Shown here: positions 1 to 64,000 of the stretch, one piece after another
Layout of the letters: each line of letters opens with the position of its first letter
Position numbering within the stretch: position 1 is the stretch's first letter
From: Prosopocoilus inquinatus
Lineage: Eukaryota; Arthropoda; Insecta; Coleoptera; Lucanidae
Length of the DNA: 64,000 bases
Reading direction: 5' to 3'
Assembly (NCBI GenBank): GCA_036172665.1
Contig: CM069874.1
Span: 26,867,946-26,931,945 of the forward strand
Program-made: the position numbers and the translations under genes
Notes under the pieces: model-generated
The model's database searches: none
Told to the model about the DNA's origin: nothing
The model's input: the letters and a program-made list of their open reading frames with translations, nothing else

Positions 1-1786
1 AAAATTCGCCCCAAAATAACAAAGTGCAACCGGCTATTAAATTGACCGATCTAGCGATCGACGCGTCGCCAACCAGGACTTTGAATTAAATTTTAATTGT
101 TCGTTTCACGAACGACTAAATTCAGTTCTAAATTGAAACGTAGAATATCGAATGACTTCCGATTTTATTGTTTCATGATGAAAAGAAAATGAAATCTTTT
201 TTAAAGCAATTACAGGTAGCAACTTCACATCTTCTAATAACAATAGCCTTATTATTTACAAAACTAAGAAGAATAAGGGATTTTTTTATGTTTTATAATC
301 CATTATTGTTTTGCTTAGCTTTCGAATGTTTCAGATAAATTATTCCCATTAGAATTAAACGTGATGCATCCACAAACGGAAAACCGAACTCCACTTTGAA
401 ATAATATATCATCATTAGTGGCTGTTTCTGGAGTTGAGCCAGAAGATTAAAGTCTAATACTAATATGCATGTTTGCCAATCCTCGTACATAAATAATTGG
501 TAATGCGATCCTAATGAACCAAAAAATGACGAACAGTCATTTCTGATGTCTCGACATGCGGAATATAAATTATTTTGAATTTGAGACGGAAACTTGAGCT
601 CTTCCACTGCTCATTTGCAAGGCAGTTGTAAAGTTAAAACAGAGCTCTGAAATGACCCTTTTGGAGAAGTTAAGTTAATTAAGCAAGTTTCGGACGTCTC
701 ACCTCAGTCTGAACCGAAAGTGGCCGCTAAGCATTGCAGACCGGATTAATTCAGCAGCATTATATAAATTACTTGGCCGATAGATTGAAGGGAAAGTTAG
801 TGTGCACCGAAACAATTAAAGGGGTGCGGTTCCTGACTGAATAATATATATGCTGGCAATTAGCAGCAGATAACCGGATCAAAAATAACAAATCACCTGC
901 AAACGTTAACCCCCAGCATAAATGCATTAACCAGTTTATGGTCGAATTAATACCTGACTGCTGGATGTTTGCGTGTTCCGAATAATCATTGGTGGAACTG
1001 GCTTAATCTTGTTCATTGTTTGCAATCCATATAACACAGTTGAAAATTTTATATTGCTTTCATATTTCATACGTTGTTTTGAATTATACATATACGCTTT
1101 CTAACATAATCATTCAATAAATCATACTTGCATCTTAACTCCCATTGACAAATACATTATTACAGAGCACTGTTGTACAATAAAATAAAATACGGAAAAT
1201 ATACATATTTAACATCGTTTTACACTTTTTTTCATCTATACCGACTGAATACCTTCACTTTAACCAATCGTAACAAAGAACATTTACGTAGCATGTTTGC
1301 TTGCTTGCGATGCAGATGGCAAAGAGGTGCAATGAAACCACTATTGACTAAAATAAACGTCTTCAATCGGTATATTGTTTTGTTTTAAGCCATTATTACA
1401 AGCTGCAATCTCTATTAGCTTGAAGAGATTGGGAAGTTGGTTATTATTTATTGCCAGTTGAATCTAATCGGTTACAAGTAGTTCCCCCTTTGGCATTAGA
1501 AAATGTTAAAAGGCGGAAAATTCAATGTTAAAGAGCAGATATCAATCCCAATACGGCTTACATAAGAAAATTTAGTTTCTCAGATTGAAACCAAACCACA
1601 TACACCAAGACAAACTCGAATCCGTGCATACAATTTTCATATCTGGTACAAAATCCAAATGTTTGTTTTTTCATAATACTTTTGTAAGAATCCAGATTCT
1701 TAGGATTATTTTTATAATTGAGTACAGTTATTTAATTCGGATATATTTTATTAAATTAGAATTCGTGTCATGAAAGACACACACAC
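1..1786. other. unrecognised AT-rich DNA
   Basis: No gene, RNA gene or repeat was recognised. Open frames of up to about 100 codons occur on both strands. They lack family motifs and a convincing exon context, so they look like chance frames in AT-rich DNA. A short CA run lies near 1779-1787. Confidence 0.5.
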
Positions 1787-2673
1787 AAGAATTATCTACA
1801 CGTGCTTGTATGTATTCATGCTTCAATATAATACTGCTTTACACGCCGTGTCCACAGATTTACTGTAGGAAAACCGTTTTATTTTTCATTTTTCTGCTTG
1901 CCCTAAAACGTAATAAATATTACGAAAATAATAAATTCCCATTAATAACTGAAAAAGTTAGGATATTTATCTTTTTACTTTAACAAAATGTCAATCATGT
2001 CAGCTAGGAATTGGCGGTATTAAGAATTTGATACCTTACCACGTTTTCATTCACAATATCTTTGTTTTATGAAAATGTTTGCAGGTTCTTAAAATTTTAA
2101 AATTGAAGTTAAAAAATGAAAATCTGTTTTTCAGAGAGTTTATTTTAAACTATTTTATTCTACGTAAATATTACCCCTTTTACATTTACAGTAATTGAAG
2201 AGTAACTTCTAATTGGTCTAAGTGCCAATTTTGTGTTAATTTTATTTTTTTTTGTTAAAACTGCTCCAAATTTTGTTTTTAGTTTTTGGAACTGCAATAT
2301 TAAGGTGTAATTTGCTCGTGCCTTTATATATGATTTGATTTCGTTACTTTTGCTATTAAATAGGTTTCAGACTCTATTTCGCTTAAATCAAATTAGCACT
2401 TGGACCATTTAGCAGTTACATTCTTCGATTGATATTACTTGACTTGAATAGTTTACGTGAATTTACGCAATTTTTGAACATTGTCATATTATGTGAAAGT
2501 GTAAATATGATTTTATTTCATTGCTATTAATGGAAATTTAATATTTTCTATAGCGGTTTTGCAATTTTTTAGACTTTTTATAAAGAATGTTTTTTTTTTC
2601 GAAAAGTGAAAAATTAAAGGGTCTTCCTATAGTGAACTAGATCCGTGGACACATTGTATATTTGATTCTATAT
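1787..2673 (+). mobile_element. non-autonomous inverted-repeat transposon, copy 1
   Basis: This block aligns along its length with the reverse complement of 14797-15584, so it belongs to a dispersed family. Near its two ends, about 50 bp match in inverted orientation: the stretch from about 1846 (GTGTCCACAGAT, then CTGTAGGAAAA) is mirrored at about 2600-2655 (CTATAGTGAACTAG, then ATCCGTGGACAC). Homology to the second copy runs a little outside these arms. No coding frame is seen, so this is probably a deletion derivative of a DNA transposon. The superfamily is not identifiable. Confidence 0.6.
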
Positions 2674-2760
2674 TATAAAAATGTCGCAAAAGTGTAGTAA
2701 TTTTTTAAGTTTTCTGATTAGATATAACAATCTTTAGAATTTTAATTTTACTATAATTTT

Positions 2761-2810
2761 ATACAACTATAAAATTGTGAATTGTGATTATACAACTATA
2801 AAATTGTGAA
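2761..2810. repeat. short tandem duplication
   Basis: The motif ATACAACTATAAAATTGTGA occurs at 2761 and again at 2790, so a 29-bp stretch has been duplicated. It sits just past the end of the inverted-repeat transposon. Confidence 0.6.
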
Positions 2811-2891
2811 CAGCGATTTTCTACTATCAGAATTTTATAAAATTGTGATTAAATATAACTGAAATGATGTGTCTGGCAACAGGAAAGTTTT

Positions 2892-2949
2892 AGAAAAGAG
2901 TTTATACATGTATTTCAGGCTAGTTGGCCTTCATCAGAACTATCTTAAA
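2892..2949 (-). ncRNA. hammerhead ribozyme, type I fold
   Basis: Read on the minus strand, the sequence gives core CTGATGA (2937-2931), stem II AGGC/GCCT with a 6-nt loop, then GAAA (2916-2913). A short stem III follows (AUAC/GUAU, 2-nt loop), then U16.1 and H17 = A at 2903. Stem I is formed by AGTT before the core and AACT after the cleavage point. Further pairs (AAGA with UUUU) follow after a mismatch. All invariant hammerhead core positions are present. The very short stem III is typical of retroelement hammerheads, which usually act as dimers. No coding frame of a host retroelement was found beside it, so it may be a PLE terminal-repeat relic or a solitary copy. Predicted cleavage lies between 2903 and 2902. 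Confidence 0.65.
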
Positions 2950-3017
2950 AAATTTTATCAAAGAATTTTTGGAAGTGACCCTACATTGAGAAAAATGTGC
3001 AAACGCTTTATTCAGAT

Positions 3018-3155
3018 TCGTGTTAAAAAACGACTCAGCGTATTGACCTGCAAAAATTACAGTACAAGAATGCTTTCTTTTCAGCGATACACGTAAGGAA
3101 AACTATTCTAAACTGTTAATTTCGCAGTAATACGCTGAGTCGGTTTTTAAACGAA
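3018..3155. repeat. imperfect inverted repeat
   Basis: The left arm 3018-3061 (around AACGACTCAGCGTATTGA) matches the reverse complement of 3115-3155 (around AATACGCTGAGTCGG). The loop is about 53 nt. It could be a small foldback element. No coding content is seen. Confidence 0.6.
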
Positions 3156-4386
3156 AGTGTCCCTTAAGGCTGTTTGCTCGGCCCCAAAATCGTTTTTCCC
3201 ATTTCCTGGGCTTATTTTTCATTAAAATCGTACCAATTTTTCGCGAAAAATTTTTAAATAGATTCTGTTAGGCGGCTAAAGGCTCGTTTTTCGAGAATTG
3301 CCAAAAAGGCCTTAAAAAAAATTAAAATTAAAAAAATTCGAAAATGTAAGCCTTTAGCCGAAATTTCGAAGTATTCAATAATAATAAACCGTTTAGTTTT
3401 CTTTTTTATTTTTAAAAATAAGGTCAGGAAATGGGAAACAAATTTGAAATTTTCGGAATGAAATCGCTGAAATCAAATGTGGTATGTGATACATGCTAGC
3501 TCCGCCTTCGGGCCTGGTGCAAGAGGGGCGAATTCGCACATTCATTCTCCCGATTTAGTGACAGATGAAGGTATGAGTGAGAGCGAATGCGTTTCAGTGT
3601 GTGTATGAGTGAAACACACAATACACGCACCGTAAACACACGAACGCTACCGAGCGCTGCCAGAAAATAATTCTACAAAGATTTCTCTTTTCAGAGTCGT
3701 GCTTTTTGGTAAATTTTTTACGGTACATTGAAAGAAACCTATTTGTCATAATAAACTTCTGCAAATCTAGTAGTCATGCACTTAATTAGTTTTAAAAAGG
3801 GAATGCTCAACATTTTGCTCAATATTTTGTTATTTATTTGTGTACACATTTACCTTGACATCATTAAAAATCCCTGTTAATGCATGTAATTAATATTATG
3901 TGATAACACAGGAATAAACAATAAGTAAAATGGGTCGGTGATGTAACATTTTGAATATCAAGTTCACCCAAATGGTGAAACGGAACTGCGTCAAATAATT
4001 TTTGTTTCTACACAACTAATTGAATAAAATATAAATACTTGATGAATACGAGGATTCAGATCTCATCAACTGTAACCTAATCTACAACCACGGTTTCAAA
4101 TTTGTAAGTGCATCTGCATTATACGATATTTTTAAACATTCGTCAAGCATCTCAAAAAAAAAATTAAAAGCTTGTTTTTGATCCTATTAATATTAACATT
4201 CTGGTGATAATAGTGCGGCCGTTTTGAATCATATTGTACTACACACCAAAAGAATCTGGAACACGTAATACGTTCTGTTGTAAATACGAGGAGTTAATTA
4301 TTGGTGCTATCATGTATTCGTCCGTTTGTTTATTTCCGTGTTTTTTAAGTTTATGTAGAAACAAGTTTAAAATTGCATTCAAACTA
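3156..4386. other. unrecognised DNA with a GC-richer patch
   Basis: No gene was recognised. The stretch 3495-3660 is less AT-rich than its surroundings and contains GTGTGTGTATGAG-like motifs, possibly an old repeat. From about 4230 onward the sequence resembles 23400-23560: both share a CGTCCGTTTGTTTATTTCC block. Confidence 0.4.
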
Positions 4387-4510
4387 ATAGCGATTCCACT
4401 GGCTGCACTAGTGCGCACTGAGTGTATTTCCAACTCGGTTCAGCTTTATATAATAAAACGAGATGGAGATACACTCAGTGCATACCGGTGCAGCCAGCGG
4501 AGAACGCTAT
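4387..4510. repeat. long foldback repeat
   Basis: The arm 4387-4440 (CTGGCTGCACTAG then GCACTGAGTGTAT) pairs with 4456-4510 (ATACACTCAGTGC then CCGGTGCAGCCAG) across a loop of about 15 nt. The sequence after it (4510-4560) again resembles 23500-23560. This is probably part of a MITE family with a second, diverged copy near 23.4 kb. Confidence 0.6.
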
Positions 4511-5064
4511 AATAAAATAATTCAAATATGTATGCACAACAATTGTCTCAATTTTTTTTTAGTGGACATAGTACAGTCAGATATTATATGGCATTATATA
4601 ATATGGAATCTTGCAGAGCAGATTTCAAATACAGATCTATTTCAGAATTGTCACCAGATTATCAGAAAGAGGTTTCAACTGTCCAGATCGATCAGGATCG
4701 TTATTTTAATTTTCTTTTAAAGCCAGTATAGGCAGCATATGTTCTAAATGAAAATATTTTAACTTCGGCTTCATGTTATGCCAAAAATTGTCATCTTTTT
4801 TAATCTGAAAAAGAAAACGTATTACAGTGTGTGTGTTGGATTAAATTGCTTGTTATTTTTTCTAAAATCGTCCGTCATTTCTATTTTATACACTAGTCTT
4901 CAAAACCACATCGGTTTTACTTATTTTTATTGTCAAAATTATAGCTTTCGTGTGCTTAAAAGTTGAAACTATTACAAAAATAATCTTATACGATTTCAGA
5001 AAAAAATAATGTATTATCATGAATTCAGAACTTTCTTGACGTTTATGTAAATAACATTACTTGT
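4511..5064. other. no gene recognised
   Basis: AT-rich sequence. The first 50 bp belong to the repeat also seen near 23.5 kb. The rest shows nothing recognisable. It lies directly downstream of the YqaJ pseudogene on the minus strand. Confidence 0.4.
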
Positions 5065-5400
5065 TCACATATCATTCCCAAAGGTGTCTATACAACGAAT
5101 ACAACTATTCGTTAAAGCTAACTGCCCTTGAATCTGATAATAGTAGATATGTGTTTTCTTCAGTTTCACAGTATTGCCATCCAAAAAGAAATAGGGCATA
5201 ACTTTCATCTTTGCTGCTTCCTGAGGAGTTATTTTGAACTTCGCTAACTTATAGGGACACTTGATCTCAATTATAGCATCCTCACCAACTAGTCCATCAG
5301 GACTAGCTCCAAGATACGGCATTTCTTTAGATATAAATAATCCGCCGTTCAACTTTATGTCCAAATTCATGTAAAAATTGTTTTCTCGCAATTTCTTCAT
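5065..5400 (-). pseudogene. YqaJ-type nuclease, catalytic part (decayed)
   Basis: YqaJ domains are PDDEXK-fold exonucleases. In insects they often sit in multi-copy, probably transposon-linked proteins. Residues of this 111-codon frame include ASPDGL (catalytic D35), EIKCP (E45-x-K47) and YYYQIQGQL (88-94), in the order and spacing of the YqaJ active site. The frame then decays: after QLAL a shift to the next frame gives FVV, a stop where tryptophan is expected, then TPLGM. The upstream half of the domain is at 5455-5780, joined through a frameshift and stop around 5400-5455. The gene is broken, so the nuclease is not expected to be made. Domain assignment is confident. What the larger protein did is not known to me. 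Confidence 0.8.
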
Positions 5401-5454
5401 GGTTACGGCACCAATTTGTAACTATACTTTCGAAAAATTAGAGGAAATTAATTT

Positions 5455-5780
5455 TTACGCCAATTTTTTGGCTTCAGTTGTTTGACGTCTTTTACAGACA
5501 ATACCAAATTTCGTTGCTGTTAGTCTTCGCTCTTTATGCCATTTCACTTTGGTGTTTTGGCCAACAGTGTTTCTCTCTAACGATTCTAACTCTACCTGGG
5601 TCCTGCTCAAGTAGTTCATTAAAGATGATTTCTTTTCTTCTAAGTTTTTAAGATGGATCACCTCTTCTATTCGTTCACTAGTCACCCTCAGCTTTGGCAT
5701 CCCGTTTTCTTTTCTGCCTTGCCCAGGAAATAGTCGTGCTCTGCATTTTCGGTAAAAACATCTCCTACGTAACTTTGACG
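5455..5780 (-). pseudogene. YqaJ protein, linker and start of nuclease domain
   Basis: The minus-strand frame reads through 5780-5455. It starts with a basic linker, followed by PKLRVTSERIEEV, a charged helix and KERRLTATKFGIVCKRR. The last piece is the opening motif of YqaJ domains (RLTATKFG then a basic CKRR), which precedes the catalytic half at 5065-5400. At 5780 the frame stops against the TATACAGTGTGCC terminus of the 5.85-kb element. The reading frame appears to resume on the far side at 11629. That junction is inferred from family order. No intact start codon is needed here because this is an interior segment. Confidence 0.7.
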
Positions 5781-6506
5781 TATACAGTGTGCCCGGATAG
5801 AAAGATGATTAAATTAGCAAAAAGGTGCAGGTTCGAGAGCTTATTAAGAATCCATTTTCAAATATTACTTGTCATGGCCAACTTGATTATATTGAGATGC
5901 GGTTTGACTTGTTTGCACGATAATTTAAGTACTTTTATGGGCACTTAATAAAACTAATCCCATTTTTACAAATTTTCTATAATCTAACCTAACCTTAAAA
6001 TTTTAAATTGGTGATTTTATTGGCCCTTTTAAGAGAGACTTTTTTCTAAATGCAATGATGTATCACATAATATGGAAACTTCTTCAAAATTTTGGGAAAC
6101 AGAGCTTATTCTTTTTATGAATAGAAATCGCTAGTGCCATGATCACAAAACTTTGTTATCGAGACTGTTGGAAGCTAACCGCGCCCTTGTTAACGTTGGT
6201 AATAAACGGGCGTTTACATTACATACATATTTGTATTATACATGTGTCCTACATATTGTTTGACAAATCTGGAATGAATCTGAAATTTGTCTCATACTAC
6301 TATTACATTTTTCATGTATTTGACATGTATCCGACACGTTTTACCAGACAGATTTGTATTCCAAATTAATGGAAAACACAGCGATCGCAGACCATACAAA
6401 GGTACTTTACGCACGTGCAGAATAGTTAGCTGTTTTAAACTATTAAGCGATCTGATGGTTTGTGACGATGGAGTGATCCAAAAAGAGCATAGTAATAATA
6501 TGCGGC
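5776..6506 (+). repeat. 731-bp direct repeat, copy A
   Basis: Bases 5776-6506 recur at 9866-10596, an exact offset of 4090. By eye the only difference is G at 6010 versus A at 10100. The copy includes five bases (TGACG) of flank outside the element terminus, so the duplication happened after insertion. The open frames inside (6139-6369 and 6287-6670) show no protein motif and are identical in both copies because the DNA is. Confidence 0.85.
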
Positions 6507-9500
6507 AGAAGCTGGAAATAGTTTTGAACGAAACAACACGTATTAGCGTTATTCCTGTGATGTATCTAATCGATCCTTACTTAGCTACTATGTTATTTGA
6601 CGTTTCGATGGACTCCAGTAACTCTATGGTGAGATACGAAATTTTCGGACGCAGCAGAAGCTGGAAATAGTTTTAAACGAAACAACACGCATTAGCGTTG
6701 TTCCTGTGATGTATCTAATCGATCCTTACTCATCTATCATGTTATTTGGCGTTTCGATGGACTCCAGTAACTTTGATGTGAGATACAAAGTTCTCGGACG
6801 CAGCAGAAGATGGAAATAGTTTTAAATGAAACAACACGTATTAGCGTTGTTCCTGTGATGTATCTAATGGATCCTTACTCATCTATCATGTTATTTTACG
6901 TTTGGATGGACTCCAGTAACTCTGATGTGAGATACAAAGTTTTTGGACGCAGCAGAAGCTGGAAATAGTTTTGAACGAAACAACACGTATTAGCAGTGTT
7001 CCTGTGATGTATCTAATCGATCCTTACTTAGCTACTATGTTATTTGACGTTTCGATGGACTCTAGTAACTCTATGGTGAGTTACGAAATTTTCGGACGCA
7101 GCAGAAGCTGGAAATAGTTTTAAACGAAACAACACGCATTAGCGTTGTTCCTGTGATGTATCTAATCGATCCTTACTCACCTATCATGTTATTTGGCGTT
7201 TCGATGGACTCCAGTATCTTTGATGTGAGATACGAAGTTCTCGGACGCAGCTGTAGCTGGAAATAGTTTAAAACGAAACAACACGCATTAGCGTTGTTCC
7301 TGTGATGTATCTAATCGATCCTTACTCATCTATCATGTTATTTGGCGTTTCGGTGGACTCCAGTAACTTTGATGTGAGATACGAAGTTCTCGGACGCAGC
7401 TGTAGCTGGAAATAGTTTTACGAAACAACACGCATTAGCGTTGTTCCTGTGATGTATCTAATTGATCTTTACTTATCTGTCAGGTTATTTGACGTTTCGA
7501 TGGACTCCAGTAACTCTGATGTGAGATACGACGTTTTCGGACGCAGCAGAAGCTGGAAATAGTTTTAAACGAAACAACACGTATTAGCGTTGTTCCTGTG
7601 ATGTATGTAATCGATCCTTACTCATCTATCATGTTATTTGACGTTTGGATGGACTCCAGTAACTCTGATGTGAGATACAAAGTTCTCGGACGCAGCAGAA
7701 GATGGAAATAGTTTTAAATGAAACAACACGCATTAGCGTTGTTCCTGTGATGTATCTAATCGATCCTTACTCATCTATCATGTTATTTGGCGTTTCGATG
7801 GACTCCAGTAACTTTGATGTGAGATACGAAGTTCTCGGACGCAGCTGAAGCTAGAAATAGTTTTAAACGAAACAACACGCATTAGCGTTGTGCCTGTGCT
7901 GTATCTAACCGATCCTTACTTATCTATCAGGTTATTTGACGTTTAGATGGACTCCAGTATCTCTGATGTGAGATACGACGTTTTCGGACGCAGCAGAAGC
8001 TGGAAATAGTTTTAAACGAAACAACACGCATTAGCGTTTTTCCTGTGATGTATCTAATCGATCCTTACTCATCTATCATGTTATTTGGCGTTTCGATGGA
8101 CTCCAGTAACTCTGATGTGAGATACGACGTTTTCGAACGCAGCAGAAGCTGGAAATAGTTTTAAACGAAACAACACGTATTAGCGTTGTTCCTGTGATGT
8201 ATGTAATCGATCCTTACTTATCTATCAGGTTATTTGACGTTTCGATGGACTCCAGTAACTCTGATGTGAGATACGACGTTTTCGAACGCAGCAGAAGCTG
8301 GAAATAGTTTTAAACGAAACAACACGTATTAGCGTTGTTCCTGTGATGTATGTAATCGATCCTTACTCATCTATCATGTTATTTGACGTTTGGATGGACT
8401 CCAGTAACTCTGATGTGAGATACAAAGTTCTCGGACGCAGCAGAAGATGGAAATAGTTTTAAATGAAACAACACGCATTAGCGTTGTTCCTGTGATGTAT
8501 CTAATCGATCCTTACTCATCTATCATGTTATTTGGCGTTTCGATGGACTCCAGTAACTTTGATGTGAGATACGAAGTTCTCGGACGCAGCTGAAGCTAGA
8601 AATAGTTTTAAACGAAACAACACGCATTAGCGTTGTGCCTGTGCTGTATCTAACCGATCCTTACTTATCTATCAGGTTATTTGACGTTTAGATGGACTCC
8701 AGTATCTCTGATGTGAGATACGACGTTTTCGGACGCAGCAGAAGCTGGAAATAGTTTTAAACGAAACAACACGCATTAGCGTTTTTCCTGTGATGTATCT
8801 AATCGATCCTTACTCATCTATCATGTTATTTGGCGTTTCGATGGACTCCAGTAACTCTGATGTGAGATACGACGTTTTCGAACGCAGCAGAAGCTGGAAA
8901 TAGTTTTAAACGAAACAACACGTATTAGCGTTGTTCCTGTGATGTATGTAATCGATCCTTACTTATCTATCAGGTTATTTGACGTTTCGATGGACTCCAG
9001 TAACTCTGATGTGAGATACGACGTTTTCGAACGCAGCAGAAGCTGGAAATAGTTTTAAACGAAACAACACGTATTAGCGTTGTTCCTGTGATGTATGTAA
9101 TCGATCCTTACTCATCTATCATGTTATTTGACGTTTGGATGGACTCCAGTAACTCTGATGTGAGATACAAAGTTCTCGGACGCAGCAGAAGCTGGAAATA
9201 GTTTTAAATGAAACAACACGCATTAGCGTTGTTCCTGTGATGTATCTAATCGATCCTTACTCATCTATCATGTTATTTGACGTTTCGATGGACTCTAGTA
9301 ACTCTGATGTGAGATACGAAGTTTTTGGGCGCAGCAGGAGCTGGAAATAGTTTTAAACAAAGCAACACGTATTAGCGTTGTTCCTGTGATGTACCTAATC
9401 GATCCTTACTCATCTATCACGTTATTTTATGTTTGGATGGACTCCAGTAACTCTGATGTGAGATACAATGTTTTTGGACGCAGCAGAAGCTGGAAATAGT

Positions 9501-9865
9501 TTTGAACGAAACATCACGTATTAGCGTTGTTCCTGTGATGTATCTAATCGATCCTTACTTAGCTACTATGTTATTTGACGTTTCGATGGACTCCAGTAAC
9601 TCTATGGTGAGATAGGAGATTTTCGGACGCAGCAGAAGCTGGAAATAGTTTTAAAGGAAACAACACGCTTTAGCGTTGTTCCTGTGATGTATCTAATCGA
9701 TCCTAACTCATCTATCATGTTATTTGGCGTTTCGATGGACTCCAGTAACTTTGATGTGAGATACGAAGTTCTCGGACGCAGCTGTAGCTGGAAATAGTTT
9801 TAAATGAAACAACACGTATTAGCGTTGTTCCTGTGATGTATCTAATCGATCCTTACTCATCTATC
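6507..9865. repeat. 149-bp satellite array, about 22 units
   Basis: Successive copies of the TGGAAATAG landmark fall at 6513, 6662, 6811, 6960, 7109, 7258, 7407, 7554, 7703 and 7852, giving a period of 149 bp with one 147-bp unit. Variant blocks recur every five units: ATGTATGTAATCGATCC at 7601, 8346 and 9091, exactly 745 bp apart. That is a 5-mer higher-order repeat. The unit has several CG dinucleotides (GTTTCGATGGACTCCAG, CTCGGACGCAGC) and a short hairpin (ACACGCATTAGCGTTGT). As 149 is not a multiple of three, no frame runs through. The array ends mid-unit at 9865, against direct repeat B. Confidence 0.95.
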
Positions 9866-10596
9866 TGACGTATACAGTGTGCCCGGATAGAAAGATGATT
9901 AAATTAGCAAAAAGGTGCAGGTTCGAGAGCTTATTAAGAATCCATTTTCAAATATTACTTGTCATGGCCAACTTGATTATATTGAGATGCGGTTTGACTT
10001 GTTTGCACGATAATTTAAGTACTTTTATGGGCACTTAATAAAACTAATCCCATTTTTACAAATTTTCTATAATCTAACCTAACCTTAAAATTTTAAATTA
10101 GTGATTTTATTGGCCCTTTTAAGAGAGACTTTTTTCTAAATGCAATGATGTATCACATAATATGGAAACTTCTTCAAAATTTTGGGAAACAGAGCTTATT
10201 CTTTTTATGAATAGAAATCGCTAGTGCCATGATCACAAAACTTTGTTATCGAGACTGTTGGAAGCTAACCGCGCCCTTGTTAACGTTGGTAATAAACGGG
10301 CGTTTACATTACATACATATTTGTATTATACATGTGTCCTACATATTGTTTGACAAATCTGGAATGAATCTGAAATTTGTCTCATACTACTATTACATTT
10401 TTCATGTATTTGACATGTATCCGACACGTTTTACCAGACAGATTTGTATTCCAAATTAATGGAAAACACAGCGATCGCAGACCATACAAAGGTACTTTAC
10501 GCACGTGCAGAATAGTTAGCTGTTTTAAACTATTAAGCGATCTGATGGTTTGTGACGATGGAGTGATCCAAAAAGAGCATAGTAATAATATGCGGC
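9866..10596 (+). repeat. 731-bp direct repeat, copy B
   Basis: A near-identical copy of 5776-6506 placed immediately after the satellite array. It begins with the same TGACG flank and TATACAG terminus. At 10597 it runs into CGCGGCC and sequence unlike the array. Together with copy A it brackets the array as a tandem duplication of a 4090-bp unit whose second copy lost its satellite, or as the footprint of a circle insertion. Confidence 0.85.
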
Positions 10597-10973
10597 CGCG
10601 GCCAAAAACAAAAATTGATTGTCATCTTTCACGAGCGATACTTTTTTTTTATTATTAAATATTAGATATGTAGCGAACAGGTCACATAGTGTAAACGATG
10701 TCCTGTGCTAGTATTTGTCGAAGACTTGTGCTAAAGATTCATGAGGATTTGAGGATTTGTATGCGACAAGTCGACAGTTTTGTAAAGATTTGTTTTTGAA
10801 TTTATTGAAGACATGTATGTAATGTAAGCACTCCTTAAGGATTGCAGAACTTTAAGTAGGTCTCGATTCACTTGATCGCGACTATACGTATACCAAGTGC
10901 TACAAGAACGTAGAACTTACTCGTGAAATATACGAAGCTCAGTATCCAGAAAAGGCAACACAGATGAAGCTGC
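10597..10973. other. interior of the TIR element, unrecognised
   Basis: A stretch of about 375 bp between direct repeat B and a small MITE. No coding frame, repeat or RNA was recognised. A poly-T run lies at 10641-10653. Confidence 0.4.
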
Positions 10974-11132
10974 AGTGCCACTGATCGTTCGTGGACAATC
11001 GTGTACAAGCGATTAAAATTTTAGACCAATGAAATTCTTACCTTTTTGGCACATCATACCCCTAGCTGATGTGATATTGGTTTAAAATTTTAATAGCTCG
11101 CTCACCATTGGCTGCAATCGATCAGTGCCACT
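10974..11132. mobile_element. small MITE nested in the TIR element
   Basis: Termini AGTGCCACTGATCG (10974) and its inverse CGATCAGTGCCACT (ending 11132) begin imperfect inverted repeats of about 58 bp, including ATTAAAATTTTAGACCAAT and its counterpart. The 159-bp element has no coding capacity. A CAGTG-type end hints at hAT, but no clear 8-bp target duplication was found. Confidence 0.65.
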
Positions 11133-11149
11133 TGATAATCAAAAAGCAA

Positions 11150-11628
11150 AATTTCTGTGATCATGGCACTAGCGATTTCTGTTCGTAAAAAGAATAAGTT
11201 CGATTTTCCAAAATTTTGAAGAAGTCTCCATATCGTGTGCTACATCATTGCATTCAGAAATAAATTTTCTCTTAAAAAGGCCAAGAAAATTAGGGAGTAC
11301 CAATTTAAAATTTTAAGGTTAGGTTAGATTATTGAAAATTTGTAAAAATGAGATTAGTTTTATTAAGTGCCCATAAAAGTACTTAAATTATCATGCAAAC
11401 TAGTTCAAGCCGTATCTCAATATCTTAAGTAACAAAAAGTTAAGACAAATAAAAGAAATTTGGAGATTTTGCTTTTTGTAAAATTTTAACCAAGTTGGCC
11501 ATGACAAGTAATATTTGAAAATGGATTGTTAATGAGCTCTTGAACCAGCATCTTTTTTAATCATGTCTCTATCTCTTCAAAGACGGAAGTTACCCATGCT
11601 GTCCCTACGTATCCGGGCACGCTGTATA
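11150..11628 (-). repeat. right terminal inverted repeat of the TIR element
   Basis: Inverse of 5781-6150, with shared blocks such as CATGGCACTAGCGATTTCTGTT and CTAACCTTAAAATTTTAAATTGG as seen on the minus strand. It contains an extra insertion of about 65 bp at 11420-11490. Identity is lower than between direct repeats A and B, so the two arms are older than the internal duplication. Confidence 0.75.
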
Positions 11629-12060
11629 CTTTGGTATATTTGCCTGGACTTTTCCCGACCATTCTCTTATAAATGCGGTGGTGATATTGCTCACTGAAAT
11701 TATAAGAAACGCTCGCAGCGTGGCATCTCACTTCGTAGCTATTTTTCAAAGAGAAGTTAACTCTTTTTCCACCAATAAATTTTGAAACAATTGAATTGTA
11801 CGTCTCCGCTGCATTATTGTTCATATATAAAAGTAAACTGTGCATTATGCGTCAAATGATTACACCAAGCAATAATATCATGAAATAATCCACATTCTAC
11901 TAAGTCTAGAACTGAATTAATTTCATTATCTTTGAACCCGGTGCAAAAATAGAAGTCACAATCAGAATGATCGCCGAACACGTGCGTTAATAATGTCTTT
12001 TTTTAACGCATTTACTTGCTCTTTTTCCAATAATCTTAAGCACAGTCAGTAATATTTATT
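11629..12060 (-). pseudogene. YqaJ-family protein, upstream part (decayed)
   Basis: From about 12060 downward the minus strand encodes HVFGDHSDCDFYFC, then VECGLFHDIIAWCNHL. After a one-base shift come NNNAAETYNSIVSKF, GGKRVNFSLKNSY and KSPGKYTK. These motifs precede the YqaJ domain in the multi-copy insect YqaJ proteins I know. A stop or frameshift lies near 11840. The frame ends at 11629 where the TIR element begins, and the family order resumes at 5780. Upstream of about 12060 the frame is lost. Confidence 0.65.
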
Positions 12061-13156
12061 CCAACGCTTAAATCAGGGTTCAGTTTTTAAGGCACTTTTA
12101 ATGTTTTCATTTGACTGTTCTTGTTCTAGTGTTTTATTCTGTATAATGTATATTTTTTCTTTACGTCCACTTTAAACCGCAATATTTCATTGTGCCTAAT
12201 TTTAGTGTACAGAAGTGTAGTCTAGATAAAAAAACAATCCACGTAAAATTAAAAAAAAAAACACTTTTATAGGGATAATAATAACGGTAATGAAACAACA
12301 AAATGACGTTATTGATTTACAGAGGAACAGGCGATGCGCTTTCTTTTGTGTCGTTGTTTCAATTCTGATAAACTTTCACTTTCCGACAGACGTAGTTTTA
12401 TTTCCCGAGTTTTACATAGTTTCTGTGTTAGATCAGGTCGCTGTTTTTATTTATATCAATTTACATAAAAAAATTTAATCATCTGAGTGTACGCTCGCCC
12501 TTAGAATTTGCCGAAGGCCGCGGACGGTGCCAATGTGAATGAGGCCTTATTCGAATGTTTTCTTGTGGGTGTGTCACAAACTGACATGTAAACCAATCAA
12601 AAATAAAGATCAGTGACAGCAGAGTCATAAATTACAAGGAAAACGTTTAGGTGGTAATTCTGTTCTCTGTTCTTTTCGTTTATGTGTAAAAATGCAGGAA
12701 CACATGTTGAACGTATGTTTCTTCTAAATATATGCGAAAAATAGTGATACGCCCATTTGAAATCGAGTTCAGTTCTAAGCGAGCATACAGCCTTAATATT
12801 TTTCTCAGTGTATTAATTACATAAATTACCTGAAAGTGTAAAGAATGATATCGCGAAACAACTTATATTTTTTTTAAGTACGACAAACTTTCATACGCTT
12901 TTTTAAGGAAAATTGTGTATTAATATGCGATTCAAAATATATAGGTATTTTTTTTATTTACAAAAAAAAAACATTTTCCGAGAAAAAAATTATTTTTCTA
13001 CTGGAAACCGATTTACAATTTTAAACTGAAATTGGGGACTAGTTAAATAAACAATAAACTTTTTCTATGTACTATACAAATATATATTATATAGACTACA
13101 TACATTAAAAGTTATTCAAATTATATACATAACTTTAACAACTAAACTAAATGTAT
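12061..13156. other. no gene recognised
   Basis: About 1.1 kb of AT-rich sequence between the YqaJ and Tc1 pseudogenes. The stretch 12490-12560 is GC-richer (GAAGGCCGCGGACGG). Poly-A/T runs occur at 12246-12260 and 12930-13000. No motif was recognised. Confidence 0.4.
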
Positions 13157-14392
13157 TTAAAATCGTGAGTAATAACCATTTGCATCTATGCAGTCCTGCA
13201 AACGACTACGCATACTGTCAATTAATTTCTCACATTTCGTTTCATAGATTCACATTTCGTAAATTGTTCCATACTCTACGTGTATGGCGTTGAAGGGCCT
13301 CGAGTGTTCTTTGTCGCTCCCCATGATAATCTTGTCCTTCGTTCCAGCTCCTGACCATATTGTCTCATAAATTTTCTGTGGGGTTCAGGTCAGGAGATTT
13401 CGCTGGCCATTGTAAACGTCGTATAAGATTTTCATTTTCTATAAACCAGTTGTTTACACATCGACAAATATAATTGGCTCGTTTCTTTAATTTTCTGGAT
13501 ATAATATATTTAATGAAGGTAGCAGCACCTCATCCAGAATTTGCACATACCTCCGGGCATCGAATCTGGTGGGTGATACACATACAAGTTCTCCTGGACC
13601 AGCTCTGTGCATCCATCCCCAAAAACCTGTTGATAATCTTCCACTGCGTCTATTCTCTTGAACATTTTCTCTATTGTACCGAGTATTATTCGGTCTCCAC
13701 AAATGTACTGGAGAATCGTCTGATGACATAAACATCTTCTAATCAGAAAAGACAACTTGGTTCCAATCACGGTCTATATTTTCCCCACAGAAGTGCAATC
13801 GAGTCGCTGCATCTTCTGCAGAAAGAGCAATTTTCTTTGCAGGTATGCGCGAGTGAAAACCCTCTTTATTTAAAACTCGCCTTATAGTGCGAGTGGAGCA
13901 GTTAAGTCGTAATGGTTCTTTCAGAATAATTGATGTAACAATAGGAGTCATTCTGGTGAAATTTGTTATTTGTTGAAAGTCTTTTTCCGATAAAACTGGA
14001 AGTCGTCCTGATCTATGCGTCGTTAGATCCCCTTCCGTATTGCATTTATCGATCCATCTCTTCACCTGACGACGCTAAAAAAATATATTTAATTTGAACT
14101 AAATTTAAATATTTTGTGGATTGAACAAATTTTTAATTTAGAATAAATGTTTCTTTTAAATAAATTTCATTGAATATTGTAGTAGTTAAAACAACTGAAT
14201 TTTCAAAAAAATAATACTTTTATTTTTTTAAATTATACTAATGATTTTTATTTAAAAATTTAATACAAATTTACTTACCGAAAGTCCCGATCTTCTGCTG
14301 ATTTCACTAACGGACTGTCCACTGTTATATAAACCAATAATAAACCCCCTGTCTTGTAAAGATGAATCTCGCTGTCCCAAATCTAGCGGCAT
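13157..14392 (-). pseudogene. Tc1-like transposase, intron-containing, disabled
   Basis: Tc1-type transposases cut and paste DNA elements through a DD34E catalytic triad. Exon 1 (14392-14279, 38 codons) begins MPLDLGQRD and encodes the first helix-turn-helix (SVSEISRRSGLS). A GTAAGT...TTTTTTTAG intron of 204 bp (14278-14075) is followed in frame by RRQVKRWIDK, the second helix and DWNQVVFSD, which contains the first catalytic Asp. The next codon, expected Glu, is TAG. The frame continues (PVHLWRPNN, GFWGWM, LDEVLLP) to about 13487. A short deletion then removes the second-Asp motif. RANYICRCVNNW, WPAKSPDLNPTENL (third catalytic residue) and a TGA in place of Trp follow. The C-terminus ends ANGYYSRF at 13157, after a 10-bp duplication (CACATTTCGT) that shifts frame. 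The protein is not functional. Confidence 0.9.
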
Positions 14393-14796
14393 TTTCTTTC
14401 AAATCAGGTTATTCTTTTCCACAGACAAAACTAAACTAAATTATAAAATTTTTCATCTCCTTATATATACTAAGATAATCTTTCTTAACACAATTACAGC
14501 CTGGGCCAAAAGTATTAGGCACACTTACGATTTTAATTCTTCTCCGAAAGTGTTTACACAAAAGTTTCTAATTTTGTTGTAGTGAGAACTATATAGGATA
14601 ATTTAAACAATGTCCAATACTTTATAGGGATTGTAAAACATCTGGCAGGTAACAATTCGCAATTCTGGTTCAGAGAACAGGTAATCAGTCTCCTATCGGC
14701 GTACAGTGGGAAAAACCGACGGTTTTATCGGCCAAAAATAAAAAGTCAACCCTAAGGATGTTTTTTCGCTTAGTGCGTTATTTTAACACCACACTG
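14393..14796. other. spacer with a Tc1-like terminus
   Basis: No gene. At 14497 a CAGCCTGGGCCAAAAGTATT motif preceded by TA resembles a Tc1 terminus. It points rightward, away from the pseudogene at 13157-14392, and no partner terminus was found. It may be a fragment of another Tc1-type element. Confidence 0.35.
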
Positions 14797-15584
14797 TATA
14801 GAATCCAATATACACCATATCCACGGATCGAGTTCTCTATAGGAAAAACGTTTTAATTTTTCACTTCTCGAAAAAAATCATTCTTTATAAAAAAAAACTG
14901 GTTGTCCTAAAAATTCCAAAACCGCCATAGAAAATATTAATCTCCATTAACAGCAATAAAATAAAATCATTTACACTGTCACAAAATATGGTAATACTCA
15001 AATATTCCGTTAGTAAATACACTTAAACTGTTTCAGTAAAGTAATATCACTTTAATTAAAGAGTGTACCTAACTTTTTAATGGTGTAAGTGTGAATAGAG
15101 TCCATTCCAAAAACTGAAAACAAAATTTGGAGCAGTTTTAACAAAAAAAAATAACACAAAATTGGCAATTAGACCAGTTAGAAGTTACTCTTCAATTACT
15201 GTAAACGTAAAAGGGGTAATAGTTACCCCTCTCTTAAAAACAGGTTTTCATTTTTTAACTTCAATTTTAAAATTTTAAGAACCTGTAAACATTTTCATAA
15301 AACTAAGATATTGTGAATGAAAACGTGGTACGGTATCAAATTCATAATACCGCCAATTCCTAGCTGACATGATTGACATTTTGTTAAAGTAAAAAGATAA
15401 ATATCCTAACTTTTTCAGTTATTGATGGGAATTTATTATTTTCGTAAAATTTATTACGTTTTAGGGCAAGCAGAAAAATGAAAAATAAAACTTTTTCCTA
15501 TAGTAAACCCGATCTGCGGACACGGCGTGTAAAGCAGTATTATATTGAAGCATGAATACATACAAACACGTGTAGATAATTCTT
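14797..15584 (-). mobile_element. non-autonomous inverted-repeat transposon, copy 2
   Basis: Reverse-complement counterpart of 1787-2673. It has the same subterminal inverted arms: ATCCACGGATCG with CTATAGGAAAAACG near 14818, and CTATAGTAAACCCGATC with GCGGACACGG near 15525. Internal indels make it about 100 bp shorter. No coding frame. Confidence 0.6.
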
Positions 15585-15709
15585 GGAAAGGCTGCAAGAG
15601 TACCCGTCGTAAATAATTTTATGTCGGTCGGATTAATATAGTCGACCGGTAAAGTAGTGGACAGGGGTTGTAAAGACCTGGGCGTCTTTAAAGTCCATGA
15701 GTGTACATT

Positions 15710-16507
15710 TGTACCGAGGAATTAGATCAAGGGCATTAATATCGCCGGAACATCAGTGATAAAAGGAAATAATTAGGTAAGGACTTTTGATTCCTGCAAA
15801 AAACCTTTGATACTAGAAAGAAATAGAATTATTAGTGATCAGGGTATTTCTCAATACCAACACCTGATGGAAAGCTGACGTAGACTAAAGTATGTTATCA
15901 AATCCAAATAAATAGGTAGCTTTCTTGTTCAGAAGTCAGTTCGTTAAGACAGTTGCTCGAGTGCTTCTTCGATTCTTTATGTAATTTAGTGACACGCGTC
16001 CTCAATTTTTTTCAAAACTCTAAATTCTTTTGTTTTGTTAAGTATGGAGGATTTTTGTTAGTCTTTCCTTCTCTCTTTTATACTCTAGTTTTAATTTTAT
16101 AACAATTGTTAAATTTTAATTAATTAATTAATTTTATTAAATTCATATAGTATTTTGTTTAAAATATTTTGTATTGTACTGAAATTTCTTTTTTGTTTGA
16201 ATAGGTATATTTGAATTTAAAGCTTTGAATTTTTGCAAAATTAAACAATAATAAGGAGGGACGATTAAGTAAACGTAGAAAGAGATAAGGAGTGGACAAT
16301 TTTCGAAAATTCCAAAAAATGTAAGTAGACGCCATTCGATTGATTCGTGGAAAATGATTTGGAAATCAATGTCTGGATTTCCACGCTAGAACCAGGACGC
16401 TACTAACAAATAAATCGAAATTCAACATTGTACGAATTGCTAAGAGAATTGGGGACAAAAGGGGTTGAAAAGTGAGTTTTCAATCCCTGTCCCGACGTGC
16501 ATCTACA
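15710..16507 (-). repeat. dispersed repeat, possible solo LTR, copy 1
   Basis: About 800 bp homologous to the reverse complement of 58541-59458. In the minus orientation it starts TGTAGATGCACGTCGGGAC and ends CCTCGGTACA, which fits the TG...CA rule of LTRs. It holds no coding frame. No matching 4-5 bp target duplication was seen, so the LTR reading is an inference. It could equally be part of another retroelement. Confidence 0.5.
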
Positions 16508-17831
16508 CTTTCATTACAGACTTGATGTGTTATAGATATAATGTACATAACTTGTCTAAATGAATAACTGACGTCTGTATATTTTTAATTTTCCCTTAAC
16601 GAAACAAGTTACAAAACGTAACTAGATATTACGAACACAAACAGACTAATTACATTTTAGCCACTGTGTCGATTACATATAAAATACAATGAGTGTTTGT
16701 CTATAAACACACATTTATAAATTTAAACTATACATAGGCACACCAATGAAATTAATTAATAAAACTTTCGGCCGTGTATACACATCTAAAATATAAACAA
16801 AATAATTCAAACAAATTCATAAATAATTTCTGTGCAAAACAAATAGTGCATGAAATTGTACATTATTTGAACTCAGTCTACTTTTTTTCATAAAATTATT
16901 TTTTAGGTATTATGCGAAATTTCCTGCGTTAGCTTTTGCATGAGCACGTCAAATTATGACACAGGAGATTTCCGCATTGGTAAAAACGAGTAAATTATTC
17001 ATTTCGCTAAAACGGCGAGCAAAAAACTGTGCACGCAGGAAACAAAGAGGATAACGGGACAAGCCGATCAAATGTGAAATCAGCTGCCAACCAGTCGCAG
17101 CCCAGCAAACGCAGCTAATTAATGAATCTCGAGGGCGAGTCAGAACAAGATCGGTTGGTAACAATGAACAAAGCAAAAAAGAGTTCTGTGTTCTGTATAA
17201 ATAAGTATATTGTGAATTCGGTTCCTATCTTCAAGATGAATTAAACTTGTAAATAGTTGTTTAAACGCACCTAGAAAGGAAACCAGAGAAGACATAAATA
17301 TACCTAATTGATTCATTAGATCACTAGTTCAAATTAATATCAAAGTGCATTAATATTTCAATTTAATTTAATGACGTATTTCAGGTGTATGTATAGCAAT
17401 TTCAGGTATGTGTATATTCCTGTGCAGTAGTGTTGAATAACTAGTCCAGATATTTGATACAAACGAGTATTGTACCGGGCGTTCTTTTACTGTGTGCAAA
17501 TATTTAAACCTGTAATACATCACCATAAATGGCAATGATAGAACTCATATGTCCTTAACAAAAATTTAATAGTTTTCGAGAAAAATGCAGTGGCAGATTT
17601 TCAATAAACCGTTCGAAAACTGCTGGAGTGGCTAATAAATGGAACTCTCGCGGTTGCCTGTTGAATGACGACCTGAAGCTAGGTCAGTATTTAACTTGAC
17701 CTTGTGCACGAATGATGTAAATCAGCGGGTCGTTCACAGTACGCCTGGATTTATTAAAATAAATAAGTGTAACATTATTCGAAGTAATTACAAGTTTTAA
17801 GTATTTTCAAATCAAAAACTATTGCAATTCA
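16508..17831. other. mostly unrecognised, includes half of a foldback repeat
   Basis: No gene was recognised. A TATAAATA box-like motif at 17195 has no supporting transcript unit. The stretch 17522-17640 (GAACTCATATGTCCTTAAC, AGTTTTCGAGAAAAATGC) matches one arm of the foldback element at 52182-52390. Confidence 0.4.
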
Positions 17832-18087
17832 GGAGGCTGCGAATATCGCATGTGGTTCGTTGTTGCCAAGTTGGCAAGTTGGTGTAAAGGTACAAGGTAC
17901 AATTTCTCATTCCATGTGTATTTCTAATAGACTTATCAAAATTTGACGTTTACTGTTGGACCGTAAATAGTACTTTTATAACAACGAGATTAGCAAAAGT
18001 TGATTTACGTAAAAGGGAGAAGGAAAAACATTTTTAACGCTCGCCTAATTGGTGAATAATTTTTTGGATTTATTCATCGATCATTGA
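17832..18087 (+). repeat. dispersed repeat shared with 39.6 kb
   Basis: Matches the reverse complement of 39508-39712. Shared blocks include AATATCGCATGTGG, ACGAGATTAGCAAAAGTTGA and GGATTTATTCATCGAT. No coding content; the element class is unknown. Confidence 0.6.
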
Positions 18088-18182
18088 TTTTCTAAAACAA
18101 ATCAATGTACCATTACTTCCCCTTCCCTCACTGAATAACAATTTTAAATAAAATAATTAATAAACGATATCAGTGATCATTA

Positions 18183-18365
18183 TTACGAAGCGTTGCGTTG
18201 GCGATCGGGTGCGGTATCGATGGGCGTGTTCATACCAAGAGGAAGGCGTTGTTGACCTAAATATTTATCTCTCGCACATTTCAGCAATTCCAAAATAAGT
18301 GGTATCTCCGAAATTGTTTGGCTATGATACGGTACACACCAAAATATACCCGCAGAAACTAGCAT
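18183..18365 (-). other. unassigned open frame, GC-richer than surroundings
   Basis: A 60-codon minus-strand frame (18365-18183) with a compositionally ordinary protein: EIPLILELLKCARDKYLGQ, then a Pro/Asp/Arg-rich tail ending in two stops. An AG acceptor-like CATAG precedes CCAAAC at about 18321. It might be a terminal exon of an unknown gene, a TE scrap or chance. I recognise no family. Confidence 0.2.
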
Positions 18366-18519
18366 TTCGTGTACTGAGGGATTATTTTTATTTGTAGTAA
18401 AAAAAGCACTCTGCGAATGACGTGCATGTATCTTTCAAGAGTTGAACCGTAAAAGTGGTTGAACTATAACCAAAAAAAAAAGAAAAATTTTTGTATTATT
18501 ACTGAATTGATTAGCTTGT

Positions 18520-18676
18520 TATGGCCAGTTGCACCAAACAGTTAAGCTGAGCTTAAATTTAAGTTAAGCTTATAATATGGCATTTGGCGTAACATAACAT
18601 TAATGTAAGTCACATCTAAGTGGCGCTTAAAGCTTAAAGTTAAGCTGATATTAAGTGTTTGATGCAACTGACCATT
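18520..18676. mobile_element. palindromic MITE, GGYCAGTTGCAYCAAAC type
   Basis: The left end TATGGCCAGTTGCACCAAAC is mirrored by GTTTGATGCAACTGACCATTA on the right. Inverted similarity continues inward through the TTAAGCTxAGCTTAA-rich sequence. The element is about 157 bp with no coding capacity. Confidence 0.75.
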
Positions 18677-19420
18677 AGTTTCATTAGTTAGACTTTCTTG
18701 TCCATAATCGCTAAATTTATTCCTAATTCATTATATATTTATTACATTAAACTGAATCCGGGACTCTTGCACCGCGCATATTTGCGCCACAGATACATTT
18801 GCGCCCTTCCAAGAAAAAAGTACTCAATAACCACATAGGTAAAGATGTAAAGTGCGCTTCCGTTCTAGGAAGTTATTTAGTTCTTGAATAGACGAAAATT
18901 TACCAATAAACTTCTTATTTCGTGAGGAAATTTATTTGTTTTCTGTTTTAGTGTGGCACCTTGCTGTGATATCACTGGTTGTTAGCATTACGCTTCCATG
19001 TTTTGTACTCATTTTTTTTATCCACCCACAGGTTTACTTTTGTGGATTGTTTATATTTATTATCTATTTTAATCTTTATAATTTTAAATGAAGTTGGTTC
19101 TTATCCGATGAAAAATGTTTGAATGTATTCTCATCATATTTCTATCCGGTTCAAGATTAAAAAAACTTTGTATTTATAATTTTAAAAACAAAATTACTTT
19201 TTTGGTTTAACTATAATTGCTACCCTTTCTATGTATTCTTCTGCTGATTGCACTTCCTTAAATATTTAGTGTTTCCTATAATTATATTGTATTTATATAT
19301 TACATATTGTATTTAAAACAGGTTTCTATTTTAACATGAATGTTTCTACAGTTGTTTGTTAAGTAAGACATGCTATTTTATTTTATTTTTTTAATATCTC
19401 TTGATAAGTGGGCACCATCA

Positions 19421-19834
19421 CTATTTATGCACTCTTGGAGTGTAAGTTACAACATTTTCAATTACTCCCCGTATCATACGTGCAACTTCTTGATTTCTTA
19501 ATTTTAGTTCCGCTAACTGTTGCGGTCGTCCAACGTACAACTTGCTTGCTTGCAATTTCAAAAAAAAAGTACAGGCGCACAGATCAGGTAATCTAGTCGC
19601 AAATGTCTTCATTTTTTGGAAATATGTGGTTTAGAAAAGTTTTCTTAAGCTGGCTGCTCCTTTATGTTTTAAATTTAAGGAGGAACCAGTTTCAAACTTT
19701 TTGACCCATAAGATATACAGACGGTACCTGTCCATAACGTGGAATAATGAACCGATTACGAAATAACCTTCGTATAGTTGTCGTGGAATCATGAATTTTA
19801 TAAAACGATTTAACACAGAAAGCACGTTGTGCAC
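19421..19834 (-). pseudogene. DUF4817-type mariner-like transposase, internally deleted
   Basis: The minus strand begins RAFCVKSFYKIHDSTTIRR, the N-terminal helix-turn-helix of the DUF4817 transposases. After frameshifts come LWVKKFETGSSLN, then directly C-terminal motifs: TRLPDLCACTFFL, a decayed form of SPDLTACDFFL that includes the last catalytic residue region, then YVGRPQQLAELK and GVIENVVTY. The central catalytic domain is missing, so this is a deletion derivative. In-frame stops near 19620 and 19421 confirm that it is dead. Confidence 0.7.
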
Positions 19835-20199
19835 CAGACTGTTAGTCTGTGTTTAGTATACAGCATCAAATTTAGCGCCTTCACCAACCTTTTAAAATTT
19901 CTATTTTGGGGAAATAAACATTATTATTCTATTGTAATAGCTAAAACAGCCAGCCACTTAGAAATTTTGTAAGCGTCTTTCTAGGCCGTCTTTCTTTTTT
20001 AGCGCGAATATAAAGAATGTGCAGTTGAAACTCGTAGCAATCCATGGAAAATTAACGTGTGTCTTAACTTAATCTTTCTCTTACTCATTAACATTTATTG
20101 AACGAAAGCTAAGTATAAAATTAATCATCTTGAAAACAGCTTTACGTTACATTTTTTTTAAAAAAATTATTTATGTTTATATTTATTAGAAAAAATTTT

Positions 20200-20428
20200 T
20201 TTTAGAAAAATTTTGTGCAAATCGTTTTTGATTGCAGTGAAAACCTCGAGCAGCCTCTGGACAGCTGTTTCAGCCCTGCTTGGGGCTTCTTCAGCAGAGA
20301 CGTAGCTCGACATTTCCACTGCAAACAAAAACGACTTGCCCAATTTATTCGCAATTGCGATGTAAGAGTGATGAACAGATAAAATAGCGACGACGGCGAA
20401 TAGTAAGATGTCGCTATTTTATCTGTTT
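20200..20428 (-). repeat. retrozyme-like repeat, dispersed copy 1
   Basis: A partial unit of the 311-bp hammerhead repeat family. It lies between TTTAGAAAAATTTTGTGCAA and an inverted pair AACAGATAAAATAGCGAC / GTCGCTATTTTATCTGTT (20374-20428) that makes an 18-bp hairpin. The ribozyme itself is intact in sequence. Confidence 0.85.
20253..20301 (-). ncRNA. hammerhead ribozyme (retrozyme consensus)
   Basis: Minus strand: stem I GTCTCTG, core CTGAAGA, stem II AGCCC/GGGCT with 6-nt loop, GAAA, stem III ACA/TGT with a 2-nt loop, H17 = C, stem I partner CAGAGGC. Stem I forms 7 pairs including one G-U. Predicted cleavage lies between 20260 and 20259. Confidence 0.85.
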
Positions 20429-20893
20429 ATATTTATTAGGTTTACAATTTGAAAGGCTTTGCTATTAATTGAAATATTTTTTTAAAAATAAATGACTCTC
20501 GAGTTTTCAGTAAATTCCAAGCAAGAATTATGCGTCTTCTTATTATTAAATAGCGCGTTGAATAAAATTCACTAAAACACAAGACAAAAACCTACTAATT
20601 TAGAAAGACAACATACGTACTAGTTCAGAAGAACAATAATAATGATTTGAAGATCTACAAATAAGTAATTGCATATTATACATATATTATGTGCACAAGC
20701 GCTATTAAAAGTGATAGAAATAATTTTATTTAAAATTTGCAGAAACATAATTTAGTAAAGTGGTCGAAAATTTCCAAGAATATTATTAATGCTGGGGCAA
20801 CGGCGCAAATGTAAAATTTCTACTGACGTTACCTGACCGTTCCCCGTTAATTTAACCCGAGAAATGTATAGGTGGCGCAAATGTCCCGACACC

Positions 20894-23140
20894 GTTAAAC
20901 TTCTGTTTTAGTTTGAATTTATTTCTTTTATCTTTCTCAAATTAACGACTCTCTTGTGAAAATTTCTGAATACTCGTTCATAAAGGCAGACATTACAAAC
21001 ACTAATTTATTAAGCCTGTTAATGATCATATTTAAAACATCAAGGAGATACATTAGTGAAGAAAAGGAAGTATTTCATTTAAGCATGAGCTCACCCTCAT
21101 TTAGATTTTTTTTAGAATGTTTCTTGCGAAATTCTCTATCAGACAGAGGGTGTACCGAATTGAGTTTATTAATTTGCGTCTTATTAATTAACGGAGAATT
21201 AAATTGTAATAACATCAGTAGTAGACTCCAATCCCATTTACATGGCATTGATCGTCTCAGATACCAGATCCATAAATTATGTTTGGTGCAGGATGCCGAT
21301 TATGCATTGCCTCAAGAAGCTGGGGATCCGAGACGATTCTCAGTGCTTAGCAAAACATAGTGCAACTTGAGCAATACTGTCTTCCAAGACTATTGGCTAA
21401 TTGAAGAGGATGAATACAGAAAGCAGATTTGGAATTAGTCATAATGAATGCGATTTTAATTATTGCAGATTGTCAAAATAACGTGTGTCAGGTTCAAAAT
21501 TGTTACTAACTCGAACTTTTAAAAATACTGCTGTGGGTCGTAAATTCGGATAATTTAATACCAAGCAAATCTATTTACATATGAAGCACATTTCGCAAGT
21601 CTTTAACCGCAAAAGCTTTCGCTGATGCTCGCTCGTACTTCTCCATTCTATGTGGTTCTCTTGAAACTACTCGGCGCAACTAACTCTCCTATTTAAACGA
21701 TGAATTACTGCATTAACCAAAGACAAATGTAAATTTTAGCCCTCCAATGGTTGCCCTTACATGAGTTATATCCGTGGTAATAACGTAATAGATGCGCGTG
21801 TGGCAAGCACTTCTTGCATTTCTGCGGATTTTACATGAAACCAAATTCATTTAAGTTTTCATATTTCAAAGTTCACTTAAAAAATGTGTACAGAAAAGAT
21901 TTTTTTCAGGACAGAACTTGGATTTGTGTCGTAAAAACTTAAGAAGGGACGGGAGTGAAGCAGGCGCTAATTCGTTAAAATCACTTCCTTGTCCCTTAGA
22001 AAAGTTTCTCGACGTAGATTAAGTAAATAATTTGGCTGCTGCACTAAAGGGTTTTACGAAAGTTTACATTTTGTTAAAGAGATTTTTTTTTGCAAGCTAA
22101 AAGCGGTTAAGGTGATATTAATACGGGATGTTCAAATATTCGCGTTCAGTTTCTATAAACACAATTTTATTTAAGTAATCGATTGACTCTTTCAGAAAAT
22201 GATTTATTTTCCTACTGTTACTACGAAACTCAAACATTTTTCGCTCATACTATTTTTTTTACTTCAAACTGAAAAAGATTATCACATAAATTGTTTGTTT
22301 TTATTTCTGCGTATTTAAAATTTTTCGTAACAAAACAAAGTAGAATATATTTGCGTTATTATTTCTTGTAATTTCCGCTTTGTACTAGATCAAAATCTTG
22401 GCACCAATTTGTAACATCATAATAGGAGAAACCCAAACTTCAGCGGAACCCTCCCGTGGCCAATTCCTTAGTTTTGTGAGCCGGAGATTCTATTATTTAT
22501 ACATGTCGCTTCCCACCGAGTTAAACTCATCTCCTTAATTGCACATCTTCTATATTACCTCTTTGTTCGTTTCCAAAACTAACTTCCCTGGCTCTTATCT
22601 CATTGTTACTCGCGAAGTTTGTGTAAGTCGGAGAGCACCGATAAGGCATCAAACAAACAACTCGATTCGAATATATTAATTGTTTCCCGTTTTTCACTTT
22701 CGCTAAAATAGACTGGGAAACGATGATTTTTATTGTTTTTCTTTTTCTTACTACAAAAATATTTTTTTTGTTTTCAAAGTAATCAATTTCATAATAAGAT
22801 AGACCTGTTTAAATTATTTTTTAAAATACAATCAGAAATTTAATAAAAGTATAAAGTGAAGCGCGTAGGTCGAAATGGCTTAGAAAAGCAAAACAAAGGT
22901 ACAGAGGAGAAACACTCGGAACGGAAAAATGTCACTCTCTGAATGAGCCAAGAGCATTAACAATTAACATGAAAAATGTAGATATAAAATAAAATATAAA
23001 GGAATATATGGGACAAAATGGTATAAACATAATTCGATGAAAGTTAAAAAAAAAAACTCCCATGACTACGTTATAAGTATAACAAACTAAGGGTAAGCTT
23101 TCCTTCGCGCTGAATTCGTTGATGAAAATTCACGAAAATA
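20894..23140. other. no gene recognised
   Basis: About 2.2 kb of AT-rich DNA. The longest open frame (20956-21360, +, 134 codons) has no recognisable motif, no signal peptide and no exon-like context. It is most likely a chance frame, but I cannot exclude a lineage-specific gene. Confidence 0.4.
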
Positions 23141-23245
23141 AACCCGCAAGAGAATGTGACGTCAAAATGACGCAGTTCTCCTGTGATTTACATAGACTTG
23201 TATGAGAGTCTATGTCATTTTGAAGTCACTTTCTTTTGCAAGTTT
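23141..23245. repeat. foldback repeat (MITE-like)
   Basis: The left arm (AACCCGCAAGAGAATGTGAC then GTCAAAATGAC) is mirrored by GTCATTTTGAAGTCAC then TTCTTTTGCAAGTTT. A second, inner hairpin is CATAGACT/AGTCTATG. The total is about 105 bp. Confidence 0.65.
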
Positions 23246-24532
23246 GTTCCCCCTGTTGGATAATAAAGGCTCCTGCGCAGATCACCTATTCGTTGCTCAG
23301 CGAAAGAATGCCAGCCGCTCCGATCGAATACCTGCCCACCAACAACCACCATGCCCTTAACATGCGTGCACAAAGGAAAGCCTACACTACCGTAACGTTT
23401 ACAGAGAAATACAAATGCAACAGACTAGTTAAATGTTGTTACTATCACCGTCCGTTTGTTTATTTCCATATTTGTACGTTACATAGGTCAAGATCTATAC
23501 ATACAATAAAACAAATAAAATAACTCAAAAATTTATGTGTAGAGTTGTCCCAGATTTCTTAACTACTGACTATTTTGTGAATTTGTTAAATGTTGTTCAA
23601 AAATTAATCGAATGTACAACACCTATCATCTCACTTTTACGTAAGAATTATATTAGCTTTGTTATTCGCATGGTGAAGTAAGTTTGCTTATTACTAAAGT
23701 ATTTGTTTCCAAGCTTACTGCATCCAATTGTTAGAGAACACATTACAGTTGTTGAAAAGACGCATAAATTTAATGTTAAGATTAGTGTACCCTTTAACTC
23801 AAAGTTTGTTTTAGTAAAAGGCAACTTTATAGAGAGGTGATAAGACCTACCGTAAGGCAAGCAGCATCTAATATCTAATATCTAAGAGCAATGAACTCAC
23901 ATGGAATAGAACGAAACACTAGCGTTTACCTTGAAATTAAGCTGTAAAACGTTTTTATTTATGGCTTTCTGCGGAGAAATGTATAATACGCAATTCGTTC
24001 ATTCGAATTCCGGACTTGGGTATGTACATATAAAGGAGGTTGCTTTTTGAAATGCCTCTGATAGATTTATTTCTTGCAATTTCGCACTTGCATACCCTTA
24101 GTGAATACGCTCCTAACGGGTCGGATACTTATTCTGAATCACCTGTACATGCAGTTATGCCACCGTTTCATATCTCACATGAGAATACATAGAAAATAAA
24201 ATTTAAGGCTGAAAATGCTCCGAAGCCAAGTCACAGATGTTAAGAAAATGTTTTATATGAATTTTATAAATTGCATTTTTTCTATTTTGAAAGAAATGGC
24301 TGTGAAATTTAAAGTTCTAAATATAATATTAAGTATGTTTAAAAATTCTGGACAATATTTTCATTTCCCGTTTTGCTCTAACTTTTCCAAAGGAGACAAT
24401 AGCTAGAAACGTTTAGTTTCCATGGTATTTTGCTACGTCTGAAAAACGAATCAACATATGTGTATAGTTTCTGTGATTGTCACTTTCATGACAGTAATAA
24501 TCAGAAACTATAATCGCGAAAACAAAGCTTTA
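23246..24532. other. repeat fragment then unrecognised DNA
   Basis: The stretch 23400-23560 resembles 4230-4560 (CGTCCGTTTGTTTATTTCC, AATAAAATAACTCAAA). The remainder has nothing recognisable, apart from CTTATTCTGAATCACCTGTAC at about 24129, which resembles a mariner-type terminus. Confidence 0.4.
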
Positions 24533-24765
24533 AGACGGGCGTCACACTAAACGCACCCGGGCGAGCATCGGCGATCGATTAAAATTGTGTAAAAGATGTT
24601 AAGTTTTAATACTTTTTAGGAATAAATTCTTTATTAGTGATTACGACTGATCGAACACAACTAGTCAGTTCGACATTTAACTTTTACATCTTTTACACAA
24701 TCTTGTAATGCAATTGTGACCGACCGTTGATACCCGTCCGGGTGCGCTGAGTGTGAAGCCCGTCT
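24533..24765. mobile_element. palindromic MITE with AGACGGGC termini
   Basis: The ends AGACGGGCGTCACACT and AGTGTGAAGCCCGTCT are inverted repeats that extend inward (CGCACCCGG / CCGGGTGCG; TTGTGTAAAAGATGTTAA and its inverse). The 233-bp element is nearly a complete palindrome with a central AT-rich loop. No coding capacity. Confidence 0.8.
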
Positions 24766-25580
24766 AATCGACGGCCGGAATTCAGCAGTAGTGTAATATT
24801 GCGTGTGTATCTAAATTAAATTTAGTTTATAAATCTGTCTTTTATACTGTCTTCATTACAATGTTTGTGACCAGAATATTTCTTTCCGCATGTCTCTCTG
24901 TAGTATTACATGTTTTTAAAAAGGCAATTTTCATTATTTTAATAAAAGACCGCGTGATTTGTAAAAGTAATCTGTCATGAGACACGAGCATCAGCTTTAT
25001 CTACCACAATAGAAGAAAAAGCAAGAGAGGTACAGAAATCATAATCAGCCGATTATACTTACTGCACGATATTAGCTCAGCTCATTAACTGCACGTTTCG
25101 CGCACGATTTATTTATTATTCCAAGAACTAATTCTCGGAGATAATTTACTACCCAAACAAGCCAGAACACAAAACGCGATTTATTCGTTGCGTCAAGACC
25201 GAAATAATGCTGTAAACAACAGCGCTTGCATTGCATTTATCAGACGGAATATTTGCACTATTCAACTACATAGATGCATCGTTAGCTACAGTTTACCGAA
25301 GTCATCTGTGCACTAACAATACAAACATCAATTTTAAATATCGCTGCCCCGAGAAATCTTGATAAACGCAGTTTTCGCGCTGCGCTTTATTTGAATAGAT
25401 CCCTGGAGAATTACCAGGCACTGTAATAATTTAAAAACACGAATAATTATTAGCGTCAAGCACAAAACCTGCTGGTGCATTTCTTGAAATTTATTGCATT
25501 GTTAGTTTTAATCTAAAATACAGATAATTAAATGAATTCTTATCTAAAACGTTGTGCTGTCGTAATTTATTGTATTAAGC
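24766..25580. other. no gene recognised
   Basis: AT-rich sequence with no recognised gene, repeat or RNA. Confidence 0.4.
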
Positions 25581-25935
25581 AGAACGTTGACTAGGGCGGA
25601 ACGGCGCGGCATGGTTCTCAAATGAAATGCATGTAATAAGACGCGTCCATTAGGGCGGTAGCGCAGCGCGGAATAAAGCGTATGATTTAAGCTGAGCGTC
25701 CATAGGTCGATGGAGCGGAGCGGCTCCAAAACAAAATGCATGTAAATCAGAGGCACTATTCCTCGCCGCGCTACCAACCTACTGGACACGTCTTGATTTA
25801 CATGCATTTCATTCGGGAGTCGCGCCGCGCCGCTCCGATCGACCGCCCTAGTGGATGCTCAGCCTTAGACGTTATTCCGTTTTGGAGGCACACCACGCCG
25901 CTTCGTTCCACCATCTTAATGAACGCTCAGCTATA
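25581..25935. repeat. cluster of GC-rich MITE arms
   Basis: Four related blocks built on GCTGAGCGTCCA, an AGCGGAGCGGC-type GC-rich run and AATGCATGTAAATCA appear in alternating orientation. This gives nested inverted repeats, for example 25690-25755 against 25795-25865. It looks like two or more copies of one MITE inserted or recombined together. Apparent open frames follow the repeat and are not genes. Confidence 0.65.
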
Positions 25936-26037
25936 GACGATTTTTTTCAATATTATTGCTGTCATATTTAGTTCAGCAAGAAAGAAACCCTGAAATAAAT
26001 TTCAGATTAGTTGGAGAAAGAACAATAAATTATGTAG

Positions 26038-26292
26038 AATTATTTTAGATTTTTACATATTAATTTATATTTACTTACATTTACACATACATATCTTTCA
26101 AGATGATTGTTGTTAGGTTTAACATTTTCATGATTTTATCAGTGTGATTAGGTTGTTTTTAGATCTTTTTCTTAGTGCTTTTAAGTTGGTAGCGTACTGA
26201 AGATGGCAGATTAGCTGCCGAAATACGTATCTACGGATTTAAGAAGTATTGTGGGCGGAGGTTAATTTCAATTATTAATAAACTTTTGATAA
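26038..26292 (+). mobile_element. Penelope-like element terminal repeat fragment
   Basis: Homologous to 62020-62272 and, inverted, to 50340-50500 and 61470-61680. Shared blocks include GTTAGGTTTAACATTTT, GTGATTAGGTTGTTTTTAGA, a hammerhead-like core and GGCGGAGGTTAATTTCAATTA. The same repeat abuts a GIY-YIG coding fragment at 50766-51020, which identifies the family as PLE. Confidence 0.65.
26184..26242 (+). ncRNA. hammerhead-like motif of PLE repeat
   Basis: Core CTGAAGA (26197-26203), stem II GGCAG/CTGCC, GAAA, palindromic stem III ATACGTAT, C17, then TACGG pairing with CGTA upstream as a short stem I. One extra U sits between the core and stem II, so this fits a hammerhead less perfectly than the retrozyme copies. 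Confidence 0.5.
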
Positions 26293-28317
26293 GAAATACC
26301 TATTATTATTAAGCTGACAATGTGACAGTGAACTGTGTGGTAAACTGTAATTCTTGAAGATCGATTATTAAACTATCAAAAAAAAACTTAGATATTGAAT
26401 TCGTGTAAGTGCGAGATGACTTTTGGTTCTGGAAGTGAGAAACAATGTAGGTTCATAAAAAGGACAGACAATTTGACAGTGGATTGAACAATTAAGTATA
26501 GCAGTAGCGAATAAAATATTACTTGTCAATTTCGGTACATATCGTAATTTAATTTTGTATGTTAAAAGAAGGCTGCGAGATTCAAGTGTATGTACCTGAG
26601 GAAGTTGCATTGGTTTGAAGAGACGCTAAGGGAGTCTAGGTGATTAGAGATCAGCAACTATCTTGATTAGTTTCACGAAAAGCCCAGGCACCCCGTAACG
26701 GCTCCACATTGGCTTAATAACACACCTACGGCAGAAAAAAAAAACATTTTGGTTGAAACATTTTTAAACTTTTGTTTAGGTTTAGATATTAAATTTTCAT
26801 TTATTTATAACAAAAAGTCATAACAGTTAATTTCAAAATTAAGGCCAAACTACTTAAGTTTGAAACAAAACTATGTTAGGTTAGAAATTCTTTGAACACT
26901 GTTTTGATCGAATGAACTTGTTTAAACATTAGAAAAATTTTACGGTAAACAGATTGAATTGTAAATTAATCACAATGTGTACTTACGTGTTCATTTATTG
27001 AGAATTTTCCAATTTTTTGTAGATACATCATGAAACTAGAAAATATGACAATAGGGTACCAACCGAAATTTATATTTGTTTATATAGCATAGACACTCTA
27101 ATTTATACTCCAGAAAATATCCCTAGCATTAACCGGTGCGCGGCCCAAGTGGAACAGTGATAGTGGGAAATAACTGAAGTGGTGGTACGAGGACTCTTTA
27201 AAATGCGAAGACGCGATAAATTTCAGGAAATTTTCAGTAGATTCCGAAGAGGAAAAATCTTCTAAAACTTTAAAATATTGAAATTGTTAGTTTTAAATTT
27301 TATTGTATTAAACGCATCAAGTTGAAAATGAATTTTATTGAGTGACGAACAATAACCGGATTTGGAGTCAAGACATAACAATACAGTTTGGATGAAATAA
27401 AATTAAATCAAAAAGTGTAAACATGGTAATGAGCTGTAGCTTGGCGTAAGCTCTCACTCCTCGTTATTATTTTAGAATTGAGAATTATGCTTTTAGCATT
27501 TTAACAAATTATTAAAGCAAATATTTTTAAAACGAGATTCTGGGTTCATTGAGTGCAAGTGTTGCATTGGTGCAACGGGTGGAAACCCAGAGCATCATTG
27601 AGCATTGTGCGTAAGCGAAAGCTAAATTCACACAATAAGTGCGAAGCAGAAGTAATGATTTGACTATCGTTAATTCCGGAATTCTCACGCGTATAAAGCC
27701 AATAAGTCTTTTGGTCATCTAAAATAAGTGTTGGAGGGTTTCCATCCTTTCAGAACCCAAAACCTTAAGCAGCAGCAACAACAACAAAAAATAGCAAAAA
27801 GAGCTACCAGCCGGACAATACATAGCAATATGTTACATCAAAATTGAGCTCAATTTATTATTTCTCGTCTCATATATGTATGTCAATATTTAACGCAAAA
27901 TGTTGAAAACTATAAAAATCCTTGAAGAAAATTGAATTGATATGTTGATACCGTTCCTGTACGCCCCATTACTTTTGGACCACCTAGTATACACTGTTGG
28001 TCTTGGCAGACTATCTATACGTTTATTATGAATTTGAATGAACAGCTCAATTTAAATTCGGGTGGAAGTGAAATAGAGATATAATGTTGCGAGTTGTCTT
28101 CGCAGATATCTTTCCTGAGCGGGTAAATTCAATGTGTATGCTATCAACCGGTAACGCAGATTTACATTGCTATTTTGTTTATTTTTGTTTCTATTACTCT
28201 GTGTTTTATTTACTTACTATATAGGTATAATAGATAGCCTTAGCGTAACCATCAGTGTTTAATACAGTAGACTATAAATTGCACCAAATTGCGAGTCTCA
28301 AGTTGCAAGATGTAACC
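26293..28317. other. no gene recognised
   Basis: About 2 kb of AT-rich DNA. GCCCCATTACTTTTGGACC at 27964 resembles a Tc1-like terminus without a visible partner. Open frames here lack motifs. Confidence 0.4.
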
Positions 28318-29497
28318 TAAATTTAGTTAGAATGAAAAGTTACTAAAATTATTGGTTACTTTGATAAATGATTTCTAAAAAAGGTATGTTTTTTAAATTC
28401 TTTTCAAATATTAAGATTTTTGTATTTCTGAAGTCAAATTGATGATCATTATTAACTGCACGTGAGACCAACGCATTTTTTTAGTCTTAATATCACTTTT
28501 ATGTGCTAATCCGTTTTTCCAACCATTGATTGGTTTGGCCAATGTAATTTCTTTGACATTGATTACATGGTATGGAATAGATTAAACCACTGTTAAAACC
28601 AAAAGTCGTCTTATTCTTGGTCGTTGAGAAAAAAAATGTAATAGAAAGAGTTCCGTGTTGAACAATATTCAGAAATTGAAATTCTTTAAATATGTTAATG
28701 ATTCTATTACTTAGAGACTGTACATGAGTCATGAGTTAGTGTTTTGTGTTTTGTGTTTTTTATCATTATTTTCATCAACACATGGTGATTGGAGGTGTTG
28801 ATTTTGATTTGATCAGTTTAGTCATGATGGGTTGAAGAACACTGTTATCCATGATTAACGTAGATAATTTAATTAGATTATCTTTAAGAAAATCAACATA
28901 TGAAATATATTTTATTCTGTAACTCGTGGACATGCTAACGTTGAACTTCTGTCTAATATTATAACCAGAAAGAAAATTTATATGTCTATTTGATATTATA
29001 GGTTTCTAATATCGGTTTATAATCGAATAATTTGATCCTCCATTCTTATACCTTTAGTAAAACAAAGGGAACGCTTCATATGCATCGTCATCCTCTAGAA
29101 GCTATTGAACTTTATTTTTATAATCAGCCTTTACAATAAGAATTTTAGGATTTATTTTTAGAAACCTTTTAGTTTTATAATAAATTTCTTCAAGATCAGA
29201 TGGTCTTTCTTCTTGGTGTAAGTACTTGGTAACAATATGAATGATTCTACCTCTGATACATGTTGTCAGCAGTTTTGCCTAGAGAAATACTAAATTGTAC
29301 TCCCAAAGGTAGAAACTCCGAAATGTCATCAGGGATGGTTGTATTTGAGATGTTTTTGATTCATTTTCTATTGACTTTTTTTGTAGTCCACGATTCAAAA
29401 ATTTTTGTTTGTGTAATCGCAAGAAGTCTCGACCATCGCAAGCATAACCTCGCAGAACGTAATAAAATTTGACGAATGCATTGCAGGAATTCATCAA
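28318..29497 (-). pseudogene. Penelope-like element coding remnant (RT start and GIY-YIG)
   Basis: PLEs encode a reverse transcriptase fused to a GIY-YIG endonuclease. Reading down the minus strand: FLRLHKQKFLNRGL and a SEFLPLGVQFSIS piece (29400-29280), then KTKRFLKINPKILIVKADY (about 29140), the start of the PLE RT core. After a gap that lacks most of the RT comes the GIY-YIG domain: GLIYSIPCNQCQRNYIGQT (about 28590-28530). Its C-terminal motif is NALVSRAVNNDHQFDF (about 28470) and it ends near 28318. Stops and frame changes occur throughout. The catalytic RT fingers and palm are deleted, so it is inactive. It is diverged from the PLE fragment at 50.8 kb, so two PLE lineages are present. 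Confidence 0.75.
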
Positions 29498-32287
29498 GTT
29501 TTTATTTTTGTATTATAAAATAAATGTGACACATTTTTACTTAGAAGCAGAAAACAAATCTAACACTTTGATACAAATTGTGCCTTTAGAAATATTTTTC
29601 TTCAAACGATTCGACAACCTTTCGTAAATATTTCATCAAAACCCTTAAGTAACCCTTAAGCAAAGTGCAAGTTTTTGAAAAAACCAATACTGTCGATGTG
29701 CTCGGAACAAAATATTTCGCGAATACTTAAACATCCTTTTTTGCTTTGCGAAATGAGCACAGAATAATGTATCTGCTACGCCGGGCTGGGAAGGAAAGTA
29801 GCGAAGGGCCCACAAAAAGCAGGAAATCACGTTTTGATATTCCGCGACTCGAGCGAGGGACGTGGTGAGACGAAAATACACCTAAAATTCGACTTTTCCA
29901 GTACTCGGAAAGGGGGCGATGCCTGAAAATACCGAACCTGTATGCACTGCATGCGGACGTGTTACGAATATTCAAGTATATTCAGATTACGTGTCAGACT
30001 TTGTTAAGCAGAACGGCTCCGACTAATGTAAACCTGAAATTTATTAAATCTGGGAAAAGAGCGGTCTGATAATCCAATAATGTGAACTCCGAAATACAGG
30101 AATACCGAGTATTTAATTGTATTATGTGGTAACTCGAAAAACCTGTACTTCGAAAAATAAGAATTGAAACTTGAAACTAAAGTAAGAAACTTTACGCAGC
30201 AATCCTGAGCTCGATCGTAAACATAGTAAATTACGGTCTCTATCGCTTTGTAACAAATTTATCTAATTTTTTTACAAAAATTATCATCGTGTCGTACGGT
30301 TGCAACACGGATTCACGGCTGATTTTTTTTAAGTTCACTTCGCTATCAAATTAAGGAAAAATAAAGTTTTTCAATACATAAATTATTATGCTTTCTGCAG
30401 TAATCCTGTTTAGAAAACTTTTCGTCAAAATAATTAGTTTGCAAGCAGGTGTTCTGTTTATCGTTCCAATGAAAAATATATAAAGTTCTGATACCTAGTT
30501 GTAAATCACATCATTATTGGAGAGGAAGCTAAATACAGTCAGTGGTACAATCATACTTTTTTAGTAATTATTGAGGATACATTACTTTTAATTATGACTG
30601 TACATCCCACTGCCGGCTAATTCAATGGGACGGACTGGCTCAAATTGAGCGCTAAATAACTCAAGAAAATTAAACAAAATTGGCACCAGTTTTACACAGT
30701 CTTTATTCGGACACGCGAAAGTCATATCAAAAGTACTTCCAACATTACGCAATTACTCTAAACAACAAGTTTCAACGTCCTTTCTATTCCACGCGAGTTC
30801 ATTGCTTTTGTGACATAATTCAACTGTATCACATCAACCAATTTATATCTAAATCTTCAATACATTTTATCTCAAAAACTATGGACATTAGACCCCCTGT
30901 GCATATAGACTTTTTGTTTTCTTTTTCTGGGTACTACCTGTGGTTGACGGATGGGACACTTATTTTGAATCACCAGTATATATAGATAATAATTTAATTT
31001 CAACCTGGCAATATCCGACCTCATTCATTCACTAGGTTAACACGTTGAGTTTTCGTACAAGAGCGCGCGTCCCAACGAACAACGAGAAAGACGTTGCGTC
31101 CATCTGCGTCTCAGTGTGAACTTTATTAACAAGCAGTACCATCTGCTTTGTTCACGGAGTCCGGTCCAACCATTTATACACGTTCAACGATACCAATTAA
31201 TTACTCAAGTTCGTTCTGGAAATATCTTAAGAAGAAGCACCTATAATAAAAGAACGAAGCAGATATTACGAACTAAACGGCGCACATAAATGTCTTGTCA
31301 GAAATACCTGATTATCTGAAATTGTCAGGCTTTGAAAAGCAAAAATAAATTCTTTGTTTTGCGTAGAGTGCATTTTTCAGAACATGGAGTAGTATTTTCC
31401 GTTCAGAAATCACTCAGACTTACAGCCTGATGAAGCAACAAAATTGCAAGAGTTCATAAGCAAACGAAATACACTTCTCTGCGTTTAGCAATTCTACTGA
31501 CGCATTTGTACTTGATTCTGTGCAAAGCCAGAATCTAAGGCATGAAAAGAAGTCCCAAACTCACTTATTACAGTAACCTTCCCGAAAAATCAATACTATC
31601 AAGCGGAAAGATTAACGGCGACAATAAGATTGCTCAGTCAATAGCCATACTGGAGAATTTTGCGCTAATCGAGATTTTACATCGTACCAGTCAGTCAAAA
31701 ACAATGAACAATAAGAGACAATTAATTATCAAAAGCAGAAATCGTCAAATTGGTGACTCTGATCAAAGAAGTTACTTTCTACAAGAATTTGGCTGAAATT
31801 GAAAGGTAAAGAAACTGACAGAAGACCGATTACTGCAAGTAAACGAAAAAAACGGATCTGTCTCTAGCATCGTAATTAGCACAGAGAGATATAAATATTT
31901 TGTTCTTGGATAAGAACAGTTCTTGCCTTTCCATTGGATAATAATAACTGTCGTGTAAGAGTAGGGAGACATTAAATTGAACGATTTTCACATCAAAAGC
32001 AGTAGTTTGGTGGCGGAACAATTAAGGTACGGAGTGGAATAATTCTTGAGTATCGTACGAAACTTGCTATAGTAATAAAAAGGTCAATGTCTGCATAAGA
32101 TATAAAGTTGAAGTAATAAGCCCTACTGTAGCACCATTTACTGCACTACATGAACCAGAATTTATTTGTATGCGCGATAAAGCCGACCTAACGTTAGACA
32201 AATATCATAATTTAAATTACAAATATCATAATCTAAGAGTTTGCGGCAAGCAATATCGATATTTGAGAGCGTCGACACGTAACCAAG
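29498..32287. other. no gene recognised
   Basis: About 2.8 kb without a recognisable gene. GACGGATGGGACACTTATTTTGAATCACCAG near 30950-30980, in two parts, resembles the end of a mariner-type element (inverse of a CTGGTGATTCAAAATAA terminus). The 101-codon frame over it is therefore unlikely to be a gene. Confidence 0.4.
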
Positions 32288-32487
32288 CCCAATGTCCCAT
32301 TGAACATTTCTGAGAAAAGTTTGAGAGAAAGATTAAGGCTCTCGAAAGTCCTCCTAGGAAGTTACAGGAACTATCCATAATATTGTATGGCAACAATTCC
32401 TCAAGAGGAGTTTGTGTACTAATTCAAAGTATGTCTGAAAGAATTAGTGCTTGTATAAAAGCAAGTCCGCTCGCTACTAACTTGTAA
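32288..32487 (+). pseudogene. Tc1-like transposase C-terminal fragment
   Basis: The plus strand reads CPIEHF, a stop where Trp is expected, then EKFERKIKALESPPRK and LQELS. A frameshift around YGN follows, then LIQSMSERISACIKA and a stop after LATNL. This is the C-terminal end of a Tc1 transposase, starting at the last catalytic Glu motif (NPIEHLW in the family). Nothing upstream of it is recognisable, so it is truncated. Confidence 0.75.
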
Positions 32488-32888
32488 TATGTTTGTAAGT
32501 ATTTCTGCTTACAGAATTTAACTGTTTCGTATTTAATTAATTGAATAAATGATTGTAATTGAGTTTGTAAGCTCTTTTTTTATACCGTACACTCTGAAAA
32601 TAGAACAATTTTGAGCCCCTTTGATATTATTTCTACAATAAACAATAAATAAGTATTAAATAGCGCTGCTCAGAATTTTTAAAACTCAAAGAAGTAGTGA
32701 ACAGGTAAAATAGCGACATCTTACGATCGCTTTTTGACCTGACATTGCAGTAGGATAGACAAATTGAAGCGGGATTTGCTCCTAATAAGTCCCCCATGCA
32801 AGGCGGCCAAGCTTGCTGTCAAAGCATAATGAAAAATTTAGAAAAATTTTGTGCAAATCGTTTTTGATTGCAGTGAAAACCTCGAGCA

Positions 32889-32937
32889 GCCTCTGTACAG
32901 CTGTTTCAGCCCTGCTTGGGGCTTCTTCAGCAGAGAC
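32889..32937 (-). ncRNA. hammerhead ribozyme, cluster unit 1
   Basis: Same fold as 20253-20301, with H17 = A (complement of T at 32896) instead of C. A is permitted at that position. Stem II AGCCC/GGGCT and the 7-bp stem I are intact. Confidence 0.8.
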
Positions 32938-33199
32938 GTAGCTCGACATTCCCACTGCAAACAAAAACGACTTGTCCAATTTATTCGCAATTGCGATGTA
33001 AGAGTGATGAACAGATAAAATAGCGACATCTAACTATCGCTTTTTGACCTGACATTGCAGTAGGATAGACAAATTGAAGCGGGATTTGCTCCTAATAAGT
33101 CCCCCATGCAAGGCGGCCATGCTTGCTGTCAAAGCATAATGAAAATTTTTAGAAAAATTTTGTGCAAATCGTTCTTGATTGTAGTGAAAACCTCGAGCA

Positions 33200-33248
33200 G
33201 CCTCTGGACAGCTGTTTCAGCCCTGCTTGGGGTTTCTTCAGCAGAGAC
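33200..33248 (-). ncRNA. hammerhead ribozyme, cluster unit 2
   Basis: Core CTGAAGA and GAAA intact, H17 = C (33207). Stem II has one A-C mismatch (AACCC against GGGCT). It may be weaker than the consensus. Confidence 0.75.
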
Positions 33249-33372
33249 GTAGCAATGTCAGGTCAAAAATCGATAGTAAGATGTCGCTATTTTATCTGTT
33301 CATCACTCTTACATCGCAATTGCGAATAAATGGGACAAGTCATTTTTGTTTGCAGTGGAAATGTCGAGCTAC

Positions 33373-33421
33373 GTCTCTGCTGAAGAAGCCCCAAGCAGGA
33401 CTGAAACAGCTGTCCAGAGGC
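33373..33421 (+). ncRNA. hammerhead ribozyme, cluster unit 3
   Basis: Plus strand: GTCTCTG, CTGAAGA, AGCCC-loop-GGACT (one C-A mismatch), GAAA, CAGCTGT, C17 at 33414, CAGAGGC. Predicted cleavage lies between 33414 and 33415. Confidence 0.75.
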
Positions 33422-33683
33422 TGCTCGAGGTTTTCACTGCAATCAAGAACGATTCGCACAAAATTTTTCTAAAAATTTTCATTATGCTTTGACAGCAAGC
33501 ATGGCCGCCTTGCATGGGGGACTTATTAGGAGCAAATCCCGCTTCAATTTGTCTGTCCTACTGCAATGTCAGGTCAAAAAGCGATCGTAAGATGTCGCTA
33601 TTTTATCTGTTCATCACTCTTACATCGCAATTGCGAATAAATTGGGCAAGTCGTTTTTGTTTGCAGTGGGAATGTCGAGCTAC

Positions 33684-33732
33684 GTCTCTACTGAAGAAGC
33701 CCCAAGCAGTGCTGGAACATCTGTACAGAGGC
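33684..33732 (+). ncRNA. hammerhead ribozyme, cluster unit 4, core mutated
   Basis: Aligned to unit 3, the conserved GAAAC is GGAAC (A13 to G), stem II carries GTGCT, and stem I has GTCTCTA. H17 is A at 33725. The A13 change should abolish or strongly reduce cleavage. Confidence 0.7.
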
Positions 33733-33819
33733 TGCTCGAGGTTTTCACTGCAATCAAAAACGATTTGCACAAATTTTTTCAAAGAAGTAGATTAAAAAAG
33801 TATTAGATTCCTACATTCG

Positions 33820-34265
33820 ACTTTGAGAACGTACGGGTGGTATATAAATCGAATCTTTTACAAAAGAGCGGCTTCTAGTCGGTACCGATAGGCAAAGGCG
33901 ACAGGATTCCCCAAAGGTCCATTTTGGGACCGCTTTTATTTATTTTACGGTTTGTCTAAGCTGGACACAGGTACTAGATGTTGTTCGCCCGACATGCTTT
34001 GAACATTGAATATTTACAAACTACAACTATTAATGATTTATCAGTAAATTAAACTTTTCTTTGCGGTTTTCTTGTAGTAGATTATCATTCAAATTAAATA
34101 AAACTAAGGTATTTTTTATATTAGCCAATAGGACGTTAATTTTAGTCATGTAGATGTTGTACAAGAAGAAGGCATCAAATATTTAAGTGTCTTTATTGAC
34201 GCTTCGCTTCTCTAAAATGGAAACATCATATTTCGTTACTAGCAAGTGTGTTAGCAACAACGTTT
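33820..34265 (+). pseudogene. jockey-like LINE reverse transcriptase fragment
   Basis: In shifting plus-strand frames the sequence gives QRSILGPLLFIL (RT motif 4 region, about 33915-33950), then NKTKVFFILANRT (about 34090-34135). It ends with EEGIKYLSVFIDASL and WKHHISLLASVLATT, the motif after the catalytic domain in jockey-type elements. The FADD box is not present in readable form. The fragment is bounded on the left by the retrozyme cluster. Confidence 0.7.
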
Positions 34266-34288
34266 CTTCTTCTTCTTCTTCTTCTTCT
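34264..34288. repeat. (CTT)n microsatellite
   Basis: About eight CTT triplets in a row, directly after the LINE fragment. Confidence 0.95.
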
Positions 34289-34368
34289 GATTTTAAAGAT
34301 GTTTTAACATTTGAGTGACTTGAGATTGAAACTATCTAACTGAACTATCATTGTTGATTTTTAAGGGT

Positions 34369-34852
34369 GATATTCATAGTCGTGACTTAAGCCAGTGCTT
34401 AATACCTCCTTTCGTATGTTCATCTTATTCGTTTAAGATTGCCTCAAGTTGCTTTGCATTCACAGGAGATAAGTCAATGTCGGAATTTCAAAATCAATGT
34501 CATCAATATCTCGCATGTTAATAAATAAATAAAATTGTTTGTCGTTGCAAAGAACTCTTCGTAATTTCGCTGCTTCGAGAACAGTGTGAACAACTTAAGT
34601 AACTATGACTTAAGAAAAACGTAACTGTTTTAAATTGACCGTGAATACATAAGTTAAAGCTTAAAAAGTTCTTAATCTATGACCGTGAAATGTTTTAAAT
34701 CAAATGATCTTCCGTAAGTTAAGAGTTTAAGCAGATACATAAGTCTTTCTTAAAACATGTCTGTGAATCTACAAGACGCTACTTAAGTTTCTCTTAAGTG
34801 CACAAAGTTACTAGGAATATGAACCTAAAACTTAAATTTTTATGTGAATATC
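34369..34852. mobile_element. possible MITE with GATATTCA termini
   Basis: GATATTCATAGTCGTGACTTAAG at the left, read in two parts, is loosely mirrored by CTTAAATTTTTATGTGAATATC at the right. The interior is rich in CTTAAG/ACTTAAG motifs. The termini are imperfect, so the boundaries are tentative. Confidence 0.35.
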
Positions 34853-35814
34853 TAACCTCGTAAGTGTACACGTAACAATCTCCCGTTGTTAGTAGCACAC
34901 GCAGGTTTCACTAATATTTTAGTGACACCGGTGTGCAGTTTCATGTATTATAATAAAACGCTGTTTCACAGGAGATACAGTTTCATGCCTCACAAAGGAA
35001 AGCGACGGCCAACAAAAAAGTTTATGTCTTTATGGATGTACTCACTTCAATCAATCCAATTTAAACAAAAGAATACGCTATTACGGTCGTTCAGTTTGTG
35101 GCATTTTGTTAATTTGCTGTTGTTTTACCCTTTTAAGATGGACTTGTCACGTGATGTGCGCTGCGCTGAGCAGATAAGCTCCGCTTATAGGTCCTTCTCA
35201 TATTACGACCACTCAAAAGTGCATGAAAGTGTACTCACGCTAAATTTGTCGTACGATTTTAATACATTTATATTATTATAATGGATTAATAAAACATATT
35301 ACTTATTAAAAATATAAAAACCATCGATGTTATTAACAAATATTTGTTGCAAAAAGCGATCGTAGGTTGTCGCTGTTTTATCTATTTGATGTTATTAACG
35401 TAAGAAAACGTTTGATTATAAAATAGGATATTTTAAGTAATTTTAATTTTGATTATTATTTCAGATCTGCTCCCTTTCTTTGCTTTTTATAATAAAGAAT
35501 GAAGGCAATTTAAAAAGAATGTAGCCACGAAGAGAATTTATAGTTTTAATAAAAACATTTTGACATAATTGGCAAAATGTATAACAAAAGGTACTCGCGC
35601 TAAACCCTCTTTTTTGTATGCAAATTTATAGGGATATACTTTTGGGAAATGTGAAATTCATTTAACTATGAAAATAAATAAAATTTGAGTTAAGAAGTTT
35701 TTATTGCGAAGGCACAAATTGAACCAACCGCAACATACATAACGAAGTTAGTGTCCCGAACTTCGGGGATCCCCGGACCATTGTAATTTATATGAATACG
35801 TGTGTATGTTTCAG
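34853..35814. other. intron-like DNA upstream of the neuroligin exon
   Basis: No coding exon was recognised. The stretch 35338-35387 (AAAAGCGATCGTAGGTTGTC, CTGTTTTATCTATTT) is a short fragment of the retrozyme family. The 131-codon plus-strand frame 34886-35281 has no recognisable motif. Confidence 0.5.
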
Positions 35815-35967
35815 GGAACCGCGGAATAGAGGCCCCCTACGCAGTGTTGGTGTTCGTGCACGGGGAAAGTTTCGAGTGGGGATCCGGTAACCCTTACGAC
35901 GGAAGCGTCCTGGCCTCGTACGGTCACGTCATTGTGGTTACACTCAATTTCCGTCTTGGAATACTCG
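35815..35967 (+). CDS. Nlg: neuroligin, internal coding exon
   Basis: Neuroligins are postsynaptic membrane adhesion proteins with a catalytically dead carboxylesterase-like ectodomain that binds neurexins. The exon follows a TTTCAG acceptor and ends at a GTAAGT donor (35968). It is 153 nt and phase 1 at both ends. It encodes 50 full codons from [18 protein letters not shown] through [16 protein letters not shown] to [13 protein letters not shown], the conserved beta-strand and oxyanion-loop region of the alpha/beta-hydrolase fold. The 3' boundary at GILG matches where known neuroligin exons end. No stop or indel is present, and its GC content is clearly above its surroundings, as expected of a living exon. 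The adjacent exons were not found in the window, so the flanking introns must be long. Which neuroligin paralogue this is cannot be told from one exon. Confidence 0.92.
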
Positions 35968-37322
35968 GTAAGTGCGGCTTGCTGCTGAAATCTGATTTCC
36001 AATTCCACCGCTACAATAAAGGCTGCTCGGAATGGAATAATTCGGTCAGTAAATTCGCTCTGTTATTTCGTAACGGCGTCGTACGTTTCGCCTTAAATGA
36101 AGCCGTACGGGACAACATAATAAACATGGTGCGACGTTAGAAATGGTATTATTTTACTTTTTTTCTCTCTACCACTTTGTTCTTGAATTTCGTACATCCG
36201 AGTTCTCTCTTACAGAGGAAATAATAGCCACAGAGTAATAAAACATATTAGTCGTATTTACATATTTTAAGTATTCCTTGCCATTAAAATATTTTGTTCT
36301 TGTATACAAGAAACAGCACTTTTTAATATTGCACTAGGAGTTATAATATTTATAATAATAAGGATTTCTTTAGGTTTTACGTGTAGCTGTAATAACAAAA
36401 GTACGTATTGCAATTTAGACGAAAGAGTCTTCGTAAGATGCGCGTTACTAGTTACAATAAATGATACAATAATAAAATGGTAGCTAAGGAGCAAAGTTAG
36501 TTATTGGAAGTTGTCTTATGTGCTTGAATTTACCTGCGCCTGGTTGCTGTGGTGGGGGTGGTCGGACGGCCAGTTAGTTTATTTTGATTGGTCGCGATCC
36601 ACGGCGCATCCACTAGCAAAAATATTTCTTATTATTCTTCTCCAAAAAATCGTAATGTAACCTTTGTGTTTACTTTGTTTAGTCCAAGTCTCTCTATTTT
36701 ATTTAATTGAGAGCACTTGACCTTTTAATTATTTTCCGTTATAATATTTAAACACTAATGAGGTAAAAACCTTTATATTCGATGTCTTGCATTTCACGCA
36801 ATACAAATACAAACAACCGTAAAACCACTGAATACATTTCTCTTAATTGTACTCTTCTATTTCATATTCTTCTTTGAGAAAAATAAAACAAAAGCAAAAG
36901 AGTAACTGTAACAATGCACGGATAAAATGATAAATTCTTTAATTCTGTATTGCTCTCCTCATTCAACTTTGGATTTTAACGCAGATAAAATGTTTTAGTT
37001 CATTGACTCAGGTAAGTAAACGTAAAAAACTCTGATAAATAGCCTTACGGAAATAATCCTAGCTCCATTTGTACAAAAATCGCTCGTCGAACTTTTTTAT
37101 TTTATCCGTCACGTTCTTACACAAACCCAGTAGTTTCACCTACACGATAGTAGCACTAGATGTTAGCTTTCTCATAATTAAACCCTTTTAAATTCCTGAC
37201 GTGATGAAATATTTGTTGGCGAGAATAAAATTAGACAAACATTTGTCACGCCCTTAATCCAAATATTCACAGTTTCCTTTCCTCCACTTTATCTGTAAAA
37301 AAAAATCATACATTTTTTTCTG
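35968..37322. other. intron-like DNA downstream of the neuroligin exon
   Basis: Starts with the splice donor GTAAGTGCGG. No following neuroligin exon, repeat or RNA was recognised. A GC-richer stretch lies at 36530-36620 (GGTGGGGGTGGTCGG). Confidence 0.5.
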
Positions 37323-38024
37323 TGAATCAATTCTATAACTGGGTTGCAGTCAAAAAAGGTTAATAGTAATACTCTTTTAAAGTCCAAATTTGTTTCCTTT
37401 GTCAAGGTTTCTAGAAAGCAGAATTATTTCTCATAAAAGTGATATTAGACTTAGACCTAATGCTTGTGCTATATCTGAATATGTCATTAATGAAGACCAT
37501 AAGATTAATTTTGAAGATGCAAAAATTTTTGATATTGAGTCAAAGACTTTTTATTGAAATGTACCATATTTTTTGTAATAAAAAATGTATTATAAAAGAA
37601 CTGATATTGATAAGCTTAGTTGTATTTATACTCACCTATTAAATTTTAAAACTAAAAAGAAATCAAGATGTTGGAAATCAAAATTTACATCATATTACCT
37701 AATAATGAATAAACAATTTTTTCTATCGTGATTTAATTTTCTAAATTTCGCAAATAATTTAGCTGTCAAAAAAATGTAAATTCAAAATTAATTCTTAAAA
37801 TTTATTTTTAATGAAATTTGTTATTATAACTAGTGGTTTAAATTTGTGTGCTCACTAAGGAGTAAGTAATCATGTGAAATTGTTCTTATTATTAATTATT
37901 AATTTTAAAATTTGCTTTATAGAAACCTTGATAAAGGAAATAAATTTTCCGAAAGCTCGGTTGAACTTTAAAAGAGTATTACTATATACCTATTTTGACT
38001 GCAGCCCAGTTATAGAATTGATTC
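37323..38024. mobile_element. 702-bp TIR element
   Basis: The terminus GAATCAATTCTATAACTGGG at the left is exactly mirrored at the right (CCCAGTTATAGAATTGATTC). Similarity continues for about 55 bp on each side (TGCAGTCAAAA, AGTAATACTCTTTTAAAGT). The interior is AT-rich without a coding frame that I recognise. A TTGATAAAGG-TTTTCC-GAAAGCTCGG motif at 37929-37963 resembles a degenerate hammerhead. Confidence 0.75.
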
Positions 38025-38100
38025 CTTAATTGATCAGTCGTGATCATACTTCGCATTTTTTTCTGTGTGTGCCCGTTAACTAATTTCAATGTATATCTAA

Positions 38101-38972
38101 AGGCGCGTTTAGACTTGAGCACGCACGCACTGATCCTCCGCGAACGCTCAAGTGTAAACGGCTATGCGCGCACGCTCACGTTGTGTTTTCCTGTGCGCGA
38201 ACAGCCGCGAGCTCGAATAGCCGTAAATATGATTGCCTTTGGTGCATTTAGACGAGCACGCACGCACTGATCCACCGCGAATGCTCAAGTGTAAACGGCT
38301 ATGCGCGCACGCACATCATGCGCGAATGGCTGGCAGAGCGAGCCGCTTGGTGTCGGTCTCGGGTACGTGCTCAAAGGAATTAATTGCTTCACGCATGAAT
38401 GCGTAGTTTGAACGAGAAAAAAGTCGCATATTGAAAGCCACGCGACACAGTCCTCGCAGAAAAGGTTTCTGAATTTTCAGTTAGCCATGGAATGGACCAA
38501 TGAAACAGCTTCGTTGCTTTGCAAGATTATGAAAAACTGCCTATTTTATGGAATGTGAAGCACGCAAAATATTATTTTTAAAAAATGACCTACCAGGAGC
38601 TTGTGAACAAATTAAATATTGAAAATTTAGACAGTGCGGAAGCACGAAAAAAGATAAAATGTTTATTGGGGCGATTTTAGTCATTGTAGTAAAATTTTTG
38701 AATTACTTATGACAACTCTGACACTAAATAATAAGTAGTAATTTATTTTGTCTCATAAAAATTAGGCGTTTGCCACGAAAGTCGATGTCTCGTTCGAATT
38801 TATTTTTTTTATTAAAATATGAATCACAATTATACAGCCGCTGCTATTTTGTCGTCCGTTGTGTGCGCGAACAACTGGATCAGCCCATGCGCCAGAAAAT
38901 AAATGCTGGTGAGCGCCAACGAATGCCGTGCGCGTATGCTCAGCTCGTTCGTGCTCATATCTAAACGCACCT
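38101..38972 (+). mobile_element. PIF/Harbinger-type non-autonomous element
   Basis: The termini AGGCGCGTTTAGACTTGAGC and the inverse of GCTCATATCTAAACGCACCT are flanked by TAA on both sides (38098-38100 and 38973-38975), a 3-bp target duplication typical of PIF/Harbinger. A second copy of the left subterminal block (GCACGCACGCACTGATCC through GGCTATGCGCGCACGC) follows at 38245-38310, so the left end is partly duplicated. The interior holds a relic of the element's MADF-type protein. Confidence 0.8.
38487..38680 (+). pseudogene. Harbinger MADF/Myb-like protein remnant
   Basis: Autonomous PIF/Harbinger elements carry, besides the transposase, a Myb/MADF DNA-binding protein. Here the plus strand starts MEWTNETASLL. 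After a one-base shift it continues DYEKLPILWNVKHAKYYF, a stop, then KMTYQELVNKLNIENL and ARKKIKCLLGRF before TAG. This is the shape of a MADF domain (LPILWN, then YQELVNxL, then KKIKxLxxxF). Only about 65 codons remain and the transposase is absent. Confidence 0.7.
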
Positions 38973-38975
38973 TAA

Positions 38976-41042
38976 GAATAACTGAAGATAAATGAGTTTA
39001 TACGTAACCATAGCAACCGCAGCAATCCTCCACTGACACATCAAAACGCCATAATAATAAATTCATGAGAATACAGTTTTTAGGAAATCAAATGTTATCC
39101 TTGTTACATATCAATCATAATAAGTAGAACAATTGATATTAAGTGCTTACAAAATATACCAAAATGTGTTAAAAAGTTTAAAAGGTTAAAAGATTTTGTA
39201 TTACCTAATGTTAGTTTTTGCAATAATTCCCTATTCTTGTGTAAATACAGCGGATATTTCTTTCTGTATTTATGGTGAAGCTTCTTAAAGGCATAAAATA
39301 CTAGCATATAAGCTATTTTTTAACCAGAGCTACCAAATTGTTTTCATTGTTATTTTAGTGTTTAATATATTACTTTTTATAAAAAAAATTAGCATTTTCA
39401 TATCAGAAACATTCAAAAAGTTAAATTTCGTTACTTACTTAGTATTATTTTATTTAAAATTTTAATTTACTGAGCGAAGGAATGTTACATTTATTTGTTT
39501 TATGATATCAACTATCGATGAATAAATCCGAAAATTTATACACCACGTAAATCAACTTTTGCTAATCTCGTTGCTAACTATGAAAATATTACTTACGGTC
39601 AATGGAAAAAAGTAAATGTCAATTTTTGATAAGTATATTAAAAGTACATAAAGAATGAGAAATTATAATTTATTTGTAACAATGGACCACATGCGATATT
39701 TGCAGCTTCTCGTAAAATGTACAATATATGTAATATTATTTGCTTAACATTCTTTTATTACGTCAAATTGCGCATTAGTATATCTTCACATACATGAATA
39801 TTTTCTACTTTTATAAGATTGTACCCAGTTATTTACAAATATTTGAAAACTCGATAATTTCAGGGTGCCCATTTCACTCCTTTAAAATTAATTTAAGCAG
39901 CAACGAAATATAGCTTTAAATATAATTATATAAGGGCCGCACACGTATCAGGATTTATCAAAATCGGGAGAAGACATTTGAGATACATTCCTCTCGACGT
40001 AATAAAATCAATTTTATACACGTTATCATAAACAATTTCCTGAAAATTTACCTATACCGTTAAATGCAAGTGAATAATTTGGAAAATTCAGCAAATAATA
40101 CCAAAAGTAGAAATAAGTGCAACATAAATATTTATTTAATTGAAGAAAGAGCATTATTCCTCAGAAGTTAATAGTGAATCGATATCGCAAGCTTTCATTA
40201 GTATTTCAAATGAATTCGAAAACTTTCCAATTACGGTAACAGAGTATTTTAGCGTTCCGTTATTTTAGTTTTGGGCGTGCACCGGCAGAACAGAACCTTA
40301 TCTCGCTTCCTCCCCCAATTAAACTAGGTATAAATCACATTAAGCAACTTAATTCGCGAAACTGCTCTAATATTTTAAGCACACACGGCACTGGAGATTT
40401 GCAATTATCCGGATCCCTCCGGAATCAGAAACTCATCGCTTGTTTACAAAGACGACTTGATCGCGTTTTAATTCGTTTTAATCGAGTTTGCCTATAGAAT
40501 TCATCGAATTTGCATATCTCCCGGAATTTTTGCAGTTAATTAAGGCGAAGATACGTACTCTAAGTAATTTCATTCGTCGCAACGGATGCTCGACTCGGAC
40601 TAAGTTTCTATAACAAAGTTTATAGTTCTGGGGGTATTAAAATTGAAACTCCAGGAGTGTTGGGGGTTGCAGTTTTAAAAGTCTTTTCATTTGTTCGGAT
40701 TATAAAATAAATCTCTTTTAATTTATGAAGGCGATTAAAATCAATTACCATCAGTTCATTAGTATTCAATGTTTTTTCTTCTTTTGATTAAGAAAACTTC
40801 AAAGTTGTTACCGTGGAATTTAAGAATCGGAACGACTTTGATTTTTAAAATTTACCAATTTATAAGAAGTCTTATATTGTTAGGGGATTTCTTTTCGGTT
40901 GTCTTTTGAAACAAAGGTCTTTTATTTTTTAGGATCTTTACAGTTAGCGATTTCCTGCTCTCACTTTCTACTTTTCAAGTAATATTTCTAATTCTCTTTC
41001 TTATATGGTTAATTGAATAAATTCCGTTTTAACTAGATATTG
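38976..41042. other. no gene recognised, contains one dispersed repeat
   Basis: About 2 kb of AT-rich DNA. The only recognisable item is the repeat copy at 39508-39712, listed separately. ORFs here have no motif. Confidence 0.45.
39508..39712 (-). repeat. dispersed repeat shared with 17.9 kb
   Basis: Reverse-complement match to 17832-18087, including ATCGATGAATAAATCC, TCAACTTTTGCTAATCTCGT and CCACATGCGATATT. Confidence 0.6.
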
Positions 41043-41195
41043 AGTGATCATTTTCAATCCGGAATATAGGAGGTTAGCATGACTACCTTAGACAATGGCA
41101 TTTTTAATTAAAATAATATTCAAAACATGAAAAAATCAATATCAAAGGTAATCATACCAAATCTCCTATGTTGCGGATTGAAAATGATCACCCGG
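41043..41195. mobile_element. mariner-type MITE with GTGATCATTTTCAATCCG termini
   Basis: AGTGATCATTTTCAATCCGG at 41043 is mirrored by CGGATTGAAAATGATCACC ending at 41195. Inward similarity continues (CATAGGAG/GGTATGATTACC). About 153 bp, no coding capacity. The GGGTGATCATTTT style of terminus is common in mariner-like elements. Confidence 0.75.
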
Positions 41196-41650
41196 TATAT
41201 GTAAGAAAGATACTGCATTATTAATGGTATTATTTATACATACTGATTGAAGAATTTGGTAGGAAAACGCTCTTCGCATATTGGCAATATGCAGAGCAAC
41301 TAAAACACAACTGGCCAAAGTAAAAGTGTTCAATTGGTATATAAAACTGAGCTGGATTTTCTGTTTCGTTCTCAAGTTAACTAAATTATTCTTAGTTACT
41401 AATGGACTCATTTAAGATTTTTTATTGCATATTCGTAAAATATGCAGAGCAAGTCACTAAGCGCGCCTTCTTCGATAATTCATTTATAGAGTTTCTACCT
41501 GTTAAGTACTATTACGTAAAATTATTTCGACACATACAGAGTGTTTCCGTAAATTAGTGGCAGCATACGGCAGATTTTTTTTTATATTGAACACCGTATA
41601 TATTTTCTCACCGAAAGACGAAAGACGAAAATGTTTGATCTTCTACAGTT

Positions 41651-41793
41651 CAGTGTTTCTCAACCTGGATTCCGCAAAGGGGGTGTTTGGGCTTCCGCCG
41701 CAAATAAAAACTGAAATCACACCACAAAATTGTGTCACCTTAATGGGTCCCTTAGAAAAAAATATAAGTGCTCTAGGGATCCTCGAAACACTG
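41651..41793. mobile_element. hAT-like MITE
   Basis: The ends CAGTGTTTCTCAACCTGGATTCC and GGATCCTCGAAACACTG, each read as separate motifs, form short inverted repeats on CAGTGTTTC. The 143-bp sequence resembles the common insect hAT MITE that opens CAGTGTTTCTCAA. No clean 8-bp duplication was seen. Confidence 0.55.
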
Positions 41794-41971
41794 CTCTACA
41801 CAGCGTTATGTGAAATATTTACATTTATTTAATCAATTAAGAATAAATCAATATCAATATTTTGTTGAAAACGATCTAATCATTTTACAAAATGAGTGTA
41901 GTAGTGTTATAAATTATTGCATAATGCATAATTAATAATTGTAATAATAATTAAATAATAATTAATAACCC

Positions 41972-42017
41972 AACGTTCCACTATCGCTTGTTAGCTGTCA
42001 AGTTATAGTGAAACGTT
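41972..42017. repeat. short inverted repeat
   Basis: AACGTTCCACTATCGCTTG and its near-inverse CAAGTTATAGTGAAACGTT are separated by about 8 nt. Confidence 0.55.
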
Positions 42018-42881
42018 AAGCGTTGAAAACTATTATAAGCTCTCAGTATAAAATCCTTAGTTTTTTAATTATTAAAAAATTAATTATTAAAAATTGGAGT
42101 ATTAAACAAATAAAACAAGTTTCATAAGACGTGATTTTTGCGCTCGTGTCAAGTTTTCTAAATGGACAAGTGTGACAAAATGTCTTATGAAACGTGTATT
42201 TTATACTAATTTTTCTATTTTGGTTCTTAGATCCGAAGAAAAGGTTAAAAATCTGCCTTATTTTATAATTCAATATAGGAATAGGAGGTTTCTTTATGGC
42301 GATTGGTGACATTGATTGACTTTTAAAATAATTTCAAATATATCACAATTTAAAGGTTATGCATATAATTACACATACATTGTGTTAATCAGAAATGAGA
42401 AGATCGAGCCTAAATCCATAATAAAAACTTATTTATTGCACCGTACAATACCAATATACTAATTAAAGGGCCACTAGGGGAATTTCGTAAACTACAAGAG
42501 ACACAAAGGCGATTAAATTACAGAAAACTTACGCTATTTTGAGGTCTATAAAAGCTTGAAAAAAAAATATTTTCTTATCTACATTTCTTTCTGAAATATT
42601 TTCAAAAAATTGAATTATCTCATTTTCGAATTTCGAATATCTTCTTTATATCTTAAAATAGAATAATAAAATTCGGTGTTTTTTTTTATTAAATTCGCAG
42701 GTATGAATGTCAACTGTCAATTGCCTTGGATATTCATACCGCATGATGCGGAAATTAAATCTGAATACGACCATACGAATACTTATGCTTTTGTTTTAAA
42801 ATAAAGTAAATTAAAGTAATTTTTTTATGTGAATACGTAAAAACGTACTATAAGTGAATAAGATTTGTTACTTTAATAATA

Positions 42882-44302
42882 CACTGCTCCAATAAATTAA
42901 CGCACCATGCAATAAAATAAGAAATTTTCGAATTTTTATTCAAAATTTACGGTACCTGGCATTCCTATGAAATAGCTAAGCATACGAGGTTCATTTTCCA
43001 ACATTTATTTACATTTGATTATCACTTAAGGGTGATTCTATAAAATTATGCAAGTTCATTAACCAAAAAATCAATTTCAATTTTAATGCTTAAATTTCGG
43101 TTTTATTCTTAAAGTGACTTTATTGTTTTTTTTTGTTTTTGTGTTTCTTCGTCATTGTACCACACGAATTTCGAAATTTGACCAAAGAAGAATGTATAGT
43201 TAGAATAAGACCAAAGCTATTGTCGAGTAGGAGGAAGATTCGGTGTGTCCCAAATCTCGATGCCGAATGGTGCGAAGGTATAGAGAGATTGGTAATTATT
43301 CTCGAAAGCCTAGTAAAGAGATACATAGTGCAACAACTCATGTTCAGACCATTTTTGATACTTTTTGCTTTAAAACAGAGGTTGGTTATAAGCAAATATT
43401 TTCAATTTGAACTGAGGGAAGTGCATGGGATTCCAATTAGCATCTAAACTGTTTGTTAACGTCTTAGAGAAGCTAATTTCACATGTCATATGTCTATTCA
43501 ACGTCCAGCCCTGTCTACTGAAAATCACACAGATCACTTGAAATTTTTTAGATTTCATGTGATTTGGTTATAGGACGATTGGAGTCGAGTTCTCTTTAGA
43601 GACGAATCTAGATTTTGTTTCTACAAGTATGACAGACGTGGTCATGTATACCAACGACCAAATGAGCGGTATGCTCACTGCAACATTTAAATATCGCGTT
43701 AGTGAGTAGGAATTTCTTTGACAGCGCGCACGGACGTAGTGATGTTAAATAATGGAAAACTTATTGCCTTGTCCGTACATAATGGACATCCTGCAAGATC
43801 ATGTTGTGCCATTTGTGCCCTATATCGGACGCATTTTTTTTTATTAAAGCAAGAGATTCAAATCGATGCTATGGTTTATCCAGGAAGAAGTTCAGACCTC
43901 AGTCCCATTGAACATATCTGGGACACATTTGGTAGACATCTGAAAGCACTCAGAGATTACCTGAATCAAGTTAATAACTTGGAAGAGCTGGGGAGCTGTG
44001 GAAATATGTTTACGAATATATTGTTTTATGTATGGATCGTCGATAAAACATTCTGTTATTTCAAATAGAGGTGATAATACCCGACATTGGTATCATTTAT
44101 TCAAAAATTTTGTTTCTCAAATTTTTCAACTTTTGATTTTATTGGTTTTTATTGCTTATTTTTTACTTGTAAGTGATGATTTAACACATTATACAGTTGT
44201 TACTAAATTGTTTAAAATCAACGTCAGCCGTTTCAAATTTTAAATAAAGAAAACGAAAAATCTTATTTTACTGAGTGGGCGCGTTAATTTCTTGGAGCAG
44301 TG
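42882..44302 (+). mobile_element. Tc1-like element nested in the TTAA element
   Basis: Inverted termini CACTGCTCCAATAAATTAAC and GTTAATTTCTTGGAGCAGTG are each flanked by TA (42880-42881, 44303-44304), the Tc1/mariner target duplication. The element is 1.42 kb and carries one transposase pseudogene in the plus orientation. Confidence 0.85.
43140..44068 (+). pseudogene. Tc1-like transposase, disabled
   Basis: The plus-strand order matches a Tc1 transposase: an N-terminal helix region (RNLTKEECIVRIRP), HGIPISI, REANFTCHMSIQRPALS, then DDWSRVLFRDESRFCFYKY (first catalytic Asp, about 43575-43630) and GHVYQRPNERY. ILQDHVVPFVPYIG follows, but the DNARPH block with the second Asp is missing. SSDLSPIEHIWDTFGRHL (last catalytic Glu) is present at about 43890-43945. 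Stops, at least two frameshifts and the internal deletion make it non-functional. It lies inside a complete pair of termini. Confidence 0.85.
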
Positions 44303-44921
44303 TAATTTAAGTTCTGAATATTTCTATGCATCCGCTTATTAAATAATCTTTTTTTGAAAGTATTTTTTAGTAACTTGACATTTTGTTTTAAACCAAAACC
44401 AGTCTGTCATATAGTCGCATTCAGTTTTTATTTTCGTATCACGTTTCATGAAGATCCAAGTTAATATCATAAGAAAAGAGACACTTGACAGTCGCTTCAC
44501 TGTCAATCCTAACCTATTTCTTCGGACTCTATTAGATTGTTCATCGAATTTAACATAAAATATCGAATTTTATAATTCTATTTAAATGAATAAAGAAGAC
44601 GTTCGAAATTTTCGAATATGAGAATTTTTAGTTTTTTGAAGATATTTCAGAAACGAAATTCCCGCAGTGGCCCTTTAATTATTTGTTTAATAGTGCCTAA
44701 TAGATGTTCTTTAGGGTTTATCACGCCGTGTAGGTTAACCGTTAATTTGTGAATTTTGGTGAAAGTTGAAAAGATTGTTGCTTTATGGGAATTTTGTTTT
44801 AGCAAGTCAGCGCTTCTAGACAATATGAACAGCAGTTTTTTGATATTAAAAGAAAATATTAAATAGCCGTAGCTTTCATGGTACTATTCTTTTTTTTAGT
44901 AATTGTTTTATTGTTTAGTAG

Positions 44922-45010
44922 TTGCATAGCCGAGTTGGTTCAATGCTCTGACAAAGCATTTGACACCAGACCGGGTAAGTATTAGGCGAGGGTTCGAATC
45001 TCTTTCTGGT
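44922..45010 (+). repeat. tRNA-like sequence, probable SINE head
   Basis: It contains a polymerase III A box-like TAGCCGAGTTGG (44927-44938) and B box GGTTCGAATCT (44991-45001), spaced about 52 bp apart, with a terminal arm-like TCTGGTAC. The anticodon region does not fold as a normal tRNA and there is no CCA-proximal pairing to the start. A tRNA-derived SINE head or tRNA pseudogene is the best reading. Confidence 0.6.
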
Positions 45011-46057
45011 ACAAATAAATTGTATGTAAGAGATAGAGTAAATATGCGTCGAATTGTGTTTCGGATTTAATTTAATAATTCTTCATTCAACCACTCTAAT
45101 ATACACTGAGAATCTTATAAGACTGCACATAGTAATTATTATCAACGGAAGCATTATTACATTATTTCCAAATTTATTTTATTCGCCATGGTTACCATCC
45201 GTTGTTAGTAATGACACTACTGATTTTGAATTGTCAGATTGAATTAAATTGTTCTTTCGATTTATTGTAAAATGTATACAACCGCCGAAAAAGTGGAAAT
45301 GTAGGTACACATCATTCTCAAATGAAGCTTCATTGACAGAGGTCTTTTCGTCATTTGCCGCCAAATAGATCAATTATTCCCTTCCTTAATACTTCCTATG
45401 TGCAATTTGTAAATGATTCAGCATTAAGAATTAAATAGTAACTATAGCAACGTAATGTTAAAACCCCTATGTGCAATTTTATATGATTCAGAAATGTATT
45501 ATCTGAGCACGTAATTTTCGTCTATGTGCAGCGTTACAAGATTCTCACTGTATGTATGATATTGATATGGAAAAGATAACATTCCGTAATTTGCAACGAG
45601 TATTCGCCAAAACTTGCTAAACTTGTTCTACTAATATACATACTATCAATTGCGATCATAAATGGAATAATTTTACGATTGACCAGAAGCACTAAATTTA
45701 AAAACCAAATGAGCCCCGGCAAGCGCAACACAAACGAATAAAATTCGTTGTTATCTGTTTTATATATATATTTATTTCATTTTTGGAGTAAATTAAATGC
45801 AATTTAAATTCATTGTACGGGGAGCGGTGAAATTTATTCGCAGAATGCGGACATTTGCTACAAACATATAGCTGTAGTATATCTGCTCGCATGTTTGCGT
45901 GCACAGGCACACAAGCGTGCATTATTTGTAATACACTATTGACCCAGATTAAAGTATGAAAATACATCGAAGGATGTAATCTACTAAACGAATTAAATTC
46001 GCTTATTGGTTTCTTGGAAATCCTAGTTTCTCGTGTTTTCATACAATTATACAAATA
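45011..46057. other. no gene recognised
   Basis: Possible SINE body at first, then AT-rich DNA. The 137-codon minus-strand frame 46111-45698 has no recognisable motif and runs into a MITE end, so it is unlikely to be a gene. Confidence 0.4.
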
Positions 46058-46390
46058 CTGGGTGGTATCCGAGATACTTTGCATATGAACTCTATGACTA
46101 ATTTTAAGCAAAAATGATTCTATTCACTTTTCCCGAATTCCTAGCGGTTCTTGACATATCAGGGTTTGAAGTTATCAGGTCGTATGGGTAGTTACTAAAG
46201 AGCAAATTACATTGCTGCGACTAGAGAGCTACGTAATTTAATAATTAGCAACTTGGCTGGGATTAGAAAAAAAATGTTTGATTGTCAGTTAGTTAATTGT
46301 CAGAAAAACAAGTGAATAGATTTGCTTTTGCTTAAAATTAGTCATAGATTTAATAAACGAGGTATCTCGGATGCCTTGGCAGCCACCCGG
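46058..46390. mobile_element. mariner-type MITE with CTGGGTGG termini
   Basis: CTGGGTGGTATCCGAGATAC at the left is mirrored by GTATCTCGGATGCC and CCACCCGG at the right. The arms extend about 70 bp (ATGACTAATTTTAAGC and its inverse) and TA flanks both sides. The element is 333 bp with no coding capacity. Confidence 0.8.
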
Positions 46391-46479
46391 TATAATTAGT
46401 TAACAAAACCCCTTAATAAGATGAGCGACTTCGACTACATAGTCAATAATAGTGGACTTATGTGTGTATGTAAACTGTA

Positions 46480-47310
46480 TCCAAGCCATTTAGGCCCAGA
46501 GCTGAGTTATCTTTTTCCCACACTTTTCTATTCTTCGCTATATTTTTCCAGTTGTATATTCTTTTTTCTTTTACATCTTCCATTACTGCGTCGTTCCATT
46601 TTTTTTCCTTGGCTTTCTTTTTTCTTTTTGTTCATAGGTCTTCTGGTTCTTATGGTTTTCACTGATCTCTTGTCTGCCATCCTTTCTAAATGTCCTAACC
46701 TTTGTAATCTTCGTGCTTTAACTATGTTGCCCACCTTCTTTTTCCTGTAGAGTTCATATACTTCTGAGTTTGTTCTTCTTTCCCATATTCCGTTTGTCTT
46801 TTTGCTTTCTAAAATCCTTCAATTTCCTTTCCGATGCTTAGATTTTCTTGCATTTTTTAATCATAACCCAAGTTTCAGCAGCGTATCATTTTTGGCAGTA
46901 CTGCCATTTTGTAAATTCTTATTTTTGTTCTTAAAGAGATATTTTTTGCTCTTAGCATGTTACTTAGACTTCTTGCACACCTATTACTTTTGGCCAATTT
47001 CCAATTTATTTCTGTCTCCTCGTCGCACATGCTCGTCACTAACATCCCAAAGCATGGGTACATTGGTACCAGTACTTGCTCTTTTCTTTATTCACTTCTA
47101 GTCCGTATTTATTTGGTGTTTCCGTTAGAGCTTTTGTGATGCACGCTAATTCTTTTTTTTTGACTTCCCATCAGAGCTACGTCGTCCACATATGCTAAAA
47201 TCTAGTGGCTTCTTTCCAGTAGTGTTCCCGTTCTATTTATGTTACTCTTCCTTATGTTCACTAAGTTAAATAGTATCGTTGATAAGTATATATAGGAGAA
47301 ATATATTTTG
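46480..47310 (-). pseudogene. non-LTR retrotransposon, RT palm to C-terminus
   Basis: Reading down the minus strand: NINRTGTLLE, then ILAYVDDVALMGSQKKK (47215-47150) with the catalytic YxDD box. A frame with KALTETPNKYGLEV follows, then TSMCDEETEINWKLAKSNRC and SLSNMLRAKNISLRTKIRIYK (47035-46890). The last recognisable part is ARRLQRLGHLERMADKRSVKT with a basic tail (46725-46530). This order is typical of the C-terminal half of craniofacial/RTE-style insect LINEs. Frames change at least three times. The endonuclease and the first RT half are missing here. A matching RT piece at 48149-48264 may come from the same family. Confidence 0.75.
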
Positions 47311-47761
47311 CGCGGTTCAAATTCTAGTGAAGCGGGCAATGTAAAATATTAGACCGTAACGTGTAAACAAACGCGAGGGCTGCGGAGACAATTAACGCCG
47401 CTACAGCAATGATGTTACTCAGTATAACAAAAAACAGAGCAATATTGCCGCAATAAAAAATTACAGTTGTGTAATCAACTCTTCTTGTTTAAATGTGTAA
47501 AGATATTCAGAGTAAGTAATTGACCAGTTGTACCTCGACCGGCGGACTTTATTGCGACATTGCGTCATATAGTAAGAACGCCGTAAATTATTTTCACTGT
47601 CCCACACAATGTGCCTCTTCGATACATTTTTACGGCGCTACTGAAACGATGGCGTGGACTTATTCAAATCCTATGCTTATTGATAAGAGATCACCGTGAC
47701 GTAACCCTTTTTCCCTACATTGAACTCTTCTGTTATGTGTCCCTTGACTTTTACTACACTA
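47311..47761. other. no gene recognised
   Basis: 450 bp of unassigned DNA between the LINE and the retrozyme copy. Confidence 0.4.
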
Positions 47762-48057
47762 ACTATAACTTTTAAAAATTTTTTTATGCAAATCGTTTTT
47801 GACTGCAGTGAAAACCTCGAGCAGCCTCTGGACAGCTGTTTCAGCCCTGCTTGGGGCTTCTTCAGCAGAGACGTAGCTCGACATTCCCACTGCAGACCAA
47901 AAACGACTTGCCCAATTTATTCGCAAATGCGATGTAAGAATGATGAACAGATAAAATAGCGACATCTTACTATCGCTTTTTGACCTGACATTGCAGTAGG
48001 ATAGACAAATTGATTGGGATTTGCTCCTAATAAGTCCCCCATGCATGGGGGACTTAT
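47762..48057 (-). repeat. retrozyme-like repeat, dispersed copy 2
   Basis: Nearly one full unit of the 311-bp family with an intact hammerhead on the minus strand. It ends in a perfect 32-bp palindrome centred on CCCCCATGCATGGGGG (about 48028-48059). Confidence 0.85.
47824..47872 (-). ncRNA. hammerhead ribozyme (retrozyme consensus)
   Basis: Identical in its core to 20253-20301: stem I GTCTCTG/CAGAGGC, CTGAAGA, AGCCC/GGGCT, GAAA, ACAGCTGT, C17 at 47831. Predicted cleavage lies between 47831 and 47830. Confidence 0.85.
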
Positions 48058-48077
48058 TAAAGTTTTTTTATAATAAA

Positions 48078-48612
48078 CCGTTTAAATTCACATAATAAAA
48101 CCACTGTTAACTTTCGCATAAGAATGCCAGATTCAAACTTGCATACTTTTTATTGACTTTAAAGGTGCATATGAGATGGTAAATAGGAACATGTTACTGA
48201 AAGCCTTAAGAGAACAAGAATTTCCGGACAAAATGGTAAATTTAATCCAGATAACCTTAAAAGTTATAAACAGATAAAATAGCGACATCTTACTATCGCT
48301 TTTTGACCTGACATTGCAGTAGGATAGACAAATTGAAGCGGGATTTGCTCCTAATAAGTCCCCCATGCATGGGGGACTTATTAGGAGCAAATCCCAAAAC
48401 AATTTGTCTATCCTACTGCAATGTCAGGTCAAAAAGCGATAGTAAGATGTCGCTATTTTATCTGTTTATAACTTTTAAGGTTATCTGGATTAAATTTACC
48501 ATTTTGTCCGGAAATTCTTGTTCTCTTAAGGCTTTCAGTAACATGTTCCTATTTACCATCTCATATGCACCTTTAAAGTTAACAGTGGTTTTATTATGTG
48601 AATTTAAACGGT
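48078..48612. repeat. large palindrome centred at 48367/48368
   Basis: The left arm 48156-48367 is mirrored base by base by 48368-48579, with a small mismatched block (GAAGC against TTTTG). Beyond this the left arm has about 44 extra bases. The mirror then resumes for about 36 bp (AAACCGTTTAAATTCAC, AATAAAACCACTGTTAAC). The inner part of each arm is retrozyme-family sequence without the ribozyme; the outer part is LINE RT coding sequence. The centre is again CCCCCATGCATGGGGG. Confidence 0.85.
48149..48264 (+). pseudogene. LINE RT fragment, mirrored at 48471-48590
   Basis: The plus strand reads LFIDFKGAYEMVNRNMLLK, then ALREQEFPDKMVNLIQITLK: RT motif A (F-x-D-F-x-x-A-Y) and the helix after it. 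The palindrome's right arm carries the same stretch on the minus strand. It is truncated on both sides. Confidence 0.75.
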
Positions 48613-50339
48613 GTTTCCTGAAGACTTCTTAGTAGTAATTACCAGTGATTATTGAAGAAATTATTAATGGGAACTTAGGGTTCGATTAATTTTTATTTCA
48701 ATGCACAACATGATATACTTAATAAACTAATTTATTGAAAGCCGAATACAAAACATTTAAAGACTAATTTATTTATAACATAAACTGAGCGTAATGTTCA
48801 CAATCTATCGCGTTCCTTCCTCTGCCGAGCGTTTAAGATATGCCGGTGTTATACCAGAGTACTCTGAGAAAATTCTGGAGCGCGCAGACAGACAAATAAA
48901 ATATCTTATTTTATTAAAGATTATTTTGCAATGTAGCGAGCGAATCCTGGAAGGCAATTGCAATTGTTGTCAGATGTGCTTGCAAAAGTAATTATTAATC
49001 TCCAATCCTAGGTTGTACATATAACAAACGTGGTTTATTTTAGCTCTTCACTTATCCTAGCAATTTAGCGAACTTTTAAATACCCTGTATAGATAGTTAA
49101 TGTAGTACTACTGTAAATGGCGAATTTTGCTCTCGATGGAAATAATAAAAGAAAGATAATAGAATTTGGTATTTTTTCTTTGATCATCATTTAAAGCGGT
49201 TTATTATTGATTTATCAAATAAAATTACTGTTAGTAAAAATATTACCTTACTGTTCGTTCAAATGTTTTTGAGTGTTGAGACCTCAAAAAGCAAAATTTA
49301 AAATCGTTGACATTTTATTAAATTTATAGAAAAAATATTTTTTTGACTTCGATTCTAAACTATAACTATTACTGTTAAAGTATTCATGTCTTCTCTGTTT
49401 AATATGTTCAGTTGATTTATGTTTTCCGGAACATTGTAATTAACTTACATTAACTGTACGGATCAGTTAAAAAAACGGAATGAATTTTTTGTACTTGTTC
49501 TAAAAACTTAACTCATCTACGTCACACTCAAACACATTGCAAATGAATTCTAAATTGAAAAAAGAGCTTTTTCCAACGTACGAGGTAAAAGCACGCTGCT
49601 GCTTTCTCATACATTTTCACGACTCCAAAGCTTTGGACGTTTCAGAGCGAAATTCTCTGCGTTAATTAAAGAAAATTGCCACTGTAACAAACGAAGGTGC
49701 TAATGATTTATAACGACGAATCGAAAGAGTGCCTCGTGCTGTGTTATTCCGCCAGACTTGCTAATGCTGCTTTATCGGCGATAACTGTGGACCATTTTAT
49801 ATGGCTCGTTATTTTTAAACGATCGCGCGCTCGTAAAATTCTGGCTTTGATATCCACCCCTTCGGCCAATGAAGCTAATGAACCACCTCCAATCTACATT
49901 AGCCCGCATGCTTTGCTCTGGTGCTGTTAAAGCTGAGGATGAACTAATTTATATAACGGAGGCGGTAACTATGTCGTTAAGGGTTCGTTTTTTATCAGTA
50001 AATATGACGACGGGTTTTATTTTATTAAAGATGTATGCGAATAAAGTGAATATACTACCAAACGGTTATTCTTGAAAAGACCAATCAAAAAGACTGGGGA
50101 AAGAATAGACTCATCACAAAACATGTTTTTGTGCCACTCGTTATAATTGTTAAAATTATCCAAACACCTTATTGCATTAGACGAAAACAAAAATACACAG
50201 TTTTAAAAGCGTACCTGCAACAAGCGTTTTTTACACAGAAAATCGAAGTCATAAAATCGTTGAAATTGAAATGAATATACCGTTGACTGTTTCACATCTT
50301 GAGTAAAAGTAATATTAAAAATCTAAAATAGTAAAGGAG
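48613..50339. other. no gene recognised
   Basis: About 1.7 kb of AT-rich sequence. Short open frames (48794-48991, 49697-49930, 49869-50075) show no family motif. Nothing repeat-like was recognised. Confidence 0.4.
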
Positions 50340-50725
50340 ACTGTGGTTTAAGAGGTAATTGAAATTAACCTCTGCCCACAATAATCTTTATATCCGTAGA
50401 TACGTATTTCGGCAACTAATAACACTGAGAAAATAATAAAAATGTTAAACCTAACAAAAATCTAATCATCCTAAAAGATATATATGTCTAAATGTAAGTA
50501 AATATAAATGAATACGTAAAAATCTAAAATATACTATATATGTTATGTATAAATCGGAAAAAAAATATATGTGAACAATTATAATTAACTGTTAGAAAAC
50601 CTTATAAATAAGAGCTACCCAAACAACACGGAAATGCGGAAATAACTAGTCCAAAGACCCGAAAAAACTTCTTATTCTAACGAATAAATAAGTATATAAT
50701 TCCCTGTTATTTGATACCTAAAATT
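50340..50725 (-). mobile_element. Penelope-like element terminal repeat, inverted
   Basis: Reverse-complement match to 61845-62272 (TTATTTGATACCT, AAATAAGAGCTA, GTTAAACCTAACAAAAATCTAAT, read as separate blocks). Its hammerhead-like part (50391-50427) has lost the CTGAAGA side. It lies immediately upstream of the GIY-YIG frame in the opposite orientation, an arrangement known for PLE termini. Confidence 0.65.
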
Positions 50726-50765
50726 AAATTTAACAGCAACTTCATCTCTAGGAAAATTTGTTAAA

Positions 50766-51020
50766 ATGCCTTTCGATCCGTTTTGCACCAAAGGTTTAAA
50801 AAATATTTTTAAAACCCAAAACTTACGATTAGGTTTTTCAACTAACAATACCATAAAGAATTTATTGGGAAACCCGAAAGATAAAGTTCATGTTGAACAG
50901 AAATCTGGAATTTATGAAATTAAGTGTAACGAATGTACTAGTAAATATATTGGACAAACAAAAAGAAATATACTAACACATTTTAAAGAACATTTAAGTC
51001 ACTACAAGTACAATAGGTAA
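50766..51020 (+). pseudogene. Penelope-like element GIY-YIG endonuclease fragment
   Basis: PLE proteins end in a GIY-YIG single-strand-nicking endonuclease. This 84-codon frame has TKGLKNIFKTQNLRLGFSTNN (the conserved stretch before the domain), then KSGIYEIKCNECTSKYIGQT with the GIY and YIG signature halves and the CxxC between them. RNILTHFKEHLSHY follows, with the domain's helix. The usual Arg of the helix is present (KRN). The frame then stops directly at a hammerhead-like relic (51012-51056), so the C-terminal part of the endonuclease is missing. No RT precedes it. Frame and motifs are well preserved, so it is younger than the PLE remnant at 28.3-29.5 kb. Confidence 0.8.
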
Positions 51021-51056
51021 CGTACTGAAGATGGCAGGAAATACGTATCTACAGAT
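51012..51056 (+). ncRNA. PLE hammerhead-like motif, stem II deleted
   Basis: CGTACTGAAGATGGCAG is followed directly by GAAATACGTATCTACAG. The loop and 3' half of stem II are gone compared with 62183-62236, so it cannot fold as a ribozyme. Confidence 0.6.
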
Positions 51057-51349
51057 ATAAAAATTATTGTGTGGGCGGAGGTTAATTTCAATTATTAAAA
51101 ATCTTCTTTTTTTAGAAATATTAGACCGCAGAAAATTGTGTCTGGGGATAAAGAGATACATTTTGTAAATGCGTAATAAAATTTTGTGTAATATGTCCAA
51201 CAACTGCAAATTGTAACATTTCTTTAATTTTCTCATCTTGAATAACTACTCTTTTTAGCCACACTAAAAGTTACTTACTGGCTGTATCTTGCTTGTATTT
51301 AGTTATCGAACATGCATAAACTGTTGGCGTAAAAACTTGAAATAGACTT

Positions 51350-51645
51350 AAAAAATTTTTGTTGCAAATCGTTTTTAATTGCAGTGAAAACCTCGTGAAA
51401 ACGTAGCTCGAAAATCCCACTGCAAACCAAAAACGACTCGACTAATTTATTTTGCGAATAAATTGGTCAAGTCGTTTTTGGTTTGCAAATTTTTTTTAAA
51501 TCTTTCATTATGCTTTGACAGCAAGCATGGCCACCCTGCATGTGGTAAACTTATTATGTAGTAAACCCGCTTCAATTTGTCTGTCCTACTGCAATGTTAG
51601 GTCAAAAGGGGATCGTAGAATGTCGCTGTTTTATCTATTTAAAAT
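51350..51645. repeat. retrozyme-like repeat, degenerate copy
   Basis: Blocks AAATCGTTTTTAATTGCAGTG, GCAAACCAAAAACGACT, TTATGCTTTGACAGCAAGC and GTCGCTGTTTTATCTATTT belong to the family. They are rearranged, with an inverted pair (51425-51490), and the ribozyme segment is deleted. Confidence 0.7.
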
Positions 51646-52181
51646 AGACTGTTATAATTGATAGTAACTACAGCAACCAATTTTACACCCCTTTAAATTT
51701 AACAATTTTTTTCCAGAATAAGCCCCATTGTGTATTAAGTTTTTTGACAACTGTTTGCAAGTGTATTAACTACTACGAGATTAATTTAATTACGTTTTCA
51801 AAAAGTCTGCAAATGGGAAATATGTATTGACTGTACAACGACCAAGCAATTACAATTATTCAGTTGCTTTAATAAAAAATATACGCACACGTTCATTTTG
51901 CTAGACTTTCTGCACACGTGTGTTAACATTTTTTCCGCTATGAAGAACGTTAAAGAACGCCACACACAAAGCGAATATTATTATGATACGTATAATAAAG
52001 ACCCCTCTCCTTTAAATAAATTGCTCTAAATTGCATATCACCACTGTGATCGCTGCATAAATAATTGAATAAAAATGATCTGTTTGTTTACCTGGAAAAG
52101 CAGGAGTTCAAGTGCAAGCGTACTTATTCCAATTTTATACGGGGTGACTATAATAGTTATGTAAAGCATAAAACTTGTAAT
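51646..52181. other. no gene recognised
   Basis: AT-rich spacer without recognisable features. Confidence 0.4.
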
Positions 52182-52390
52182 ATAATAAGTGGTAATAATT
52201 GAGCTCATATGTCGTCAACAAAAAATTAATAATTTTCGAGAAAAATCGCAGTTGAATTTTTTTCGAAATTGTTTGAGAACCACTGGCTAGTTGAAAATCT
52301 TTCCAAAAAGTTTACAACTACGATTTTCTCGAAAACTATTAACTTTTTGTTAAGGACATATAAGTTCAATCGTTAGCATTTATAGTGATA
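52182..52390. mobile_element. foldback element
   Basis: The left arm (TGAGCTCATATGTCGTCAAC, TTAATAATTTTCGAGAAAAA) is mirrored by TTTTCTCGAAAACTATTAA and GTTAAGGACATATAAGTTCA. It is about 209 bp, almost entirely palindromic. One arm also occurs at 17522-17640. Confidence 0.75.
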
Positions 52391-52530
52391 TTAGGCCCAG
52401 TTTTAAAATGACGGTTTAACTTTAAGCCAAAACTTAAATCCTTCACAACAGTTGTTGAAATAATGGTCGCTAAGGGTTTAAACCTCAGCTCAAATTTGAG
52501 CTGCAATTTTAAACTTGGCCTTAGACCTAA
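52391..52530. mobile_element. palindromic MITE abutting the foldback element
   Basis: TTAGGCCCAGTTTTAAAATG at the left is mirrored by CAATTTTAAACTTGGCC with CTAA at the right. The inner TCAAATTTGA is itself palindromic. About 140 bp, noncoding. It begins exactly where the foldback element ends. Confidence 0.6.
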
Positions 52531-52823
52531 GTTCGAAATTGATCACTCCTTCACTGGGTAACTGATTCTGATGATGATTTCATTGAGAAATTGCAACAAG
52601 TAGTAGGCGGAGGGGAGAAAGTGTATTGGCGATGAATGAAAGAGCAGGCAACCAAAATGAAATGGGCAATGGGCAACCAAAATTAAGTATTAAAAAAAAC
52701 ACTAATGGAGACAGAATAATAGATATATCTATATCTAAAAGATAACTTATGAATAATACGAATGCAAGAAATAAAATATCCTGCAAGTTTCTGTGACACA
52801 TTGAAACGAACATTTTCTTAAGG

Positions 52824-53830
52824 CTAATATGTTTTACTAATTTGTTTAGTTAAGTAATTCTCATGCAAATCGAACACCAAATGTCTAACTGTGGATACAC
52901 TTTGAAGGGAAATCACTATAGCTTTACTGCATTCATTTGCATTTTTAGTGCTAAACTCTACGAACTGAGATTTAGTTTCGTTTAGCAATAATTGATTTTC
53001 TTGAAGCCACTTTTTCATATCCTCAACCGTATTATCACCCACAATTGAAAGTATCTCAACATCTTTTCCATAATTATCCAAAACAGTGTCATCTGCATAC
53101 ATTATGAGATTGAAGAGCATAACTTCAAAAGGGTCTAAGTTCCAAAAAGATGTTTAGAAGTTATTAAGAAAGCTGATTGACTAAGTCTTAAACGCACATA
53201 CAGATATCGCCAGCTATGATTCATTTATTACACTTTTTATTTAGCCACAGGTACTTAGACCATTTTGCATGACATTGGGCTTTGCTCATAGACCCACTTG
53301 CTGTGAAAAGATACATTTTTTATTTTTTGGCACTTAGACCCTTTTGAAGTTATGGTCTTCAATTATTAGCAGCATTTAGGTTTAATCATAATTTCTGTAA
53401 AGGTTAAACAATACTGGTCCCAATATAAACCCCTGAGGGACACCTTTGTAAATATCAAGCGACAAAGATGTACTACATTTATCTAAATATCTTTCTACTG
53501 TCTGTGATCTGCCTTGTAGATATGATGACAACCAATTATAACTAACTCCACAAATGCCGTAATAATACATTTTATCTAATAATCGCTTTTGTTCGACGAG
53601 ATCAAAACCCTTGCTTAGATCACAGAAAATAGCTGTTGTCTTATTGCAAGCGTCTCTGTTATAATACCTCAAATTCAATAACTACGGAAAGAAACATTGT
53701 GCTATCGCATCCATCCCTAAGAATAAAAGATCCGGTGTTAGGAAAATCTTGTACTTCAAAGTATTTGTTAAAACAGTTCGCAGTATCTGTTGGTTCAGTG
53801 ACTAACAGAATATTGTACAAGTTGTCAGAG
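52824..53830 (-). pseudogene. jockey-like LINE reverse transcriptase, internally deleted and interrupted
   Basis: Down the minus strand: TDTANCFNKYFEVQDFPNT and STMFLSVVIEFEVL (about 53830-53670), the N-terminal RT segment. After a deletion of the fingers come TTAIFCDLSKGFDLVEQK (motif A), WLSSYLQGRSQTV and YKGVPQGFILGPVLFNLY (53640-53400). A MITE interrupts the gene here. It resumes LFNLIMYADDTVL (catalytic YADD, about 53110), WLQENQLLLNETKSQFV and VSTVRHLVFDLHENYL, ending near 52824. Two stops lie just before the MITE. The jockey group is the best match. Confidence 0.8.
53122..53350. mobile_element. MITE inserted in the RT pseudogene
   Basis: Perfect inverted termini ACTTCAAAAGGGTCTAAGT / ACTTAGACCCTTTTGAAGT are flanked by TA on both sides (53120-53121 and 53351-53352), pointing to Tc1/mariner-type mobilisation. 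The element is 229 bp. The interior carries further ACTTAGACC and TAGACCCACTTG echoes. It separates the motif-B and YADD parts of the RT. Confidence 0.85.
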
Positions 53831-53839
53831 TAAAAAAGA

Positions 53840-55500
53840 CTAAGAACATTACTTCGTATAAAGATAAATCTGAAGTGGAAGAGAATAGAAAAACTTGAAA
53901 AGAGAAGTGAAAAAATTCTAGAAAGGATAAAAAGCTCGAAATAAAAAAAACTGCATACCGAAAAAGGCACAGAAAAAGTGGCGGAACAGTGAAATAAAAT
54001 CAGGGATAAAAATTAAAAAACTCACGTGGAAAAAATACTTGAATGCAAGAAATATAGAAGATGGGGAACAAAACAAGAGGCATAGATAAAATTCGGTAAA
54101 AGAATAACTGAAAGTTATAAAAGTAATCAAAATTATTTTCTGAAAACCCGAAACAACAAAGACAGAAGGAAAAATATAATACGGAAAATATAAAAAGAAA
54201 GACGGAAACATAACAGAATACCAAGTAATAGAACGACGGAAGCAATATTTTGAATAATTAGCAGAGACTTAAGGTAACATGGAGACTCAAGAAAAGGTAA
54301 AAATTGAAAGAAATCGATTTAAACGAGAAGACGAAGTTACAGGAGCCGTAGAAAAATTAAAATTAGGAAAACACCCGGGGTGAACAATATAACACTGGAA
54401 GTGATAAAGTGCATGGGGAAAAATAATACAAAAAAGAGTGAATAGACTAATGAAAACCACTAAATATCTTGATAGTACAATGTAGGACTACTACTTCCAA
54501 TATACAAAAGGGAGATAAAAGAGAATGCGTAAATTATAGAACAATAATCCTAACAAGTGACAAGCAAAAGTATTTATTAGAATTGTTGAAGAAACTGAAA
54601 GAAATACACTTGAGAAAACCATCGAAGTGTCACCAAGCAGCTTTAGGAGAGAAGAAATCGCCCAAAATTCATGATGAGACAAGCCAGTGATAAACTAATT
54701 GACAAGAATAAAAATTGCACATTTGCTTCAAACATGAAAAATGCTTCCGATAGGATTCATAGAGAAGATTTATAGAAGACTTTGGGGAAAAGAAACGTAG
54801 ATAGAAAGACATGCAGTAAAAGAAGCAAAAGAAGAGTTGAAGTCATTAAAATTAATATACCCACAGATGGAGCAAACGGAAGTAAGCGAACTTATGTGCG
54901 CAGACAAAATGGTTTAATAGCACATATAGAAAAGAATTTAAATTTAACTTAGTAAAGATAGAAAGAAAAATTAGGAAAATAAATGCAAAAAGTAACTTTA
55001 GAGAAAACAAAAAGTAGGATAGTAGCAAGGGATCATAGAAAATGTACAAATACAGGCAAGCAAATAGAGCAAGTTGATAGTTGCATGTATTTAGGATCCA
55101 TCATTGAATGTAATGGTAAAATAAGCAAGGAAATAAAAGACAGATGGTTAAAAATAGGCTGAATGTTTAATACGATGAAAACGACAAAAAAGTAGGAAGA
55201 CAGCAGTTGAACATGGACCCTAGCGGAAAGACATTAAACACCACGAAATAAATGCAATGGAGATGAAGTTAGATAGATAGAATATAAAAATTAGAAGCGG
55301 CATGATAATACTGACACATTTTGGAAAAACCTACAGATTAAAACCGTAAATTTGTAGATAACAGAAGAACAATTGAAATGGTTTGGACATGTAAGTCGTA
55401 TAAAAATTACAGGAAGATATGGAGAGAAATATAAAAGACCACTACAAGAACAAAGAAATTTTTAAATAACTTACAAGTATACCGAAAACACTAACCTAAG
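53840..55500 (+). pseudogene. non-LTR retrotransposon, near full RT length, heavily decayed
   Basis: Scattered plus-strand motifs occur in the correct order: ERRKQYFE (about 54237), DEVTGAVEKLKLGKHPG (about 54330), KGDKRECVNYRTIILTS (about 54507), KTIEVSPSSFRREE (about 54615). Then come VDSCMYLGSIIECNGKISKEI (about 55070) and EEQLKWFGHVSRIK (about 55365). They are the RT and C-terminal landmarks of RTE/CR1-like insect LINEs. Stops and frameshifts occur every few dozen codons, so it is old. The sequence is strikingly purine-rich. An (ATT)n tail at 55527-55546 is consistent with a LINE 3' end. Confidence 0.75.
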
Positions 55501-55546
55501 ACAATATTCATGTTCGATAAAACTAATTATTATTATTATTCTTAGT

Positions 55547-56623
55547 TTAGATTACATCTGTGTATCGTTAATGATTATAGTCCCAATTTTTATGATCCCA
55601 ACTGAACAACAGGCTGCAAGCTATTGAAATTGTTACTAAATTTAAATTTGATGTCCAAAAATCCTGTATTACTTACATCAAAGCCAGTCCGAAACGGAAC
55701 GCTTTCATCATTGTTGTAAAATTTCGCGAGCCAATTATGAAGTTGAATTCTTTCATTCATTGTCACTTTCTTGTGCGACTTTATCAGACTTGACATAAAT
55801 TGAAAAAGCTTTCAGTGGTACCAATAGCATAAGAATTTCCTGTCTGTCAGCGCCAGAGAATTTTATCCCTTACAAAACGGAATTTCGACGTTATACTCAA
55901 TTACTCCCGTTACATTAACTAATTTATGAGGAAGTAAAAAGCGGTATTGATTCGATGTGAGTTCTTTGGGAGCATTCAAAAGGCTAATGACGATTCTCCG
56001 ATGTTTAAGTATTGAAATTATGAATTGAAGAACTTTTCATAAAATCGAGTTGCTTTTAGAAAAGAAATAAATTAAGGCTGTCGATTTTCAAATTTAATTC
56101 TGGAATTAAAAATTATCGGTTGTACATAATACATTCATTCATGCTGTATAAGCTCATATTCCGCTTAGAGGACGTTATTCCTGTCGCCATAAAATCGCAA
56201 CGAATTTACTCGTATATCTCGTTCTCAATTTTATTGCGTCTTGCTTTGTGCTCGTGCACAGACGTGTTCTGATTTTTTCGCTCCAGCTTTACCCAAATCA
56301 TAATCACGTTCAGGCTCCAGTACAAAATATAGCCGGTTTAACGCTGTTTTAAATAACTGTTTGAATTTTCGTGTATGTACATGCACGTTCTGATACTATT
56401 AAAGGAAAACTGAAATAATTTATAATTACTAAAATTCACAATGGAAAATGAATTTCAAAAAAGAAAAACGTTTTGTTCAATTTTCTTGGCTTACGGCCAG
56501 TTACTATGCAGCCAATCGTAACTATACCGGAACTTTATAATTGACTGTACCCCTCGTACTCAAATTATCCAAGTGAATTAGTCTTGTTTGTACAGCATTT
56601 GAGAAAAGTAATTTTGTGTAAAC
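55547..56623. other. no gene recognised
   Basis: AT-rich spacer between the LINE and mariner copy 1. The last about 60 bp (CAGCATTTGAGAAAAGTAAT) are mariner 5' untranslated sequence, shared with copy 2. Confidence 0.45.
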
Positions 56624-57723
56624 ATGGAAATCCCGCGTGAAAATTTTCGTGCCATGACTTTTTAAATCAAACGTAGTCTAACGCCGAAACAATGCCTCGA
56701 TCGGCTTCATTTGGTTTTCGGAGATGAAGCACCATCAAAGAGCAGTGTTTATAATTGGTTTGCCGAATTCCAGCGTGGACGCACCTCTCTCAGTGACGAA
56801 TTTCGTGAAGATCGTCCATCAACATCTGTTGTTGCCACTAATGTAGATGCTGTGCGTGAAATGCTTGAGCGAGATCGACATGTCACATACCTTGAGATTC
56901 AAGCATCCTTACGCATTGACATGAAAGCAATACACCAGATTTTGCAAGATTATTTGAACGTACGAAAGCTTTGCAGTCGTTGGATCCCACACAATTTAAT
57001 AGAAGCACAAAAGCAGGTCGTCTCAAATGGTGCGAAGAAATGCTCAAGAAATTCAATGGAGGTCGTTCAAATTTAGTTTATAACATCGTTACTGGTGACG
57101 AAACGTGCATCTATTTGTTCGAGCCAGAAAGTAAACAACAATCTACCGTTTGGGTATTTCAAAATGAACCAAAACCAACAAAAGTTAAGCAAGTAATTGC
57201 TTGTTTCTTTGGTTTAACTGGACATGTAGCAATGTGGCTTTAGAGGATCGAAAGACCGTGAATGCTGATTGGTACACTACAATTTGTTTGCCGGAAGTCA
57301 TTGATCAAATAAGAAGAAACAATCGAAATCGACGAATTATTTTCCATCATGACAACGCCACCTCTCACTCAGCCCGTCAAACAGTTGATTTTTTGTCCAA
57401 TAAAAATGTTGAATTAATGACTCATTGTCCATACTCACCTGATTTATCACCTAATGATTTCTTTTTGTTTCCAAATATCAAAAATAAAACGTACGTGGTG
57501 AGCGATTTTCGTCGGCTGAAGCAGCGGTTGAAACATTCCGGACACTGGTTTCTGAGGTACCATCTTTAGAGTGGAAAACGTGCTTTAGAAATTGATTCGA
57601 GCGTATGCAAAAGTACATTGACGTCAAAGGCGAATACTTCGAAAAACAATGATACCGTTTACCAAATTTCATATGCGTTTTTTCATACCGTTTCCAGAAA
57701 CTTTTCCAGCAGCCCACGTATGA
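56624..57723 (+). pseudogene. mariner transposase, copy 1, frameshifted
   Basis: Mariner transposases use a DD34D triad. From ATG at 56624 (MEIPRENFRAM) a one-base slip in a T run (about 56660) precedes KRSLTPKQCLDRLHLVFGDEA, SSVYNWFAEFQRG and the second helix-turn-helix. Then come CSRWIPHNL, a shift near 57015, VYNIVTGDET (first Asp; the following Trp is Cys), and a further gap near 57240. IIFHHDNATSH (second Asp, about 57345) and YSPDLSPNDFFLF (third Asp, about 57435) follow. A last shift occurs near 57540, and the end is ETFPAAHV at 57723. The length of about 1.1 kb is full size. The WIPHNL and YSPDL motifs fit the mellifera-type group. At least three frameshifts, so inactive. Confidence 0.92.
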
Positions 57724-58540
57724 ATATTAACGGTGGGCAGAACTGCTATGTCTAATATTGTTGCTTGTATTATACATTCATCGTTAATTAAACTCACTGT
57801 TGTAAATCCTTTTCTTTTTTTATTTCTAAAATTACAATTACATGTTCTGCTCGCATTCATTAGGATAAAAGACATTCCCCTCTAAGCAATCCTCAGTTTT
57901 ATGCGTCCACATAGCGGTGGAATAAAACCTTGGTAATACGACAATATCTTTCCCATTGTTTTCTAACGACCTGGCATATATTAAAGCGATGACAAATAGA
58001 GAACAGCGAATTTTACATCTACAATAAAGATTTCTCGTCGCTCGTGCGCAAACAAATAAAAGTGCTTCCCTCGGAGGAAGGAAACGGCGAACGCAGCAAG
58101 TGCGATAAAATTCGTCAAATTAAATTGCCGAAGGAGACAAATACTTGCTGACAACTACGCTGGATGGATGAAAAAATAAAATCCCCGGCGTATTTGAATG
58201 TCTCGGCACGTCCAAACATTCGGTGGACAAGTAGTTAGAAGACGTGTGTTTCGTTCCGGTTCTAATATCTCTGGTCGTGTAAGTCACGCAGAAAGAAACG
58301 AATCCAAGTTCTTATGATGACTGATAAACAGAGGGAGTAATTTCGGAGGCTTTTTTTCTAATCGGTCAACGCAGTACGTAAACCTCGTCCTTAATTGAAA
58401 CTTTAGATGTTGATGACTGTACGTGGAAAGAGCATTAGCACTAGAATCCCGGAAATTCCGTTCTCTGATAATAAAGTTATATTATCTGGGAAAAATGACA
58501 CAGAATCATTAAAGGCAATCGACTAATTCTCATTTTATAC
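57724..58540. other. no gene recognised
   Basis: About 800 bp of unassigned DNA after mariner copy 1. The mariner terminus is not identifiable. Confidence 0.4.
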
Positions 58541-59458
58541 TGTAGAAACGCACGTCGGACGGAGGTTGGAAACTTGCTTTTCATCCCCTTTTGTCCCCAA
58601 TTCTTTTAGCAATCCGTACAATATTGAAATTCGATTTCTTTGTTAGTAGCGCTCTGGTATTAGCATGGAAAGCCAGAAATCGATTTCCAAATCGTTTTCC
58701 CCGAATAGCTCGAATGGTGTCTACTAATATTTGTTTTTGGAATTGTCGAAAACTGTTCACTCCTTATCTCTTTTTATGTTTTCTTAAAAGTCATTTCTTA
58801 TTATCGTTTAAATAAAAAAATCCAAACTTTAAATTACAAAGTATATTCAAACAAAAAGTAATTACAAACGAAATAATATGTGAATTAAATTAATAAGTAA
58901 AATTTGACAATTAACATAAAATTAAAGCTACAGTATGAAAGAGAGAAGGAAAGATTAACAAAAATCAGTTTATATCTAATAAGAACATTTGTTAGATCTT
59001 TGTTATTTAAATTCACCCTCGCCGATCGTGGATGCTTCTTAGGTACACTTTTAAATTAAAATAAATTTGGAAAATTGACTGATTAAAAAAAAATAATTTA
59101 AAATTTTGAAAACTTTATGACTCGTGACGCACAAACTAAATTACATTCGGAATCGAAGAAGCACTTTTCTAGATGACAGGAGTTCGTGCCAACTGGCGTG
59201 ACAAACCCTCCCGGGCAACTGTCTTGTCGAACTCCCCTTTGATCTGAAACGCTACCTATTTATTGGGATCAGATGACCTACTTTTGGTCTACGTCAGCTT
59301 TGGTAATGAGAAAAACCTTGATGGCTAATTCTAATTTTTCTAGCATCAAGATTCGATCAAGGCTCTTCTACATGATTCATCCTCCTTATATAATTATTTC
59401 TTTTATCGCCGATGTTCCAGCGATATTAGTGCCCTTGATCTAATTTCTCGGACATACA
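58541..59458 (+). repeat. dispersed repeat, possible solo LTR, copy 2
   Basis: Counterpart of 15710-16507 in opposite orientation. It starts TGTAGAAACGCACGTCGGAC and ends TTCTCGGACATACA, again TG...CA. It carries about 120 bp more than copy 1 through indels. No coding frame. Confidence 0.5.
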
Positions 59459-60399
59459 TTGCAAGCTTGACGAATGCTTTCGTTGCATAACGCTGCACGT
59501 GTTTTGTATTCTTCATGAGTCATAATACGAATTCTAACTTAATAATATATCTGAATTAAATAAGCATACTAAATTACGAAAATAATTATCCTAAGAATCT
59601 GGATTCTTACAATACTATTCAATAAGTATTACTCCGATAATTTTTTAAATATATGGAAATTAATTACCAGTCGTTTTATTTTCAGTAGTAGATGCTTTGC
59701 GTCAGACACATATCAGTATTCAAGTTCATTTTCCTTCATTTAGCTTATTCATTTGGTCACTAACATGGGGGTCTGCTGTTAGTGACAGAGATATCTGTTA
59801 AATTTCAGCGTAACATGAGACTAATTTGGAGAAATTTAATTTAGATGGAACGTTGCGTTTTCAATTTTAAATAATTAAAAATAACTAAATACCAAAAAGA
59901 ATTCTTATGTAGAAGCATGTAGATGTAGAAAAGACTGAAAGGGTAAGTAAAGGAGATCAAATCGAAGCTTTTTTCTTAATAAACTTTTGTTTAAAATCAA
60001 TAATGAAACAGTTAACAGAGTTTAAAATTTCCATTTTAAACTCTGTTAACTGTTTCATTATTGATTAATTATTAATAAGCGAAAGTTAGTACCTACGGTA
60101 ATATTTTACGTTTTAAACTAAATTTGGTGTAGTAGTCACATAAAAGTTTTATTTATTTAAGAGTATTTAACTTTTTGTTTTCATACCCAAAAACAGCTGT
60201 TCATATTATTGAGAAGCGCTGACTAATTAAAACAAAACTAGAAAACAAGTCGACTTAGAAATTTTGTAACTGGTGGTTTTGATAAATTTAGAGTACAATT
60301 AATAATAAAGAAAAGAAATCCTACCTAAATACTGTCGTTCTGTTAAATATGTATTATAGTCTTGTTTATTGTCACTTTGTTACAATGAAATATTGTTGC
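59459..60399. other. no gene recognised, contains a perfect hairpin
   Basis: AT-rich DNA. The only structured item is the 34-bp perfect inverted repeat at 59995-60066, listed separately. Confidence 0.4.
59995..60066. repeat. perfect 34-bp hairpin
   Basis: The arm 59995-60028 is the exact reverse complement of 60033-60066 (34 of 34), with a 4-nt TTCC loop. The arm contains AACAGTTAACAGAGTTTAAA. It could be a snap-back duplication or a very small foldback. Confidence 0.9.
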
Positions 60400-60912
60400 A
60401 TGGGGTTCTTCACCTTTTATATTACAAATTTTTATAGTTCAGAAAAGGTTTATTAGACTGTTATTTAATTCTAGAGAATCTTGGAGACAGGCTTTCATCT
60501 CAAGTAAAATTTTGACTTTTCCCTCTATTTATGATTCAAGATAATACCCGTCATGGCTCATCACTTCGCCTTGTGAAGCATCGTACCTCCATATTAGAAA
60601 GGAAGTCCCTGCTGTAGCAGCTTAAATTTTTTTAATTATTTACTTATCAGTCTTAGATCTTGTGAAACCATTACTCGTTTTAAGAATCAACTTAAAAGTT
60701 TCTTAACTGATAAATGCTTTTATTCTATGGCTGAATGTTTAAGATTGTTGTTTCTCATTTACATTGTTACCTTATTAATGTTGTACTATCCCTGACATGT
60801 CCTGTCCATTACCATGACTAAAGAATTAAAAAATGATTATTATCATTATGCTTGTAACTAAACTGTTGCTACTCTGTTTTGATTTTGAATAAAAAATGTT
60901 ATTAAATAAAAA
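60400..60912 (+). pseudogene. jockey-like LINE 3' end with tail
   Basis: The plus strand reads VQKRFIRLLFNSRESWRQAF, then KILTFPSIY. After frame changes it gives FKNQLKSFLTDKCFYSMAECL, the C-terminal landmarks of jockey-clade LINEs. The sequence ends GAATAAAAAATGTTATTAAATAAAAAAAAA-like at 60885-60912 (AATAAA plus an A-rich tail), so this is a 5'-truncated insertion. Confidence 0.7.
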
Positions 60913-61053
60913 AAAATATTACAGAAAACAAATTATATCATCATTTGCATATGTTGTTCTAGTCCGAATAGTGTTTAGCAGAGTGTACGCCTGCTTAAAG
61001 TCGTCGCTATTTTGTTAATTGTCTATATATTAGGTCCTTTCCATTTACCACAA

Positions 61054-61231
61054 TTCTTACCTCAGATCAGATAAACGTCATTTCCGTTAGAATGATCAAG
61101 TAAGTTTGAACGAACATTTTAACGTAGCAACTAATGAGAGTGCTCGAGTGGCAAAGTCGGAGGTTGAAATCTCAGTTCAAACTTACTTGTTCGTGCTAAC
61201 AGAAATGACGTTTATCTGATCTGAGGTAAGA
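61054..61231. repeat. long inverted repeat with a tRNA-like loop
   Basis: The arm 61054-61111 (TTACCTCAGATCAGATAAAC, GTCATTTC, AAGTAAGTTTGAAC) is mirrored by 61175-61231 with only a few mismatches. The loop (61112-61174) contains GTGCTCGAGTGGC, an A box-like sequence, and AGGTTGAAATCTC, a weak B box-like sequence. It is either a foldback element or a tRNA-like relic captured in one. Confidence 0.75.
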
Positions 61232-61469
61232 TTAGTGACAAAAGGAACGCAGCTATAGTCAATCAATTTTCTCCGCATATAAATTTGCTACTGTATTGCT
61301 TAATTGCTGATCTACTTTTCTGTGCTCATAATGAGGTGGTCCTGAAAAAGTTTGCAGTATTTGAATGACAAAAAATTTAAGTAAAAATGAAAGGATGTAA
61401 AACAATGGATGATTTGAAGAACGTGGAAATATGAAAAAAGTTTTGAAATAGTATTCTAAAACATACTTT

Positions 61470-61682
61470 CCATCTAAAATAGTAAAGGAGACTGTGAGTT
61501 AAGAGATAATTGAAATTAGCCTCCACCCACAATAATTTTTATATCCGTAGATACGAATTTCGGCAGCTAAGCTGCCGTCTTCAGTACGTTACCAACTTAA
61601 AAGCACTAAAAATGTCTAAAAACAACCTAATCACGCTGACAAAATCATAAAAATTTAAACCTAACAAAAATCTAATAATCCA
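61470..61682 (-). mobile_element. Penelope-like element terminal repeat, minus orientation
   Basis: Reverse complement of the 62090-62272 part of the next repeat (TAATTGAAATTAGCCTCC, the hammerhead-like segment, CAACCTAATCACGCTGACA). The two repeats lie inverted, about 160 bp apart, with no coding DNA between them. A (GT)n run lies at 61749-61762 in the gap. Confidence 0.7.
61543..61592 (-). ncRNA. hammerhead-like motif of PLE repeat
   Basis: Minus strand: CGTA, CTGAAGA, C, GGCAGC-TTA-GCTGCC, GAAA, TTCGTATC, TACGG. Stem II (6 bp) and stem I (4 bp) are intact. One extra base lies between the core and stem II. Stem III has a U-U mismatch. Confidence 0.5.
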
Positions 61683-61844
61683 GTGCAAACTACACTGGAT
61701 ATTTCATAAGGGGAGATAAAATTTTCCTAAAGTGCTCTTAACTTGCGGTGTGTGTGTGTGATTTGCTCTCATCTGTAGGTTGTTTTTTGACGATTTATAC
61801 ATAATATATATATTTTATTTTATTTGTCAGGATTTTTAGGTTTA

Positions 61845-62272
61845 TAGGTATCAAATAACAGGGAATTATATACTTATTTATTCGTTAGAATAAGGAGGTC
61901 TTTGGACTAGTTATTTCCGCATTTCCATGTTGTTTGATTAGCTCTTATTTATAAGGTTTTCTAACAGTTAATTTTAGGTGTTCACATATTTCTTTTCAGA
62001 TTTATACATAACATGCATAACATATACAGTTTGTTTTAGATTTTTACATATTAATTTATATTTACTTACATTTAGACATATATATCTTTTAGGATGATTA
62101 GATTTTTGTTAGGTTTAACATTTTTATGGTTTTGACAGTGTGATTAGGTTGTTTTTAGACATTTTTTAGAGCTTTTAAGTTGGTAACGTACTGAAGATGG
62201 CAGCTTAGCTGCCGAAATACGTATCTACGGATATAAACATTATTGTGGACGGAGGTTAATTTCAATTATACT
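61845..62272 (+). mobile_element. Penelope-like element terminal repeat, plus orientation
   Basis: The longest copy of this repeat in the window. It begins GGTATCAAATAACAGGGAA, includes TTAGGTGTTCACATATTTC and GTTAGGTTTAACATTTTTA, and ends with the hammerhead-like segment plus GGACGGAGGTTAATTTCAATT. The inverted copy at 50340-50725 covers the same range. Confidence 0.7.
62183..62236 (+). ncRNA. hammerhead-like motif of PLE repeat, best copy
   Basis: CGTA (stem I), CTGAAGA (62191-62197), one extra T, GGCAGC-TTA-GCTGCC (stem II, 6 bp), GAAA, TACGTAT (self-complementary stem III), C, TACGG (stem I). The order and lengths are those of PLE hammerheads. The extra T before stem II is the only departure from the core. 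Confidence 0.55.
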
Positions 62273-62409
62273 TTCAATCTTTTAAGTTTTTAATGATTAT
62301 TTATTAAAAAGAAGTTGATGGTTGATTTTCATAGCCTTCAATTGGATTTTTAATGTTTTTTCTTTAAAATTAATTAGTAATGATGCATATAGGCTACTAT
62401 CTGTTGTCT

Positions 62410-62620
62410 TTCTCCGTCATTGTTTCCTTAAATCTTTTTCCTTCCAATTACACTTCTAAGATCTTCAAGTAGGTTCTTTCCCTCGGTCTGCTTTTTCATC
62501 TTTTGCCAATTCGTGATTTTTTCTAAATCGTTTGGGCATTGGCATTCTTTCTCCACTCATCCTCTTTACGTATTCTAACCAACTATCTCTTAAAGCCTTG
62601 ATGAAAGTATTTATTTTCTG
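62410..62620 (-). pseudogene. LINE C-terminal fragment
   Basis: The minus strand gives WLEYVKRMSGERMPMPKRF, then a basic run KADRGKEPT with stops. This resembles the GHxxRMxxxRxPK-type C-terminus of insect LINEs. It is short and decayed, so the family is uncertain. Confidence 0.45.
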
Positions 62621-62734
62621 TTCACTATTATATTTCTTCTGGCTCTCTGTTTATAAATAAATACCTCTTAGCACCTTTCTTCCCCATTTGTGGGTCACCA
62701 GTTTTTCCTAAATCTTGTTTAACGTAAACTTTGG

Positions 62735-63844
62735 TTATACGTGGGCTGCTGGAAAAGTTTCTGGAAACGGTATGAAAAATCGCATATGAAATTTGGTAAA
62801 CGTAAATTGTTTTTCGAAGTATTCGCCTTTGACGTCAATACACTTTTGCATATGCTCGAACCAATTTCTAAAGCACGTTTTCCACTCTAAAGATGGAACC
62901 TCAGAAACCAGTGTCCGGAATGTTTCAACCGCTGCTTCAGCCGACGAAAATCGCTCACAACGTATTTTATTTTTGACATTTGGGAACAGAAAGAAATCAT
63001 TAGGTGATAAATCAGGTGAATATGGACAATGAGTCATTAATTCAACATTTTTGGTGGACAAAAAATCAACGTTTGACGGGCTGAGTGAGAGCTGGCGTTG
63101 TCATGATGGAAAATAATTCGTCGATTTCGATTGTTTCTTCTTATTTGATCGATGACTTCCGGCAAACAAATTGTAGTATACCAATCAGCATTCACGGGTT
63201 TTCGATCCTCTAAAGCCACGGTTGCTAAATGTCCAGTTAAACCAAAGACACAAGCAATCATTTGCTTCGCAGCACTGCGTGAACGGACAACTTTTGTTGG
63301 TTTTGGTTCATTTTGAAATATCCAAACGGTAGATTGTTGTTTACTTTCTGGCTCGTACGAATAGATCCACGTTTCGTCACCAGTAACGATGTTATAAACT
63401 AAATTTGAGCGACCTCCATTGAATTTCTTGAGCATTTCTTCGCACCATTCGACACGACCCTGCTTTTGCGCTTCTGTTAAATTGTGTGGGATCCATCGAC
63501 TGCAAAGCTTTCGTACGTTCAAATAATCTTGCAAAATCTGGTTTATTGCTTTCATGTCAATAAGTAAGGATGCTTGAATCTCACATGTCGATCTCGCTCA
63601 AGCATTTCACGCACAGCATCTACTTTAGTAGCAACAACAGATGTTGATGGACGACTTTCACGAAATTCGTCACTGAGAGAGGTACTTCCACGCTGGAATT
63701 CGGGAAACCAATTATAAACACTGCTCTTTGATGGTGCTTCATCTCCAAAAGCCAAATGAAGACCATCGAGGCATTGTTTCGGCGTTAGACCACATTTGAA
63801 ATCGTAAAAATCATGGCACGAAAATTTTCACTCGAGATTTTCAT
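62735..63844 (-). pseudogene. mariner transposase, copy 2, frameshifted
   Basis: Same family as 56624-57723, in inverse orientation. ATG at 63844 (MKISSENFRAMIF) is followed by a one-base loss in a T run (about 63810), then GLTPKQCLDGLHLAFGDEA and SSVYNWFPEFQRG. A 10-bp deletion near 63575 ends the first frame. From MKAINQILQDYL a long frame runs through CSRWIPHNLTEAQKQ, VTGDETWIY (first Asp), AAKQMIACVFG, TTICLPEVIDQIRR and IIFHHDNASSH (second Asp). A one-base loss near 63070 shifts to YSPDLSPNDFFLF (third Asp) and the C-terminus at 62735. All three catalytic Asp codons survive. Three frameshifts make it inactive. It is less decayed than copy 1. Confidence 0.92.
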
Positions 63845-64000
63845 GTTTACACAAAATTACTTTTTCTCAAATGCTGTACAAACAAAACTAGTTCACTTGG
63901 ATAGGAACTGTCAATAGAATTATAGGCGAAAAACGTCAAATTTTTTAAATATGACAGTTGAAAAACGCTAACAATTCTAGACCTACTAGATTTCAGAAAA

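Follow-up and report, generated by a model that had tools for sequence, protein, structure and literature searches.

Head-to-head retrozyme insertions with two fixed ends in Prosopocoilus inquinatus suggest priming by a Penelope-like element protein from both target strands

In the genome of Prosopocoilus inquinatus, a family of hammerhead retrozymes is inserted predominantly as two blocks of opposite orientation whose outer ends lie at two fixed positions of the unit, typically one of each per insertion, and the resident Penelope-like element (PLE) is laid out on the same plan. It is probable that a PLE protein uses both cut target strands to prime reverse transcription (RT) of the retrozyme RNA, each strand at one of two fixed sites within that RNA. 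The features that can be read directly, namely RNA 5’ ends that lie inside, outer ends at site A or site B, duplications of ~12 bp, varied junctions with microhomology, and the same plan in the PLE, point to a PLE-driven process, in which the identity of the enzyme, the sharing of the sites, the activity of the ribozyme, and the formation of circles are inferred.

Within the window (the whole stretch of 64,000 nucleotides that was analysed), a single insertion at 32698–33779 consists of a 311-bp unit arranged in two oppositely oriented blocks. As an exact 11-mer bounds the whole array, both blocks probably entered as one insertion. Its features are as follows.

32687–32697, no strand: left copy of the target-site duplication, 11 bp, CAAAGAAGTAG; its only plus-strand occurrences in the window are at 32687 and 33780
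32698–33253, minus strand: minus block, 1.8 laps of the 311-bp unit, outer RNA 3’ end at site B (unit position about 199)
32876–32946, minus strand: hammerhead with intact core and stem II, cleavage nucleotide 32896, the sole unit of the array to pass the strict scan
33187–33253, minus strand: second minus-strand hammerhead, cleavage nucleotide 33207, one stem II mismatch (by eye)
33252–33254, no strand: head-to-head junction where the RNA 5’ ends of both blocks meet, with 2-nt microhomology (GC)
33254–33779, plus strand: plus block, 1.7 laps of the 311-bp unit, outer RNA 3’ end at site A (unit position about 53–55)
33374–33420, plus strand: hammerhead, cleavage nucleotide 33414, one C-A mismatch in stem II (sequence reading and Rfam)
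33415–33725, plus strand: complete 311-nt lap used as coordinate reference, position 1 being the nucleotide after cleavage
33685–33735, plus strand: hammerhead, cleavage nucleotide 33725, GGAA for GAAA and a stem II mismatch, probably inactive (by eye)
33780–33790, no strand: right copy of the target-site duplication, 11 bp, the second of the two plus-strand occurrences in the window

A sequence-only reading of this DNA had placed cleavage sites 311 nt apart on both strands, and the register can indeed be read directly from the sequence at nucleotides 32896 and 33207 (minus) and 33414 and 33725 (plus); the unit spacing is 311 nt, with one pair at 310 nt, and both orientations are present. The head-to-head junction it proposed was located at 33252–33254 with the GC overlap, but the layout, which it took to be unusual for arrays of this kind, is in fact the common form in this family (32/41 analysed insertions). 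Its term ‘retrozyme-like’ is borne out by a noncoding 311-bp unit, a type I hammerhead with a very short stem III, tandem laps, a target-site duplication, and many copies. GC content is 39% over 32001–34000, flanks counted in, and no stop-to-stop ORF of at least 120 aa overlaps the element, which thus lacks the RT plus GIY-YIG ORF of an autonomous PLE. Judged from its sequence, the array is an insertion of a multicopy hammerhead retrozyme with a noncoding, low-GC unit within the range of 150–450 bp.

A strict hammerhead pattern (core, 4-bp stem II, 5-bp stem I, and short stem III) finds three sites in the window, compared to a mean of 0.01 and a maximum of one in 100 Markov-sampled windows; the hammerhead is more than chance. 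Four units had been credited with a full core, of which the pattern accepts only that with predicted cleavage nucleotide 32896; intact hammerhead copies elsewhere in the window lie at 20260 and 47831. By eye the other three have a mismatch in stem II, and the copy at 33725 has a change in the core as well. The covariance-model check that the sequence-only reading had put forward came out divided. The type I family RF00163 was the top Rfam family on the copy at 33374–33420, scanned within 111 nt (23.5 bits, E 5.5e-4), and on its sister at 20254–20300 (25.8 bits, E 9.8e-5), but both matches score below the gathering score of 34 and the family was missed elsewhere: a scan of the entire window at gathering thresholds returned 0 matches, a 2.5-kb scan at E ≤ 5 returned no hammerhead match, and on the 32896 copy HH9 was the only hammerhead family (13.7 bits), second behind a miRNA family. 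Matches to mir-3431 and mir-4776 (17–22 bits, gathering scores 97–100) were set aside as weak and as tracking the long stem. Over the laps of the 41 insertions the core columns of the hammerhead are 98–100% conserved, and the predicted fold contains stems I and II in two hammerhead copies, while they are absent from the fold of the 33414 copy.

Searching the host genome (650 Mb, 173 contigs) with the unit gave 2673 first-look candidates (40 scored) and at least 155 matches; 38 clusters, grouped by eye among the matches listed and mostly chosen by best match, were fetched, and the copies in the window were added. The 41 insertions analysed comprise 37 that were fetched and four in the window. 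Locus L035, with alternating and rearranged blocks contrary to the simple two-block plan, and the insertion at 47776–48466 are excluded from the counts of ends, duplications, and laps. The window holds the following further copies, absent from the sequence-only reading.

20190–20424, no strand: second insertion, a minus block (site A) followed by a short plus block (site B), 15-bp duplication
35338–35387, no strand: 50-bp insertion, a single placed block (plus) ending at site B, 12-bp duplication
47776–48466, no strand: insertion with a 12-bp duplication (47764–47775 and 48467–48478) and a later inverted duplication of its right half (48060–48369) (by eye)
51349–51641, no strand: insertion with internal deletions, left end at site A, right end at site B, 9-bp duplication

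At 47764–48640, the right half of this A+B insertion and its flank are duplicated in inverted form about an axis at the head-to-head junction CCCCCATGCATGGGGG, with a palindrome at 48153–48582 as the result; head-to-head junctions may seed such secondary inverted duplications. Elsewhere in the window, 5776–10596 holds a 149-bp satellite (22.6 copies, 6505–9865) bounded on each side by the same 731-bp sequence (99.9% identical), and two elements at 56566–57721 and 62737–63903, which we take to be mariner-like from their ORFs, are 91% identical and in opposite orientation.

Two blocks are present in 32/41 insertions, and in all 32 the minus block lies to the left and the plus block to the right, such that the RNA 5’ ends meet inside and the RNA 3’ ends face the flanks. 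The outer RNA 3’ ends lie at site A (30 ends at 53–70; median, 55.5) or site B (41 ends at 191–209; median, 198), a distance of 143 nt, with class limits (A, 44–72; B, 188–212) that were chosen after the first tables were seen. The two-ended insertions (n = 32) pair A with B in 30 cases, A with A in 0, and B with B in 0, and in 2 cases one end falls outside the classes. A single block is found in 9/41 insertions, each with one placed end, all at site B. Because the 38 clusters had been picked by best match, five 10-kb stretches at round coordinates were sampled as well; this arbitrary 50 kb held two insertions, both head-to-head and A+B with 13- and 9-bp repeats, and three stretches were without any. 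A-primed blocks are shorter than B-primed blocks, from which no meaning is drawn, since the search query is biased towards loci whose B blocks are long. The mean difference between laps of separate insertions is 3.6%.

Flanking repeats of at least 8 bp (median, 12 bp) occur in 30/41 insertions compared to 47/656 control pairings, and duplication lengths range over 9–16 bp across insertions. The 30 repeats of at least 9 bp are 84% AT, compared to 71–72% for the flanks and 66% for the window. Duplications >4 bp and PLEs in one genome, as described for metazoan non-LTR retrozymes, are both found here. The 32 two-armed insertions have 31 distinct junctions, which suggests that nearly every insertion was made anew. 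Junction positions are scattered over the unit (KS p 0.38), the unit positions joined are a median of 77 nt apart (within 10 nt in 2/32), and microhomology averages 3.4 nt over 27 gap-free junctions compared to 0.69 nt for random junctions, a test that drops junctions with extra bases (7/32) and includes the two blocks of the 47776–48466 insertion, which share one junction. The junction common to L038 and L043 (unit positions 21/255, 8-nt microhomology) is either a joining hot spot or the trace of a shared source.

Blocks longer than one lap (44/73, the longest about 5.4 laps) indicate that cDNA synthesis continues across the cleavage point. All laps are alike at four variable positions in 29/36 informative insertions, and 7/36 are mixed, where shuffling gives an expectation of 26.2 discordant insertions (minimum 18 in 1000). 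Position 49 is excluded from this test on account of its location in the site-A homopolymer; when it is counted, concordance is 220/275 within strands, 172/196 across strands, and 70% between insertions. Both arms have the same alleles in 24/28 informative two-armed insertions, a minority allele being shared in 8 of those 24, and differ in 4/28. The pattern fits two cDNAs copied from a single RNA, which would often be circular or a multimer of uniform units. Among the seven allele-mixing exceptions is the array at 32698–33779: the same two alleles alternate in both arms at positions 33 and 311, so that its template likely held at least two kinds of unit, though position 172 breaks that order. 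A strict one-circle template was rejected for this array on its mixed alleles. The predicted circular folds of two laps (−100 and −106 kcal/mol) would place site A within the loop of a hairpin at 46–65 and leave site B single-stranded, just 3’ of a hairpin ending at 195.

Variation among the laps has features of its own. A-to-G changes in the RNA sense are enriched in the long predicted stem (59/2075 A cells compared to 16/2367 T cells for T-to-C), and over the laps of the 41 insertions they concentrate at unit positions 33, 232, and 256, where they may be editing or old subfamily variants. A 5’ G is a disfavoured neighbour for ADAR editing, and such editing is not claimed as the source, with 47/59 changes at three sites, two of which have this 5’ G. 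In the run of about five laps at locus L024, lap 4 nearly matches lap 1 and lap 3 nearly matches lap 0, probably because three laps were duplicated as DNA once the insertion was in place.

The resident PLE is arranged in the same manner. When the same genome was searched for GIY-YIG, 150 of 2232 candidates were scored and 150/150 matched, and among the adjacent pairs within 8 kb at these 150 places (n = 47) the order is minus-plus in 46, plus-minus in 0, and tandem in 1 (2604 bp). Eleven minus-plus pairs of one family (PLE-1) were fetched, a non-random choice made up of the ten pairs with the smallest spacing plus one that has a long ORF. In these selected pairs the outer ends lie at two positions about 40 nt apart (355–359 and 393–398 in L077), with one of each in 11/11, and the flanking repeats measure 11–16 bp (counted without a control). 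The pairs match L077 at about 99–100%, and L077 itself has a single 785-aa ORF with RVT_1 and GIY-YIG. The two-end, head-to-head plan is common to the resident PLE and the retrozyme, and the retrozyme insertions have head-to-head arms, two putative RT start positions with a tail at one end only, and an 8–16-bp duplication, as in PLE-type integration. PLE-1 junctions are near-palindromic in 7/11 selected pairs (L067–L072 and L075), recurring near L077 positions 950 and 1060, compared to 2/32 within 10 nt in the retrozyme.

L077 also has a hammerhead-like motif with the same CTGAAGA core as the retrozyme and a palindromic stem III; Rfam at gathering score does not report it. A trial alignment of PLE hammerheads had stem II out of register and was set aside as the basis for a covariance model. 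Between the hammerhead and the end, the similarity of retrozyme and PLE-1 is insignificant (equalled by 161/500 shuffles, and by 70/500 for the downstream part alone), and so no common recognition motif is shown; a stretch noted by eye at both ends (TCGAGG..TTTTC..ACT) was dropped, the region-wide alignment being insignificant. The genome has at least one further PLE family, and the helper family is therefore not fixed. L048 contains, at 1501–2459, a GIY-YIG fragment that did not group with any of the other loci fetched; a retrozyme insertion is found no more than about 400 bp away. In the window, 50749–50966 is 67% identical to PLE-1 and is a probable decayed PLE remnant.

A sequence of steps can be proposed from these features. 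The hammerhead would cut transcripts into units, which would be ligated to circles, and the PLE endonuclease would cut the target in a staggered fashion, leaving 3’ overhangs. One overhang would prime at site A and the other at site B, and each event seems to allot one site to each strand. Both cDNAs would then travel round the retrozyme RNA, often past one lap, and their 3’ ends, both antisense, could join through short inverted complementarity with subsequent fill-in. Several observations run contrary to a PLE-driven origin: the spacing of A and B is 143 nt in the retrozyme compared to about 40 nt in PLE-1, divergence is 3.6% between retrozyme laps compared to the match of the PLE-1 pairs to L077 at ~99–100%, and to these are added the one-block, B-only insertions (9/41), the layout of L035, the mixed alleles (7/36), the differences between arms (4/28), and the junction common to L038 and L043.

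Other routes to such insertions were weighed against priming by a PLE protein on an RNA circle. One retains the remaining steps and takes the template to be a linear multimer from genomic arrays, which is possible though doubtful. A PLE protein used unprocessed RNA in vitro (PMC11167929), alleles are mixed in 7/36 insertions, including the array at 32698–33779, and young, uniform arrays could still account for the uniformity of alleles, but 29/36 insertions are allele-uniform where shuffling expects 26.2 to be discordant, a circle more readily accounts for runs of about five laps, and transcripts of two-orientation arrays would be palindromic. Snap-back self-priming, in which a single cDNA folds back and copies itself to give the inverted arm, would agree with the near-palindromic junctions in 7/11 PLE-1 pairs and with published head-to-head palindromes (PMC3846280). 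It would, however, repeat one outer end, and ends of the same kind are found in 0/32 retrozyme insertions (30 A+B, 2 unclassed) and PLE-1 has one of each in 11/11; retrozyme junctions also join different unit positions (median distance, 77 nt), and this route is improbable.

LINE-type twin priming would have a LINE protein begin copying at the RNA 3’ end, with the second strand primed at any internal position and the 5’ part inverted as a result. It shares the outward geometry, the target-site duplications, and the microhomology where the orientation switches; we consider it quite improbable, given that both outer ends are fixed rather than one, no poly(A) tail is evident at the insertion ends inspected, two blocks occur in 32/41 insertions, and the resident PLE shows the same two-site plan. 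The A+B rule thus argues against both snap-back, which repeats one end, and LINE twin priming, which fixes one end. A DNA-level inverted duplication, or a foldback or MITE-like DNA transposon with ends A and B, would be in keeping with the secondary inverted duplication at 47776–48466, the probable three-lap DNA duplication in L024, and the one junction common to L038 and L043, but it is highly improbable in view of 31 distinct junctions in 32 two-armed insertions, a variable number of laps (>5 at most), and a duplication length of 9–16 bp with no single fixed value.

Taking the PLE-driven reading further, we lean slightly towards animal retrozymes in general being satellites of PLEs, with the PLE RNP gripping one circle at two sites, one for each strand of the staggered cut, both strands being extended simultaneously around that circle and the two cDNAs annealing midway. 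If true, the A+B rule would be an obligate two-site loading step in PLE retrotransposition, of which each insertion of both elements is a record, and a one-of-each-site constraint would be added to the little-known mechanism of PLEs. The retrozyme insertions themselves bear the signature of a PLE, including two fixed start sites each used once per insertion, in a genome whose own PLE follows the same plan, and the question of the helper becomes testable in vitro. Two-orientation hammerhead arrays, which might otherwise be mistaken for misassembly or fortuitous palindromes, would be explained.

Among known systems, twin-primed (5’-inverted) LINE insertions resemble the present family in their outward 3’ ends and microhomology junction. 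Such insertions have one fixed 3’ end and a second priming site that is random, whereas both ends are fixed in the retrozyme. Rotifer Penelope copies have inverted ends with a tail on one, duplications, and head-to-head palindromes, ascribed to self-priming on an antisense template (PMC3846280). With the EN-containing PLEs of that account the retrozyme shares head-to-head inverted ends, an optional tail at one end, 8–10-bp duplications in the cases named there, and palindromes, but it has no ORF, its unit is just 311 bp, and its start sites are 143 nt apart instead of 30–40 nt. The purified PLE of Anolis (Poseidon) cuts and extends both strands in vitro from two adjacent internal start sites on the RNA, and the ‘tail’ of genomic PLE copies is described as the stretch between both RT start sites (PMC11167929). 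The retrozyme insertions are alike in the putative cutting and extension of both strands, two putative internal RT starts, and an AT-rich target; the experiments described for Poseidon give no apparent difference in start site between strands, whereas here no insertion uses one site twice.

The metazoan non-LTR retrozymes were described by Cervera and de la Peña in 2020 as tandem repeats, and the word ‘inverted’ is absent from the main text (PMC7229834). The present family resembles them in its type I hammerhead, tandem units of 150–450 bp, low GC, duplications >4 bp, and PLEs in the genome; it appears to differ from that description in its two fixed ends and two-orientation insertions, and circular RNA was shown for those retrozymes (PMC7229834), whereas circles are a prediction for the present family. 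None of the titles and abstract openings found in the open-licence literature describes two-orientation retrozyme insertions, though a prior report is possible. A PLE helper for animal retrozymes was proposed in 2020 from co-occurrence, tandem copies, and the hammerheads in PLEs, with the mobilising enzyme left open (PMC7229834). Beyond that suggestion, a PLE signature appears to be legible in the retrozyme insertions themselves.
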